A stretch of DNA of 64,000 nt. It comes from Pseudomonadaceae bacterium. GTDB lineage: Bacteria > Pseudomonadota > Gammaproteobacteria > Pseudomonadales > Azotimanducaceae. How positions within the stretch are numbered: the first letter of the stretch is position 1; each line of letters starts with the position of its first letter. The DNA lies in contig JANSXA010000005.1 of NCBI GenBank assembly GCA_024743175.1, positions 310,001 through 374,000 of the forward strand. The letters are read 5' to 3'. Both the position numbers and the translations under genes were made by a program. The notes beneath the pieces are model-generated. The model saw only the letters and a program-made list of their open reading frames with translations, searched no databases and was not told the origin of the DNA. Below, in pieces: positions 1 through 64,000 of the stretch.

Positions 1-571
1 CTTCCTGCATGATATGAGTGGACAGGATCACCGTTGCATCGCGCGCTAAGTGACGGATCAATTCCCGCATATGCTGGGTCTGCGTTGGATCCAGACCGTT
101 CGATGGCTCGTCAAGAATGACAAATTTTGGTGCGTGCAGAATGGCCTGGGCAACACCAACACGTTGTTTGTAACCGCGGCTGAGGGTATCGATGCGATCC
201 ATCACCCGGCTTTGCAGCTGCGTGGCTTCGATGGCTTGTGGCACACACTGAGCAGGCTGCAAGCCGCGCAATTGCGCAGCGTACGACAGATATTCAACAA
301 CAGTCAGCTCAGGGTACAGAGGTGAACTTTCGGGTAGATAACCCATCTTCGCCTGCACCAGGTCCGGTGCTGCAAACACATCGATGCCATCCACCAGAGT
401 CTGGCCTGCGCAGGGTTCCAGAAAGCCGGTCAACATCTTCATGATGGTGGTTTTGCCCGCGCCATTATGTCCCAGTAACCCAACCACCTCGCCAGGCTCT
501 ATGCTGAACGATACATCGTCGACGGCTTTGAAATTGCCGTAGCGGCGCACCAGGTTCCGTGCTTCGATCAT
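1..571 (-). CDS. ABC transporter ATP-binding protein (ABC-2/gliding-type), partial, truncated by window edge
   Basis: Minus-strand ORF from ATG at 571 running off the left edge; reads MIEARNLVRRYGNFKAVDDVSFSIEPGEVVGLLGHNGAGKTTIMKMLTGF (Walker A GHNGAGKT), later YLPESSPLYPELTVVEYL. Confidence 0.9.
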   Translation of the reverse strand, partial: MIEARNLVRRYGNFKAVDDVSFSIEPGEVVGLLGHNGAGKTTIMKMLTGFLEPCAGQTLVDGIDVFAAPDLVQAKMGYLPESSPLYPELTVVEYLSYAAQLRGLQPAQCVPQAIEATQLQSRVMDRIDTLSRGYKQRVGVAQAILHAPKFVILDEPSNGLDPTQTQHMRELIRHLARDATVILSTHIMQE

Positions 572-722
572 AAAGACTCCTTAACGGTTAGCAGACAATC
601 GATCTCGGTGGAGAAAAATATTGATTTGGAGAGAAATTTCAAGAGCAGCAGCAAGCAAATTTGTTGCAAATTGTCACGGGAAGCGCCAACTTCGCCAGTG
701 AGAAAGTTCGGCGCAATCTAAC

Positions 723-1322
723 ATGAATCTATCCGGTCCAGCAGGTCACCTTGAACATCGCCTGGAGCAGCCAGACCAGGCCCGCAGCATCACGGCAATA
801 CTGAGTCATCCGCACCCACAGTATGGTGGCAACCTTAATGACGCAGTGCTGGCAACAGCCGCGGCGGTCCTTAAAGCGCATCAGTACTCTACCCTGCGAT
901 TTAATTTCCGCGGTGTCGGTGCGAGCGCAGGTAGTTTCGACGGCAGTGCAGAGGCGCAAGACCTGCTGGCTGTCACAGCAGCTTATGCTGACGCGTATCC
1001 TGAGCACAACATCTGGTGGATCGGCTATTCCTTCGGAGCTGCAATGACGCTGCGCGCGCTGGCCAGCCGGCAACCTCAACGCAGCCTGTTGATCGCACCG
1101 CCCAACAGCGCCATGCAGATCCCTCAACTGACATTCCCGCCTGGAACAGATGTGAGCGCTATCGCCGGCGAACGTGACAGTTACGTTGACGCTGAAGGTT
1201 TAGCGCAAGGCTTTGACATCAAGACGCGCCTTATTGCAGGTGCGGATCATTTCTTTTCCGGCCAGCATGACGAGCTGGCCAGAGTCATCGAAGACTGGAT
1301 TGTCAGCGCGGAGGCAGGCTAA
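723..1322 (+). CDS. alpha/beta hydrolase (COG2945-like)
   Basis: SHPHPQYGGNLNDAVL, LRFNFRGVGASAGSFD, GYSFGA nucleophile elbow. Confidence 0.8.
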   Translation: MNLSGPAGHLEHRLEQPDQARSITAILSHPHPQYGGNLNDAVLATAAAVLKAHQYSTLRFNFRGVGASAGSFDGSAEAQDLLAVTAAYADAYPEHNIWWIGYSFGAAMTLRALASRQPQRSLLIAPPNSAMQIPQLTFPPGTDVSAIAGERDSYVDAEGLAQGFDIKTRLIAGADHFFSGQHDELARVIEDWIVSAEAG

Positions 1323-1987
1323 ACAACCACCGCGCCGGTATAAAACTCATGGAAATAGTAAGCCGCAACGTAAACCACGAAACCAACCACAAACGGTAAC
1401 AGCCATTCCTGAACTGCCCAGCGATTGCGTCCGGCTAACAGAGCAGCAAACGGGATGTTCGATGACTTTGCAGCCAGCTGTTGCCAGGTCTGGGGATCGG
1501 CCAGTGCCTTTTTGTGATCCATCAATAGCGTGCCGAGGAAACTCACCGTCAGAAACGCAGTAAAAAATACCAGTGAGACCGTATCTCCATTGGCAACAAT
1601 ATGCCCCACGGCCCAGATAATGATGGCCCACTGCATGGGATGCCGGGTGATTCTGAAAACGCCGCGGAATGGCTCTGCCTCAGCCTGTTGCGGGCCCGCC
1701 GCTTTTGGCGCCATGAACCCTCCCACCAGCAGCATCATAGCCAGAGGCATACTCAGCTTTGCATACCAGTACAGGTCAGGATCCGGCATCCACAGGTAAT
1801 CAAACCGGGGTGCCTCTACGTAGACCCAGATGAGATAACCCAACGTTGCTGCTGCAACCAGGGAATAAAAGAGCATATACAGACCTTCACCCATCAGGCG
1901 CACCAGTCCACGCCGCACGGGTGAGCTCGCAATACCCAGATGGGTGCCCACCCAAAGACCTGCTGCCAGCCATAATTCTGCCATCAC
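1319..1987 (-). CDS. NnrU family membrane protein
   Basis: Multi-TM; RHPMQWAIIIWAVGHIVANGD typical of NnrU. Confidence 0.75.
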   Translation of the reverse strand: MMAELWLAAGLWVGTHLGIASSPVRRGLVRLMGEGLYMLFYSLVAAATLGYLIWVYVEAPRFDYLWMPDPDLYWYAKLSMPLAMMLLVGGFMAPKAAGPQQAEAEPFRGVFRITRHPMQWAIIIWAVGHIVANGDTVSLVFFTAFLTVSFLGTLLMDHKKALADPQTWQQLAAKSSNIPFAALLAGRNRWAVQEWLLPFVVGFVVYVAAYYFHEFYTGAVVV

Positions 1988-2773
1988 TTACCCCAGAACA
2001 AATTTGGATACTGCATCTAACACCTCATTCGGCTGCTCGGTCAGCATGGCATGACCACAGCCCTTGAGCGTGTGCACATGCGCATTCGATAACTGTGACG
2101 CCACAGATTGACCTGCGTTTGCCGGGGTCATTTTATCTGCCTCCCCAATCAAAACCAGTGTTGGGATTGCGCAGTTTTCAACCGCCAGGCGAAAATCATT
2201 GCAGGCTGTTAAATCTTGATGGAAGACACCCGCAGGCAGATGTTCCATCCAGCGCTGCGCCGCGTTAAAGCCGTGTAAGCCAGGATTGGCTGAAGCGCCC
2301 AGCATACCTCGCCGACTGTGGCTGAAGGTATTTGCCATTTCGATCGCCGCGTGATGACCGTCAGCTGCCGCGGCCAACAGAGGAGGGCCAACAGGCATCG
2401 GGTTTGATGTCCCCAGCAGCACCAGTTGTTGTACGTGTTGCGGAGAGCGCTGGGCCATCGCTAACGCTACAAGTGTACCCATGCTGTGGCCCACAACACT
2501 GGCCTGGTCAAGTTCAAGGTAATCAAGCAGTTCGCAGATCACATCGGCCATAGCCTCAATGGTACGACAGGCAGGGCCATCGCTACCGCCGTGGCCAGGT
2601 AAATCCGGCGCAACCACGTTTAAACCATGCCGGGCAAAATACCGGGCCATTGGTGTCCAGACAGCGTGATCAAAACCCGCACCATGCACAAACACTAGGG
2701 TTTCACTTTCTGCCTGCAGCGTACTGCCACCCGTGCCATAAGTTAGGGTCTGGCCATTCAATGCGGCTTTCAT
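1988..2773 (-). CDS. alpha/beta fold hydrolase
   Basis: FVHGAGFDHAVW, DLPGHGGSDG, GHSMG, catalytic GCGHAML; 4-nt overlap with metY. Confidence 0.85.
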   Translation of the reverse strand: MKAALNGQTLTYGTGGSTLQAESETLVFVHGAGFDHAVWTPMARYFARHGLNVVAPDLPGHGGSDGPACRTIEAMADVICELLDYLELDQASVVGHSMGTLVALAMAQRSPQHVQQLVLLGTSNPMPVGPPLLAAAADGHHAAIEMANTFSHSRRGMLGASANPGLHGFNAAQRWMEHLPAGVFHQDLTACNDFRLAVENCAIPTLVLIGEADKMTPANAGQSVASQLSNAHVHTLKGCGHAMLTEQPNEVLDAVSKFVLG

Positions 2774-4086
2774 AAGTGTTTCTCCACATTGCGCAGTGCT
2801 TTGCCCAGATCATTTATCAGATCGGCCGGATCTTCCAGGCCAACACTGATCCGCACCAGACCTTCACCAATTCCAGCCGCTGCCAGCGCCTGCTCATCCA
2901 TACGATGATGTGTCGTGCTGGCTGGGTGAATAACAAGAGACTTTGCATCACCGACATTGGCAAGGTGAGAGAACAGCTCCAGCGCATCAATAAACAGCGC
3001 ACCCGCTCGGCGCCCACCCTGCAGAGTCAGCGTAAACACCGCACCCACACCTCGAGGCATCAGCGCCTTACCCAGAGCAAAATCAGGATGTTGCGGCAGA
3101 CCCGGATAATTCACGCTTTGCACCTGCGGCTGGGCAGCAAGGAACTCCACCAGCTGAACAGTGTTGCTGACATGTCGATCCATACGCAGCGACAGGGTTT
3201 CCAGCCCCTGCAGAATCTGAAACGCGCTCATCGGACTCATGCACGCGCCAAAATCACGAATGCCTTCTTTTCGGGCACGCGTGATAAACGCCTGTGGCCC
3301 AAATTCTTCCGTGAAAATGAGATCGTGGAAACCAGAATAAGGCTCGGTCAGGGTGGGAAACTTGTCTGAACCCGCCCAGTTGAAAGTCCCTCCATCTACC
3401 AGTACGCCTCCGATCACCACGCCGTGACCGCTGAGGAACTTGGTCGCCGAATGCACAACCAGATCTGCGCCTAAAGCAATGGGTTGGCAAAGATAGGGTG
3501 TGGCCAGCGTTGCATCCACCATCAGTGGTAAACCATGATCGTGACTCAGCTGCGCCAAGGCAGGAATATCCAGGACTTCAAGTCCCGGATTACCCAGCAC
3601 CTCGCCGAACACCAGCTTTGTGTTGGGTTGTATCGCCGCAGCAAACGCATCCATATCGCACGGATCTACAAATGTTGTCTCTATGCCGAAACGCTTCAAT
3701 GTATAGCTGAAAAGATTATGTGTGCCCCCGTACAGAGAGTGAGACGCAACAATGTGATCGCCTGCGCTGACAATGGTGCACACACCCAGGTGCGTCGCAG
3801 CCTGACCGCTGGCGGTCACAATTGCGCCCACACCCTGATCCAGAGCTGCCATGCGTTCTTCGAGCACAGCATTGGTAGGATTAGAAAGCCTTGAGTAAAC
3901 ATGGCCCGCCCGTTCCATATTGAACAGACCCGCTGCGTAGTCGGAATCCGGCAGCACAAAAGAAGCGGTTTGATAAATGGGTGTGGCCCGGGAGCCGGTT
4001 TCATCCGGCGTTTGTCCGGCATGCAGACTCAGGGTATCAAAACCGATGCGAGGAGGACCCCGATGCTCTTTCTTATCCATAACCAC
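2770..4086 (-). CDS. metY: O-acetylhomoserine aminocarboxypropyltransferase/sulfhydrylase
   Basis: SLHAGQTPDETGSRATPIYQTASFVLPD, PLP lysine region VVHSATKFLSGHG; Cys/Met metabolism PLP family. Confidence 0.85.
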   Translation of the reverse strand: MVMDKKEHRGPPRIGFDTLSLHAGQTPDETGSRATPIYQTASFVLPDSDYAAGLFNMERAGHVYSRLSNPTNAVLEERMAALDQGVGAIVTASGQAATHLGVCTIVSAGDHIVASHSLYGGTHNLFSYTLKRFGIETTFVDPCDMDAFAAAIQPNTKLVFGEVLGNPGLEVLDIPALAQLSHDHGLPLMVDATLATPYLCQPIALGADLVVHSATKFLSGHGVVIGGVLVDGGTFNWAGSDKFPTLTEPYSGFHDLIFTEEFGPQAFITRARKEGIRDFGACMSPMSAFQILQGLETLSLRMDRHVSNTVQLVEFLAAQPQVQSVNYPGLPQHPDFALGKALMPRGVGAVFTLTLQGGRRAGALFIDALELFSHLANVGDAKSLVIHPASTTHHRMDEQALAAAGIGEGLVRISVGLEDPADLINDLGKALRNVEKHL

Positions 4087-4152
4087 TCCTGCTGAGAATC
4101 TGCAGGGTGGCCGGTTTAGCAGCGCTTATCAAGCGCAAGCCGGCGATCAGAA

Positions 4153-4596
4153 TCAGTCGCGAAAATAGCGGGCATCCCGTTCAAGGTTGCCCGCAGAAAT
4201 CTGCTCATTCAACGTCCACCAGTCATAAATGATGCCGATGAAAAACAATCCCAGCGTCAGCAGATACACAATGCCAGTGCCAATCTTGCGCTGATAAAAC
4301 CGATGCAGACCGAAAATACCCAGAAACGTCAGCAGCACCCAGGCGATGGTGTAACTCAGCTCGCCGGATGCGTAGCGCCGATCCGCGGATCGTTCCAGAG
4401 ACGGCATCAGGAACAGGTCAACTATCCACCCAATGCCCAGCAAGCCCAGGGTGAACAGATAAATAGTGCCACTGATGGGCCGCCCAAAATAAAATCTGTG
4501 CGCGCCCAGGAAACCAAATATCCATAAAACGTAGCCGACAAAAAGACTGTGAGTATTGTTATATCTATCCATAACCTCATTGTCGCATTTCAGCAC
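4153..4596 (-). CDS. TM2 domain-containing membrane protein (two tandem TM2-like units)
   Basis: GFLGAHRFYFGRPISGTIYLFTLGLLGIGWIVDLF and GIFGLHRFYQRKIGTGIVYLLTLGLFFIGIIYDWW. Confidence 0.8.
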   Translation of the reverse strand: MLKCDNEVMDRYNNTHSLFVGYVLWIFGFLGAHRFYFGRPISGTIYLFTLGLLGIGWIVDLFLMPSLERSADRRYASGELSYTIAWVLLTFLGIFGLHRFYQRKIGTGIVYLLTLGLFFIGIIYDWWTLNEQISAGNLERDARYFRD

Positions 4597-4630
4597 AGAA
4601 AAGTTTGCACTGAATCACCCTTGCAGGTTC

Positions 4631-4843
4631 TTAGAACACGTGGAAGTAGTTCAGCGGCTGCTGATAGAGGGGTGTCAGGGAAGCGCCTGGATCAGCCAGA
4701 TGACTGGAAGGCGCAAAAGGCGCAAGGCTTGAGGGTGCGTTGATCTGCGGCTGACACAGATTACAGCCGCCACTGACCTGCTGCAGCTGGCTGGTTTCCA
4801 ACGGATAAAAAATTGCCACACACTCTGATTTGTTCTGTTCCAT
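4631..4843 (-). CDS. hypothetical 70-aa protein
   Basis: ATG at 4843 preceded by TTGGAG SD-like sequence; MEQNKSECVAIFYPLETSQLQQVSGGCNLCQP. Confidence 0.4.
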   Translation of the reverse strand: MEQNKSECVAIFYPLETSQLQQVSGGCNLCQPQINAPSSLAPFAPSSHLADPGASLTPLYQQPLNYFHVF

Positions 4844-5012
4844 CGCTTTAACTCCAAAAAAACAAGATAGCGCAACCTTATTCACGCCATCATCGGCCGT
4901 CTTTAGGAAAACCTTCCGATTTGCCGCGTGATAACAGCTGCGCTGAAACCCATTGTTTTCCTTTTGGGCGTTTTTCCTTTTAGACTGGGGCCACCTGTTA
5001 CGAGCCAGAAGC

Positions 5013-5963
5013 ATGTCCCAAGCCTTTGCCTTTCCCGAACCGCAGATGATTCAGACCAATTCAGTGGAGCTGGAGGTTTTCAGCGCCGGCTCCGGAAGAC
5101 CCATTGTCTTGTGCCATGGCTGGCCTGAACACGCTTACTCCTGGCGACATCAGGTCCAACCCCTGGTTGACGCGGGCTATCATGTCATTGCTCCCAACCA
5201 GCGCGGTTACGGCCATTCCAGCTGCCCTGCTGAGGTCACCGACTACGACATCACGCATCTCACCGGCGATTTGATGGGACTACTGGACCACTTCGGATAC
5301 CAAGACGCCTTGTTTGTAGGCCATGACTGGGGTGCCATTGTTGTCTGGAATCTGGCAATGATGCACCGCAACCGGGTGGCCGGTGTGATCAACCTGAGCG
5401 TGCCTTTCATGGAACGCGGCCCAACTGAGTGGGTTGGCTTCTGGGAACAACATCTTGGCGGCGACTTCTACATCGTCCACTTTAATCGCCAGCCCGGCGT
5501 GGCGGACGCTGCATTTGCACAGCATCGCGAACAGTTCCTGAACAACCTGTACCGCACCAATCAGTGGCGCTCGCCACCCGCTGAACTGCCGCCTGGCATG
5601 AATATGATTCGGATTGCAGAAGCACAAAAAATGCCCGGCGATGATCTGATGAGCAAAGCCGAGCTGGACGTCTTCAGCCGCGCTTTTGCACATTCCGGGT
5701 TTACCGGTGGCATAAACTGGTACCGTAACTTTTCCCGCAACTGGGAAATTATCGGTGAGTATGAACAGCACATTCATCAGCCAACGCTGATGATTTACGG
5801 AGAGCACGACATGGTGCCGAGTTCGCCGACCCTGGATAAGTTTGTCACTGATCTGGAAGTTGTGAATCTACCCTGCGGACACTGGATTCAGCAGGAACAG
5901 CCAGCGGCCACTAACGCGGCCATGCTCGATTGGCTGACCCGGCATTACCCTGCCAGCGCGTAA
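5013..5963 (+). CDS. alpha/beta hydrolase, epoxide hydrolase-like
   Basis: HGWPEHAYSWRHQ, APNQRGYGHSS, VGHDWGA; ATG at 5013 chosen over upstream ORF start. Confidence 0.85.
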   Translation: MSQAFAFPEPQMIQTNSVELEVFSAGSGRPIVLCHGWPEHAYSWRHQVQPLVDAGYHVIAPNQRGYGHSSCPAEVTDYDITHLTGDLMGLLDHFGYQDALFVGHDWGAIVVWNLAMMHRNRVAGVINLSVPFMERGPTEWVGFWEQHLGGDFYIVHFNRQPGVADAAFAQHREQFLNNLYRTNQWRSPPAELPPGMNMIRIAEAQKMPGDDLMSKAELDVFSRAFAHSGFTGGINWYRNFSRNWEIIGEYEQHIHQPTLMIYGEHDMVPSSPTLDKFVTDLEVVNLPCGHWIQQEQPAATNAAMLDWLTRHYPASA

Positions 5964-6334
5964 CGGACGGCTCCGACTAGCGCGGCAGCAAGCAGCGTAA
6001 CAACGGCAACCATGCTGCCGATCATGCCGGCACCGCGTCGCTCCGGGTCAGCAATATAGCTGCGGAAATAGTGCGCCCGAGCCAACACAAAAACGATACC
6101 CATAACAACCGCCAGCCACTGGTTGGCAAAGTATCCAGCGGCATAGATGGCTGGAACAAAAACCACTAACTGCTCAAGGGTATTCTGATGAGCGCGATGG
6201 AAACGCTCAAATTTCTCGTCACCGGTCACGGCCGGCGCGGCAACACCATGACGCCCCCGTGCCCGCCCGACTGCCACACCAAAATACAGATATTCGGCCA
6301 GCGCAAGCATGACCACAATAGTGACATAAGCCAT
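5945..6334 (-). CDS. MAPEG family protein
   Basis: 4-TM protein; FERFHRAHQNTLEQLVVFVPAIYAAGYFANQW. Confidence 0.8.
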   Translation of the reverse strand: MAYVTIVVMLALAEYLYFGVAVGRARGRHGVAAPAVTGDEKFERFHRAHQNTLEQLVVFVPAIYAAGYFANQWLAVVMGIVFVLARAHYFRSYIADPERRGAGMIGSMVAVVTLLAAALVGAVRYALAG

Positions 6335-6343
6335 AGTTCCCTC

Positions 6344-6796
6344 CTATTTGGCGACGGGAATCATAAAAGCCGCTGATGCTTCCGCATAAACACGACCATC
6401 TTCTGCATCTATCACGCACCCTTCCATTTGTGCGAGGCGAGTTTTTCGTTTCAGACAGCGCCCTTCAAGCAGTACAGGTCTACCGACGGGTAGTTGATTG
6501 CGGTAGCGGATCTCTGCCCGTGCGGTGAAACACTGTTCTCCCTGCAACCAGAGCCAGTTGGCCATGACATCATCGAGCAAACTGAAAACAATGCCTCCGT
6601 GTGTCACTTTGTCGTAGCCCATATGCACAGCCCCGGGCGTAAATGCGCCCCGGCAAACCCCGTCATCCAGGGTGAAGGTTACGCCAAGGCCATTGGGATT
6701 ACCGGGACCGCAGACAAAACACTGATTGCCTTGAGACTGCAGCAGAGATTCACGACCGCGGGTGTTTTCCGCCGATTGTGTGCCATCTTCCATCAC
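6344..6796 (-). CDS. PaaI-like hotdog thioesterase
   Basis: CFVCGPGNPNGLGVTF, HMGYDKVTHGGIVFSLLDDVMA. Confidence 0.8.
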   Translation of the reverse strand: MMEDGTQSAENTRGRESLLQSQGNQCFVCGPGNPNGLGVTFTLDDGVCRGAFTPGAVHMGYDKVTHGGIVFSLLDDVMANWLWLQGEQCFTARAEIRYRNQLPVGRPVLLEGRCLKRKTRLAQMEGCVIDAEDGRVYAEASAAFMIPVAK

Positions 6797-6829
6797 TCAC
6801 CTGATTATTCCTGGTTTGGGGTATCATGC

Positions 6830-7459
6830 ATGTTTTCCGCCAGACAAGCATCTGTGGTTGACTTAACACATATACGCCAGAGCCTTTCTCAACATAAACC
6901 GGAACTGGTCACTCCCGCCGCGCAAACCCGTCAGGCGGCGGTTGCGATTGTCATGCGTGAGACCGAACAGGGTCCGCAGATGTTGTTCATCAAGCGCGCC
7001 GTCAAAGAGGGTGATCCGTGGTCTGGACACATGGCTTTTCCCGGCGGACATCTGGAACCTGTAGATGCCTCTCTGCAGGAAGCGGCAATGCGTGAAACCT
7101 GGGAAGAGACTGGCCTGCAACTGCCTGGGGACAGCCACCTGGGCGCACTGGATCACCAGCGCGCCCAACCCAGGGGCCGCACGCTGGATATGCTCATCGC
7201 CCCGCATGTCTTCGAAATCGCAGGCGAGCCCGAATTCACGCCTAACTACGAAGTTGCAGAGGTTGTCTGGGCACCACTACAACCTATGCTGCGCAATGAC
7301 ATACACGACACCGAGACAAAACCCATGGCCGGCACACCCACTGTTTTCAATGGTTATCGCCTGGAACAGGGTCACTTTGTCTGGGGTTTGACCTATCGCA
7401 TCCTGAAAACATTTTTCTGGACACTCGACCCGGCCTGGCAGCCGGTTGACCGGGATTAA
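6830..7459 (+). CDS. NUDIX hydrolase, CoA pyrophosphatase-like
   Basis: NUDIX box GGHLEPVDASLQEAAMRETWEETGL; in-frame ATG 6830. Confidence 0.85.
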   Translation: MFSARQASVVDLTHIRQSLSQHKPELVTPAAQTRQAAVAIVMRETEQGPQMLFIKRAVKEGDPWSGHMAFPGGHLEPVDASLQEAAMRETWEETGLQLPGDSHLGALDHQRAQPRGRTLDMLIAPHVFEIAGEPEFTPNYEVAEVVWAPLQPMLRNDIHDTETKPMAGTPTVFNGYRLEQGHFVWGLTYRILKTFFWTLDPAWQPVDRD

Positions 7460-7469
7460 ATGAGCTGTT

Positions 7470-8909
7470 TCAGGGCTGCAGACCGTGGTAACTGGCAATC
7501 GCCAGACCCGTGGCAACACTGGTAAACGGATCGTGGTCCACAACCTTGTCACCAAAACGTGCCTCAAGTAGCGACCTGACCGCGGGAATCAGACTTGAGC
7601 CACCCGTGCGCAGCACAATGTCTATCTCTTGTGGTGCCAGCTGTGCCTGGCGCAAGGTGACTTCGACAGATTCTTTGATCTGCTGCAGAGGCTGGGCAAT
7701 CAGCGCTTCAAATTCTGCACGTGTCAGCGTGACATCCACATCTATTTCAGGGATATCCAGCCGCGCCGATGGCTGTGACGACAGCGCCGCTTTGAAAGCC
7801 TTGATCCGCGCAAACAGCATATAGCTGAGATTGTGCTTGATCACCTCGCGCAATCGTTCGAACTTACGCCGCCCCGGCCCGCCCTGCTCAATACACTCCA
7901 TCACCGGCGTTGTGTACCTGTTCTGATTAAGCGTGTAGGTCACTGCCCAGTTCAACAGCAGATCTGCAAAGTCTTCAAACGGAAAACGGGTTTCTATCAG
8001 TTCACGGTCAAACCCCGGTCGCCGCCACAACTCACCTTCACCCAGTAGAGGAAACAACAACTTGCGGAACAACAGCTGGTCGATGTGATCACCACCCAGA
8101 CCAATGCCATGGGTCGTTACCACATCAAAACTCTCCCCGCGCCTTTTCAGAACGCACAGATCCAGGGTGCCGCCGCCGAAATCAACTGTCAGCAGGACAT
8201 CCCCAGCCACACCGGGATTGTTATGCAGGTAGCTGGCAGCCGCTGCTATGGGTTCCGGGTAGAAGTGTTGTTCTTTAACTCCGGCATATTTGTAAGCCTC
8301 ACCCAGGCGCGACAGGGCCAATTGATTTTTATAGGGGTCTTTGCCTTCGAAATTGACCGGGTGCCCCAGATGGGCCGCTGTTATCCTGCCGGCTTGCGCT
8401 TCCAGCGCTTCACGCATACGCAGAAGCAACGGCGTAATTAATGCGACCAGTCGAAAAGGATGATCAAACACCAGCAGGCGACGCACCCGGGAATCACCCA
8501 ACAATCTTTTTGTGCCTCGAAACAGGCGGCCCTGCAGACCACTATCGGTTACCGGCGCGCCGTAAATCTTCTCAGTTGAAGTATCTACCTCGTTGTTCTC
8601 CGCGCCTTCACCGTGTTCAACAAACTGGCTGACTTCAGCTACCACTTCCGGAATCAGCTCCACCGTTCTACCGGTATTGTCAGCAATATATTGTGCGATA
8701 GCCGATTGACCGGTTTTGCTCTGCAGATTGCGATCTATGTAGGTGGCAGATGGCATGATCGCAACATCGTTGTCGAGCTGTACGTTCTGCATCGCCGACT
8801 GCTCCAGCTGCTCACGCTCCAGCGGAATGAGGGTTACAGTTTTGCCGTCAAACACCGCCGCTGCAGAGTTTGTGGTGCCGAAATCTATACCTATCCCCAG
8901 CCTTTTCAA
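7470..8909 (-). CDS. Hsp70 family protein (YegD-like)
   Basis: GIDFGTTNSAAAVF, TVDFGGGTLDLCV, LRTGGSSLIPAV. Confidence 0.85.
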   Translation of the reverse strand: MKRLGIGIDFGTTNSAAAVFDGKTVTLIPLEREQLEQSAMQNVQLDNDVAIMPSATYIDRNLQSKTGQSAIAQYIADNTGRTVELIPEVVAEVSQFVEHGEGAENNEVDTSTEKIYGAPVTDSGLQGRLFRGTKRLLGDSRVRRLLVFDHPFRLVALITPLLLRMREALEAQAGRITAAHLGHPVNFEGKDPYKNQLALSRLGEAYKYAGVKEQHFYPEPIAAAASYLHNNPGVAGDVLLTVDFGGGTLDLCVLKRRGESFDVVTTHGIGLGGDHIDQLLFRKLLFPLLGEGELWRRPGFDRELIETRFPFEDFADLLLNWAVTYTLNQNRYTTPVMECIEQGGPGRRKFERLREVIKHNLSYMLFARIKAFKAALSSQPSARLDIPEIDVDVTLTRAEFEALIAQPLQQIKESVEVTLRQAQLAPQEIDIVLRTGGSSLIPAVRSLLEARFGDKVVDHDPFTSVATGLAIASYHGLQP

Positions 8910-8918
8910 CGACCGCTC

Positions 8919-9560
8919 CTAACCTTTGAATCGCTGCAGATACTCAGGCAGCGCAATGTCCGCTCTGAGGTCTGCGGAGGGTTGCGGCTCGCCTACCTGC
9001 AAGCTCACGGGAATCACCCCTGCCCAGACATCGCTGGCCTTGTCCTGCTCATCATCTCCCGGATCTCCATCGCGCACCTTGGCAGCCATTTCCGCCAGCC
9101 TGATGCGCACCACAGCGGTGGCCGCAAGCTCCTGCGCCGTGGGTTCCCGCACCGCCTGTTCGTGGCCCGGCACAAGCACAGCGACAAACTGGTCCAGAGC
9201 TTCGCGATGAGACTCGTCGGTTACCGCCTCGCCTTTGCCAAAAATAGACACGGAGCGATAATTCATGGAGCAATTAAAACCGCTGCGCGCAATGACATAG
9301 CCATCAACCAGCATCACGCTGATACAAACCTCACCACCTGCCGCCATATGCTTGAGTAAGGCACTCTGCCGGTTGCCATGCAGATACAGATATTCGTCAT
9401 CACAGTAGTACAGAGTTGGAATCAGACGTGGCTCGCCATGCTCTACAAAGGCCACATGACATATTTGTTGGGCTGCAAGAATGTCTTTGATCACGCCTGC
9501 GTCATACTGCGCACGTTTTGCATTTCGTTTGACGGTGGCACGCGTTGAAGGCGGTTGCAT
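8919..9560 (-). CDS. pyridoxamine 5'-phosphate oxidase family (flavin-nucleotide-binding) protein
   Basis: ICHVAFVEHGEPRLIPTLYYCDDEYLYLHGNRQSALLKHM; start MQPPST at 9560. Confidence 0.8.
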   Translation of the reverse strand: MQPPSTRATVKRNAKRAQYDAGVIKDILAAQQICHVAFVEHGEPRLIPTLYYCDDEYLYLHGNRQSALLKHMAAGGEVCISVMLVDGYVIARSGFNCSMNYRSVSIFGKGEAVTDESHREALDQFVAVLVPGHEQAVREPTAQELAATAVVRIRLAEMAAKVRDGDPGDDEQDKASDVWAGVIPVSLQVGEPQPSADLRADIALPEYLQRFKG

Positions 9561-9672
9561 AGCTTTTACCCGGATATTTTCAGGCGGGCAGTGTATACGC
9601 AAGTCCATCCAAAAACACAGCAATGCAGGTTAAACTGGCATCATCATCGCTTCGCATAGACAGAGCAGACCC

Positions 9673-9867
9673 GTGTCCGAACCAACTGACTTCAACAAGT
9701 TCAGGAAAAAGCAACGTCAACAGCGGGGTAAAGACACCACCCTGTGCAGAAGCGGGTTCCACAAATGGGTGTTTTCCGAGAAAAAACAATTCGACGTCAA
9801 ACAGGGCAAGCTCATCAGCATCCAGCGCTGTGAGCGTTGCCAGCTGACCCGCACAAAGGTCAGCTGA
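9673..9867 (+). CDS. small putative zinc-binding protein
   Basis: GTG start; CRSGFHKW ... RCERCQLTR Cys/His pairs. Confidence 0.6.
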   Translation: MSEPTDFNKFRKKQRQQRGKDTTLCRSGFHKWVFSEKKQFDVKQGKLISIQRCERCQLTRTKVS

Positions 9868-9872
9868 AGGCT

Positions 9873-10529
9873 TTATCCATCAAGGGTGACCAACGTCGGC
9901 AGGTCACACCCGACACCGGTGCCATTCAGGCCACAGTAGCCGTTGGGCACTTTTGCCAGATACTGCTGATGGTAGTGTTCTGCATAGTAGAACGCAGGGG
10001 CTGGTTTGATTTCAGTTGTGATTTCGCCGTAACCCGCAGCTGTTAATGCAGCCTGATAAGCCACCCTGGAGGCTTCAACAGCCTCAGCTTGTGCGTCTGT
10101 ATAGGTATAGATGATTGAACGATACTGTGTGCCCAGGTCATTTCCCTGACGCATACCCTGGGTGGGATCGTGGCTCTCCCAGAATAGCTTTAACAGCGCC
10201 GCCAGAGTCGTTTCTGCCGGGTCAAAGACCACAAGAACCGTCTCGCTGTGGCCGGTGCCGCCGCTGCACACTTCTTCGTAGCTGGGGTTTGGCGTGTAAC
10301 CGCCGGAATAACCCACGGCGGTAACGTATACGCCGGGAGCCTGCCAGAAACGACGCTCGGCGCCCCAGAAGCAACCCATGCCAAACTGAATCTGCTGCAT
10401 GCCCTCTGGAAAAGGTGGTTGCAGTGAGCGACCCGACACAAAATGCTGTTCCGGCACGGGCATAACCGCGTCGCGGCCGGGTAGCGCCTGCTGTTCCGAT
10501 GGCATTAAAAGTTTCGCACCTAAGCCCAT
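9873..10529 (-). CDS. msrA: peptide-methionine (S)-S-oxide reductase
   Basis: [36 protein letters not shown] before ATG 10529. Confidence 0.95.
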
Positions 10530-10699
10530 GGTAAGCTCCTGCTTGAAAATAAAGCTGTAATGTTCAGGCCACAAGTTTAGCGTGTCACCTGCCCAGTACA
10601 AACGAATCCGACTATTTGTTGTCCAACATTACATGCTGTCTGACACAATATTCGGCCTTCAACGTTCACACCCTCCAACGCGGATGCTATAACACCCTA

Positions 10700-12379
10700 A
10701 TGCGAACACTGATTTTACTGGCTGCCTTTACTATCAGCCTGGGTTGCCAGAGTGCAACTCCAAAACCTGACTCTATCGATAATGCACCGCAGGCAGGCAC
10801 GCGCTCCGGGCAGCAGAGTCTGACCGAGGCCCAGCGGGCCTTTACCAGGGCCGCGGATTATTCAGATCGCCTTGCGCGTCTGTTAGAGCTAGAGCAGCAG
10901 GCGCTGGCTTTAGCCGCTGATGAGCCGCTCAAGCTTGGCAGTCTGGGTTCAGCGATTCTGGACATATATTCCGGCAGTCTCACCGGCCACTATGCGATGA
11001 GCCGGTTTTACGCGCATGTCGATTCCGAAGAAGCGAAGGCGGTTCACGATCAGGCACTGGCAGAACTGATGGAGTCTATGCAAGCTGGCGCTGACGGTTC
11101 ACGCAGCAAACCCTATAAAGCACTGACGCTGTTTGATGGACACACCCTGGCGCGGCTCGACAACCGTTCCGCGGTTGGCGCTATCTATCAGAGCAACGCC
11201 ACCATGGCATTTGGCTACCAACTGGTTACCCGGCCGGAAAACGGACCGTTGCAGCGGGAGTTTTTTGATATCAGCGCACTGCTGGACGGGTTAGATAACG
11301 GCGATACAAAAAGCGCTGATACGCCCGCTGACCACACCCATTCCACCAGTGATAACCCATGGATACTGATCCGCCTGCTGGCAGCTCAGATGGACAGCGC
11401 AGCTCAGACCGCAATTGGTCGATATCTGGCTTCTGTACAGAAATTTGATGATGCAGCGGGCTGGCTCGAGGTTGCCGCCCGCTCCGAAAACGTTATTGCA
11501 AACGCGCTGCTTGCGCGGATTTACTGGAGTCAGGCTGAAGATAACGAAGACCTCGCGCTCAGACAGGAGCTCCGCGAGCGTTCATTGGAAAATTACCTGC
11601 ATGCCATCGCTCTGGGTTCTGCGGATTCCATGTACACCCTGGCCAATCTGTATATCAATGACGTTTACGGAGAAGAAAACCGCGCCGCGGCTTTACCACT
11701 GCTGCGCCGAGCCGCAGACCTGCAACATCCGGAATCGCTGCTTTATCTGGGCCACCTGTACAGTATCGGTCGGGAGGTTGAGCAGGACCTTGTGCAGGCT
11801 GATGAATATTTTGCAGAGGCTGCCGCGTTGAACGATGCTCAGGCCGTCCTCAGCTACGGGCGCTTTTTAACCAGCGCCAGTGAAGAACAGCAAAGCTTCA
11901 GTGCTGCTGCGGATATTCATGGTTGGCTGGAAAACCTCGCCAAAGATGACAACGCCGAGGCTATGGTCTTACTGGGCAATCTGCACGCACGCGGGCTTGG
12001 GCAGAAAGCCTCCAACCGGCGCGCTGTAAGCTGGTACAAAAAGGCTGTCAGAACCGACCCCCAGGACGGTGACATTGTTAACGAAGTGGCCTGGACACTG
12101 ACCGTATCAGATATACAAGGTCTGCAGCGCAGCGGCTACGCAAAAAAGATCATGGACAACCTCATGACCAAAAATGCTGAGGCGGCCCAGCGTCCGGAAT
12201 ACCTCGACACATGGGCGGCGGCTCATGCAGCTAACGGAAAATTTGATGAAGCCATTCGGCTGCAGAATGTAGCCATCGAAACAGCCACAAACCAACAAAG
12301 AGACGACGTCATCGGTATACTCAAAACCCATCTTGAGAAATTTGAAGCCGGTGCAACCATCATCGAAAAAGCACCCTGA
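10700..12379 (+). CDS. TPR/Sel1-like repeat lipoprotein
   Basis: Signal MRTLILLAAFTISLGCQSA (lipobox-like LGC); repeats ALPLLRRAADLQHPESLLYLGHLYSIGREVEQDLVQADEYFAEAAAL. Confidence 0.75.
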   Translation: MRTLILLAAFTISLGCQSATPKPDSIDNAPQAGTRSGQQSLTEAQRAFTRAADYSDRLARLLELEQQALALAADEPLKLGSLGSAILDIYSGSLTGHYAMSRFYAHVDSEEAKAVHDQALAELMESMQAGADGSRSKPYKALTLFDGHTLARLDNRSAVGAIYQSNATMAFGYQLVTRPENGPLQREFFDISALLDGLDNGDTKSADTPADHTHSTSDNPWILIRLLAAQMDSAAQTAIGRYLASVQKFDDAAGWLEVAARSENVIANALLARIYWSQAEDNEDLALRQELRERSLENYLHAIALGSADSMYTLANLYINDVYGEENRAAALPLLRRAADLQHPESLLYLGHLYSIGREVEQDLVQADEYFAEAAALNDAQAVLSYGRFLTSASEEQQSFSAAADIHGWLENLAKDDNAEAMVLLGNLHARGLGQKASNRRAVSWYKKAVRTDPQDGDIVNEVAWTLTVSDIQGLQRSGYAKKIMDNLMTKNAEAAQRPEYLDTWAAAHAANGKFDEAIRLQNVAIETATNQQRDDVIGILKTHLEKFEAGATIIEKAP

Positions 12380-13418
12380 ACACGATGAGCTGATTCATCT
12401 GCTCGCAGACCAGAGACCATTTCTGGACGTGCGGGCACCTGCCGAATTTACTAAAGGCCATCTACCCAACAGTTTTAATCTACCTATTCTGAACGACGAT
12501 GAGCGCCATCAGGTGGGCCTGGCTTACAGAACCGAAGGCCAGCTTGTGGCCACCAGACTTGGCCACAAGCTGGTCAGCGGCGAAGTCAAAAAGGCGCGTG
12601 TTAATCAGTGGCAGACCTATATAGACAGCCACCCCGACGCTTGCGTCATGTGCTGGCGCGGCGGCCAGCGATCCCAGATTGCGCAACAGTGGTTGGCCGA
12701 AAGTGGCTATGTTGTGTCGCGCGTCTCCGGCGGTTACAAAGCCGCTCGACAGGCGTGTCTGGATATTCTGCAGGAAGCTGCCCTGTCACAGAAACCCTGG
12801 TTTATACTTGCAGGTCGCACCGGCGTGCAGAAAACCGTGTTACTCAACACGCTCAACAACAGCATCGATCTGGAGGGCCTGGCTAACCATCGCGGTTCCG
12901 CCTTCGGCGCCAGGAGCAGTCCTCAGCCAAGCTTACCGAGTTTCGAAAACAACCTCGCCGCACATTATCTGCGGCACACACACCCCAGCCTGATACTGGA
13001 AGATGAAAGCCGCATGATCGGCCGGATTGCAGTGCCCGAGAGCTGGCATCTGCGGATGAAAAAATCACCACTGGTTCTGCTCGAGGCAACCCTGGAAGAA
13101 CGCGTTGAGCACATCGTTAACGAGTACGTTGACACACGCCTGTCTCAGGGTGACTCCACCAGCAGGCTACAAGCACACTACCGCAGTGCGCTGAAGCGTA
13201 TCGCGCGCCGACTTGGCGGGCTTGCCTATCAGCAGATCGATGACATGATCTGTCGCGCGTTTGAGCACCAGGCTGATCATCATCAGTGGGTACGTACCCT
13301 GCTCAGAGACTACTATGACCCTATGTACGACTATCAACTGGAAGGCAAAGCCAGCCGTGTGATCTATACCGGAACGTTTCCACAGGTGCAGGCCTTCCTG
13401 CGAGCGCAGAGTAACTGA
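12333..13418 (+). CDS. mnmH: tRNA 2-selenouridine synthase
   Basis: Rhodanese-like DVRAPAEFTKGH, CWRGGQRS; P-loop-like region GRTGVQKT; LEGLANHRGSAFG. TTG start overlaps preceding CDS. Confidence 0.9.
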   Translation: MRNLKPVQPSSKKHPEHDELIHLLADQRPFLDVRAPAEFTKGHLPNSFNLPILNDDERHQVGLAYRTEGQLVATRLGHKLVSGEVKKARVNQWQTYIDSHPDACVMCWRGGQRSQIAQQWLAESGYVVSRVSGGYKAARQACLDILQEAALSQKPWFILAGRTGVQKTVLLNTLNNSIDLEGLANHRGSAFGARSSPQPSLPSFENNLAAHYLRHTHPSLILEDESRMIGRIAVPESWHLRMKKSPLVLLEATLEERVEHIVNEYVDTRLSQGDSTSRLQAHYRSALKRIARRLGGLAYQQIDDMICRAFEHQADHHQWVRTLLRDYYDPMYDYQLEGKASRVIYTGTFPQVQAFLRAQSN

Positions 13419-13430
13419 CTTTCTGACACT

Positions 13431-13781
13431 TCAGTGATCATGTCCATGGGGCAGGTTTGCCAGGTGCGTCTGACGCAGTGCAAGGTCTTCCCGGGAAAGT
13501 AGACCTTTATCCACCATGAGCTGTTGCAAAGCGGTCTGGAAATGCTCGTAGTACTGATATTCATCAGCATCGGAAGCCGTGCGGTCCCACAGCTTGATAA
13601 CATCAATCAGCTGAAGCTGAAATTCATCCCAGTTGAACACACCCGCTTCATGCAGGGCTACTGCCATGCCGAATACCCGGCCATGCCAAGGTGCTTCAAA
13701 CAACACCTCACCATTTGCCATGGGCGGCTGCAGGTGTTCGCTCAACACTTTTTCCAATGAAGGTTGCGGGACGTCTGTCAT
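13431..13781 (-). CDS. nitrile hydratase accessory/activator protein
   Basis: FEAPWHGRVFGMAVALHEAGVFNWDEFQLQLI; last gene after NHase alpha, 1 nt after its stop. Confidence 0.85.
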   Translation of the reverse strand: MTDVPQPSLEKVLSEHLQPPMANGEVLFEAPWHGRVFGMAVALHEAGVFNWDEFQLQLIDVIKLWDRTASDADEYQYYEHFQTALQQLMVDKGLLSREDLALRQTHLANLPHGHDH

Positions 13782-13782
13782 G

Positions 13783-14361
13783 CTAATTCGCGTCCAGCAC
13801 CGTGACACCAATCATACTGTCCCGCGAGACACTTGCCGCCAGGCTGTCGACATCACGACCCTGCCAGGCAGCCGGCATCTCCGGAAGCACCATGTAGCGG
13901 ATCTCGGCGGACGAATCCCAGACACGAATTTTTTTCTCAGTTGAGATGAATGTGCCGAATTCAGCCAGCACAGACCTGGGTTCGCGCACAACCCTCGATC
14001 GATAGGCTGGATCTTTGTACCATTTTGGCGGCAGCCCAAGCACCGCCCAGGGATAACACGAGCACAATGTACAAACGACCACGTTGTGGGTATCAGGCGT
14101 ATTTTCAACCACAACAAGCTTATCCACCTGACCGCCACTGAACTCAAATTCGTTCACAACTGCTGTCGCGTCAGTCAGCAGGCGCTTCTTAAAGGCCACA
14201 TCTGACCAGGCATGTGCTACCAGCTTAGCGCCATTCATGGGTCCAACACGTTCATTGTAACGCACGATGACATCGTCAATCAGGTCCGCATCAAGCAGCC
14301 CTCTCTCTGTCAGTAAACTTTCCAGCGCCTGCGCGCGAATAGCCGCTGTGGTCTGACTCAT
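13783..14361 (-). CDS. nitrile hydratase subunit alpha (cobalt-type motif)
   Basis: [24 protein letters not shown] metal-binding motif; [20 protein letters not shown]. Confidence 0.93.
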
Positions 14362-14365
14362 GGAC

Positions 14366-15076
14366 TTACGCCTCCTCCACCCGGTGCAGGTACGGTTCAA
14401 ACAGATCCAGAAACACTTCAAGGTTCTCTGCGCCCTCTCCCCATAACTCCTGCGCATCAAAACAGAGGGTATACAGGTGCTGTGGCTGCTCACCCTTACC
14501 ATGGGCATTAGTATCAGGAAACACCCACGCACCGTGAACGGCAACTACCGTACCCAGCCTGCCACGCGCGTAAGCTGGTAATCGGGTGTGTCCAGGCACA
14601 GAAGACATTCTTGTCAGCAGAACGTCACCAATAGAATATTTTGCGGCGGCAACCGGATTTCGCTCGGCGGTCAGAGGCGTTGCAGATGTGCGCAAAATAC
14701 GGTCTGCGTCACGGCTGGACAGATCAGAATCAGCACCCTGTTGGGGCCGCGCAGCGACGCGCTCATCACCCTTAGCGCCATAAGCCACAGCGCGATCGGT
14801 AATCTCCTGTTGTTCCAGAATCCCGCCTTCTACCAGCAGGTTTTCCGCGGCACCAAGCCAGCGCCCGTAGTACCCGTCGTCGAGATAACTGATGGGATCA
14901 ATGCGTTCGACGGCATGTCTGAAATGGTCAGAATTGTGCATGACACCCGCCGCCGCAAGGCTGTTGATCATGGTAAACACACTACCGTGCCAGCGTTGGG
15001 AGAAACCCTGTAGCGGATCTTCAGGGTCAACAGCCCCAAAACCCTGTTTTCCACCCAGATCGTGAATGCCATCCAT
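14366..15076 (-). CDS. nitrile hydratase subunit beta
   Basis: [41 protein letters not shown]-terminal [13 protein letters not shown]. Confidence 0.93.
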
Positions 15077-17674
15077 CTAGGCCCGCCTCCCGCCTACCAG
15101 CTCAAGCAGCGTCGGCACTCCGTCGCCACCTGCTTTGAAGTCCATCATGAAACGGTGATGTCCACTTTGTACTGTCTGTTCTATTTCATCCGGCATAACA
15201 ACCTGTGCTTCGCAACCTGGCGGCACCAGCAGTTCCAGTTCAAAGCGATCTTCTTTAATCCACCAGCTGACATCGAAACGTCCCATTGGTGTGCGCAGGG
15301 AAGCCTCGACAAACTGTACCGGTGCACCAGCCAGAAACTGTTTGCCCAGAGGCGGTCTGGGACGCACACGAACCGAACGAAAAGCGCTTTTATCCAGCGC
15401 GTAATCGTCCTGCAATTTAAGCCCGACCAATGATTCCAGCAACCAGGTCAGCACACCCACATTAGCCATTTCAGGGTGTCCTGGTTGCCGCGCCACCAGG
15501 CGGTCACCTGCCTGCACCGCCGCCAGCCAGCTGGGTGCACTGGTCTGCAGCAGGACCATGTAAGCCATATCGAGGCGATCCGCTGCCGTCAGCACCGACA
15601 GCAGATGTGGCAGCACAACTGGCGCTGCATGGCTGTGATAGTTCTGCTGTTGCAGCAGTTCAACCAGACGCTGCTCTGCGCGCTGGCGTTCTTTATCTTC
15701 CAGCAAGCCGAAGTGCAGCACCGCGACATAAGCAGATTCCGTATCACAAGCCACATGCCCGTCTCCGGTCAGGTAGCGTTGGCGGAACGCCTGACGCACG
15801 TCATTTGCCAGCCCATGAAGCAGTTCGTGATCACTGAGTAGCGCCAGCACGCTGGCCATTCGGGCCAGACACCGCAACGCATCATAAACAGTACAACTCG
15901 CTACCAATGGATTTGTAGCTCCGTCGCCATACAAGGCTGTGTTGCTTGGCATGCGCAGCAGATGTGTATTAGCGTGGCGGTAGCTCAGCGCGATCGCCCG
16001 CAGCTGTGGATACGCGCGCTTCAGCACCTGCACATCGCCATGGCTGCGATAGTGTTGCCAGAGCGTGGCCACAAGCGCCTCAAATTCAGCGAACTCATCG
16101 TAGGCAATCTGTGTATCAGTACCCGCGACCGCAGGCACCAGCGGACTGCTGCCTGCCGGCGCGGCATTTGCCGATGTAAGCTTGGCAAAAGCATCTTCCA
16201 GCCATTTCAGCACAAGCGCAGGACTCCTGTCCTGAGCAGCAAAATAGGGCACCCAGGTACCGGCGAGGGTGAAGTCAGGAAGGCGATCTGCAGGCATTAC
16301 GCCCTTCATCGGCACAGTGAAGGCCGCACTTTTAAAGCTGTTATCAATCACTTCGAACAGCTGATTCAAGGTTGCGTGATCAGTGCGCACGCTGAGAGCG
16401 CTGGACTCAGGCGCAGCAATACGCAGAGCCGTCGCCTGTTGAACTTCCGTCAGATGGGGGGTGAACTCCACCTTGAGGTAGCGAAAGGTGTGCAGCGAAA
16501 ACTGCCCCTCATGTGTGGCGCTGCCGTCAGCAACAGTCATAAGGCTATCTTCGCTGACCACCGTAAACGACTTATCAAGACAGTAACTCAACACCACCGT
16601 ATCACTTTCACGACAGGTCAGAGACAGGTTCACGCGACCGACAATCTGATCTCCAAAATCAAATAGTGCAGTGCTGCGACCAGCATCTGTTGTCACCAAC
16701 GGTTCTGTCATGGGGCGCAAAGCCTGCGTCACACCAAGAGCGGCATGCGGCAGACTTTTCAGCTCTGGATTGAAGCTGACTTTATCCACCGATTGCCAGA
16801 GCGCATCATCAAAGCCTGGCTCAGTCCAACCTTCAACAGCCTGAGCTGTATCGGCATGCTCGCCTGCATTAATATCAGCAGCAAGTATATGGCTGGGTGC
16901 CCAGCGCCACTGCTCATCAGAGTTGACTTCAATCTGCTCACCATCAAAAAGTGTCGCGACAAGACGCAGTCGCAGGTAAGGCCGATTGCCGTACCGGGCT
17001 CGACCCAAACCGGGTAATTCGCCAGCAAAAAAACCATCACTGAGTAACACACCCACGCCATTGGGCTCTGCCAGTAGATGATCGGTAATATCAAAGCTCT
17101 GATAAAAAACTTTTTCTCCAAACGCGGTCCAGCTGGCGTCACTTCGCGCCGGCAGAACAGAGGCGCCGTTGAGGTAAAGCTTGAAGTCACCAGCCACAGC
17201 AATATATATCCGCGCTGAGGCCACCGCCTGAGTAATGAGGAAGTCGCGACGCAGAGCAACCGCATGTACGCCTCTGCGGGCACTACCCCTCAACGCACCG
17301 GCAATCCAGGGACCGTGCCAGTCCGTTTCGTGCAGCAGACCCATTTCGAAAGTGGCTGGGTCACTCCAGTCGCCTGGTATACCGTCACTGTCGTAGGTCC
17401 GAACTTTCCACCAGGCTTTTTGCCCTGAGCCGAGCCGCGTACCGCGATAATGAACATGAAGAGTCTGGTGGGATTCTACGCGACCACTGTGCCAGAGGTC
17501 CCCTTGATCCTGATTCAACAGCGCAGGACTGGAAGCGACAAGAATTTCGTAGGCCGACTGGACTTCAGCAGGCCGTGCGTCATTTACCCACCAGGAGAAA
17601 CGTGGTGCTGCAACATCCACGCCCAATGGGTTTTGCATGAACTCGCAGCGAAGCCGGAGCGGAGCGCTTGGCAT
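15077..17674 (-). CDS. alpha-L-rhamnosidase-like (GH78-fold) protein, catalytic motif degenerate
   Basis: N-terminal PRFSWWVNDARPAEVQSAYEILVASS, KAWWKVRTYDSDG, AGDFKLYLNG typical of bacterial GH78; (a/a)6 region present but DERxGWTGD-equivalent reads ADRLPDFTLA. Confidence 0.75.
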   Translation of the reverse strand: MPSAPLRLRCEFMQNPLGVDVAAPRFSWWVNDARPAEVQSAYEILVASSPALLNQDQGDLWHSGRVESHQTLHVHYRGTRLGSGQKAWWKVRTYDSDGIPGDWSDPATFEMGLLHETDWHGPWIAGALRGSARRGVHAVALRRDFLITQAVASARIYIAVAGDFKLYLNGASVLPARSDASWTAFGEKVFYQSFDITDHLLAEPNGVGVLLSDGFFAGELPGLGRARYGNRPYLRLRLVATLFDGEQIEVNSDEQWRWAPSHILAADINAGEHADTAQAVEGWTEPGFDDALWQSVDKVSFNPELKSLPHAALGVTQALRPMTEPLVTTDAGRSTALFDFGDQIVGRVNLSLTCRESDTVVLSYCLDKSFTVVSEDSLMTVADGSATHEGQFSLHTFRYLKVEFTPHLTEVQQATALRIAAPESSALSVRTDHATLNQLFEVIDNSFKSAAFTVPMKGVMPADRLPDFTLAGTWVPYFAAQDRSPALVLKWLEDAFAKLTSANAAPAGSSPLVPAVAGTDTQIAYDEFAEFEALVATLWQHYRSHGDVQVLKRAYPQLRAIALSYRHANTHLLRMPSNTALYGDGATNPLVASCTVYDALRCLARMASVLALLSDHELLHGLANDVRQAFRQRYLTGDGHVACDTESAYVAVLHFGLLEDKERQRAEQRLVELLQQQNYHSHAAPVVLPHLLSVLTAADRLDMAYMVLLQTSAPSWLAAVQAGDRLVARQPGHPEMANVGVLTWLLESLVGLKLQDDYALDKSAFRSVRVRPRPPLGKQFLAGAPVQFVEASLRTPMGRFDVSWWIKEDRFELELLVPPGCEAQVVMPDEIEQTVQSGHHRFMMDFKAGGDGVPTLLELVGGRRA

Positions 17675-17769
17675 TGTCGCTGTGATTCCCCGTTCAAAAT
17701 GGAGCCGTTAGTTTGCGCCAGCGTTCGGCTACACGCAAGAAATGTCGAGGATTTAGGGCTTATGCCGGT

Positions 17770-18696
17770 TTACAAATGATCATCGAGCAGAGCCTGTTGA
17801 CGGCTACTGAAAATATCCCGGAGAAAACTCACCAGCAACTGCACCCGGCGTGCATTACGTAGCTCGGGGTGGGTCAAAAGCCACAGCGTCGGACTCTTCT
17901 GTACCGGCATCTGAGGCAGCCGCAACAGCTGCTCAGGTTCAGGCCACTGGGCTTGATCCGCACTCAGATAACAAGGCAGCAAACCAACACCCATGTGTAC
18001 ACGGATACAGGTCTGCTGCATGAAGACCTGATCACAGCGAATGCGTACCCGGCTGGATGCAAAATAGCGTTCCCGCAGGCTGGCATAAAAATTCATCACT
18101 TCGCCGCGTGCTGCCCAATCGATCCATGCAAGGTCCCGGTCTTCGCCTGGGGAGCTGTCTGACCCACCGTGCTCAGCAATATATTTGCGGCTGCCATACG
18201 CCGCCACCGCAACCTGATAGAGAGGCCTGCCAACCATTGTGTCCGGCGGAGTTTCTGTTGCCAGAATAGCGACATCAACATCCGCATTAGCAATATCCAG
18301 GTTGCCGTGCACGGGGATGATCTCAAGTTCGATCTCAGCATACTGCTCACAAAACTCAGCCAGGTCAGCCAGGACAAAACTCACCGCCAACACATCCGGC
18401 ACCGCCAGACGGATCTTGCCTTCCAATCGTTGATTAAGTCCCTGAAGCTGAGCATCGAGCTGATTGAGTTGCTCGCCGAGCGCATCAATCTGCTGCGCCA
18501 CATCACTCCCCTCAGCGGTAATCTGTAATCCCGTATTGGTGCGGAGGAACAGCATAACGCCAAGCCGGGACTCCAGCGCTTCCAGACGGCGGGTCACTGT
18601 TGAAGGATTTACCTGCAACTCAATAGCTGCACCACGAACGGAACCCTCATTGGCCACGGCAGCAAAAAAACGGTAATCATCCCAGTTCAAGCCCAC
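17770..18696 (-). CDS. LysR family transcriptional regulator
   Basis: DDYRFFAAVANEGSVRGAAIELQVNPSTVTRRLEALESRLGVMLFLR. Confidence 0.9.
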   Translation of the reverse strand: MGLNWDDYRFFAAVANEGSVRGAAIELQVNPSTVTRRLEALESRLGVMLFLRTNTGLQITAEGSDVAQQIDALGEQLNQLDAQLQGLNQRLEGKIRLAVPDVLAVSFVLADLAEFCEQYAEIELEIIPVHGNLDIANADVDVAILATETPPDTMVGRPLYQVAVAAYGSRKYIAEHGGSDSSPGEDRDLAWIDWAARGEVMNFYASLRERYFASSRVRIRCDQVFMQQTCIRVHMGVGLLPCYLSADQAQWPEPEQLLRLPQMPVQKSPTLWLLTHPELRNARRVQLLVSFLRDIFSSRQQALLDDHL

Positions 18697-18763
18697 TACA
18701 CCTCAAGATATCGGCGATTTCCGAAAATGCGCCGGAAAGCGGAGACTAAATTAGTCGTTGCAT

Positions 18764-18786
18764 TAACGCAACATCATGTTGCGTTA
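18764..18786. promoter_or_regulatory. 23-nt perfect palindrome, candidate operator
   Basis: TAACGCAACAT-C-ATGTTGCGTTA, in the intergenic region between lysR and the enoyl-CoA hydratase. Confidence 0.7.
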
Positions 18787-18793
18787 CTTAGGG

Positions 18794-18821
18794 TTGCATT
18801 TATTGTTACCCAAAGTAACAT
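18794..18821 (+). promoter_or_regulatory. putative promoter (TTGCAT-N16-TAACAT) overlapped by inverted repeat TGTTAC-N5-GTAACA
   Basis: Inverted repeat 18804-18820 seen directly; promoter assignment is weak consensus match. Confidence 0.4.
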
Positions 18822-18827
18822 ACCCCC

Positions 18828-18960
18828 ATCGAACAAAAACAGTTCCGTGAGGGTCATCCGATACCCCCCCTCCCCTCCCCTCCCTCGGATGCCCCTCTTA
18901 TCTTCAAAAAGTAGAAGTGGCTGGAGATCCTTACAAAGATCTCAGCCCTTCTACTTTTTT
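18828..18960 (+). ncRNA. candidate small RNA with C-rich stretch and intrinsic terminator
   Basis: Promoter-like element upstream, C-rich tract CCCCCCCTCCCCTCCCCTCCC, then long hairpin ending in TTTTTTT; no convincing ORF. Confidence 0.4.
18906..18960 (+). terminator. intrinsic terminator-like hairpin
   Basis: AAAAGTAGAAGtGGCTGgAGATC-CTTACAAA-GATCTCAGCCCTTCTACTTTTTTT. Confidence 0.75.
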
Positions 18961-19024
18961 TATGTCTGCAGATCAGCTGATCTGCCGCTGAGCCTGGCAT
19001 CAGAAATGCGCTACCATTGCGCCC

Positions 19025-19813
19025 ATGACTTATCAGCACCTGACCCTGACAAAAAGCAACCACGTCGCCTGGCTCACCTTCAATCGACCTGGCAAAGCCA
19101 ATGCACTGAACTACGAGCACCTGCTCGAAATTGAAACTGCAGTGCTGTCTCTGCGCGATGATCCGCAAACTCGGGTTGTGGTATTCACCGGCGCAGGCAA
19201 ACATTTTTCATCAGGCGCTGACCTGACTGATAGCGGCGATGCTTATAAGGTACCCATGGTGCAACGCCGACGACGGATGCGTATAGGCGAGCGGACTATC
19301 GAAGCCATCCTCGATATGGATCAGATTTCTATTGCAGCCTGGAACGGTGCAGCCATGGGTGGCGGCGCCTGTATTGCCACCGCATGCGACTTCAGGATAG
19401 GTGCAGACAACTGTTTCATGCAGTATCCGGAGGTCGATATCGGATTGAATCTGATGTGGAAAAGCCTGCCACTGATTACCCATCTCGCTGGTCCTTCCCG
19501 TGCCAAACGACTGGTCATTGGTGGAGAGCGCATAGAAGCAGCTGAACTGCTTGACTGGGGTATCCTGGATAAAAAGGTCTCACTGGCTAACCTTTACGAT
19601 GCGGCAGAATCAATGGCGCAGCACTATGCGGCCAAGCCGCCTGTAGCTGCACAAATGATCAAACGTTCGACCAATCAGATCTGCAATGCCCTGAATGGCG
19701 CGTTAATGCATATGGACGCTGATCAGAATCTCCTGGCGGCGAGCACCGACGACCGAGCGGTCGCCGTGCAAGCCTACTTGAATAAGGAAAAGCCTACCTT
19801 CACGGGTTCTTAG
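19025..19813 (+). CDS. enoyl-CoA hydratase/isomerase family protein
   Basis: FNRPGKANALN, FTGAGKHFSSGADL, AAWNGAAMGGGACIATACDFRIG. Confidence 0.9.
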   Translation: MTYQHLTLTKSNHVAWLTFNRPGKANALNYEHLLEIETAVLSLRDDPQTRVVVFTGAGKHFSSGADLTDSGDAYKVPMVQRRRRMRIGERTIEAILDMDQISIAAWNGAAMGGGACIATACDFRIGADNCFMQYPEVDIGLNLMWKSLPLITHLAGPSRAKRLVIGGERIEAAELLDWGILDKKVSLANLYDAAESMAQHYAAKPPVAAQMIKRSTNQICNALNGALMHMDADQNLLAASTDDRAVAVQAYLNKEKPTFTGS

Positions 19814-21087
19814 GCAGCATCATCATGAGTCGCGTTAACAGATCCAATCTGCCGCTTCTCAACATAGACTGCCACGCCGAGCAGAGACATGCCGAGGACA
19901 CCAAGGGTTATCCAGTGGGTGAAATCTATATAGCGCCCAAGTTCCGGCAGCTGAGATATGACCGATGCCAGTACCACTCCGGCACCAACCACAGTCACCG
20001 GCAGGTTGACCCATCTGCGGCCGCATAAACTGATCAACAAGCCGATAAAAACGCCCGCGCCAACTGCAAGCCAGGCATCGTTGAACAGCAGGTTGAGCAT
20101 CACGGCAATCGCCATACAGAGACTGGCCAGCAACTCAAAACCAGATTTAACCCGGGGGTGAAGCATACCGCTCCAGAAGCAGGCAAAACCCATTAACAGA
20201 CCCGCCAGTGGCAGCATCAGTTCGCCAGCCAGCAGTGGGTCCAGCAGCGACACGGTTGTCATGGCGACGCCTGTGAATACGGCCAAACCAACAGCACTCA
20301 GGACGGGTCGATACACCGCAATCGTCATAGCCTGCAGACGCAGCAGGTGGATCCCGATAAAGCTGATCGTCAGCAACATCCAGGACAACAGCGCATCCGC
20401 TTCATACAACCAGAACAGCCGCGCCAACATCACCAGCGCCGGGAAAAACAGACTCAACAGCGCAAATCTGCCTTCCAGGGTGGCAAAGACAATGTGGCTT
20501 TTGCCGGCTCGAACGGCGTAATAGGCGGGCAGCGCCAAGCTGATCAGAATCGTTAAACCCAGTGGCCACGATTCTCGCGCCGGAATACAGATCAACAGGC
20601 TGCACAATGCAAACAGCAGTGAGAGCTGTTTAACCTGGGGTCGAGCAAGCACGCGAAAAGCCATCCAGGTCACCGGCATCAGCGTAAACAGCGCAGTGGC
20701 GAACATAACACCCAGCTGGCCTGGTGCATAAGCCTGCAATGCAAGGCCATCCACCTGCCAGACACCACCAGTAGAGGGCTGCGTCCAGGAAATAATTTCC
20801 TCTAACAAGCCGCCCAGAGTAGTCAGACTGGCAACTACAGCCACCAGAGCGAGACTGACAAACACACGCGCGCCTTTCTGTTCTCTAAGCAGCCCGCTGA
20901 CCGCAAAGCCAGTAATAGCAAACGCAGCTGTAACGCCGAGCAGAACGTACAATCGGCTCAGATCTCCCCATGCACTCCAGCCCTGCAGAAGGTGCGAACA
21001 CAACCCCGCAACGATCACCAGAGCGCCCAGGGTGCGCAGGACGCCCGCGAAGGACGTCCTTTTCAGTTGTTCAATATATGTGGTCAT
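19810..21087 (-). CDS. multi-TM membrane protein of unknown function
   Basis: 425 aa, many hydrophobic helices; starts 2 nt after pspA-like stop. Confidence 0.7.
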   Translation of the reverse strand: MTTYIEQLKRTSFAGVLRTLGALVIVAGLCSHLLQGWSAWGDLSRLYVLLGVTAAFAITGFAVSGLLREQKGARVFVSLALVAVVASLTTLGGLLEEIISWTQPSTGGVWQVDGLALQAYAPGQLGVMFATALFTLMPVTWMAFRVLARPQVKQLSLLFALCSLLICIPARESWPLGLTILISLALPAYYAVRAGKSHIVFATLEGRFALLSLFFPALVMLARLFWLYEADALLSWMLLTISFIGIHLLRLQAMTIAVYRPVLSAVGLAVFTGVAMTTVSLLDPLLAGELMLPLAGLLMGFACFWSGMLHPRVKSGFELLASLCMAIAVMLNLLFNDAWLAVGAGVFIGLLISLCGRRWVNLPVTVVGAGVVLASVISQLPELGRYIDFTHWITLGVLGMSLLGVAVYVEKRQIGSVNATHDDAA

Positions 21088-21089
21088 GA

Positions 21090-21770
21090 TTAAACCCCTG
21101 AATCTGAGGATTTTTCAGCTGCGGGATCCTCATCCAGAACACACGCCAATTCTGCCTGCAGGGACAGCTGCTCTTCTTCATCATCCAGCGTGCGTTCAAA
21201 CTCATCTATTGGCGCAGCAACCGGGGTGGTGTATTCGTCGGCAAGCAGGCGTGCCTCCCAACGCTCATAGACAGCATCAAGCCCATCACAATCCTGTTCC
21301 TGCAATCGTCGCAGGGTGCCCTGGGCATTGCTGACCGCATCTCGCGTGCGCAGTACATTGCGTTTCTGGGTCAAGGACAGCAATCGTTCATCCATCTGCG
21401 CAACGCTGGCGCCCAGTTGTTCAACCCTGGCGTCGTACTCTGCTAAAACCGTTTGAGTTTGCGTGATCTGTGATTGGGCATGACGCCGGCGTCGCAGACA
21501 CTCCAGCGCTTTGTCTTCATCTGCGCGGCCGATTTTTGCAGCGCGCTCGGTCCAGCGCCGGGCTACTTTTTCCAGGCTGTCGAGTTTTGCTGCAAGCTCA
21601 TCGCGATCCCGTGCCAGCGCAGCCAGCCGGACCTTTGCCTCAGCTGCATTTCTGCGTACCTGTCGCAAAGTGGCCTCGGCAACGGCATCCTGGTTTTCGA
21701 GTTGATCAACCACCTTATCGATAGACCGGGTGACCGTGGCAGTTACTCTTTGGAATACATTCATCATCAT
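21090..21770 (-). CDS. PspA/IM30 family protein
   Basis: Coiled-coil; MNVFQRVTATVTRSIDKVVDQLENQDAVAEATLRQVRRNAAEAKVRLAAL. Confidence 0.75.
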   Translation of the reverse strand: MMMNVFQRVTATVTRSIDKVVDQLENQDAVAEATLRQVRRNAAEAKVRLAALARDRDELAAKLDSLEKVARRWTERAAKIGRADEDKALECLRRRRHAQSQITQTQTVLAEYDARVEQLGASVAQMDERLLSLTQKRNVLRTRDAVSNAQGTLRRLQEQDCDGLDAVYERWEARLLADEYTTPVAAPIDEFERTLDDEEEQLSLQAELACVLDEDPAAEKSSDSGV

Positions 21771-21888
21771 TACTCTTGTCGTTGAAGGAGTGGTGATGAT
21801 GCAGCAAGCAGCTATTTACGGTACTAAATAGTAATAAGTAGCCCGATTTTCCCTGAAAGGTATTCTATAGTGATACTTTGTGCGCTAA

Positions 21889-22641
21889 TTACCAGGACAG
21901 CATGAGGCCGTCGTCCTGCACAGCAAGGTTTGGCACCCGTCCAAAGCGACAGCTGGCGCCACTGGTACACTCGCCGGTAATCACACTGAAGGTGTAACCA
22001 TGCCAGGGACAGCGAACTTCACCCTCAGGACTGAGCTCACCGTCAAGTGGACCCATCTGATGTGGGCACGCGGCAGGATAGACAACCCACTGTCCACCGC
22101 TTTGATTGAGCAGAAACTCGCGTTGCGACAGATTCACCCGGAGCGGCAGGTCTTCAATATCAGGTAGCGGTATGAACAAAGTGTCCTGATCACGCGGGCC
22201 GTCGACCCGTTTATCGAGCTGACGCTGGCGCTCGGTCATCATTTCTACATCTTCATCGTAGAGACGCTCATAGGCACCCGCATAAGCACGTCCCACCTTC
22301 TCTCTTGCGGTGGGATCCACACCAGGCACAAAAAAATCAATCACCAGATCCAGCTGATGAGGCGCGGTAACAAAAACATGAGTCCATATCTCTGCACCCT
22401 GGCTGGGGCCTTCGATATTCCGCGTGATCCAACGACGGCAGTCTCGATCCAGCCGCAGTTCCAGCAGGCTATCGCGACCGCGGGGGTCTTTGACCCGGGC
22501 TCGCCAACCCCAGCCACCCGCGTCGAGACATTCTATGTCGGTGAAACTTGAGTCATGCAGGTGCGGCAGGTGCTCCCAGTCCAGGGCGTTTTCATACATG
22601 CGATCCAACGACACTGGCAAGGTGCGCGCGTATGTGCCCAT
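21889..22641 (-). CDS. Rieske [2Fe-2S] protein with N-terminal START-like region
   Basis: C-terminal CPHQMGPLDGELSPEGEVRCPWHGY; N-terminal YENALDWEHLPHLH. Alternative TTG start at 22689. Confidence 0.8.
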   Translation of the reverse strand: MGTYARTLPVSLDRMYENALDWEHLPHLHDSSFTDIECLDAGGWGWRARVKDPRGRDSLLELRLDRDCRRWITRNIEGPSQGAEIWTHVFVTAPHQLDLVIDFFVPGVDPTAREKVGRAYAGAYERLYDEDVEMMTERQRQLDKRVDGPRDQDTLFIPLPDIEDLPLRVNLSQREFLLNQSGGQWVVYPAACPHQMGPLDGELSPEGEVRCPWHGYTFSVITGECTSGASCRFGRVPNLAVQDDGLMLSW

Positions 22642-22706
22642 GTGATCCAATCTTGAATCTTTATTGGGCGGACTGTACAGATACCTCAAAGATAGCCTCG
22701 TTATGT

Positions 22707-25700
22707 CTAATTTTCGGGGCGGAGCGCTTTGCTGAGCGAAAAAGAAAAGTGCTGGCCATCAATCGCGGTGACCGTGGCACATGGTTCGTCCACAGCATCA
22801 AACGCCAGGGTAAGCGTTTCGGACATAACGTACGCCTGATGCTCAGTCGCTGCCAGAAGCAGATCTTCCTGTGCATGGTAACGAACATCGATGCGGTCAC
22901 TGACCTGGAAGCCCTGTTCCTTGCGCGCCCGCTGAATCCGGTTGACCATTTCCCGAGCATAGCCGCCGCGCACCAGTGCAGGCGTCAGCTCACAGTCAAT
23001 ATCTACTGCGATACGACTGTTCGATACGGTATTTGTACCTTCGCGCGCCTGTTGCAGCACCTGAATCTCCTGCAGATCAAAAGTTTCACCCAACAGTGTC
23101 ACACTGCCCGATGACTGCAGTGCGGCAATGGCATCCGCGTCCATGGCATTGATGGCCTGCTGAAATTCTTTCATCTTTTTACCCAGCCGTTTTCCCAGCA
23201 GAGGAAAATTCGGTTTTGCCACCAGCTCAATGAAGGCTGACTCATCCGATGAGTATTCGATGCTCTGGATGTTCAACTCGTCAGCAATGTACCCCTCAAG
23301 CGCACCCATCTCCTGCAGCAGCGCTTTATCACGATGTACCACAGTGAGTTTCGACAGAGGGGTCCGCAGCCCAATTTTCACATCTTCACGTTTCTGCCGG
23401 CCGAGCAGGATAACCTGCTGCATGCGATCAACCGCAGTTTCCAGACCTGGCTTCACATACCCCTCTTCCGCTTTCGGGTAGTCACACAGGTGCACAGAGT
23501 GCGGCTGCGGCGTCTTGCCGGTCAGCCCTGACAACGCCCGATAAAGGTACTCTGATAGAAAGGGTGTAAACGGCGCCATCACCAGCGACAGCTCGATCAG
23601 CACGGTATACAGCGTGCTGTATGCTGAGATTTTGTCTGCGGTCACCTGCTCACCCCAGAATCGCGCCCGGTTCAGACGGATATACCAGTTGGTAAGATCT
23701 TCAATAAAGTTGAACAGCTCTGGCACAACGTTGTATAGCCGGTAGGCTTCCATCTGAGTTGCGATGTTCGCTTTTAAGGTTTGCAGTCGTGACATCAACC
23801 ACTGGTCTAAGACGTTATCGCCAAAGTGCATGCCTTTATCTGGCGCCCAGTTATCAATGGCTGCATAGGTCTGCAGAAACGAAAACGCGTTATACCACGG
23901 CAATAGCGCCCGACGGGTCATATCCCGTACGCCGGAATCTGCAAAACGCTGCTCTTCACCGCGCACCAGTCCTGAGTTGATCAGATACAGGCGCAGTGCA
24001 TCGGCGCCGTATTTTTCCATCAACTCATCCGGTGGCGTGTAGTTACGCAGACGCTTCGACATCTTTTTGCCGTCTTCCGCCATCACCATGCCGTTAACAA
24101 TCACGTTACGAAAAGCGGGCTTTTCGTAAATGGCAGCCGCCAGCACAGTCAGCGTATAGAACCAGCCACGCGTCTGATCCAGACCTTCAGCAATAAATTC
24201 GGCGGGGAAACCTGCAGCAAACATGTTTTCATTTTCGAACGGGTAATGCAGCTGGGCGTAAGGCATGGAACCGGATTCGAACCAGCAGTCCAACACTTCT
24301 TCTATGCGGCGGTAAGTACCCTCTTCCCCGTCAACCTGAAAAGTCAACGGATCAACAAACTCCCGATGCAGGTCGTCAACAGTGACGCCACTGTATTGTG
24401 CGAGCTCTTCAATCGAGCCCATGCACAAGGCATTACCCGTGACATCGTTTATCCAGATTGGCAGTGGCGTACCCCACACGCGATTACGCGATACCGACCA
24501 GTCAATAGCGCCTTCCAGCCAGTTGCCAAAGCGGCCGTCTTTAATGTGTTCCGGCACCCAGCGTATCTGTTGGTTCGCCGCAAGCAGCTTGTCGCTGATA
24601 GACGTCACTGCAACATACCAGGAAGGAATTGCACGGTAGATCAGCGGCGTGTCCGAGCGATAACAATAAGGATAACTGTGCTGAATCACCTCCTGTCGAT
24701 ACAGCATGCCGCTGTCTTTCAGGTACTTGATGATGTTTTTGTCTGCTTCTTTCACGTGCTGGCCCGCAAAATCCACAACCTCGTCAGTGAATTCACCCGA
24801 CAGCGTCACCGGGCAGACAAAGGCTTCAATATCGTGGGCACGGACAACACGATAATCGTCCTCACCAAAGGCGGGTGCCTGATGCACTATGCCGGTACCG
24901 CTGTCAGCGGTGACATACTCGTCACTGACCACAACAAAAGCACCGTCATCCCCAAGGCCTGCAAAATAGGGGAATAGAGGATCGTAGCCCAGACCAACCA
25001 GTTCTTTACCTTTGACCTGCTCGAGAACTTCCATCTCACCGTAGTGCGTAAGCCGCTCGGCCGCGAGATAGATTTCCTGACCGGTTTGCGTATCGCGTGC
25101 CAGCACATAGTCAATGTCATCACCGACACACAAAGCGAGGTTTGACGGCAACGTCCAGGGTGTTGTTGTCCAGGCTGCCAGAAATCGATCCTGACCCTGA
25201 ATTTTGAACAGCACCGTTACCGCCGGGTCCTGCACATCCATATAGTTCGATGTGGCTTCAAAGTTAGACAGCGGCGTACCCAGGGCCGTAGAAATAGGCA
25301 TGACTTTCACACCCTGATAGATCAGACCTTTATCCCACAGCTGTTTGAAGACCCACCAGACGGATTCCATATACCAGGCATCCATGGTTTTGTAGTCATC
25401 ATCAAAGTCGATCCAGCGTCCAAGGCGGGTGATCGTATGGCGCCATTCCTTCACATAGCGCTGCACAATGGCACGACACTCATTGTTGTAACCGGCAACC
25501 CCCAGCTTCTCCACCGCTTCCGCCGCAGACATGTTGAGCTGCTTGTCGATTTCATGCTCAATCGGCAGGCCATGACAGTCCCAGCCAAAGCGCCGCTGCA
25601 CGTAACGGCCATTCATGGTCCAGTAGCGCGGCACAATGTCTTTTATGGTGCTGGCTACGAGATGGCCATGATGGGGCAAGCCGGTTGCAAAGGGTGGACC

Positions 25701-25838
25701 GTCATAAAAAATGTAGGGTTTTTTATCTTTGGTATTTTCCAGGGAGCGCGCGAACGCACCTGTGGTTTCCCACAATTCGAGGATGTCGTGCTCCATGGAG
25801 ACAAACGAGAATTGCGCCTGATCACCTGACTGTGACAT
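22707..25838 (-). CDS. ileS: isoleucyl-tRNA synthetase (type 2, eukaryotic-like)
   Basis: PPFATGLPHHGHLVASTIKDIVPRYW, KMSKRLRNYTPPDE, 1043 aa. Confidence 0.95.
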   Translation of the reverse strand: MSQSGDQAQFSFVSMEHDILELWETTGAFARSLENTKDKKPYIFYDGPPFATGLPHHGHLVASTIKDIVPRYWTMNGRYVQRRFGWDCHGLPIEHEIDKQLNMSAAEAVEKLGVAGYNNECRAIVQRYVKEWRHTITRLGRWIDFDDDYKTMDAWYMESVWWVFKQLWDKGLIYQGVKVMPISTALGTPLSNFEATSNYMDVQDPAVTVLFKIQGQDRFLAAWTTTPWTLPSNLALCVGDDIDYVLARDTQTGQEIYLAAERLTHYGEMEVLEQVKGKELVGLGYDPLFPYFAGLGDDGAFVVVSDEYVTADSGTGIVHQAPAFGEDDYRVVRAHDIEAFVCPVTLSGEFTDEVVDFAGQHVKEADKNIIKYLKDSGMLYRQEVIQHSYPYCYRSDTPLIYRAIPSWYVAVTSISDKLLAANQQIRWVPEHIKDGRFGNWLEGAIDWSVSRNRVWGTPLPIWINDVTGNALCMGSIEELAQYSGVTVDDLHREFVDPLTFQVDGEEGTYRRIEEVLDCWFESGSMPYAQLHYPFENENMFAAGFPAEFIAEGLDQTRGWFYTLTVLAAAIYEKPAFRNVIVNGMVMAEDGKKMSKRLRNYTPPDELMEKYGADALRLYLINSGLVRGEEQRFADSGVRDMTRRALLPWYNAFSFLQTYAAIDNWAPDKGMHFGDNVLDQWLMSRLQTLKANIATQMEAYRLYNVVPELFNFIEDLTNWYIRLNRARFWGEQVTADKISAYSTLYTVLIELSLVMAPFTPFLSEYLYRALSGLTGKTPQPHSVHLCDYPKAEEGYVKPGLETAVDRMQQVILLGRQKREDVKIGLRTPLSKLTVVHRDKALLQEMGALEGYIADELNIQSIEYSSDESAFIELVAKPNFPLLGKRLGKKMKEFQQAINAMDADAIAALQSSGSVTLLGETFDLQEIQVLQQAREGTNTVSNSRIAVDIDCELTPALVRGGYAREMVNRIQRARKEQGFQVSDRIDVRYHAQEDLLLAATEHQAYVMSETLTLAFDAVDEPCATVTAIDGQHFSFSLSKALRPEN

Positions 25839-26012
25839 TGGACTGATTTACGCCGGATAAAAGAGGCGCGTATCTTACCGATGGGGCGGCCAAGATGCAT
25901 CTTCCACAAAACCGCCAGATCAGCCTCGCCGCGCCTGGCAGACTGCACGGCTTTTCGCGTTCGTCGGGTTCTGGTAGCGTACAACAGATAACCTTCGCAT
26001 CAGCATAAAAAA

Positions 26013-26456
26013 ATGATCCGCCATCTGCTTATTCTACTTCCGCTGATTATCGCCTTGCCAGGCCACGCGGCCGAGAACAAACCGCCCTGGCTGCAACCTG
26101 AAGTACTCAAGGCAGCAGTCGATATTGGTCTCACAGAAGTACAGCTTCCGCAATTTCGAGATGCGATAACCCACCTGGCGCAGAATCAGATCTCTGCCAC
26201 CAACAAGCTGCTCCGGCAGAATAATATTGCTGATCTGGATCGCAGGTTCACCACCGTAATCAATCGGCAGTTCAAGAAAATGGACCGTGAAATGGCGCAG
26301 TTCCTGACACCGACACAGCTGCCGAAATATCAGATTTACCGCGACACTCTGCGGGCGCACATGACCCGTTCAGCGGCCAAAAGGGGGCGCAGCAGCCGCG
26401 ACTGGGTGAACGAGACTGAAAGAACACTGGACCAGGGTGCGATACAGCATCACTAG
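26013..26456 (+). CDS. hypothetical exported protein
   Basis: Signal peptide MIRHLLILLPLIIALPGHAAE; helical remainder. Confidence 0.65.
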   Translation: MIRHLLILLPLIIALPGHAAENKPPWLQPEVLKAAVDIGLTEVQLPQFRDAITHLAQNQISATNKLLRQNNIADLDRRFTTVINRQFKKMDREMAQFLTPTQLPKYQIYRDTLRAHMTRSAAKRGRSSRDWVNETERTLDQGAIQHH

Positions 26457-26502
26457 TCGCACTTTACTCATGTTTCTCAAACCAAAGGTCGATTAAATCC
26501 GT

Positions 26503-27801
26503 ATGACACCCCACATCAGCGCTATCGAGGTCCATGACATCCGCTTCCCGACTTCGCGTTTTCTGCACGGATCAGACGCTATGAATCCTGATCCGGACTA
26601 TTCTGCCGCGTACTGCATCCTCAGGACGTCAGACGACTCCAACCACGGCTGCGGACTGACGTTCACCATCGGTCGGGGCACCGAGCTCTGTGTGGCTGCA
26701 ATCCAGGCTTTATCACCCAGGCTTATCGGATTGAATCTGGACGACATCGAGGCGGATCTCGCCGGATTCTGGAAGCGCATGGTCGGCGACAGTCAGCTGC
26801 GCTGGTTGGGGCCGGAAAAAGGCGTGGTGCACCTTGCCGCTGCTGCTGTAGTCAATGCCGTCTGGGACCTGCTGGCCAAACGCGCAGGTAAACCTCTGTG
26901 GCGATACCTGGCAGATATGTCTCCGGAACAACTGGTCAGCGCCATCGACTTTTCAAACATCCGCGATGTAATGGACGCTGACCGCGCGCTGGAGATTCTT
27001 CATCATCAGCGCCCGCACAGAGAAGCTCGTATCGAACAGCTGGCCAGCGAGGGCCACCCCGCTTATACAACCTCAGCAGGCTGGTTGGGCTACCCTGACA
27101 AGCAGATCGAGAAACTGGCGCGCGAAGCCGCCGCTGACGGTTGGCAGGCAATCAAAATAAAGGTAGGACGTGATCTGCAGGACGACATTCGCCGCTGCGC
27201 TCTGATCAGAAAAATTCTCGGCGAAGACCTGCTCTTAATGATTGATGCCAACCAGGTCTGGGAAGTAGATCAGGCAATTGACTGGATCAAAGCATTAACC
27301 CCGTACAGGCCACACTGGATCGAAGAGCCGATCAATCCTGACGATATCCTCGGACACGCAAAAATTAAACAAGCTGTCGCTCCAACTAAAGTGGCCACCG
27401 GTGAGCATTGCCACAATCGAATCATGTTCAAACAGTTCTTACAGGCAGATGCCATAGATTTTGTGCAGATTGATGCGTGCCGTCTGGGCGGGGTCAACGA
27501 AGTGCTTGCTGTGTTACTGATGGCCGCCGCATATGACAAACCCGTGTGTCCGCATGCAGGCGGTGTGGGCTTGTGCGAATACGTTCAACACCTTTCGTTC
27601 TTCGATACCATTGCTGTGTCGGGGGGTGAAAACGGCCAGATGATTGAACATGCCGGCCATCTTCACGAACACTTTCTGGACCCTATCAGAGTCCGTGACG
27701 GGCACTATCTGATGCCTGACAAGCCGGGTTTCAGCATTGAGATGTACCCGGACAGCCTGGCCACCTATGCGTATCCGCACGGCAGCGCCTGGCAACAATG
27801 A
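26503..27801 (+). CDS. L-fuconate dehydratase (enolase superfamily)
   Basis: VHDIRFPTSRFLHGSDAMNPDPDYSAAYCILRT; KIKVGRD, DANQVWEVDQAIDW, HAGGVGLCEYVQHLSFFD. Confidence 0.9.
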   Translation: MTPHISAIEVHDIRFPTSRFLHGSDAMNPDPDYSAAYCILRTSDDSNHGCGLTFTIGRGTELCVAAIQALSPRLIGLNLDDIEADLAGFWKRMVGDSQLRWLGPEKGVVHLAAAAVVNAVWDLLAKRAGKPLWRYLADMSPEQLVSAIDFSNIRDVMDADRALEILHHQRPHREARIEQLASEGHPAYTTSAGWLGYPDKQIEKLAREAAADGWQAIKIKVGRDLQDDIRRCALIRKILGEDLLLMIDANQVWEVDQAIDWIKALTPYRPHWIEEPINPDDILGHAKIKQAVAPTKVATGEHCHNRIMFKQFLQADAIDFVQIDACRLGGVNEVLAVLLMAAAYDKPVCPHAGGVGLCEYVQHLSFFDTIAVSGGENGQMIEHAGHLHEHFLDPIRVRDGHYLMPDKPGFSIEMYPDSLATYAYPHGSAWQQ

Positions 27802-28652
27802 GCCCGACGGACCCGCTTGTAATTGATGCTCACCAGCATTTCTGGCGTCTGGACCGAGGCGATTATGACTGGCTGTCGCCAGACGACGAGGTATTGTATC
27901 GAGACTATCTGCCCGCTGAACTTGAACCCATTCTGGCCGCACATCAGATCGATTCAAGCATTGTTGTGCAGGCAGCGCCGAGCCTTGCTGAGACACGATA
28001 TCTGTTGTCTCTGACGGAGAAATCAAGCGCCATCGCCGGGGTGGTTGGCTGGATTGATATGGCCTCGGCAAACGCCACAGAAGATCTGCAGCAATTATCA
28101 GAGCACAATTCTTTCCTCGGCATCAGACCAATGCTGCAGGACATTGAAGATGCGCGCTGGATGCTGCGCGAGTCGCTTCACCCCTGCTTCGAAAAACTAC
28201 AGAGGCTGCAACTGACCTTTGATGCGTTGGTTCTACCCAAACACCTCCCTCATCTGCTTGAATTGCTGCAACGATATCCGGACATGCAAACCGTAATTGA
28301 TCACGCCGCAAAGCCGGACATTGCAAGCGGTGACCTGCAGCGCTGGGGTGAAGATATGCAGGCCATTGCCACACAGACACAGGCTCACTGCAAGCTATCC
28401 GGTTTAATCACCGAGGCTGGGCCAGGCTGGCGCGAAGATGATATCTATCGTGTTATGGACCGTCTCTACAACTGGTTTGGTCCGCACCGACTCCTCTGGG
28501 GCAGCGACTGGCCAGTCTTAAATCTTGCCGGCAACTACGATCGCTGGTGGGCGTGTACTCAAACCTGGCTGCAACAGTTCCCCCTGCAGGAGAGACAACA
28601 GATTATGGGCAAAAATGCTGAACGGTTCTATCTGCAGGCGACGGGACAATGA
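27798..28652 (+). CDS. amidohydrolase family protein, probable L-fuconolactonase
   Basis: DAHQHFWRLDRGDYDWLSP, KLSGLITEAGPGW, LWGSDWPV; 4-nt overlap with flanking genes. Confidence 0.85.
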   Translation: MSPTDPLVIDAHQHFWRLDRGDYDWLSPDDEVLYRDYLPAELEPILAAHQIDSSIVVQAAPSLAETRYLLSLTEKSSAIAGVVGWIDMASANATEDLQQLSEHNSFLGIRPMLQDIEDARWMLRESLHPCFEKLQRLQLTFDALVLPKHLPHLLELLQRYPDMQTVIDHAAKPDIASGDLQRWGEDMQAIATQTQAHCKLSGLITEAGPGWREDDIYRVMDRLYNWFGPHRLLWGSDWPVLNLAGNYDRWWACTQTWLQQFPLQERQQIMGKNAERFYLQATGQ

Positions 28653-29392
28653 CAAAGCGATTAACGGATAAAACCGCGCTGGTTACAGCTGCGGGTCAGG
28701 GGATTGGTCGCGCAACAGCGGCTGCGTTTCACGCCAATGGCGCCCGGGTCATTGCAACCGATATCAATTCAGATCTACTGGCTAAACTGCAGGAAGATTT
28801 TCCACAGATAATCTGCGAGAAAATGGACGTCACCAGCAACGCGGACGTTTCCGCCGTTGCCGCAAAACACGCGGATATCGACGTTTTATTCAACTGTGCC
28901 GGTTTTGTACATCACGGTAACCTGCTCGATACAGACGATCAGGCGCTGGCCGGCTCCTTCGATATCAACGTGACCTCCATGTATCGCACCATCAGACAAT
29001 GGCTGCCTAACATGATCAAAAAGGGGGGTGGTTCAATCGTCAATATGTCGTCAGTGGCCTCCTCGGTAGCCGGCGTACCCGACCGGTTTGTGTACGGAAC
29101 AACGAAGGCGGCGGTGGTTGGCCTGACTAAATCGGTCGCGGCTGATTTTGTAAAAAGCGGTGTTCGCTGCAATGCCATCTGCCCGGGCACTGTAGAAACC
29201 CCTTCCCTGCATGAACGGATCCAGAGGTTCGATGACCCCGATATAGCACAGCAGAATTTCATTGACCGCCAGCCCATGGGCAGACTCGGTCAGCCTGCAG
29301 AGATTGCTGCTCTGGCAGTGTACCTCGCCAGCGATGAATCCAGTTTCACCACCGGCACCATTCACGTCATTGATGGGGGCTGGTCAAACTAG
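28649..29392 (+). CDS. SDR family oxidoreductase, probable 2-keto-3-deoxy-L-fuconate dehydrogenase
   Basis: TAAGQGIGRATAAAF, FNCAGFVHHG, YGTTKAAVVGLTKSVAADF; operon context. Confidence 0.85.
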   Translation: MTKRLTDKTALVTAAGQGIGRATAAAFHANGARVIATDINSDLLAKLQEDFPQIICEKMDVTSNADVSAVAAKHADIDVLFNCAGFVHHGNLLDTDDQALAGSFDINVTSMYRTIRQWLPNMIKKGGGSIVNMSSVASSVAGVPDRFVYGTTKAAVVGLTKSVAADFVKSGVRCNAICPGTVETPSLHERIQRFDDPDIAQQNFIDRQPMGRLGQPAEIAALAVYLASDESSFTTGTIHVIDGGWSN

Positions 29393-29435
29393 TGTCAGGG
29401 CGCTTGAGCGTCTGGCCAAAAGTCTGTACTCTAAA

Positions 29436-29457
29436 TGCGAATGATTCTTATTTGCGA
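29436..29457. promoter_or_regulatory. putative Fur box
   Basis: Minus strand reads GCAAATAAGAATCATTCGCATT, close to the Fur consensus; just upstream of 29463 ORF. Confidence 0.6.
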
Positions 29458-29462
29458 TAAAG

Positions 29463-29780
29463 ATGCAAGCTACGCAGACCTTCCTGAACCGCCGCCTCCG
29501 CGTCCCACGGAAAGCACTAGAAGCACAACCCAACTGCGCCTGTGAAGAACGCTATTTACTGACCGTGAGTGAAGTACCTGAACTGATCATTCTTGATCAG
29601 GCAACAGGCACTAGGATGCGGCGCTTTGATGCGCACATTCTGCGATATCTCGTGACTTCAGGTGCGCTACCAAAGCATTATCATCGAACTGGCACCTATG
29701 CCTGCAACAAAAACTTAGTCTGGCATCTTTTTCTTGCTGCCGCTGCAGCCCAGATGTCGTTTACTCAGCTGAGCAGATGA
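29463..29780 (+). CDS. hypothetical protein downstream of Fur box
   Basis: 105-aa ORF between Fur box and PPOX gene; no recognised family. Confidence 0.45.
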   Translation: MQATQTFLNRRLRVPRKALEAQPNCACEERYLLTVSEVPELIILDQATGTRMRRFDAHILRYLVTSGALPKHYHRTGTYACNKNLVWHLFLAAAAAQMSFTQLSR

Positions 29781-29799
29781 ACTTCAAAAAGGAGAACAA

Positions 29800-30411
29800 A
29801 TGACTACGATAAAAACTCTTGAGCAGCTGCGTGGCATCATCGGCGAGCCTCATCCGGAGCTTGGTGAGAAAAACATTAACCACATCGATGAATATGCAGA
29901 GGCATTCATAGCCCGCAGCCCGTTCATCGTGCTGTCTACTGCTGATGCCCAGGGTCGTGTTGATGCATCGCCAAAAGGCGATGATGCCGGCTTTGTCTAT
30001 GTCGAAAACAAACAAACCATCGTTATCCCGGACCGACCAGGCAACAAACTCGCTTATGGCCACACAAACATACTGGCAAACCCGAATGTCGGAGTACTTT
30101 TTGTCATTCCGGAGACCAACGAAACTCTGCGGGTTAACGGCCAGGCGGAACTGGTCGCAGACAGCGATTTGCTGGAAAAGCTAGCTGCTCGAGGCAAGCC
30201 AGCGGTGCTGGCAATCCGGGTCAGGGTGGAGGAATGTTTCTTTCACTGTGGCAAAGCTTTCATACGTTCAGGCTTGTGGAAACCTGACGCGTGGCAGGGT
30301 CGACATCGCGTTTCATTCGGCGAAATGTACGCCAGCCGCAAATCCCTCGACAACGCTGTTGCCGAGGCGATTGATCACTCTATCGACGAGGATTATCGGC
30401 AGAATTTGTAG
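29800..30411 (+). CDS. pyridoxamine 5'-phosphate oxidase family protein (MSMEG_1061-like)
   Basis: SPFIVLSTADAQGRVDASPKGDDAGFV, IPDRPGNKLAYGHTNILANPNVG; SD AAGGAG. Confidence 0.85.
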   Translation: MTTIKTLEQLRGIIGEPHPELGEKNINHIDEYAEAFIARSPFIVLSTADAQGRVDASPKGDDAGFVYVENKQTIVIPDRPGNKLAYGHTNILANPNVGVLFVIPETNETLRVNGQAELVADSDLLEKLAARGKPAVLAIRVRVEECFFHCGKAFIRSGLWKPDAWQGRHRVSFGEMYASRKSLDNAVAEAIDHSIDEDYRQNL

Positions 30412-30418
30412 CCGGGTG

Positions 30419-30742
30419 TCAGCCCGCTACTGCAAGCTTGTCGGCAAACTTCACATCATCACGAAACAGCGGTGTGAGCGGCCGACCCATGGCGTATGAA
30501 TCGAGCACAAACTCACGAATCGCTTCACGCACGGCGCGTTCATCACCGCACTCGCTCAGCAGCTCTTTGAGTAACCCAGCTTCTATTTCAGCCTCAAACT
30601 GGCTCTCATATGGACCGACATCCACACCCTCACGGGTTTGAAAATACCAATCTCTGTTGCCGGACAGGAACACTCTCTCTGAGCGAAACCAGACACGTGC
30701 CTGTTCGTTACCACGATTTACTTTCATATGGATACTTTCCAA
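30419..30742 (-). CDS. hypothetical protein (DUF6316-like)
   Basis: RVWFRSERVFLSGNRDWYFQTREGVDVGPYESQFEAE. Confidence 0.6.
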   Translation of the reverse strand: MESIHMKVNRGNEQARVWFRSERVFLSGNRDWYFQTREGVDVGPYESQFEAEIEAGLLKELLSECGDERAVREAIREFVLDSYAMGRPLTPLFRDDVKFADKLAVAG

Positions 30743-30811
30743 CTTCTGACGCCCCGCATGTTAACCCGCTGAACGAGCGTGTCTGTCGAGAGAATGTGGC
30801 GTTTGTAAGGA

Positions 30812-31690
30812 TTAAGTGACCACTTGCTCGTCCGTATCCACCTGACTGTCCAGTAACGCATCAATCCGAAGCCCGAGTTTTTCCAGATTTGGAGCAAACA
30901 TGGGCACAACCAGCTGATCTACACCCAGAGCACTGTAGGCGGCCACGGTTTCGGGGGTTACCGGGTGTTTGTTCGGCCCAACAATGATCTTGATATCATC
31001 CAGGCGGCGCCCTTCATTGGCCAGCTCGCCTTCGAGATCTGGCAGCCGATCTTCCAAACCCTGGGGCGTAAGATCGTAGCCATACCAGCCATCTCCCTGC
31101 CGGGCCACCCGGCGCAGCGCAGCGGCACTTTCACCACCGAAATAGATCGGCGGATGCGGATTCTGCACAGGTTTCGGGTTGAAGTGACACGCCGTCAGCG
31201 TCTGGGTTGCACCGCTGAACTGGGTGATCCCGGGCGCCCAGAGCGCTTTCATCAGATCAATGTACTCACTGCAAAGACGACCACGCTGATGAAAGTCTAC
31301 GCCGAGGTTATCCATTTCTTCCTTCAACCAGCCGACACCAACGCCAAAATCAACCCGGCCGCCGGATAGAAAATCGACGTCGGCAACCATCTTCGCGGTA
31401 TATACCGGCTGTCTCTGGGGTACCAGTGCAACACCCGTTCCCAGACGAATTTTTTCTGTATGAGCCGCTATGTAGGTAAGCGCGGTGAAAGGATCCAGCA
31501 ATCCTTCAGGATCACCTGGCATACGTCCATTTTCGCTGTAGGGATAGGTTGAGGCGTACTCCGGGAAAAACAGCACATGTTCCGGCATCCAGATTCCGTG
31601 GATACCCTTGGCCTCCAGCAACTGCGTCGAATCTCGTATATAGCTCACGGGCGTGTGTGAACTGAATGCCATGGCTACACTTAATTTCAT
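30812..31690 (-). CDS. LLM class (luciferase-like) oxidoreductase
   Basis: HGIWMPEHVLFFPEYAS, LGTGVALVPQRQPVYTAKMVADVDFLSGGRVDFGVGVGWLKEE. Confidence 0.9.
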   Translation of the reverse strand: MKLSVAMAFSSHTPVSYIRDSTQLLEAKGIHGIWMPEHVLFFPEYASTYPYSENGRMPGDPEGLLDPFTALTYIAAHTEKIRLGTGVALVPQRQPVYTAKMVADVDFLSGGRVDFGVGVGWLKEEMDNLGVDFHQRGRLCSEYIDLMKALWAPGITQFSGATQTLTACHFNPKPVQNPHPPIYFGGESAAALRRVARQGDGWYGYDLTPQGLEDRLPDLEGELANEGRRLDDIKIIVGPNKHPVTPETVAAYSALGVDQLVVPMFAPNLEKLGLRIDALLDSQVDTDEQVVT

Positions 31691-31739
31691 AAATCTGCTC
31701 CTAACTCGTTACAATGGCGTTTTTTCCGGCGAGTGCATC

Positions 31740-32330
31740 TTGTCAGCAATTTCCAACCGCAAAGCAGCAGCATCAAATGCCGTAGTGTCAGACGACGCCG
31801 AACGACTTATTCTCGTCGATGAACGTGACGAACCTGTTGGCTACCTCAGCAAAGCGGCCTGTCACGATGGTGACGGTATCTTACACCGCGCTTTTTCGCT
31901 GTTTATATTTAATTCACAAGGACAGCTCCTGATACAGAAACGCGCGTCCGGCAAGCGCCTGTGGCCAGGCTTCTGGTCAAATTCCTGCTGCTCTCACCCC
32001 CGCGAGGGTGAATCCATGGAAGTTGCCGTTGTGCGGCGCTGTGAGCAGGAGCTGGGATTCAGCACTGCGCTTACTTATCTGTACAAATTCAGCTATCAGG
32101 CCAACTACAAGGACCTTGGCAGCGAGCATGAACTCTGTTCTGTCTACGTCGGCTTTTTTGACGGCGAACCGAACCCGAACAACACAGAGATTGATGCCTG
32201 GCGCTGGGCGGATCCCAGTGAGCTGGACGGTGTTCTGGCAGATCCCTCAGAACCCTTTACGCCGTGGTTCAGGCTGGAATGGGATCGACTCAACACGGAA
32301 TTTGCTGATGCCTTACCTGCGCGCTCATAA
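31740..32330 (+). CDS. idi: isopentenyl-diphosphate delta-isomerase, type 1
   Basis: LHRAFSLFIFNSQGQLLIQKRASGKRLWPGFWSNSCCSHPREGE; NUDIX-like fold. TTG start proposed. Confidence 0.9.
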   Translation: MSAISNRKAAASNAVVSDDAERLILVDERDEPVGYLSKAACHDGDGILHRAFSLFIFNSQGQLLIQKRASGKRLWPGFWSNSCCSHPREGESMEVAVVRRCEQELGFSTALTYLYKFSYQANYKDLGSEHELCSVYVGFFDGEPNPNNTEIDAWRWADPSELDGVLADPSEPFTPWFRLEWDRLNTEFADALPARS

Positions 32331-32438
32331 CCAAAGCTGTAAGCATCCCGGACTGCTCGATATTCCGGTGCAGCGCAGTTAGAATGCGCGTCGCAGCCTT
32401 TGCAGCATTAGTTCTGCTCAACCCCCTTAGGAGAATGC

Positions 32439-33923
32439 ATGGCGCGTCCTAACAGCCATAGTTCGAACACCAACAGTGGTATTGGCATCAGCGGCTTCGC
32501 CAGCTACCTGCCACCCCACCGCGTGCAGCTGGCACACTGGTGCCAATGGACCGGCGACCAGTTCGACAAGATTCGTAACGTTGTCGGCAACAGCTTCCGC
32601 ATGCGCGGTGCCAACGAAAACGCGTACACCATGGCTGCCACTGCTGTATTGCGACTTATTAAACAGTATGACATCGACACCAGTCAGATCGGATTTCTTG
32701 GTCTGGGCACAGAATCCAGCACAGACAATTCAGCCGGCGCTGTCATCGTTAAAGGTATGGTGAATCAGGCTTTGATCGACCTGGGACAGGCGCCCATCAG
32801 CCGCGCCTGTGAAGTCCCGGAATTTAAACACGCGTGCCTCGGCGGTGTATACGCCATGAAAGCAGCAACACGGTATCTGGCCACTGATGGCCGCGATCGT
32901 ATTGCCATTGTGGTCTGTTCCGATATCGCTGAATACGAGCGTGCCTCCAGTGGCGAACCCACCCAGGGTGCCGGCGCTGTGGCGATGCTTATCGAACCCG
33001 AGGCAAAGCTGCTGAGTGTTGATCTGGAAACCAGCGGCAGCGCTTCAGCTTACCGGGGTCCGGATTTCCGCAAGCCTTTTGTACGTTTCATGGGCCAGAC
33101 CCAGGGGCCATACCTGCAACCACGGGATTTCCCCGTGTTCAACGGCAAATACTCAACTACCTGTTACATCGACGAAGTTCTCGCTGCAGCACGGGATCTG
33201 TTTGGCCGCGTTAAACAGAAGCCCAGTGTTTTCATGCGCAGCATGGTGGCCAGTTTTCTGCACCGGCCATATCAACGCATGGCAGAAACCGGGCTTGCTT
33301 TTACTTTCCTGCTGGCCCTGGCGCTTGGCGACGCGGATGATCAGCAGGAGTTGTTGCTTTATGCCCACGGCGCCGATGTTGACCCCGACCAGCTGATCAG
33401 CGAATTGACCACAGAGACAGACGTTTATCGACTGGTTGAGGAAGGCAATATCAGCGAAGAGCTGTTCCCCACATCCAGCAAGACGGCTAAACACTTTCGC
33501 ACCACCGACCGCTTCGGTGAGTTAATGACTGCGATGGGCGAACAGGAAATGAAAGAAGTCGGCAACCTGTACACTGCCTCCCTGCCCGCGTGGATGGCCG
33601 CCGGGATGGAGCACGCATTGCGCCACCGCATGGATGTGACCGGCAAAAGCATTCTGACCATTGGTTATGGTAGTGGTGATGCCGCTGAAATTATTCCGAT
33701 GACCTTTGTCGAAGGCTGGCAGGATGCTGCTGGGAAAATAGCTTTTTCCTCCAGCCTGGAAAATTCCAACGACCTGATTGAATCCGACTATATCAGGCTG
33801 CATGATGCTGACGATATAGCTCTAACAACAAATATAAGCGGTGTATTCCAGATTGACCACGTTGGCCAGGGCAACATCAGCCACGATAATCGTGGCATTG
33901 AGTATTACAAACTGACCAGTTGA
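32439..33923 (+). CDS. hydroxymethylglutaryl-CoA synthase family protein
   Basis: GLGTESSTDNSAGA, EFKHACLGGVYAM (catalytic Cys), FLHRPYQRM (catalytic His). Confidence 0.88.
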   Translation: MARPNSHSSNTNSGIGISGFASYLPPHRVQLAHWCQWTGDQFDKIRNVVGNSFRMRGANENAYTMAATAVLRLIKQYDIDTSQIGFLGLGTESSTDNSAGAVIVKGMVNQALIDLGQAPISRACEVPEFKHACLGGVYAMKAATRYLATDGRDRIAIVVCSDIAEYERASSGEPTQGAGAVAMLIEPEAKLLSVDLETSGSASAYRGPDFRKPFVRFMGQTQGPYLQPRDFPVFNGKYSTTCYIDEVLAAARDLFGRVKQKPSVFMRSMVASFLHRPYQRMAETGLAFTFLLALALGDADDQQELLLYAHGADVDPDQLISELTTETDVYRLVEEGNISEELFPTSSKTAKHFRTTDRFGELMTAMGEQEMKEVGNLYTASLPAWMAAGMEHALRHRMDVTGKSILTIGYGSGDAAEIIPMTFVEGWQDAAGKIAFSSSLENSNDLIESDYIRLHDADDIALTTNISGVFQIDHVGQGNISHDNRGIEYYKLTS

Positions 33924-33924
33924 A

Positions 33925-34686
33925 TTAACGGGTCGTCTGAGCCATAGACTTTGGCTTCGGCGCGGATACGGAGGCGGTCGCCTGCGTGAACTGGTCGAAC
34001 CAGGCATCTGCATCCATCTGCAGCCTGGCACGCATGCCTTTTTTGATCTGCGCAAGCCCATTTTCTGGAAACGTCGCCAGGCGCTCGCATAGCGCCGTCG
34101 CTGTAGCCAGCACCTGATCGTCCGGTACGCTCTGTTGCGCAAAGCCGAGTTCAACCAGACGCGGTCCGGTCTGGCGATCTCCTACCAGTACCAGTTCAGC
34201 CATCGCTGCCTCACTGTGGCGCAGACTCAACCAGGCCAGGTTGTAAGGTGCAGCCATACCGATCTGTGCCTCACCCACCTGCAGGAACGCAGTTTCTCCC
34301 ACGATCAGCAGATCACAGGCGATAGCCAGCGCAGCGCCACCATTGATGGCATACCGTTCCAGAGCACCAACAATTGGTTTACGACAGTTAAACAGACTTC
34401 GATGTGCTCCTCGCCAGATCTGCTGAAATTCACCCACCCAGGCGGGTGGTGGCTCTTGATTGAAAGATTTGAGATCCAGGCCGGAACAGAACGCGCCATC
34501 AGCCCCACGTAACAGTATGACCCGGACATCATCCAGCGCATCCAACTCTGCAAGCCGAGCGGCCAACCCAAGCCCGAGCGGGCCGTTGATGGCATTTTTA
34601 CGCTCTGGCCGGTTCAACACAACTTCAGCCCAACCATCGTGGATAATCGCTTCAACCGCTTCCTGTCCAGCATTCTGTGCTGACAT
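33925..34686 (-). CDS. enoyl-CoA hydratase/isomerase family protein
   Basis: LNRPERKNAINGPLG, RGADGAFCSGLDLKSF, GALERYAINGGAALAIACDLLI. Confidence 0.88.
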   Translation of the reverse strand: MSAQNAGQEAVEAIIHDGWAEVVLNRPERKNAINGPLGLGLAARLAELDALDDVRVILLRGADGAFCSGLDLKSFNQEPPPAWVGEFQQIWRGAHRSLFNCRKPIVGALERYAINGGAALAIACDLLIVGETAFLQVGEAQIGMAAPYNLAWLSLRHSEAAMAELVLVGDRQTGPRLVELGFAQQSVPDDQVLATATALCERLATFPENGLAQIKKGMRARLQMDADAWFDQFTQATASVSAPKPKSMAQTTR

Positions 34687-34695
34687 ACACCCCTC

Positions 34696-35568
34696 CTAAA
34701 TCAACAACCAGATCCCACTCACAACCAGGATCATCCCAAGCACTTCGCGACGATGCAAACGTTCCCCCAACAACCACACAGAGGTTATAACGGTGAACAG
34801 CAGCTCAATCTGACCCACCGCTCGTACGATACCGGCATTCTGCAATGTCATGGCGGTAAACCAGCCCGCCGAAGCCACCATACCAATCACCCCAACCCAG
34901 AGCGCAACCCGCCATGCGGCCAGCGCTCTGCTGATCTGGCCAGGCTCACGCAGGCGCAGGTAGCTACCCATAATCAGTGTCTGCAAAGTCACCGCTACCA
35001 GCAGTGTGAGGCCGGCTCGCTGCAGAACAGTACCATCATCTAACGAAAGACTTGCGCCGCGAAAACCAATCGCGGATATGGCGAAGCCGGCACCGGCAGC
35101 CAGGCCAAGCCACATCGCTCTGTTGGGTTTCAGCAGGTCTGCCAGGCCGATCCGACCTGACAACAACACCACCCCCACCAGGCTCAGGCAGATGCCTGCA
35201 ACCACCCAGAGGCTGACAGTATCGCTGAGGATAACCAGCCCGAATAACGCCGCCTGAGCCGCTTCAGTTTTGGAATAGGCCGTGCCCACCGCAAAGTTGC
35301 CTGTTGTAAACGACTGCAGCAGACAGGCGGTAGCCATAATCTGCGCCACTGCACCGGTGAGCACGTAGAGCCAGAACTGGGTATTCAGCCCGGCAATCTG
35401 TCCATCCCACAGCCACAGCCCATACACCCAGGCAAACGGCAGGGCATAGAGAAATCGGACATACGTCGCACCATTGACCGACAGAGCACCGGTTAAACGT
35501 TTCTGCAGCAGAGACCGGACGTTCTGCAGAAACGCTGCAACCAGCGTAATGCCCAGCCACAGCTCCAT
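34696..35568 (-). CDS. EamA/DMT family transporter
   Basis: 10-TM pattern; GTAYSKTEAAQAALFGLVILSD, LLGERLHRREVLGMILVVSGIWLL. Confidence 0.8.
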   Translation of the reverse strand: MELWLGITLVAAFLQNVRSLLQKRLTGALSVNGATYVRFLYALPFAWVYGLWLWDGQIAGLNTQFWLYVLTGAVAQIMATACLLQSFTTGNFAVGTAYSKTEAAQAALFGLVILSDTVSLWVVAGICLSLVGVVLLSGRIGLADLLKPNRAMWLGLAAGAGFAISAIGFRGASLSLDDGTVLQRAGLTLLVAVTLQTLIMGSYLRLREPGQISRALAAWRVALWVGVIGMVASAGWFTAMTLQNAGIVRAVGQIELLFTVITSVWLLGERLHRREVLGMILVVSGIWLLI

Positions 35569-36935
35569 CAGGCCGCCGCCAGGGCTTTGACCCGGTCAGG
35601 CCGATTGGTCAGATAGATAAAGCGCCCAAGCAATGCAGCCGCTGCAATCGCCAAGCCGACAATCAATCCAACCCAGTAGCCATACACACCGTAATCAAGC
35701 GATTCAAAGTAACCGAAGCCCAGGGTCCAGGAGACAGGGAAGGCAATAAACCAATAGCTCAGGACCGCAATCAGGAAAGGCCGACGGGTATCTTTAAATC
35801 CTCGCAGCACGCCCATAGCGGTAGCCTGTAAGTCATCAAAGGGTTGATAAATGGCGACAAAAATCATCAATTGAGCAGCCAGCGCCACAACCGCAGCTTC
35901 GGTACTGTACCAGGAGGCAATCAGATCGCGGCCGAAGACGAGAATCAATGCTGCAGACAGCGCAAACAATAATGATGTGCCGAGAGCTACCCAGCCACTG
36001 ATCCGGGCAGCGTCGAGATCACCCGCACCTACATTGGTACCTACCCTTATCGACGCCGCCATACCCAGGGCGTAAGGCACCATAAACGCAAGCGCGCCTA
36101 CGTTGCTGGCGATCTGATGCGCAGCTATGGCGTCCACACCTAATCGTCCAATCATCAGAGTCAGGGAGGAAAACAGGGAAAACTCGAGAAAGATTGCCAA
36201 ACCGATCGGCACACCCAGAACGACCAGGCGACGAATAGTGCCAAAGTCCGGCCAGGAGAAGCGTGCGTAAAACCCCGCCTGCGCAATGCGCGAAAAGCGC
36301 ACGACAAGCAACATCGCCAGCAGTTGATACACCAGGGCGATCACAGTGGCCCAGCCGCAACCCTCACCACCCATGGGTGGCACACCATATCCGCCGTAAA
36401 TGAACCAGTAGTTGAGTGGCAACTTCAGCAACAGCGCAGAGGCGGTGATCAGCAGTGCAGGCACCGTCCATCCCGAACCTTCACAGAGATAGCGTAGACA
36501 GTAGTAAAACAATGCAGGGATGACGCCCCAGCTCATCGCCAGCAGATAGGCCCGGGTGACGGGCAATGCTTCTGGATCAACGCCTATTAAATGATAGATA
36601 GGATCCAGATTGCGGAAGACAAAAACCAGCACAATGCCACCAACAAGTGCTATCCACATCGCCTGGCGGACAGTTTCCCCGCCAGCTTCCAGCCGACCGG
36701 CGCCGCGCAATTGAGACACCGTAGGTGTGATCGCCATGACAACACCAGACACCAGAAACATCAGCGGCCAGAACACCACCGTGCCAAGCGCAACACCCGC
36801 CAGTTCTACGGAGCTGACACGGCCGGCCATAATTGTATCAGCGAGGCTGAAACCCATTTGCGCCAGTTGCGTTAACACCAGCGGTAGCGCCAGCCGAAAC
36901 AAGCGCATGAACTCGGCAGAATAGATGTTCAACAA
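35568..36935 (-). CDS. MATE family efflux transporter
   Basis: LALPLVLTQLAQMGFSLADTIMAGRVSSVELAGVALG. Confidence 0.92.
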   Translation of the reverse strand: MLNIYSAEFMRLFRLALPLVLTQLAQMGFSLADTIMAGRVSSVELAGVALGTVVFWPLMFLVSGVVMAITPTVSQLRGAGRLEAGGETVRQAMWIALVGGIVLVFVFRNLDPIYHLIGVDPEALPVTRAYLLAMSWGVIPALFYYCLRYLCEGSGWTVPALLITASALLLKLPLNYWFIYGGYGVPPMGGEGCGWATVIALVYQLLAMLLVVRFSRIAQAGFYARFSWPDFGTIRRLVVLGVPIGLAIFLEFSLFSSLTLMIGRLGVDAIAAHQIASNVGALAFMVPYALGMAASIRVGTNVGAGDLDAARISGWVALGTSLLFALSAALILVFGRDLIASWYSTEAAVVALAAQLMIFVAIYQPFDDLQATAMGVLRGFKDTRRPFLIAVLSYWFIAFPVSWTLGFGYFESLDYGVYGYWVGLIVGLAIAAAALLGRFIYLTNRPDRVKALAAA

Positions 36936-37010
36936 ACGGTGTCCGCTGGCAGGCTGTAATCAAAAGACGGGCATTGTAACCTGCTGCACAGACGCTATGC
37001 TCCCCAGTAA

Positions 37011-37030
37011 ATAAGAATCATTATCATTGA
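37011..37030. promoter_or_regulatory. putative Fur box upstream of rubrerythrin
   Basis: ATAAGAATCATTATCATTGA, near consensus. Confidence 0.7.
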
Positions 37031-37056
37031 CATAGCATAGTGTTAACGCCTTATTG

Positions 37057-37071
37057 ATAGGTAAGGCCTAT
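37057..37071. promoter_or_regulatory. putative OxyR half-site ATAG-N7-CTAT
   Basis: ATAGGTAAGGCCTAT. Confidence 0.45.
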
Positions 37072-37190
37072 GATCACCATTCAGACAATCAAATAGCCAG
37101 CGCCGCCTGAAAGCATATACTTATGCCAGGTCACTTAATTGTTTGACTCGCGAGAAACACAAACCCACTCACTAATGGAGTTCCAACCCT

Positions 37191-37607
37191 ATGGACTTAA
37201 AGGACAGCAATACTTTGCAGAACCTGAAAGACGCCTTTGCCGGTGAATCTCAGGCCAACCGACGCTATCTCTACTTTGCAGCAAAGGCAGACGTCGAAGG
37301 CGAAAATGATGTTGCCGCTGTATTCCGTTCAACCGCTGAGGGTGAAACGGGCCACGCCCACGGTCACCTGGAGTACATGGAAGCAGTTGGCGATCCAGCT
37401 ACCGGCTTACCCATCGGTAACACAGGCGACAACCTGAAAGCCGCTATCGCAGGCGAGACCCACGAGTACACGGATATGTATCCGGGTATGGCCTCTACCG
37501 CGCGCGATGAAGGTTTCGACGAAATCGCGGACTGGTTTGAAACTCTGGCTAAAGCTGAGCGTTCACACGCTAACCGCTTCCAGAAAGCCCTGGACGCAAT
37601 GGCGTAA
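37191..37607 (+). CDS. rubrerythrin (no rubredoxin domain)
   Basis: [56 protein letters not shown]. Confidence 0.93.
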
Positions 37608-37645
37608 CCACGTTACGCACATCGGAGCACTCCGATGTTGCACCT

Positions 37646-37673
37646 GAAGGGCTCGCAAGCGAGCCCTTCTTTA
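37646..37673 (+). terminator. intrinsic terminator after rubrerythrin
   Basis: GAAGGGCTCG-CAAG-CGAGCCCTTC TTT. Confidence 0.85.
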
Positions 37674-37735
37674 TACCGCTCATTATGGGTTTTTCCACCG
37701 CTCCGGAAAAACCAAACAAACTAGAAGGATAGATC

Positions 37736-39061
37736 ATGCGCGAAGGCAGTTTAGAAGCCCCTAATCGCCAGCCACTGGATTGGCGCAGCGACGAGTTTTA
37801 CGACAAAGAAAATTTGTACACAGAACTCGAACGAGTCTTCGACATCTGCCACGGATGCCGCCGCTGCGTCAGCTTGTGCGATTCTTTCCCGACCCTATTT
37901 GACCTGGTCGATGAATCTGACACATTTGAAGTCGACGGCGTCGACAAAGACGACTACATGAAAGTGGTCGATCAGTGTTTCCTGTGCGATCTCTGCGCAG
38001 AAACGAAATGCCCTTATCTGCCCCCACACGAGTGGGCGGTAGACTTTCCCCATCTCATGCTGCGCGCTAAGTCGTACAAATTCAAAGAAAAAGATACCAA
38101 ATGGCGCGATCGGTTAATCACCTCAACCGACCCGATCTTCGACGCCATTTCTGTTCCCGGGGTTGCCCAGGCTGCCAATGCTGCAGCTAAATCCCCTACT
38201 CTGCGCAAACTTGGTGAACAGGCCATAGGCATACATGCAGAGGCACCCCTGCCGCATTTTGAAGCCAAGCCGCTGACCAAGCGCATTGCACAGCACCACA
38301 GCGCCGGTCAATCACCTGTCAGCACGGACCGCACCACGGGCAAAGTCGCCATCTATGTCACCTGCTACGGCGACCATAACGAGCCGCAGGTCGTCGAGGA
38401 TATGATTGCCGTGCTGCAGCACAACGGCATAAGCGTGAAAATCCTGCAGGATGCAAAATGTTGTGGCATGCCGAAACTGGAGCTGGGCGATCTGCATAAG
38501 GTGGCCAGTTTAAAAGATGCCAACCTGCCCACCTTCCTCGCAGCTATCGATGAGGGTTATGACATTATCGCGCCGATTCCTTCCTGTGTGCTGATGTACA
38601 AACAGGAACTGCCGCTGATGTTCCCCGAAGATGAGAATATCGCTAAAGTCAAAGCGCACTTTTTTGATCCGTTTGAATATCTGATGCTGCGTCACAAAGC
38701 GCAGCTGGTGAAGACCGACTTCAGTCACAGTCTTGGCAAAGTGGCATACCACGTAGCCTGCCATCAGCGTGTGCAGAATTTCGGCATGAAAACCCGCGAC
38801 TTCCTGAAACTCATTCCAGATACGGACGTTACCGCCATTGAACGTTGTTCAGGCCATGACGGAACCTATGCGGTGAAAGAAGAAACCTACGAAAAAGCCA
38901 TGAAAATTGCGCGACCGGTGGTCCGTCGGGTAACCGAAGCGCAGCCGGATACCTTTGGCTCTGACTGCCCCATGGCTGGCCGCCTGATTGCCCATGGCAT
39001 GGAAGGTGAGCAGGAACCCCAACACCCTCTCTCTATGGTAAGAAAAGCTTATGCAATCTAA
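37736..39061 (+). CDS. (Fe-S)-binding protein, heterodisulfide reductase/GlpC-like
   Basis: CHGCRRCVSLCDSFP, CFLCDLCAETKCPYLPPHEW, two CCG-like domains (DAKCCGMPKLELG, ERCSGHDGTY). Confidence 0.88.
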   Translation: MREGSLEAPNRQPLDWRSDEFYDKENLYTELERVFDICHGCRRCVSLCDSFPTLFDLVDESDTFEVDGVDKDDYMKVVDQCFLCDLCAETKCPYLPPHEWAVDFPHLMLRAKSYKFKEKDTKWRDRLITSTDPIFDAISVPGVAQAANAAAKSPTLRKLGEQAIGIHAEAPLPHFEAKPLTKRIAQHHSAGQSPVSTDRTTGKVAIYVTCYGDHNEPQVVEDMIAVLQHNGISVKILQDAKCCGMPKLELGDLHKVASLKDANLPTFLAAIDEGYDIIAPIPSCVLMYKQELPLMFPEDENIAKVKAHFFDPFEYLMLRHKAQLVKTDFSHSLGKVAYHVACHQRVQNFGMKTRDFLKLIPDTDVTAIERCSGHDGTYAVKEETYEKAMKIARPVVRRVTEAQPDTFGSDCPMAGRLIAHGMEGEQEPQHPLSMVRKAYAI

Positions 39062-39644
39062 CGCAAAACTGGCACGTGGCGACTTATGGTCGCTGGAAGA
39101 ATACTCGGAAAAACGCAGTGAATTCCGTACACAGGTACTCGCCCACAAGAAAAATCGTCAGGTACGCCTGGGTGAGCACGCCACTCTGTATTTTGAAGAC
39201 GCCCTCACCATGAAGTATCAGGTGCAGGAGATGTTGCGCATCGAGAAAATATTCACGGGCCCTGAAATAGAAGAAGAGCTTGGCGCCTATAACCCGCTTA
39301 TCCCTGACGGAAGCAACTGGAAAGCCACCTTCATGATTGAATACCCGGACGCAGAGGAACGACGCGTTGCGTTAACCAGGATGCCGGGGATCGAGCACAA
39401 AGTATGGGTAAAAGTTGGCGATAACAGCAAAGTGTACGCCAATGCTAACGACGACCTGGAACGATCCAATGAAGAAAAAGCATCTGCCGTGCACTTCATG
39501 CGTTTTGAACTCGACCCAGCCAGTATCTCCGACGCCAAAAACGGTGCAACCATTTCAATGGGCATCGACCACGACGCCCTGCCGTACAGTATTGAGGTCA
39601 GTGCCGAGACCGCAGCAAGTCTCACGGCGGATTTTGCCGGCTAG
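39051..39644 (+). CDS. DUF3501 family protein
   Basis: LWSLEEYSEKRSEFRTQVLAHKKNRQVRLGEHATLYFEDALTMKYQVQEMLRIEKI. Confidence 0.85.
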   Translation: MQSNAKLARGDLWSLEEYSEKRSEFRTQVLAHKKNRQVRLGEHATLYFEDALTMKYQVQEMLRIEKIFTGPEIEEELGAYNPLIPDGSNWKATFMIEYPDAEERRVALTRMPGIEHKVWVKVGDNSKVYANANDDLERSNEEKASAVHFMRFELDPASISDAKNGATISMGIDHDALPYSIEVSAETAASLTADFAG

Positions 39645-39650
39645 GTCCAG

Positions 39651-40541
39651 CTAGGCTAGAAGTTCCTGCGCCGCGGCTTTCTTCAGCACGGCGCCAAGTT
39701 CCTCCAGCAACGCTGTCCGTGTTGACGTTGTACGCCAGCACAAGCCAACTATCCGATGTGGTGGCTGACCTTTAAACGGGATATATCTCACGCCGCTGCC
39801 TTTATGAACCGCAAGTTTTGGCATCAGAGTAATACCTGCATTAGACGCAACCATCTGTCGCAGTGTTTCAAGACTGGTGGCACGAAAACTGGTGTTTTCT
39901 ACGGCTTGATGAGCGTTACAGACATCAAGCGCCTGATCACGCAGACAGTGTCCGTCTTCAAGCAGCAATACTTCCTCATTTTCCAGATCAGCCAGTGACA
40001 CAGAAGTCTTTTTCGCCTTTGCGTGGTTTTTTGACGCTGCAAACAGGAAAGGTTCGTTGTACAGAGGCAGCTCAGTAAGGCCATCATCATCCAACGGTAG
40101 CGCAAGAATAATAGCGTCTAAATCACCTTGTTTGAGCATCCGTGTAATCTGAGCCGTTTGGCCCTCGGTAAGTTGCAGACGCAGATTGGGAAAGGCTCGA
40201 CGCATCGGGCTGAGGATTTTAGGCAGCAGGTAAGGGGCGATTGTCGGAATAATGCCCAACCGGAAATCGCCACCAAGCGGATCACGATACTGCTCCGCCA
40301 TACTGGTCAACGTGTTTACTTCGCGCAGGATTTTCTGCGCCTGTTGCACTATCTGTTCACCTGCCGGGGACAGCATCACCTGACGATTGGTCCGTTCAAT
40401 CAGCGTCACATCCAGCGTTTCTTCCAGCTTTTTCAGCTGGGTAGACAGCGTTGGCTGACTGACAAAACAGGCTTGTGCCGCACGACCGAAATGTTTGTGC
40501 TCTGCTACTGCAACCAGATAGCGTAAATCCCGAAGGTTCAT
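39651..40541 (-). CDS. oxyR: hydrogen peroxide-inducible transcriptional activator OxyR
   Basis: LysR HTH; LLLEDGHCLRDQALDVC carries both redox cysteines. Confidence 0.88.
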   Translation of the reverse strand: MNLRDLRYLVAVAEHKHFGRAAQACFVSQPTLSTQLKKLEETLDVTLIERTNRQVMLSPAGEQIVQQAQKILREVNTLTSMAEQYRDPLGGDFRLGIIPTIAPYLLPKILSPMRRAFPNLRLQLTEGQTAQITRMLKQGDLDAIILALPLDDDGLTELPLYNEPFLFAASKNHAKAKKTSVSLADLENEEVLLLEDGHCLRDQALDVCNAHQAVENTSFRATSLETLRQMVASNAGITLMPKLAVHKGSGVRYIPFKGQPPHRIVGLCWRTTSTRTALLEELGAVLKKAAAQELLA

Positions 40542-40637
40542 GGTGTGTTCCGCGCGTTTGTTGGCGGCCAATGTACTAAAAAACAGGCGCCAGGATCAGC
40601 CTAATTGCTGAACTTAAATCTCAGCAGACAGGCTGTA

Positions 40638-41090
40638 TCACCTGCGTCGGTGAATACCCTGGGTCAGTTTTGCGCTGAGCTTACGGCCGGCAGCATAAGC
40701 AGCGGCTGCCACCATCGGGTTGCGGGTTACGGCAAATGCTGCTGCCGCAAAACCACCACCAAGCACCCACGAGTGTAATTGCGGACTGCGAGCCTCACCG
40801 GAGGTTGCACGGGTGACCGTATGTTCACAGTTATTCGTCAACAGATTGTAGCCGCGTCCGCTGTCCAGGTGATGATGCACACGCGAGACTCGCCTGTGCC
40901 GCTCGGTGACGCCGGGGCTTGAGATATACATGCGTTTGCCAGCACGAAACTCACGTTCCGAACAGACGTGTTCGCCGCGAAACGGCGTGTTATGCAACAC
41001 CCGTCCGCCACCCAGGGCAACGCCACGATGCATCACCAGTCCTTTGCGTCGAGAGACAATGTCTCCGGGTCGCGCATACGCCATCTTCAT
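40638..41090 (-). CDS. LRAT-domain (lecithin:retinol acyltransferase-like) protein
   Basis: ARPGDIVSRRKGLVMHRGVALGGGRVLHNTP, YNLLTNNCEHTVTRATSG. Confidence 0.75.
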   Translation of the reverse strand: MKMAYARPGDIVSRRKGLVMHRGVALGGGRVLHNTPFRGEHVCSEREFRAGKRMYISSPGVTERHRRVSRVHHHLDSGRGYNLLTNNCEHTVTRATSGEARSPQLHSWVLGGGFAAAAFAVTRNPMVAAAAYAAGRKLSAKLTQGIHRRR

Positions 41091-41265
41091 CTCCAGGGCT
41101 AAACTCGCAAAAACTCCCTCAGGCCTGTTCCAGCCTGTTCAGAAAAGCTCTGCACGAACTGTTCCAAAACTTAACCCACTGATTTTATTGAATATTCACG
41201 GTAAAGCTGCGGCCCAACCTGTCAATTTCATGGTCAGGCTGGCTAATTGTTGGTGATCTTTTCCG

Positions 41266-41685
41266 CTACTGACTTTTTTGCACCATGTAGTCGATTGCCG
41301 CTGCCAGATCTTTATCACTGCAGTCAAAACACATACCCCTTGGCGGCATTGCCGGCGGAATGCCTTCAATGGTTGTGGACAGCAGCAGATCGGGACCTTT
41401 TGCAATGCGTGGCGCCCAGGCTTCTGCATCACCTGTTTTTGGTGCCCCGCTCAGCCCCGGTGTGTGACATGAGAAGCAATAATTCTGGTAAATCTGTTCG
41501 CCCGGGTGCACCGATTCAGCTGCCACATTTTCCTCAACTGAAGTCTGTGTTGTGTTTGCACTGACATTGGATGTTGCTGGCGCTTCCGCCTGGCCGCATG
41601 CCAGGGAAAAGAGCCCCAGACCTGCAATCGCCCCCCATCTGACAAGGTTTATACCCGATACTGTTAATTTCATCGCTTTCTTCAT
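41266..41685 (-). CDS. c-type cytochrome, cytochrome c5 family, lipoprotein-like
   Basis: YQNYCFSCHTPGLSGAPKTGD, MPPRGMCFDCSDKDLAAAIDYM. Confidence 0.88.
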   Translation of the reverse strand: MKKAMKLTVSGINLVRWGAIAGLGLFSLACGQAEAPATSNVSANTTQTSVEENVAAESVHPGEQIYQNYCFSCHTPGLSGAPKTGDAEAWAPRIAKGPDLLLSTTIEGIPPAMPPRGMCFDCSDKDLAAAIDYMVQKSQ

Positions 41686-42476
41686 GTACTCCTGGTGTCC
41701 TGTTCGTCCAGCTGAAAGCCATCCGCGTCCTGCCAGACAGGAAACGACGTCCGCAACGACAATAAGGTTGCGGGATTCAGCGACACTGAGATGATATCAG
41801 CAACCTCCAGTTGTTCAGCTAGAATTTCGCCGTCCGGTGCATATATTCCGCTGCCACCCGCATAAACAACCCCGTTACCATCCGTGCCCACACGATTGAC
41901 ACCGGCCACAAACGTCTGATTTTCAATGCTTCGAGCGCGCAGCAGCGTGTTCCATGCACTCTGTCGTGCTGCAGGCCAGTTGGCGACACACACCATCAGA
42001 TCATAGTCATTGGTATTGCGCAGCCATACAGGAAAGCGCAGGTCATAACAGACACTGGCGAGCACCCGCCATCCCTTTACCTCAAATATCAACCGATTCT
42101 CACCAGCACTGTAATGCTGGTGTTCGTCCGCCATGCGAAAAAGATGGCGTTTGTCGTAGTGGTGCAGCGCTCCAGTGGGGTCAGCACACAGGAAGCGATT
42201 GTAGTAGCGGCCCGCATCGCTGATCACAACACTGGCGCAGATGTGCTTCTGTATTTCCGCTGCTTTGTCACGCAACCAGGTCACCGCTTCACCCTGCATG
42301 GTCTGAGCTACCTCTTCACTTGCCATGGTGAAGCCTGTGGAAAACATCTCAGGCAATAGAACCAGATCGGTGTTGTCAGGAACCTGTTGCAGCAATTGGG
42401 AAAACAGGTTCAGGTTAGCACCGCAGTCATGCCAGCTGACTTCACTTTGTATCAGACTCAAAGTCAGAGGCTGCAT
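41682..42476 (-). CDS. carbon-nitrogen hydrolase, omega-amidase (YafV-like)
   Basis: LVLLPEMFSTGFTM, HLFRMADEHQHYSAG, VCYDLRFPVWLRN. Confidence 0.9.
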   Translation of the reverse strand: MQPLTLSLIQSEVSWHDCGANLNLFSQLLQQVPDNTDLVLLPEMFSTGFTMASEEVAQTMQGEAVTWLRDKAAEIQKHICASVVISDAGRYYNRFLCADPTGALHHYDKRHLFRMADEHQHYSAGENRLIFEVKGWRVLASVCYDLRFPVWLRNTNDYDLMVCVANWPAARQSAWNTLLRARSIENQTFVAGVNRVGTDGNGVVYAGGSGIYAPDGEILAEQLEVADIISVSLNPATLLSLRTSFPVWQDADGFQLDEQDTRST

Positions 42477-43621
42477 AATATTTCTCCAGCGCGAGCAAGG
42501 GTGGCATCATCTTTAGCAAAACAGAACCGTAACAGCGACTTCGGCGCGCAGCTGCGATCTTCATAAAACACTGAGACAGGTATAGAAGCCAGTTTCAACT
42601 GCTCGGTCCATCGTTTGGCCAGCTCAACGTCCTGCGCAGCGCTCAACGCTGAATAATCAAGCAGCTGGAAATAGGTACCTGCACTGGGCTGCCAGGTGAA
42701 TTTTGAACCTTGCAGCTGACCCAGGAAATAGTCGCGCTTGCGCTGATAAAAATCGGGCAGTTGGCGGTGATGCTGTGGATGAGTGTTTAAAAAGTCCGCC
42801 AGACCAAGCTGCACCGGCGTGTTTACTGTGAAATTCACAAACTGATGTATGCGCCGAAATTCAGCACTGAGGTCCGGTGGCGCGACGCAATACCCCACCT
42901 TCCATCCCGTCACGTGGTAGGTCTTGCCAAAAGACGACACCACAAAGCTGCGCTCATACAAGTCTGGATATCGACACATACTCAGGTGGGCCTGACCATC
43001 AAACACAATGTGCTCGTAAACCTCGTCCGCGAGAATATAAAAATTGTGCTTTTGTGCCAGCTCACGCAAGGCGGCAATATCCGCTTCCCCACAGACCGCC
43101 CCGGTGGGATTGTGTGGCGTGTTGATGATAATCAGGCGGGTCTTGTCGGACACCTTTGCTGCCACCTGATTCCAGTCAATCTGAAAGTCGGGTGCTGACA
43201 ACGGTATGTGGATTGTGTGACCTCCCTGCAGGGCAACAACAGGTGCATAGCTGTCATAGGCCGGATCAAAAACAATCACTTCATCACCAGGCCGCACAAC
43301 AGCTGCAATGGCGCAGAACAAAGCTTCAGTAGCCCCGGCCGAAATAGTGACCTCGGTATCCCCATCAACCTGCGCACCATACAGATCAGCCACTTTATCG
43401 GACACGGCATGGCGTAAAGAATCAACACCAATCATCGGCGGATACTGATTAAAGCCATGGGTCATATAGTGCGTAACTCGATCCAGCAACGCTTCGGGAC
43501 CATCAAAATCCGGGTATCCCTGGGATAGATTAAGGGCCTGATGCTGCGCTGCCAGACCACTCATCACACTGAAGATGGTGGTACCGACGTCGGGCAATTT
43601 ACTGTCCAGCCTGAGACTCAC
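42464..43621 (-). CDS. methionine/glutamine-type aminotransferase (YbdL/KAT-like)
   Basis: NLSQGYPDFDGP, NTPHNPTGAV, SSFGKTYHVTGWKVGY; GTG start at 43621. Confidence 0.9.
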   Translation of the reverse strand: MSLRLDSKLPDVGTTIFSVMSGLAAQHQALNLSQGYPDFDGPEALLDRVTHYMTHGFNQYPPMIGVDSLRHAVSDKVADLYGAQVDGDTEVTISAGATEALFCAIAAVVRPGDEVIVFDPAYDSYAPVVALQGGHTIHIPLSAPDFQIDWNQVAAKVSDKTRLIIINTPHNPTGAVCGEADIAALRELAQKHNFYILADEVYEHIVFDGQAHLSMCRYPDLYERSFVVSSFGKTYHVTGWKVGYCVAPPDLSAEFRRIHQFVNFTVNTPVQLGLADFLNTHPQHHRQLPDFYQRKRDYFLGQLQGSKFTWQPSAGTYFQLLDYSALSAAQDVELAKRWTEQLKLASIPVSVFYEDRSCAPKSLLRFCFAKDDATLARAGEILCSL

Positions 43622-43705
43622 GATGGGCTTGTATCCGCTGCAAAATCGAGGCGAATACTGGCACACCCAGCCTGAGGCGCAAGCGCCTGGCAGCTGTAAC
43701 TGACT

Positions 43706-43733
43706 CTTAATATCAAAATATTTTGATATTAAG
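43706..43733. promoter_or_regulatory. 28-nt perfect palindrome, candidate ArsR/SahR-type operator
   Basis: CTTAATATCAAAAT|ATTTTGATATTAAG between divergent aminotransferase and ArsR-methyltransferase genes. Confidence 0.75.
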
Positions 43734-43791
43734 GCCTCAGCCCTGTTAGGATGCGCCGCTTCTGCCATTCACGCACCCTGTTTTTTCTATT

Positions 43792-44796
43792 TTGCAGACC
43801 CTTTTTTCACGGACCGACATTGCACGCATACCCGCTGAAACAGCGGCGGTCGATGTTGTGGGCCTGTCAAAAGCACTGGGCGATGAGTTACGCACCCAGA
43901 TTCTTGCGGTACTGGCACAGAATTCATTTGCGGTGCTGGAACTCTGCAGGATCTTCGACAAGCCTCAGCCCGCTCTCAGCCACCATCTGAAGAAACTGGC
44001 TGACGCAGCCCTGGTGACCAAACGACAGGAAGGTACCAGCGTTTTTTACCAGCGCGCTCGCGCAGATGATCCTTTCACCCGGGCGGCATTTACCTGTATC
44101 GACAGCCAGCTGCTGCCGGACCAGTTGCGTCACAACGTGCAACAGATTTACCAGCTGAGGGTGCAGCGATCTGAACACTTCTTCGCCCATCAGGCGGACG
44201 CGCTGGCCCAGCAGACGGCCCTGATCTGTAATCCAGAGGTTTATATCAATACGGTGTTGGACTGTTTGCATAACTACAGTCAGCTGCCGGTACAGCATGC
44301 TCTGGAAATTGGTCCGGGCAGCGGCGCGTTGATGCGGGCTCTGGCACCCCTGTGCAGGAAAGTCACCGGCATAGACAACGCCGCAGAAATGCTGAGCGAA
44401 ACAGGCCGCAATCTGCACGACATCGACAACGTCACTCTGCTGGAGCAGGATTTTTCCGCTCTGCAGAGCACCGAGACTTTCGATCTGATGGCCGCAGCCA
44501 TGGTGCTGCATCACATGCCCGCGCCTGCGGAATTTTTCAAAAAAGCCCGCACGCTGCTGCGAGATCAAAGTCTGCTGGTGGTCGCCGAACTGTGCCGCCA
44601 CGAGCAAACCTGGGTCAGTGAGCTGTGTGCTGACATCTGGCTCGGCTTTGAGACAGCTGACTTAAACCGTTGGGCGCAGGAGGCTGGCTTCACGCCCGTT
44701 CATCAACAGTTTCTCGCTCAGCGAAATGGTTTTCGCGTTCAGGTGTGTGCATTTGCACCCACCCCTCACCTTTTCACTCAACCTGACCACCCCTAA
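43792..44796 (+). CDS. ArsR family regulator fused to SAM-dependent methyltransferase-like domain
   Basis: HTH LSKALGDELRTQILAVL...QPALSHHLKKLADAALV; MT motif ALEIGPGSGALMRALAPLCRKVTGIDNAAEML. TTG start. Confidence 0.88.
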   Translation: MQTLFSRTDIARIPAETAAVDVVGLSKALGDELRTQILAVLAQNSFAVLELCRIFDKPQPALSHHLKKLADAALVTKRQEGTSVFYQRARADDPFTRAAFTCIDSQLLPDQLRHNVQQIYQLRVQRSEHFFAHQADALAQQTALICNPEVYINTVLDCLHNYSQLPVQHALEIGPGSGALMRALAPLCRKVTGIDNAAEMLSETGRNLHDIDNVTLLEQDFSALQSTETFDLMAAAMVLHHMPAPAEFFKKARTLLRDQSLLVVAELCRHEQTWVSELCADIWLGFETADLNRWAQEAGFTPVHQQFLAQRNGFRVQVCAFAPTPHLFTQPDHP

Positions 44797-44816
44797 CCTG
44801 AAAAAAGGAATCTGAC

Positions 44817-46178
44817 ATGACCGACTATAAAGTCGCTGATATATCGCTGGCTGAATATGGCCGCAAAGAAATTTCCATGGCCGAAGCTGAAATGCCTGCG
44901 CTGATGTCTTTACGCAACGAGTATATGGATCAACAGCCTCTGGCTGGCGCCAGAATTATCGGCTGTATCCACATGACCATTCAAACTGCGGTATTGATCG
45001 AAACGCTCACCGCCCTGGGTGCAGAAGTGCGCTGGTCGTCATGTAACATTTTCTCGACGCAGGACCACGCTGCAGCAGCCATGGCAGAAAGCGGCGTCCC
45101 GGTATTTGCCTGGAAAGGTGAAACCGAAGAAGAATATGAATGGTGCATTCGGCAAACCATTCTGAAAGATGGCAAACCCTGGGATGCGAATCTTCTGCTC
45201 GATGACGGCGGCGACCTGACCCAGATCATTCACAACGATTATCCGCAGATGCTTAAAACCATCCACGGCATCAGCGAAGAAACCACAACAGGTGTTCACC
45301 GTCTGCTGGAAATGATGCGCGAAGGTCAACTGAAAGTACCCGCCATCAACGTCAACGATGCCATCACCAAATCGAAAAATGACAACCGTTATGGTTGCCG
45401 CCACAGCTTGAACGACGCAGTAAAAAGAGCAACCGACATGCTGATGGCTGGCAAGCGCGCACTGGTTGTCGGCTATGGTGACGTGGGCAAGGGATCAGCT
45501 CAGAGCTTACGTCAGGAAGGTATGATTGTTCGCGTCGCCGAAGTCGACCCGATCTGCGCCATGCAGGCGTGTATGGATGGCTATGAAGTCGTTTCTGCTT
45601 ATAAAAACGGCATCAATACCGGCCGCACCGAAGATATAGATATGCGCCTGATGCAGGACACTGACCTGATTGTGACCTGCACCGGCAACGCGGACGTCTG
45701 CGACGCTGCCATGTTGCAAACCATCAAATCCGGTGCAGTGGTCTGTAACATCGGCCATTTCGATAACGAGATCGATACCGCCTATATGCGCGAGAACTGG
45801 CGCTGGGACAAAGTCAAAGACCAGGTTCACCAGATCTTCCGTTCTGACGATCGATTTGACTACATCGTGTTACTGTCCGAGGGTCGACTGGTTAATCTGG
45901 GCAATGCCACAGGCCATCCGTCGCGTATTATGGATGGCTCATTTGCCAACCAGGCGCTTGCACAAATGCACCTGTTTGAGCAGGCCTGGGCAGACCAGCC
46001 TGAAAATCAACGAGCACCGATCACCGTCGAAGTTCTTCCCAAGAAACTGGATGAAGAAGTTGCAGCCCTGATGGTCAAAGGGTTCGGCGGCATGGTTACG
46101 CAACTTACCGACACTCAGGCGAAGTACATTGGTGTCACCACCGAAGGGCCATTTAAACCGGACAGCTACAAGTACTGA
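44817..46178 (+). CDS. ahcY: adenosylhomocysteinase
   Basis: [46 protein letters not shown]-terminal PFKPDSYKY. Confidence 0.97.
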
Positions 46179-46219
46179 TTACGTACTGACGCTTTATCCA
46201 CTGAGGAGCGCACAAGACC

Positions 46220-47098
46220 ATGCAGTCACTGCAGAACATCATCGAACTGCTGGATCTTACCGAGATAGAGCAGAACCACTATCTGGCCACCAGCCCCAAC
46301 GAAGGCTGGCAGCGGGTTTATGGTGGCCAGGTGATCGGTCAGGCGTTAGTCGCGGCGTCACGAACCGTTGAAGAAAGTCGCCATGCACATTCACTGCATG
46401 GCTATTTTCTGCGTGCCGGAGACACTTCGATTCCGATCCTCTACAAGGTGGATCGCATTCGTGACGGGCGCAGCTTTACTACCCGAAGCGTAGTGGCGAT
46501 CCAGCGGGGCGAAGCCATCTTCACAATGTCCATATCATTTCAGGTCGACGAAGAAGGCCTGTCACATCAGTTCCCCATGCCTCAAACCCCGGCGCCGGAA
46601 ACCCTCATCGATGAGAGTGAGTTACGCGCTGAGCAGGCCAAAGACTGGCCGGAGGAGTTTCAGGATTCCTTCAGCAGCATGTCACCGATACAGATGCGCC
46701 CGGTAGACCCGCTTGATCTGATGAATCCAGCGCCGGCACCACCTTCGCAGATGTGCTGGATGCGTACCCGGGAAGCATTGCCCGATGATCAGAGGCTGCA
46801 CCAGTGTGTGCTGGCCTATCTATCGGACTGGTCGCTGCTGGATACCGCAACCCGGCCTCATGCAATCAGCTTCATGCAGGATAATGTGCAGATGGCGAGC
46901 CTTGATCACGCCATGTGGTTTCACCGACCTTTTCGAGCGGATGAATGGCTGCTGTACGCCCAGGACAGCCCTGCCGCCAGCGGCTCAAGAGGCTTTAACC
47001 GTGGCCTGATTTATAACCAGGCCGGTGATCTGGTGGCTTCCACAACCCAGGAAGGGCTGATGCGGATGCACAGTTCACCCCGCCAGCCCAGCCAGTAA
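46220..47098 (+). CDS. tesB: acyl-CoA thioesterase II
   Basis: VYGGQVIGQALVAASRTV, HSLHGYFLRAGD, SLDHAMWFHRPFRADEWLLY. Confidence 0.92.
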   Translation: MQSLQNIIELLDLTEIEQNHYLATSPNEGWQRVYGGQVIGQALVAASRTVEESRHAHSLHGYFLRAGDTSIPILYKVDRIRDGRSFTTRSVVAIQRGEAIFTMSISFQVDEEGLSHQFPMPQTPAPETLIDESELRAEQAKDWPEEFQDSFSSMSPIQMRPVDPLDLMNPAPAPPSQMCWMRTREALPDDQRLHQCVLAYLSDWSLLDTATRPHAISFMQDNVQMASLDHAMWFHRPFRADEWLLYAQDSPAASGSRGFNRGLIYNQAGDLVASTTQEGLMRMHSSPRQPSQ

Positions 47099-47226
47099 AC
47101 TCGATCCGGATCGGGCCAATCTATTGGTGATAGCCGGCTATACAATACCCCGCCGCACTGGGATAATGGCGGGCTTTGCGTGTGCAATATTGTGTGCGTT
47201 GTACTTCTTTTAGAGGATCTCTTTTA

Positions 47227-48165
47227 ATGGCGGATGTAAACGCAATAGCGGCGTCGGTTGAATCGCTCAAGCAACATTTTGAACAGCATAATTATATCTG
47301 CAGCGATCAGATTGCGACTGCGGTATACCTGGCTTTTCATCTGAACAAACCCATCCTGATCGAAGGTCCGCCCGGTGTGGGCAAAACAGAGCTGGCCAAA
47401 ACCACCGCTGAAATGTTTGCGCTGCCAATGATCCGCTTGCAGTGTTACGAAGGCCTTGATGAAGCCAAAGCGATCTACGAATGGAAATACGGTAAGCAGC
47501 TGCTGTATACCCAGGTTTTGAAAGAAGCATTGGACGAGGTGCTGGATGGGGCCAAAGGTTTCACCCAGTCGGTGAAGCGCCTGCACGAATTTGGCGACAT
47601 CTTTTTCTCTGAAGAGTTTCTCGAACCCCGCCCGTTGATGAAAGCCCTGCAGGAAGACGATGGCTGTGTTCTGCTGATTGACGAGATTGATAAGTCTGAT
47701 CACGAATTTGAATCGATGCTGCTGGAAATTCTGTCGGATTTCCAGATTTCGATTCCCGAAATTGGCACCATCAAAGCAAATAAAGAACCACCCATGGTGT
47801 TTCTGACTTCCAACAACACCCGGGAAATTTCCGACGCCTTAAAACGACGCTGTCTGCACCTGTATATTCCTTTCCCGGATATCGATCTGGAGCAACGTAT
47901 TATTCACGCAAGGGTGCCCGAGGTGCCAGAAGAGCTGCGTCGTCAGATGGTTGAGTTCATCCACGAATTGCGCGGCCTGGACCTGAAAAAGGTACCTGCC
48001 ATCTCTGAGACTATCGATTGGGCCCGCACTCTGCTGCTGCTGCACACCGAGTCGCTGGAGCCTAAACTGGTGAAAGATACGCTGAACGTCATCCTGAAAT
48101 TCCAGGAAGACATCGAAAACGTTGAAGCCGAACTCACCTCCATCACCAACAAAATTCGTAAGTAG
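47227..48165 (+). CDS. MoxR family AAA ATPase
   Basis: ILIEGPPGVGKTELAKTTAEM, VLLIDEIDKSDHEFESMLLEILSDFQI. Confidence 0.92.
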   Translation: MADVNAIAASVESLKQHFEQHNYICSDQIATAVYLAFHLNKPILIEGPPGVGKTELAKTTAEMFALPMIRLQCYEGLDEAKAIYEWKYGKQLLYTQVLKEALDEVLDGAKGFTQSVKRLHEFGDIFFSEEFLEPRPLMKALQEDDGCVLLIDEIDKSDHEFESMLLEILSDFQISIPEIGTIKANKEPPMVFLTSNNTREISDALKRRCLHLYIPFPDIDLEQRIIHARVPEVPEELRRQMVEFIHELRGLDLKKVPAISETIDWARTLLLLHTESLEPKLVKDTLNVILKFQEDIENVEAELTSITNKIRK

Positions 48166-48184
48166 CCTGGCCGTGAGATAGAAC

Positions 48185-49672
48185 ATGGAACGCGAGCTCA
48201 CCAATTTCATTCGCGCCCTGCGCATGGCAGATGTACGCGTTTCTACCGCGGAAACGCTGGATGCGATGAATACCCTCGAGCTGGTGGGTTATCGCGACCG
48301 CGAGTTTCTGAAACACTCGCTGTCCCTGGTGTTGCCTAAAACAGCTGATGAAAAAGAAACCTTTGACCGCTGTTTTGACGAGTTTTTCACTTTTGAAGAA
48401 CTCAGTGGCGAACGCGACAGCACAGAGGCTGATACACAGGGCGAAGCCGGCGAAGATGCGGATGGCGAAGGCGGTGAAGGCAGCGGTGGTCAACGTCCAC
48501 CGGGAGAACCTGCCAGCGGCAGGAAGAAAAAGAGCAAAGCCAAAAAGCCCAACAATCTCTATGAGGAAGAACCCGAAGAGGATCTGGGCCCCGGCGAGAT
48601 GAGTGAAGCCAGCGGCGCGCTGTCGCAGCTGCTGATGTCCAACTCTAAAGTAGATCTGACCGTGGCAATGGCCAAGGCTGGCGAAGCCATTGGCGTGCGT
48701 GATATCAAAATTTTTACCCAGAAGGGTTTGTACACCCGGCGCATCATGGACGAAATGGGACTGGCTGATCTCAACCAGGAGATCAGCACTCTGCGCGAGG
48801 CGCCTTCTGTGCCTTCGCGTCGACTCGGCCAGGAGTTAAAGCGCCGCAGGGACTGGCTGCGGGAACAGGTACGGGATTACGTTGAGCGCCAGTTCCTGCT
48901 CAACGCCGATGTCTCGGGTCGAAAACTACGCGAAGAGTTATTGCGTAAGGTCAAACTATCCAATGTTGAACACCGGAATTTCCGCCTGATACAGGAAATG
49001 GTGTTCAAGATGGCGAAAAAGCTGACCACCATGCATTCCCGCCGCAAGAAAGTGTTCAAAAAGGGGGCATTGAACGTACCCCGCACCCTGCGACACAACA
49101 TGTCTTACGACGGCGCAATTTTTGATCTGCACTGGAAATCTGTAAAGATTGATCGGCCCAAAGTATTTGCGATATGCGACGTATCCGGCTCTGTTGCCAC
49201 CTATGCGCGCTTCATGTTGATGTTTCTGTACAGTCTCGATGAAGTGATGCCAAAAGTACGTAGCTTTGCATTCTCTTCTGATCTCGCAGAAGTGACTGAT
49301 CTGTTCAACCGAAACAAGATCGAAGACGCTATAGCCAAAGTGCTGCGTGACTACGCCGGCGGCTCAACCGACTACGGGCAGGCATTTAAGGATTTCCGTA
49401 AACTGTGTATGGACGACGTCGACAATCGCACCACAATTATCATTCTCGGCGATGCGCGCAACAACTATGGTGAAGCTAACGCTGAGATCCTCAAAGAAAT
49501 GTACGACCGCAGCAAACGTGTTATCTGGCTGAATCCGGAGTCTCGTGTTTCCTGGAATACCGGCGACTCCGAAATGCGCAAATACGGCGCCTATTCTCAT
49601 CAGGTGGATGAGTGCAATTCACTCATGCATTTAGAGCGCGTTGTAGGTAATCTGCTGAAACAGACGACATAA
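48185..49672 (+). CDS. VWA domain (CoxE-like) protein
   Basis: FAICDVSGSVATYARFMLMFLYSL (MIDAS DxSxS), GGSTDYGQAF, ILGDARNNYGE. Confidence 0.9.
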   Translation: MERELTNFIRALRMADVRVSTAETLDAMNTLELVGYRDREFLKHSLSLVLPKTADEKETFDRCFDEFFTFEELSGERDSTEADTQGEAGEDADGEGGEGSGGQRPPGEPASGRKKKSKAKKPNNLYEEEPEEDLGPGEMSEASGALSQLLMSNSKVDLTVAMAKAGEAIGVRDIKIFTQKGLYTRRIMDEMGLADLNQEISTLREAPSVPSRRLGQELKRRRDWLREQVRDYVERQFLLNADVSGRKLREELLRKVKLSNVEHRNFRLIQEMVFKMAKKLTTMHSRRKKVFKKGALNVPRTLRHNMSYDGAIFDLHWKSVKIDRPKVFAICDVSGSVATYARFMLMFLYSLDEVMPKVRSFAFSSDLAEVTDLFNRNKIEDAIAKVLRDYAGGSTDYGQAFKDFRKLCMDDVDNRTTIIILGDARNNYGEANAEILKEMYDRSKRVIWLNPESRVSWNTGDSEMRKYGAYSHQVDECNSLMHLERVVGNLLKQTT

Positions 49673-49696
49673 GACCCGCTACCTCTATATGAATCT

Positions 49697-51409
49697 ATGA
49701 GCGATGTGAACTACACCCAGCCCGACGGCGAAGAGTCGTTTGCCAAAGCTGCCGGAAAACAGCTTCTAGGTTTTGGCCTGGCTACGGTCGTGTTCTTCGG
49801 CTTGCTTATGTGGGGGCTGCAGACACTGGCCAGCATGGTGGGTTCCAGCACGGTGTCTGCGAAAGCCGTAGACGCAGAAAATCAGTCCATCACCATAGCG
49901 ATCGCGACAGAACCGCCACAGATGGATTCCACCCTCGCAACCGACGCCTCTTCCGGCATGATTCTCGGGCACGTCATGGAAGGCCTGTTGCGCAACAGCA
50001 TGGACGACAAAATAGAAGCTGCCATTGCCGAGCGCTGGGAAATCAACGCAACCCAGGCAACCTTCTGGCTCCGGGACGATGCACGCTGGAGCGATGGTGA
50101 ACCCATCACCGCCCATGACTTTGTGTTTGCCTGGCGATCAGCGCTTAAACCGGAAAACGCATCAGAATATGCGTTCCTGCTTTACCCGATTAAAAATGGT
50201 CGAGCGGTCAACGAAGGTGACCTGCCCTATACCGAACTGGGTGTCAGAGCGGTGGATGATCAGACCCTGGTTGTTGATCTGGAACGCCCAATTGCTTTCT
50301 TCGACAAACTGGTCGCTTTTCCAACCTACTTACCCATCCGGGAAGATTTTTACAACGCAACCAACGGCAGGTTTGGCGCAGATGCCTGGGAAATGCTGTA
50401 TTCCGGTCCCTTCATGATCACCTCCTGGGTACACGGGTCCAGCCTGCTGTTAGAACGCAACCCCTACTACTGGGATCAGGACAGCATATCCCTGCAACAG
50501 ATTAATATTGGTTATATCACCTCCGACGGCACAGCCAAGCTGAACTTCTTTAAAGACAACAAAATCGCGTTTACTACCCTGCTGGCAGAAAACCTCACCA
50601 ATGCGATGGCGCAGCGCTGGCATATTGAACGCACCCAGGACGGTACTGTCTTTTTCCTGGATTTCAATCACCGCCCGGACCACGTCACCAGCAACCGCAA
50701 TCTGCGCAAAGCGCTGCAACTGGTTCTGGACATGGAAGAACTGGTTTACAAGGTCACCAAGCTGCCCGGCTACATTCCCGGAGAATCGCTGTTTCCAACC
50801 TGGCTGCAGGGGGTGGAAGACAAATTCCGCAAAGAGTATCCCGCACCTGAACTGATTCTGGATCGCGACGAAGCTTTAAGGCATCTGGAGCTTGCCAAAC
50901 AGGAACTGGGCATCGACGAAATTCCAGAGCTGATTCTGTTAAGTGGTGACAACCCGCTTTCAAGTCTGCAATCTGAGTGGGTTCAAGAAGTGTTGCGAAC
51001 CAAACTGGGCATCTCGGTAAAAATAGATAAACAGATCTTCAAACAGCGCCTGGCAAAAATGACCGCTGGCGAATTTGATATGGTGCTCGCCGGCTGGGGT
51101 CCGGACTATGACGATCCGCTGACCTTTGGCGACCTTTATGCGTCCTGGAACAAAAACAACCGCGGCTTGTATAACAACCCGGAAATGGACCGCCTTATCG
51201 AGCAGGCGCAGAACTCCGTAGTCCCACGCGAGCGGATGGAAACGTTTGCTGCGATCCAGCAACTCCTTTTTGACGATGTTGCGCAACTGCCGATGTACGA
51301 ACGAGGGGTTACCTTTGTGATCCATCCACACCTGAAAAACGTCAAGCAGCGTGTTATTGGTGCATCGACGGATTTCACCCGGGCGTACATCGACACAACG
51401 GCGTACTGA
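49697..51409 (+). CDS. peptide ABC transporter substrate-binding protein (OppA-like), N-terminal TM anchor
   Basis: SBP family 5: ATEPPQMDSTLATDASSGMILGHVMEGLLR, WSDGEPITAHDFVFAWRSAL. Confidence 0.92.
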   Translation: MSDVNYTQPDGEESFAKAAGKQLLGFGLATVVFFGLLMWGLQTLASMVGSSTVSAKAVDAENQSITIAIATEPPQMDSTLATDASSGMILGHVMEGLLRNSMDDKIEAAIAERWEINATQATFWLRDDARWSDGEPITAHDFVFAWRSALKPENASEYAFLLYPIKNGRAVNEGDLPYTELGVRAVDDQTLVVDLERPIAFFDKLVAFPTYLPIREDFYNATNGRFGADAWEMLYSGPFMITSWVHGSSLLLERNPYYWDQDSISLQQINIGYITSDGTAKLNFFKDNKIAFTTLLAENLTNAMAQRWHIERTQDGTVFFLDFNHRPDHVTSNRNLRKALQLVLDMEELVYKVTKLPGYIPGESLFPTWLQGVEDKFRKEYPAPELILDRDEALRHLELAKQELGIDEIPELILLSGDNPLSSLQSEWVQEVLRTKLGISVKIDKQIFKQRLAKMTAGEFDMVLAGWGPDYDDPLTFGDLYASWNKNNRGLYNNPEMDRLIEQAQNSVVPRERMETFAAIQQLLFDDVAQLPMYERGVTFVIHPHLKNVKQRVIGASTDFTRAYIDTTAY

Positions 51410-51444
51410 CAGATGTCGAGAATCTCACCCAAGCACCCATCAAT

Positions 51445-52377
51445 ATGCTGAAGTACGCATTTAAACGCATTGTTCAGGGACTCATCACGGTGTGGTTCAT
51501 CGCCACCGCGACATTTTTTGCCATGCACGCCGTACCCGGCGATCCGTTGTCCGGAGATAAAGCTTTAAGCGACAAAACTCGCGCTAATCTGGAAGCCAAA
51601 TACGGTTTGGACAAACCATTGATGACTCAGTACGGCATTTATCTGGCCAACATCGCCAAAGGCGATTTTGGTATTTCATTCACTCAGGAAAACCGCAAAG
51701 TTAACGACATCATCCGCGAGCACTTTCCCGTTTCCGCAACGCTGGGCATTCTGGCCATCCTGTTCGCCGGTGCTGGCGGCATCCTCTGGGGGGCGCTGAC
51801 CGCCCTGTATCGAAACAGGTTGCCCGACACAATTATCATGTTCCTGGTCATTCTGGGCATATCCGTTCCTTCTTTTGTTGTGGCGGCGATAGGCCAGCTC
51901 AGCCTGGTGAATATCAATGACCTCGCGGGAGTTTCTCTGTTACCAATAGGTGGTTGGGGTACGGTGTGGCACATGATTGTTCCATCAATGGTGCTTGGAC
52001 TCGGCACCATGGCTTATCTCACCCGTCTGATGCGCTCCTCCATGTTAGAAATTATCAGTTCAGATTTTGTGCGAACCGCAAAAGCCAAAGGCGTGCCACC
52101 TACCCAGATATTCACACGCCACCAGCTGCGTAACGCCATCCTGCCGGTCATAACCGTTCTAGGTCCTTCTATCGCAGGCATAACCACAGGCGGTTTTGTT
52201 GTCGAGATTATTTTTGCTATCCCCGGTCTCGGGCGCTACTTCGTGCAGGCAGTACAACAGCTGGATTACACCGTAATCATGGGCACCACGGTTTTCTTCG
52301 GTGCGTTTTTGGTCTTCATGGTCATCCTGGTGGATATTATTTACGGCTATGTTGATCCACGGGTCCGACTGGAGTGA
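51445..52377 (+). CDS. oppB: oligopeptide ABC transporter permease (OppB-like)
   Basis: HAVPGDPLSGD, YGLDKPLMTQYGIYLANIAKGDFGIS, IPGLGRYFVQA. Confidence 0.93.
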   Translation: MLKYAFKRIVQGLITVWFIATATFFAMHAVPGDPLSGDKALSDKTRANLEAKYGLDKPLMTQYGIYLANIAKGDFGISFTQENRKVNDIIREHFPVSATLGILAILFAGAGGILWGALTALYRNRLPDTIIMFLVILGISVPSFVVAAIGQLSLVNINDLAGVSLLPIGGWGTVWHMIVPSMVLGLGTMAYLTRLMRSSMLEIISSDFVRTAKAKGVPPTQIFTRHQLRNAILPVITVLGPSIAGITTGGFVVEIIFAIPGLGRYFVQAVQQLDYTVIMGTTVFFGAFLVFMVILVDIIYGYVDPRVRLE

Positions 52378-53756
52378 GCACCTTGACAGACCAGTCCCTA
52401 GCGCCGGATGCATTCAAGAGAATCGAGCAGACCGCACAGATTCACGGCATCAGTCGGCCGTCACTGTCTTACTGGCAGGACGCCTGGATACGTCTGAAAG
52501 CCAACCGGCGGGCGTTGTACTCGCTGTACCTGGTTGTCGGTTTATTACTGTTTACTTTTCTTGGCCCCCTGATCTGGCAGATCGACCCTTCTGTGCAGGA
52601 TGTAGATCAGATCAGTCAGCCGCCGTTTGCCAGTCGAACGGTCCAACTGGTGCCGGAATACCAGCCCTGGTATCCGTCCGACGAACTGTCCGGCACAGGT
52701 CTCAATTTCGTAGCGCCACCCACCACTCAATACGTTCGTCTTACCTGGGATAAAAACCCTGCGGCCACTGGTGGTTACCGGGTGTACAGAAACCTGTTTC
52801 CCATCGGGGTTGAGCGCGCCTACGGGCTGCCGTTGAAGGAAACCGGCGTGGCGGAGAATTTCTTTGAAGATCGACTGGATCTTAAACCGCGCAACTATTT
52901 TTATTCCATTGTTGCCCTGGATGACGATGGCAATGAGTTACACGACCAAGTGGAAACCATAGAAGGTGAAGTAATACGTGTCATGGCGCCTCGCGAAGCG
53001 ATCTCTCGCGGTATGTTGGATGCTGACGAAGCACCGGTTTTTGGTACTCAGTACACGCTGCCACTACACCCTCTGGGCACTGATTATCTGGGCCGCGACA
53101 TGCTCGCCCGGCTCATGCACGGCGCCAGGGTTTCGCTGTTCATAGGATTTTTTGCGCCTTTTATCTTTGTTCTGGTTGGCGTTGCCTACGGCAGTGTTGC
53201 AGGATTTCTCGGCGGCATGACCGACCAGGCGTTGATGCGCTTTGCTGACTTTGTGGTGGCGCTACCTTTCCTGTTATTCATGATTCTGTTTAAAGTGGTG
53301 TTTGCCATCGGCCCTGGCGAAAGCGGCATCATGCCCATGCTGCTGGCCATGGTGTTGCTGCTGTGGCCCGCTACCGCACGTCTGGTGCGCGGCCAGATAC
53401 TGCAGATCCGCGAAGAGGGTTACATCAGCGCATCGCGCCTGTTAGGTGCAAAAACCAATTATCTGGTTCTGCGTCACATGATACCCAACACCATGGGTGT
53501 CATCCTGGTCACCATCACTTTTGCCGTACCCAGCGCCATTTTCACCGAGGCGTTCCTGTCATTTATCGGCATGGGAGTTGCACCACCTACCCCATCCTGG
53601 GGATCAATGTGTAATGAAGGCATTAAAACGATGCTGACTACACCACACGAACTAATTTTTCCTGCACTGTTGATCAGCGTGACCGTACTGGCTTTCAACC
53701 TGCTGGGTGATGGCTTGCGGGATGCCTTGGATGCGCGCATGCGCAACAGAGAGTAG
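52374..53756 (+). CDS. oppC: oligopeptide ABC transporter permease (OppC-like) with FN3-like insertion
   Basis: HPLGTDYLGRDMLARLMHGARVSLFIG, AFLSFIGMGVAPPTPSWG; 460 aa with extra ~110-130 aa between TM1 and this core. Confidence 0.93.
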   Translation: MSTLTDQSLAPDAFKRIEQTAQIHGISRPSLSYWQDAWIRLKANRRALYSLYLVVGLLLFTFLGPLIWQIDPSVQDVDQISQPPFASRTVQLVPEYQPWYPSDELSGTGLNFVAPPTTQYVRLTWDKNPAATGGYRVYRNLFPIGVERAYGLPLKETGVAENFFEDRLDLKPRNYFYSIVALDDDGNELHDQVETIEGEVIRVMAPREAISRGMLDADEAPVFGTQYTLPLHPLGTDYLGRDMLARLMHGARVSLFIGFFAPFIFVLVGVAYGSVAGFLGGMTDQALMRFADFVVALPFLLFMILFKVVFAIGPGESGIMPMLLAMVLLLWPATARLVRGQILQIREEGYISASRLLGAKTNYLVLRHMIPNTMGVILVTITFAVPSAIFTEAFLSFIGMGVAPPTPSWGSMCNEGIKTMLTTPHELIFPALLISVTVLAFNLLGDGLRDALDARMRNRE

Positions 53757-53758
53757 TT

Positions 53759-54784
53759 ATGTCTGAACCGATTCTAAGCGTCTCTGACCTCGCCGTCGAA
53801 TTTGATACCTACGGCGGCACCGTGCAAGCGGTACGCGGCGTCAGTTTTGATGTTGCACCCGGTAAAACTCTGGCCATTGTCGGTGAATCCGGTTGTGGAA
53901 AATCAGTTACCGTGCAGAGCATCATGGGTTTGATACCGATACCGCCAGGCCGGATTACCGCAGGCACAGCGATGATGAACGGTGTCAATATCATCGGCCG
54001 TAAAACCGTTAACGGAGAAGACATCCGCGGCGGCCAGATTGGTATGATCTTCCAGGACCCGATGACATCGTTGAATCCAACCATGAACATTGGCAATCAG
54101 ATTGCTGAGACGCTGATTGTGCATCGCGGCTACAGTAAACGTAAGGCCTTCAACCGTGCAATTGAGCTGCTTGATCTGACTAAAATTCCTGAGCCGGAAA
54201 AGCGTGCCAAGCAATACCCCTTCGAATTCTCCGGCGGCATGTTACAACGCGCCATGATTGCCATGGCAATTGCCTGCGAACCTCAGGTTCTGATAGCTGA
54301 TGAACCTACAACAGCTCTGGACGTAACGATTCAGGCACAGATTCTTGATCTGCTGGCAGATCTTCAGCGCGAAACGAACATGGCCATTATTCTGATCACA
54401 CATGACCTGGGTGTTGTTGCACGCATGGCTGACGAAGTGCTGGTGATGTATGCCGGTCAGATGGTTGAACACGGCGGCGTTGACGATATTTTCTACAATT
54501 CCGGCCATCCCTACACGATGGGATTGCGCGCCGCCATGCCCACTAACCAGCCGGGTATTGATGCAAGGCTGACCCCTATCGATGGCTCCCCACCTGATCT
54601 GTTCCACCCACCAGCAGGTTGCGGATACTGTGCACGCTGCCCTCATGCGATGCAGATCTGTGTAGATAACCCACCACCTACCTACACGCTTGGTGAGCGA
54701 CACGAGACCCGCTGCTGGTTACATCACCCGGACAACAACACCCAGGTTGAAGGCATTAACAAAGCGGTGGGTTCCAGCCCATGA
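53759..54784 (+). CDS. oppD: oligopeptide ABC transporter ATP-binding protein (OppD-like)
   Basis: GESGCGKSVTVQSIMGL, FSGGMLQRAMIAMAIACEPQVLIADEPTTALDVTIQAQIL. Confidence 0.95.
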   Translation: MSEPILSVSDLAVEFDTYGGTVQAVRGVSFDVAPGKTLAIVGESGCGKSVTVQSIMGLIPIPPGRITAGTAMMNGVNIIGRKTVNGEDIRGGQIGMIFQDPMTSLNPTMNIGNQIAETLIVHRGYSKRKAFNRAIELLDLTKIPEPEKRAKQYPFEFSGGMLQRAMIAMAIACEPQVLIADEPTTALDVTIQAQILDLLADLQRETNMAIILITHDLGVVARMADEVLVMYAGQMVEHGGVDDIFYNSGHPYTMGLRAAMPTNQPGIDARLTPIDGSPPDLFHPPAGCGYCARCPHAMQICVDNPPPTYTLGERHETRCWLHHPDNNTQVEGINKAVGSSP

Positions 54785-55758
54785 ACAACCTCGTCAGCAT
54801 CCGGAACCTGGTAAAGTATTTTGACATCGGTCCGAATCAACGTGTGCATGCCGTTGACGACATTTCTCTGGACATTGGTGAACGTGAAATCGTCGGCTTA
54901 GTGGGTGAAAGTGGCTCCGGCAAAAGCACGCTGGGCAAGGCTATTGTCGGTCTGCATGACAAAACCAGTGGCAGCGTTAGTTTCAAAGGCGAGTTGTTAC
55001 CGACGAAATACGGCCCACAAGATTTTCAGCGTCACGCAACCCATATGCAGATGATTTTTCAGGATCCCTACTCCTCTCTAAATCCACGCATGACGGTAGG
55101 AGAGATTATCGGTGAGGGGTTACGACTGCACCGACAGTTGCCTGCGGCCACCGTGCGCGAAAGCGTTGCCGAGTGGCTTGAACGGGTTGGGTTAGAGGCA
55201 GATCACATGTCACGCTACCCCCATGAGTTTTCCGGCGGGCAACGTCAGCGTATTGGTATAGCGCGGGCACTGATTCTGGAGCCTGAGTTTGTTGTCTGCG
55301 ATGAACCCATCTCCGCCCTGGACGTCTCTGTTCAGGCGCAGGTGGTTAACCTGCTGGACGAGTTAAAAAAGAGCATGGGGTTAACCCTTCTTTTCATTGC
55401 CCACGACCTGTCTATGGTGCGTTATGTGAGTGATCGCATGGCGGTGATGTACCTGGGTAGCCTGGTTGAAGTCGGCACCGCCAACGAACTTTTTTTCAAT
55501 CCGAAACATCCCTACACTAAAATTCTCATCGGCTCGAATCCCGAGCCGGATCCAAAGCTTGAGCGTCAGCGACCCTCAACCGCCATCGAAGGTGAAATAC
55601 CTTCTCCGGTTAACGTTCCCCCGGGCTGTCGATTTGCCAACAGATGTCCGAAGGTGATGGATATCTGTCATCACACAACACCAAACCTGATTTCCCTGGT
55701 TGAGGTAGATAACGCTGACGCAGCGCCCCGTGACGTGGCTTGTCACTTATACACCTGA
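54781..55758 (+). CDS. oppF: oligopeptide ABC transporter ATP-binding protein (OppF-like)
   Basis: GESGSGKSTLGKAIVGL, FSGGQRQRIGIARALILEPEFVVCDEPISALDVSVQAQVV. Confidence 0.95.
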   Translation: MNNLVSIRNLVKYFDIGPNQRVHAVDDISLDIGEREIVGLVGESGSGKSTLGKAIVGLHDKTSGSVSFKGELLPTKYGPQDFQRHATHMQMIFQDPYSSLNPRMTVGEIIGEGLRLHRQLPAATVRESVAEWLERVGLEADHMSRYPHEFSGGQRQRIGIARALILEPEFVVCDEPISALDVSVQAQVVNLLDELKKSMGLTLLFIAHDLSMVRYVSDRMAVMYLGSLVEVGTANELFFNPKHPYTKILIGSNPEPDPKLERQRPSTAIEGEIPSPVNVPPGCRFANRCPKVMDICHHTTPNLISLVEVDNADAAPRDVACHLYT

Positions 55759-55787
55759 AACCAAACATCTCCTGGAGAACAGCTGCC

Positions 55788-55865
55788 ATGATTTTTGCTG
55801 ACGTACCCGGTGGATTGCCTAACTATCTACGGATGGAATCCAAATTCACTGAATCGCTTCTCTAG
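55788..55865 (+). CDS. possible 25-aa small ORF
   Basis: ATG after TGGAGA; MIFADVPGGLPNYLRMESKFTESLL*. Confidence 0.2.
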   Translation: MIFADVPGGLPNYLRMESKFTESLL

Positions 55866-55901
55866 CTGACTTCTCGACCTGTTTAACTGCTCCAGAAAAG
55901 A

Positions 55902-55935
55902 AAAACCCCCTACGGCCGGGGCTGACAGGGGGTTT
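55902..55935 (-). terminator. intrinsic terminator after RRM gene
   Basis: Minus strand AACCCCCTGTCAGCCCCGGCCGTAGGGGGTTTTT. Confidence 0.8.
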
Positions 55936-55960
55936 AGCTGACTTAGATAAAAGTCTAAAT

Positions 55961-56263
55961 CTAGAAGGGGCGGCCACCGCCGCCGCCACGGTTTCCACCG
56001 CCGCCGCCACCGCGACCACCACGGTCTTTGCTTTGCGCTTCATTAACGCGCAGCGGGCGACCTTGCATTTCCTGGCCATTCAGCGCCTCAATGGCCTGGT
56101 CAGCACCATCTTCCAACTCAACAAAACCAAAGCCGCGCGAACGACCGGTTTCTCTATCTGTAATCACTACAGCAGAAGCAACACTACCGAACTCTGCAAA
56201 CATATTTTGCAGGTCGTCGTCAGTGACACCCCATGCCAGATTACCTACGTATAGCTTTTTCAC
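55961..56263 (-). CDS. RRM RNA-binding protein with Gly-rich tail
   Basis: KKLYVGNLAWGVTDDDLQNMFAEFG, RSRGFGFVEL; tail GGRGGGGGGNRGGGGGRPF. Confidence 0.95.
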   Translation of the reverse strand: MKKLYVGNLAWGVTDDDLQNMFAEFGSVASAVVITDRETGRSRGFGFVELEDGADQAIEALNGQEMQGRPLRVNEAQSKDRGGRGGGGGGNRGGGGGRPF

Positions 56264-56453
56264 TATCTAGGATCTCCACATTGATCAAAATTCGCCACCT
56301 TATTGTGGCACTCGTACCGACCAATCAAACTCAGGACCTAAACAGTAACCGAAATTGGGCAGGACAATTCTGAGACTACTTGAAGTAAAAACAGATCACA
56401 ATCGTCTTTTTATGACAAGTGTGCTACGGAAAAAACGAACTATCGACATACAA

Positions 56454-56474
56454 AAGGGGCGCAACGCGCACCTT
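56454..56474 (-). terminator. imperfect intrinsic terminator downstream of relic receptor
   Basis: Minus strand AAGGTGCGC-GTT-GCGCCCCTTTTG. Confidence 0.5.
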
Positions 56475-56518
56475 AAGACTTTTGAACGAATGCCAGGTTT
56501 TCTGGTTTAGCTTTACAG

Positions 56519-56611
56519 CTACCCTAACGAATAGGTTAACTCAAGACCAAACAGACGAAGCGTTGTTGTGCCGGCAGCGCGACGGAAGAATTTATCCTCA
56601 TCCTGGCGCAT
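56519..56611 (-). pseudogene. relic C-terminus of a second TonB-dependent receptor
   Basis: Minus strand reads MRQDEDKFFRRAAGTTTLRLFGLELTYSLG*, parallel to intact EGEAEMFRRSAGTTVPRLFGLEVTYSLGQL*; in-frame TAG at 56615-56617. Confidence 0.75.
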
Positions 56612-56651
56612 AATCTACATTCACATAGAGTCAGAAGCTGCAGACACAAAA

Positions 56652-56676
56652 AAGGGGCGCTTGTAAAAGCGCCCTT
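56652..56676 (-). terminator. intrinsic terminator after TonB-dependent receptor
   Basis: Minus strand AAGGGCGCTTTTACAAGCGCCCCTTTTTT. Confidence 0.8.
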
Positions 56677-56681
56677 AATTG

Positions 56682-56704
56682 GTACCTGACTCATGGTCAG
56701 GTAC
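56682..56704. repeat. perfect 9-bp inverted repeat
   Basis: GTACCTGAC-TCATG-GTCAGGTAC between receptor stop and its terminator. Confidence 0.7.
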
Positions 56705-56717
56705 TTATCAACTGAGC

Positions 56718-59657
56718 TTAAAGCTGACCCAGAGAATAAGTCACTTCCAGTCCAAAAAGGCGGGGTACTGTTGTACCTGCTGATCGACGGAACATTTCCG
56801 CTTCACCTTCACGCAGAATCTGCAGCACACCGATGTCATCAAAAACATTATTCACAAAGCCTGACACAATCCAATGTGAGTCTGGAGAAGTCCAGGTTGC
56901 TCGCAGATCCAAACGGTCATAGGCTTTAGCACGCTCACCGGTGCTTTCAAACGGTGAGTAGTACACTTCATCAATCCAGTTATATACACCCAGAAGTTCA
57001 AGGCGTGAGCCGTTGCCCAATGGGAAAGCATAGCTGCCCCAGGCGGTGTACTTGAGTTCAGGTACCTGTACAACCTGGTTGCCGTTAATGTTCTGTGTCA
57101 ACGCATTTGCATCTGGGAATATAGATACTGGCGTATTAACTTCAGCAGGGTCCTGCAGGAATAAGTCTTCAGTGTATTCACTGGGTGTGTAGCTGAAGTT
57201 GCCGCCCAAGGTCAAATTGTCTGTCGCCAGCCACATAGCTTCCGCTTCGATGCCGTAAATCTCAGCACCCGGTGCGGGCAATACAGAAGTGGTTGTACCG
57301 GGGGCGCCGCCAGTAACCAACGGAGGGGTTACTTCTGTTGCAACCGTATGGATTGACTCATAGTCGTAATAGTAAAATGAACCATTCAACTGCAGAGAGC
57401 CATCTAACAATTGAGACTTGTAACCAAACTCGTACGCAATCAGTTCTTCCGGGTCGTAGGCAGGTGTCGCGCTGAAGAACACCAGGTTGTTACCACCAGA
57501 GCGGTAGCCAGACGTTGCTGACAGATACAGTAAAGCGTTGTCGGTTACGTTCCAATCAAGGTTGATTCGACCAGTCGTCTCTTTATCGGTACGTTTAAAT
57601 GCACGATACACACTGACCGCTGCAGGGAAGCCACCATTCACTGCGCGCTCGGTACCTGAAAAGCCACCGGGTGCATCCGCATCAGCCACAATACCACCGT
57701 TAAGCTGGTTATAGGTAAACAGATCCAGGCCGAACGCGGGCAAAAAACCTGGCGCCAATTCCGTGTAACGGAACAGATTCTCTTGGGCAGCCACTTCATC
57801 TTCTGCATATCGGATACCTACAGTCAAGGTGAAATCTTCATTGATGTCCCAGACACCCTGGGTATAGATGGCAAATGCATCACGCTTGGTTTCCGTGTGA
57901 TAAAGCAAGTCACTGCCTAATGAATTGGGACCATGAGAAACGTTAAGGTCCCCATTTTGACGATTGTCACCTTCCCATACACCCACGTGCAGGTTGTTGT
58001 TCTCAGCGGGTGCTGGATTGCGCGTTGCGTAGTTAACCGCACATTGAGGCAGTCTTGTCGCTGGATCCTGGCAAAGCGCGCGAGAGGAATGCAGGGTTGG
58101 CATCTCACCGTTATAGGTGCCTGCGCCAATAATACCTGGCAACAGAGACACGACCACTTGATCCAGTCCGGTGACATCGTTGTAGGGGTTGATATATCGA
58201 TCTTCCCCTACGGTTGAGTAGTAATCTCCACGCTGGTCAATTTCCGCTTCATAGAAAAAGATACCTGAGGTCACCGACATACTGTCGTTGAAATCATAGA
58301 ACACCTGCAACTCATGGGACGAATAGGTGGCTTCGTGATTAACATAGAACTGGCGATCCTGAATTAAACTCGCGGTGTTGTCATCATCCGTGTTACGCGC
58401 ATAAACCAGTGTGTTGTGTCCGTATATGTATTTCACCTGCAGAGCATCTGAGGCATCCCAGGTTGTGGTGAACTGAATGCCTTCCTGGTCAAAACGTTCT
58501 TTGTTCACACCGTTGGTTGCGGTACACAGATCATCGCCCGAGATATCACCGGCAAACACACATTCATTATATCGCGCTGCACTTTCCGCGCTGGTGACGC
58601 CAAAGCTGTCCAGTGATGCCGCTGCGTTACGAAATCCATCAAACTCTGCAACGTCAACACCCAAACGGTTACGCTGCCCTTCCACAAGCGCGCCCGTACT
58701 CGGATTAGTGAAGTTAAGTACCGGCGCAGACGGGTCGAACCAGTCGTTGTCGCTGAAGTTTGCTGCGTCTGTATTGGTGCGATCAATCGCGCGATAACCA
58801 GGCACAATCGCATTGGTATTGCGGAAAGGCTGACCTTCTTCGTTTAATACAACCTGGCCGGCGCCGTTGGCACCACCCATGCTGCGATCAATAGACATTT
58901 CGTTGTATCGCAGGTTCATTGACAACGTGTCGGTGGGGGTAAAATAAAACTGCGCGGCCACGTTCGCGGTGCCGAGACCATCAATATCATCGCCTGGGCC
59001 GATGTCTTCAATCACGCCATCGCGATCACGAATACTGAAATTAATTCGCGCAGCCAGCTTGTCTTCAATAATGCTGCCGTTCACCATGCCATAAGTTTCA
59101 GCCGTGCCGAAATTACCCACAATGCCTTTCACAGCGTAATCAAATTCATGGGTGGGCTCTTTGTAGAGGATGTTAATGGCACCGCCCACCGCATTGCGTC
59201 CGTACAGCGTGCCCTGTGGGCCACGTAAAACCTCAATACGCTCCACATCCCAGAAGGTCGCCGCGGTTGCAGTCAACAGATCTTCTGAGTAAACACCGTT
59301 CATGTAGGTTGCAACACCCGGGTCGCCGCCTAATGCACGGAAGTTTCGGCCGACGCCGCGAATGGTTGCGTCATAAGGCTGAATCGTAGTAGCAGGAATG
59401 AAGTTCTGCAGGTCTTCCTGGTTGCGAATACCGAAGTCATCCAGCATTTCACCGGTGAACGCGGTGATAGAAATGGAGGTATCCTGAATTGACGCTTCGC
59501 GTCGCTCCGCGGTCACGATAACCTCTTCGATCTGGCGAGCAGCGCGGCGCTGCTCTTCCGCAAAAGTAGTTGGGCTCAACGGCATCAGGGTAAGCACTGC
59601 AAAAGCGGCGGCCCATCTTCCAAACGATGATCTATACATAGTTTCCCCTCGAAACAT
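56718..59657 (-). CDS. TonB-dependent receptor
   Basis: IEEVIVTAERREASIQDTSISITAFTGEML, plug and FWDVERIEVLRGPQGTLYGRNAVGGAINI; C-terminal beta-barrel motif. Confidence 0.95.
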   Translation of the reverse strand: MFRGETMYRSSFGRWAAAFAVLTLMPLSPTTFAEEQRRAARQIEEVIVTAERREASIQDTSISITAFTGEMLDDFGIRNQEDLQNFIPATTIQPYDATIRGVGRNFRALGGDPGVATYMNGVYSEDLLTATAATFWDVERIEVLRGPQGTLYGRNAVGGAINILYKEPTHEFDYAVKGIVGNFGTAETYGMVNGSIIEDKLAARINFSIRDRDGVIEDIGPGDDIDGLGTANVAAQFYFTPTDTLSMNLRYNEMSIDRSMGGANGAGQVVLNEEGQPFRNTNAIVPGYRAIDRTNTDAANFSDNDWFDPSAPVLNFTNPSTGALVEGQRNRLGVDVAEFDGFRNAAASLDSFGVTSAESAARYNECVFAGDISGDDLCTATNGVNKERFDQEGIQFTTTWDASDALQVKYIYGHNTLVYARNTDDDNTASLIQDRQFYVNHEATYSSHELQVFYDFNDSMSVTSGIFFYEAEIDQRGDYYSTVGEDRYINPYNDVTGLDQVVVSLLPGIIGAGTYNGEMPTLHSSRALCQDPATRLPQCAVNYATRNPAPAENNNLHVGVWEGDNRQNGDLNVSHGPNSLGSDLLYHTETKRDAFAIYTQGVWDINEDFTLTVGIRYAEDEVAAQENLFRYTELAPGFLPAFGLDLFTYNQLNGGIVADADAPGGFSGTERAVNGGFPAAVSVYRAFKRTDKETTGRINLDWNVTDNALLYLSATSGYRSGGNNLVFFSATPAYDPEELIAYEFGYKSQLLDGSLQLNGSFYYYDYESIHTVATEVTPPLVTGGAPGTTTSVLPAPGAEIYGIEAEAMWLATDNLTLGGNFSYTPSEYTEDLFLQDPAEVNTPVSIFPDANALTQNINGNQVVQVPELKYTAWGSYAFPLGNGSRLELLGVYNWIDEVYYSPFESTGERAKAYDRLDLRATWTSPDSHWIVSGFVNNVFDDIGVLQILREGEAEMFRRSAGTTVPRLFGLEVTYSLGQL

Positions 59658-60010
59658 GTTTGTGTAACGTAACTTTTAAGAAAAGGTGTAAAACGAGAAC
59701 AGTCGGGGCAAACGGTACAAACCACAGAACATGGTTTAACAGCAATGTGCGCAATCTAGGCGACAGCTTCGGATTACCCCTCGCAATCCTTCTTACCTTT
59801 TAACAATCTTCTATCTATCTTCTTAGCGAACAGCGATCGGAGCTTCCATCTGCAATGAATTCAAACCAAAAACCGACCTGGTCTTACCTCTCCAGTTCCA
59901 CCGCAGGCCCGCATTTAATCGTCTGTTGGCGGGGAAGTCAATGTAACAAATTGATGCAAATGCACTAAAAACACTGTTCAAACGCAGTTTTTGGGTACTG
60001 ACTACACACT

Positions 60011-60027
60011 TGTTACCAACAGTAACA
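60011..60027. promoter_or_regulatory. inverted repeat TGTTAC-N5-GTAACA, candidate operator
   Basis: TGTTACCAACAGTAACA between TonB receptor and 60129 gene; same arms and spacing as 18804-18820. Confidence 0.5.
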
Positions 60028-60128
60028 TATATACATCGCTAACAAGCTGAGTGTCCGACATTGACGCGGCATCACCCATTCGGGTTACTATCTCTGAGGT
60101 CGATTCTTTGACTACGAGGCCCCTAACA

Positions 60129-60566
60129 GTGACAAAAGCAGTTCTGCTCACCATTTTTTTTCTGTTGCTCATCGTGGCCTATCCAGCGCGCAGCGAAGAC
60201 GCACCCAAGGTGCATAAAAAAGTACAACAGGCTCTGTCGTGGCAGTTACCCGAAAACAAATGTGTTTTCCCGAAAGCACCGGGCAAGCGGAAACAGGTCA
60301 CTGACGACATGGGCAGCACCCATACGGAATGGGACGTCGACACGTACACGCTGCAGCGCTACCAGCGTAAGGAGAATCGTTGGAAGAAGTGTGTCGAACG
60401 CTACAAAACGAGCTTAGGCAAAGAGTTTGAAACCCTGAAAGCCAGTGCTCAGTACGGCCTGACCCAACCCCAGGCAGATAAAATTCTGGGCAACATGAAA
60501 CTGATCCAGCAGGTCATGATGTCCGAATCAGGCTTGCCCGAGAACTCTACCGCGCAAACAGATTAA
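60129..60566 (+). CDS. hypothetical exported protein
   Basis: GTG start giving signal-like MTKAVLLTIFFLLLIVAYPARSEDA; track ORF begins at 60051. Confidence 0.65.
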   Translation: MTKAVLLTIFFLLLIVAYPARSEDAPKVHKKVQQALSWQLPENKCVFPKAPGKRKQVTDDMGSTHTEWDVDTYTLQRYQRKENRWKKCVERYKTSLGKEFETLKASAQYGLTQPQADKILGNMKLIQQVMMSESGLPENSTAQTD

Positions 60567-61099
60567 CTCTGCTGCTGCCACTTATCCCGCATTCGCAGGA
60601 TTGAGGTCTCGACCGTGAACTGCTCCAGCTGATCGATCTCAACCCAGGCTAGGTCCATGGACTCTTCGCTCACCACATAGGCGTCATCAGCTGCACTGAA
60701 GGCATAGCGAACGTCAAAGTGAAAATGTGCCGGATCATTCTTACGCGCCGGAATTTCGTGTATATCAACATCAAAAATATCTGTGCGCAGTAAATGCACG
60801 GTCAGTCCCGATTCTTCACTGGCTTCACGCAACGCAACCTTCTGTGTATCCGCGTCACCGTCACTGTGGCCACCCAATTGCAGCCACATGTCGAGCTTCT
60901 TGTGATGGGTGAGCAACAGGCGACTGCGTGTGGTATCAACCAGCCAGGCTGAGCCCGTCACATGCCCGGCCCAGCAATCTCTTTCAAAACAACGGGGGTT
61001 CGCCTGGACAAAATCGATAAAGCGACGGACGGTCTCTTGTTCCTGGGGATGGCGATGCAGATAGTCGCTCAGTTGCTCAAGTAGATTGCGTCGGTGCAT
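60563..61099 (-). CDS. NUDIX hydrolase
   Basis: LGGHSDGDADTQKVALREASEESGL. Confidence 0.88.
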   Translation of the reverse strand: MHRRNLLEQLSDYLHRHPQEQETVRRFIDFVQANPRCFERDCWAGHVTGSAWLVDTTRSRLLLTHHKKLDMWLQLGGHSDGDADTQKVALREASEESGLTVHLLRTDIFDVDIHEIPARKNDPAHFHFDVRYAFSAADDAYVVSEESMDLAWVEIDQLEQFTVETSILRMRDKWQQQS

Positions 61100-61144
61100 A
61101 CGAGTCCCTATTCTTTACAGGCTATAAAACTTTAGGGAGAGATT

Positions 61145-61432
61145 ATGATCGGAGTCACCGCAAAGCTAAACGTAAAACCAGAAATGGCCGCTGAATTCGA
61201 AACCATTTTTCTGGATTTGTCGGACGCCGTAAACGCCAATGAGCCTGGGTGCCTGATGTACCAGCTGTGCAAAGATGAAGACGGCAACTATGTTGTTCTG
61301 GAAATGTACGAAAGCGAAGAGGCACTGGCGGCACATGGCCAGTCCGAGCATTTCAAAGCTGCCGGAGCCGGGTTCAAAGGAAAAATGGCTGGCCCACCGG
61401 AAATCAAAAGAATGCAGGCGGTCACACGCTAG
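61145..61432 (+). CDS. antibiotic biosynthesis monooxygenase (ABM) family protein
   Basis: AKLNVKPEMAAEFETIFLDLSDAVNANEPGCLMYQLCKDEDGNYVVLEMYESEEALAAH. Confidence 0.88.
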   Translation: MIGVTAKLNVKPEMAAEFETIFLDLSDAVNANEPGCLMYQLCKDEDGNYVVLEMYESEEALAAHGQSEHFKAAGAGFKGKMAGPPEIKRMQAVTR

Positions 61433-61494
61433 CGGAGCATTCGTAGGTCGGCGTGCTTGCTACCTACCGAGGTTACGCAAGCGCCCCGCTTTGC

Positions 61495-63306
61495 TCAGGC
61501 ATTCACATCAAACAGGTCTGCCAGCTGTTCTGTCATCGCTCCGCCCAGTTGTTCAGCATCGGTAATGGTGACCGCGCGTTTGTAATGATGGGTCACGTCA
61601 TGACCAATACCTACCGCAACTAACTGCACCGGCGAGTAGTTCTCAATCATATCGATGGCGTATTTCAGATGCTGTTCCAGATAGTTGCTGGGGTTCACCA
61701 GCAAAGTGGAGTTATCCACCGGCAGGCCATCTGATATAACCATCATAATTTTGCGGTCTTCAGTGCGGGTCACAATCCGATTATGCGCCCAGATCAGAGC
61801 TTCACCATCAATGTTTTCCTTTAACAGCTCTTCTCGCATCATCAGGCCAATATTGCGGCGCGTACGTGCCCAGGTATCGTCTGCAGCTTTATAAATGATG
61901 TGGCGCAGATCGTTAAGACGACCAGGATTTGCAGGTTTACCTTCGTTGATCCATTGCTCGCGGGATTGGCCACCGCGCCAGGCTCGAGTGGTGAAACCCA
62001 GAATCTCAACTCGAACTGAGCAACGTTCTAACGTTCGCCCGAGGATATCAGCACACATCGCAGCAATGGTGATAGACCGGCCACGCATGGAGCCCGAGCT
62101 GTCGATCAGCAAAGTCACCACGGTATCGCGGAACTTCATCTCTTTTTCCTGCTTGAACGCCAGTGGATTGACCGGATCGATGATTACCTGAGTCAGGCGC
62201 GCAGCGTCGAGCACACCTTCTTCCAGATCAAACTCCCAGGTTCGATTCTGTTTTGCCATCAAACGGCGCTGCAGTCGATTGGCCAGCTTTGAGGTGGTGT
62301 GCTGCAGAGGGACCAGCTGTTGATCAAGCAGTTGCCGCAGGCGGGTCATTTCTTCCGCATCACACAGCTCTTCAGCGCGTATGGTCTCATCAAAGGCTTC
62401 GGTATAAGCCTTGTAGTTGATGTCTTTGGCAATGCGTCCAGCTTCATCAGGCATTGGATTTGGCGCTTCGTCAGGGTCCGCTTCGGCCCCTGATTCGTCC
62501 ATGTCCATGTCGGCGTCCATTTCCATCATGGTTGCATCGCCGTCTGCGCTTTCTTCACCCATGGACTCGTCATCCATCATGACGTCTTCCGGCGCAAAAT
62601 CGCTGTCTGCGCTTTCAGATTCATCTACGGTGTCGATGTCATCCTGATTAGTGTCTCCATCCTGGGGGTCATCCATATCCGCAGCCATGCCCAGATCGGC
62701 AATAATGTTGCGGCAGAGAGTGGCAAATTCAGCCTGATCACCAATGCTTGCTTTCAGTCCGCGAATTGCATCACCGGCATGTGACTCAATGTGCTCACGC
62801 CAGAAACGCACAACATTTTCTGCACTGGGTGGCAATGGACGACCGGTCAGCTCCTGCCTTACCAGGAGCCCAACAGCTACCGAAAGGGGCGCTTCGGTTT
62901 CAGCTGTGATGGTATCAAAAGCCGCTTGCTTACACTGGGTTTCCAGGCGGGCGTCAAGATTTTGCGCTACGCCTTCCATACGCAGGCTGCCAATCGCCGC
63001 AACCCGGGCTTCTTCAATCCACTGAAACATTTCCTGCGCAGGACCGCCATTAGGCGCATACCGTGCATGTAATGCATCATCGTGATGGCGCAGGGTTAAG
63101 GCGTACTGATCACCAATACCACGAACGGCATTGATCTCTTCGTTGGTGCTGCCGACCGAGGGTAGAGGTACACGCAATCGATTACCGCGGGCACTGGGCG
63201 CCCCCGGGCCAAAGCTGACGTCGAGCTCCTCGTCTTCCGCCAACGCGCGCATGGTGGCGGTCATGGCACGTTTGAATGGCTCTAACGGGCTTTCAGCGTC
63301 ACTCAT
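61495..63306 (-). CDS. cobT: aerobic cobaltochelatase CobT-like subunit
   Basis: [34 protein letters not shown] (VWA), acidic central region, N-terminal [13 protein letters not shown]. Confidence 0.9.
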
Positions 63307-63342
63307 AAGCTTTGCTCAACCAATGACAGATGACATTGGTGG

Positions 63343-63999
63343 TTATGCGCTTTTCAGCGAAATACCCTGGGTTGCATCACCCAGGTCTTCGCCCATGCAA
63401 CGCTGGTAATACTCGGCCACAATCGGGCGCTCCAGCTCATCACATTTGTTAAGGAACGTGACACGGAAGGCAAATCCAACATCGCCGAAAATTTCCGCAT
63501 TCTGTGCCCAGGTCAACACGGTGCGTGGAGACATGACAATAGACACATCGCCATTTATGAAACCTTTTCTTGTGAGGTCGGCCACGCTGACCATATTGGA
63601 TAAGGTGCGGTGCCCGGCTTCATTTTCTCCATAAGATTTCGCCTTGCCCAGAACAATTTCGACTTCGGCATCGTGTTCCAGATAGTTCAGCGTCGCGACA
63701 ATACTCCAACGGTCCATCTGACCCTGGTTGATCTGCTGTGTGCCGTGGTACAAACCAGTGGTGTCGCCAAGACCCACAGTGTTTGTTGTGGAAAACAGAC
63801 GGAAGTGCGAGTGCGGTGTAATCACCTTGTTCTGATCAAGCAGCGTCAGCTTACCTTCAACTTCCAGAATGCGTTGAATTACAAACATGACATCAGGGCG
63901 GCCGGCATCATATTCATCAAATACCAGGGCCACAGGGTGCTGCAACGCCCAGGGCAGAATGCCTTCGCGGAACTCAGTGATCTGTTTGCCGTCCTTCAA
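63343..63999 (-). CDS. cobS: aerobic cobaltochelatase CobS-like AAA subunit, partial (right edge)
   Basis: [71 protein letters not shown]. Confidence 0.9.
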
Positions 64000-64000
64000 C

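Follow-up and report, generated by a model that had tools for sequence, protein, structure and literature searches.

The locus and its elements

The window, by which we mean the whole stretch of 64,000 nucleotides that was analysed, contains two divergent genes: a LysR-type transcriptional regulator gene on the minus strand at 17770..18696 (Pfam HTH_1 and LysR_substrate, both above cut-off), and, on the plus strand at 19025..19813, a gene of the enoyl-CoA hydratase/isomerase family, echA (Pfam ECH_1, E = 2.7e-44). The intergenic region between them is the subject of this study. It holds a predicted small RNA of about 134 nucleotides, on the plus strand at 18828..18961, whose start is placed by its distance from the -10 box; echA is a neighbour, and lies outside it.

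Along the plus strand, the predicted sRNA promoter comes first (18794..18821), with a -35 box TTGCAT at 18794-18799, a spacer of 16 nucleotides, and a -10 box TAACAT at 18816-18821. A palindrome GTTAC-N5-GTAAC, at 18805-18819, lies within this promoter and overlaps the -10 box. Then comes a hairpin, at 18849..18897, whose arms GAGGGTCATCCGA (18849-18861) and TCGGATGCCCCTC (18885-18897) are complementary in 12 of 13 positions: the stem of 12-13 base pairs closes an apical loop of 23 nucleotides (18862-18884), in which a C-rich run occupies positions 18864-18884. After 8 more nucleotides comes an intrinsic terminator (plus strand, 18906..18961): the arms of its stem lie at 18906-18917 and 18948-18959, and its seven T at 18955-18961. 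A first-pass annotation of this DNA had listed the promoter boxes, the C-rich run, the terminator hairpin with its seven T and the divergent genes, and all are found where it placed them. It had, however, called the C-rich run unstructured, which is wrong: the run is unpaired, but as the apical loop of a hairpin whose stem is conserved.

The predicted transcript, folded as 18829-18962, has a free energy of -49.8 kcal/mol (z = -8.4), and none of 200 shuffled sequences is as stable. A simple promoter and terminator scanner calls neither element at this locus. We attribute the miss to the strict consensus that it uses, and take the conservation of both elements, described below, to settle the matter.

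Distribution among relatives

At the DNA level, a search of 59 near genomes finds related regions in 15, including the genome of the window itself. The wider search of homologues relied on a covariance model (R1) built for the hairpin. The first-pass annotation had proposed such a search, and the hairpin does turn up: in 30 of the 40 genomes of the genus (18 of the 21 of good quality), and, with E <= 0.05, in 62 of the 207 genomes of the family, representing 12 of its 37 genera, a few of these matches being marginal. Among 392 genomes drawn evenly over the order, matches occur only in the window's own genus. The family, Candidatus Azotimanducaceae at NCBI, has Candidatus Azophilus lithoversatilis as a member; the genus includes the record UBA4421, and nearly all other records besides Azophilus are metagenome-assembled genomes.

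Five weak matches of the model (L082-L086) have no promoter, and are excluded from all counts of copies and loci. Two of them, L085:1501-1542 and L086:1501-1542, belong to a genome of the same genus, G025, that has no canonical copy: they are near-identical hairpins with C-rich loops, flanked by GCTCC/GGAGC, and may be diverged relatives. Pattern matches in Streptomyces, Saccharopolyspora, Dictyobacter and others were rejected as chance occurrences, their loops having no C-tract. Two genomes from other gammaproteobacterial families contain C-rich-loop hairpins (CUUCUCCUUCCCCUCCCCC, at L137:1501-1550 and L139:1501-1544) that share a promoter-like stretch TTGCGTNATCCTGAGNG...TGCTA and match nothing in Rfam; these are possibly a second, separate family of C-loop sRNAs.

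A conserved hairpin with a C-rich loop

The 65 homologous copies of the hairpin contain 53 distinct sequences. In their alignment, 97.3% of the stem cells are paired, and compensatory double changes occur at 9 of the 12 stem pairs, in 72 cells; examples of arm pairs that changed together are GAGGGAUAUCCG/CGGAUAUCCCUC, GAGGGAUACCCG/CGGGUAUCCCUC, CGGGGAUUUCCG/CGGAAAUUCCC and GAGAGACAUCCG/CGGAUGUCUCUC. None of 500 shuffles reaches this level of covariation, and all slid registers score much lower. Judged by this pattern of substitution, the C-loop hairpin is a conserved RNA structure, and not a chance hairpin.

The loop varies in length from 17 to 25 nucleotides, and its composition is more constrained than its exact sequence or length: loops are 94% pyrimidine and 0.4% G, and the motif CUCCC is present in all 65. 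In each of the 62 predicted transcripts that were folded, the loop is mostly or fully unpaired, with a mean of 98% of loop positions free. The first-pass annotation had staked its proposal on finding a conserved structure or C-tract in relatives, and both are there.

Promoter, upstream control and terminator

Aligned upstream regions contain the module TTGCA-N-GTTAC-N5-GTAACA(T/A) in 54 of the 56 loci tested. The palindrome that it includes, GTTAC-N5-GTAAC, is nearly invariant even at loci without lysR. Further upstream lies a distal palindrome, GTTGCATTAACGCAAC (GTTGC-N6-GCAAC, 18757..18772), that behaves differently: it tracks the adjacent lysR, being present in 38 of the 43 loci where lysR adjoins versus 1 of the 13 where it does not, and is probably the LysR operator. 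In 40 of the 41 loci that have this palindrome, its centre lies at -63.5 or -64.5 relative to the predicted sRNA start. The element TGTTGCGTTAC, at 18777..18787, is conserved in the same alignments as a second half-site of the upstream control region.

For comparison, the IR1 repeat lies at -65 for gcvA-gcvB and at -66 for oxyR-oxyS (PMC5002191). The similar position of the palindrome, at about -64, supports LysR control of the predicted sRNA where lysR adjoins it, and we consider such control probable at those loci. The adjacent LysR-type protein would bind the -64 palindrome, repress its own gene and activate the sRNA, as GcvA does for gcvB. Since the core promoter is also kept where lysR is not adjacent, LysR may not be the sole or universal regulator: at these loci, the promoter must depend on some other factor, or on a lysR located elsewhere.

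Predicted transcripts of the relatives are about 80-220 nucleotides long. An intrinsic terminator follows within 160 nucleotides for 47 of the 65 copies, versus 6 expected from shuffled controls, and for the other 18 copies no clear terminator was found. The terminator sequences are unrelated between clades, which implies that termination itself is what is kept. Tandem copies of the sRNA exist in three genomes (G017, G021 and G059), and most copies in multi-copy genomes have their own terminator.

Neighbouring genes

When the 56 loci are classified by their upstream neighbour, 43 have a divergent homologous lysR, 11 an alpha/beta-hydrolase gene and 2 a rhamnosidase gene, with some loci assigned by clade resemblance rather than by a family search of each. 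In the several lineages where an alpha/beta-hydrolase gene stands instead of the divergent lysR (L053, L065, L076, L039-L043 and L045-L047), the distal palindrome is gone in nearly all.

On the other side, about half of the loci have echA downstream on the same strand, less than 400 nucleotides away. In at least 15 loci, according to crude ORF calls, the next gene is convergent and echA does not adjoin the sRNA; the products of these convergent neighbours, judged by sequence without a family search, are Rieske-like, transporter-like, kinase-like or tRNA synthetase-like. Many echA-linked relatives have a TANNNT box 6-7 nucleotides 5' of the echA ATG (19012-19027 in the window). In the window this box is TACCAT (plus strand, 19012..19017), a probable -10 box located 3' of the sRNA terminator, and the recurrence of the box suggests that echA is expressed as a leaderless mRNA from its own promoter, after the sRNA has ended.

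The sRNA persists, in the genomes compared, when either neighbouring gene is replaced. The convergent next gene in at least 15 loci, together with an upstream gene that may be lysR, alpha/beta-hydrolase or rhamnosidase, argues for an sRNA that is independent of its neighbours. As far as sequence can tell, it is an independent transcription unit, intergenic and with its own promoter and intrinsic terminator.

Possible targets

The search for targets by pattern gave no enrichment over the reversed control and no conserved target: in the genome of the window, GGGRGGGGR occurs before an ATG 5 times, versus 5 in the reversed control, and one of the five is the complement of the sRNA locus itself. 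The best candidate is an acyl-CoA synthetase-like gene with ribosome-binding site GGGAGGGGAAC-ATG. Related synthetases often have a G-rich ribosome-binding site, but they are not clear orthologues of the candidate. The genome encodes Hfq.

Interpretation

The comparison of sequences establishes a hairpin with a nearly G-free, C-rich loop that is kept as an RNA structure, with a conserved promoter and, usually, a terminator of its own. We propose that the predicted transcript is an independent, trans-acting sRNA of about 134 nucleotides, activated by LysR through the -64 palindrome, whose C-rich loop blocks G-rich ribosome-binding sites; we give this full reading a probability of roughly two in three. 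The stem would display the C-rich loop and shield it from degradation, and the CUCCCC/CCUCCC of the loop would pair with the G-rich ribosome-binding sites (GGGGAG, GGGAGG) of several mRNAs, blocking their translation. The exclusion of G from the loop and the constancy of CUCCC are consistent with an antisense seed for such sites, and we consider it probable that the sRNA acts by pairing of its loop with G-rich sites, silencing the mRNAs that carry them at the ribosome-binding site. What the first-pass annotation proposed, an undescribed sRNA that has a C-rich seed and ends at an intrinsic terminator, is supported by the comparative data for the predicted transcript.

Conceivably, the partner of the C-rich loop is a protein, or another G-rich RNA for which the loop serves as a sponge: a loop constrained more in composition than in sequence or length would suit such a binding platform no less than it suits an antisense seed. 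Together with the failure to find a conserved target, and with the example of PmaR, whose effects are positive and mostly exerted outside ribosome-binding sites (PMC6234868), this makes for an alternative that is unlikely but deserves mention; a related possibility is that the loop pairs with other parts of mRNAs, the reported behaviour of PmaR. However, the lack of G and the conserved CUCCC are what antisense pairing to G-rich ribosome-binding sites needs, and sX13 and NfeR1, which have related C-rich motifs, pair at the ribosome-binding site; RepG targets a G-repeat.

A terminator 5' of a gene is a trait of attenuators, and with echA downstream on the same strand within 400 nucleotides in about half of the loci, the region could be a cis-acting leader or attenuator of echA. 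We find this very improbable: besides the at least 15 loci whose next gene is convergent, the terminators are unrelated between clades, leaving no conserved anti-terminator, an apparent -10 box for a leaderless echA stands 3' of the terminator, and tandem copies exist. The four G-tracts on the minus strand of the window copy raise the question of a DNA element, such as a G-quadruplex or i-motif, or a cruciform bound by a protein. Four tracts of at least 3 are kept in only 29 of the 65 loops, compensatory changes maintain the pairing of the stem, and promoter and terminator fix one strand and orientation; we reject this explanation, whose chances appear slim indeed, because the four-tract pattern is not conserved. 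Finally, an ORF of 135 codons (18727-19134) crosses the region, and might be read as a short coding gene. The lengths of the hairpins are spread over all three classes modulo 3 (28/23/14), which means that no conserved reading frame passes through the hairpin, and the chance of a coding gene is negligible.

Returning to the trans-acting sRNA, one may speculate on a family-wide switch formed by LysR and the sRNA. A metabolite, perhaps one related to acyl-CoA, would be sensed by a LysR protein that fires the sRNA, whose single C-rich loop would silence a set of mRNAs with G-rich ribosome-binding sites, including genes of acyl-CoA metabolism; the sRNA would have been freed from lysR in some lineages, and would have multiplied in tandem in some. 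We regard this extension as doubtful, but, if true, it would be a switch that has not been described before. Apart from it, a widespread and mostly uncultured gammaproteobacterial family gains a family of regulatory RNAs that is well supported, and with it a clean record of evolution, with operator, neighbour and terminator each changing independently of the RNA.

Comparison with known systems

When the window and eight relative loci are compared with 4227 Rfam families, none scores above its gathering threshold, and the best match at E <= 10 is a chance microRNA (E = 3.2). The literature found under the name of the bacterial family consists of community studies. The sRNA family appears to be undescribed, although its kind, the sRNA with a C-rich loop, is known from sX13, NfeR1, PmaR and RepG: as in that kind, its C-rich motif is unpaired in an apical loop.

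The arrangement of the locus recalls gcvA-gcvB and oxyR-oxyS, in which an sRNA is divergent from a LysR-type gene, with an operator about 65 bp upstream of its start (PMC5002191); here too, an inverted repeat is centred near -65 of the predicted start. Unlike in gcvA-gcvB, the LysR protein scores 78 bits, against a cut-off of 288 for GcvA, and the RNA is unrelated by Rfam.

The sRNA sX13 of Xanthomonas is structured and exposes C-rich motifs in its apical loops; the mRNAs that it represses have G-rich motifs close to their start codon, it pairs with mRNA at the ribosome-binding site, and Hfq is dispensable (PMC3771888). The predicted sRNA is likewise gammaproteobacterial and strongly structured, with a C-rich motif in an apical loop, but sX13 carries short 4C/5C motifs on three stem-loops and is found by polA, whereas we find one long C-rich loop with a terminator, by lysR. 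In NfeR1, of the alpha-r14/cuckoo family, an anti-Shine-Dalgarno C-rich motif in unpaired regions pairs at the ribosome-binding site, and transcription is activated by the LysR-type regulator LsrB (PMC10746234). The unpaired C-rich motif and the link to a LysR-type regulator, here a predicted one, are common to both. The alpha-r14 RNAs are alphaproteobacterial, however, with three hairpins that each carry CCUCCUCCC on variable stems; we rejected membership of that family, since a single C-loop hairpin of the CUCCCCUCCC type, on a conserved stem, and a terminator take the place of the three CCUCCUCCC hairpins.

The most similar shape is that of PmaR, at a different locus: this RNA of Agrobacterium resembles a spoon, with a long stem and a single C-rich, single-stranded loop that engages its targets, and is found only in Agrobacterium and Rhizobium sp. 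IRBG74, where its regulation is mostly positive (PMC6234868). RepG of Helicobacter pylori targets a G repeat in the tlpB leader that is homopolymeric and variable (PMC8295292): it comes from an unrelated locus, and shares with the new sRNA a G-rich aim that is, in our case, a prediction. With the family described here, the C-rich-loop solution of sX13, NfeR1, PmaR and RepG would be met once more, in an apparently unrelated RNA.
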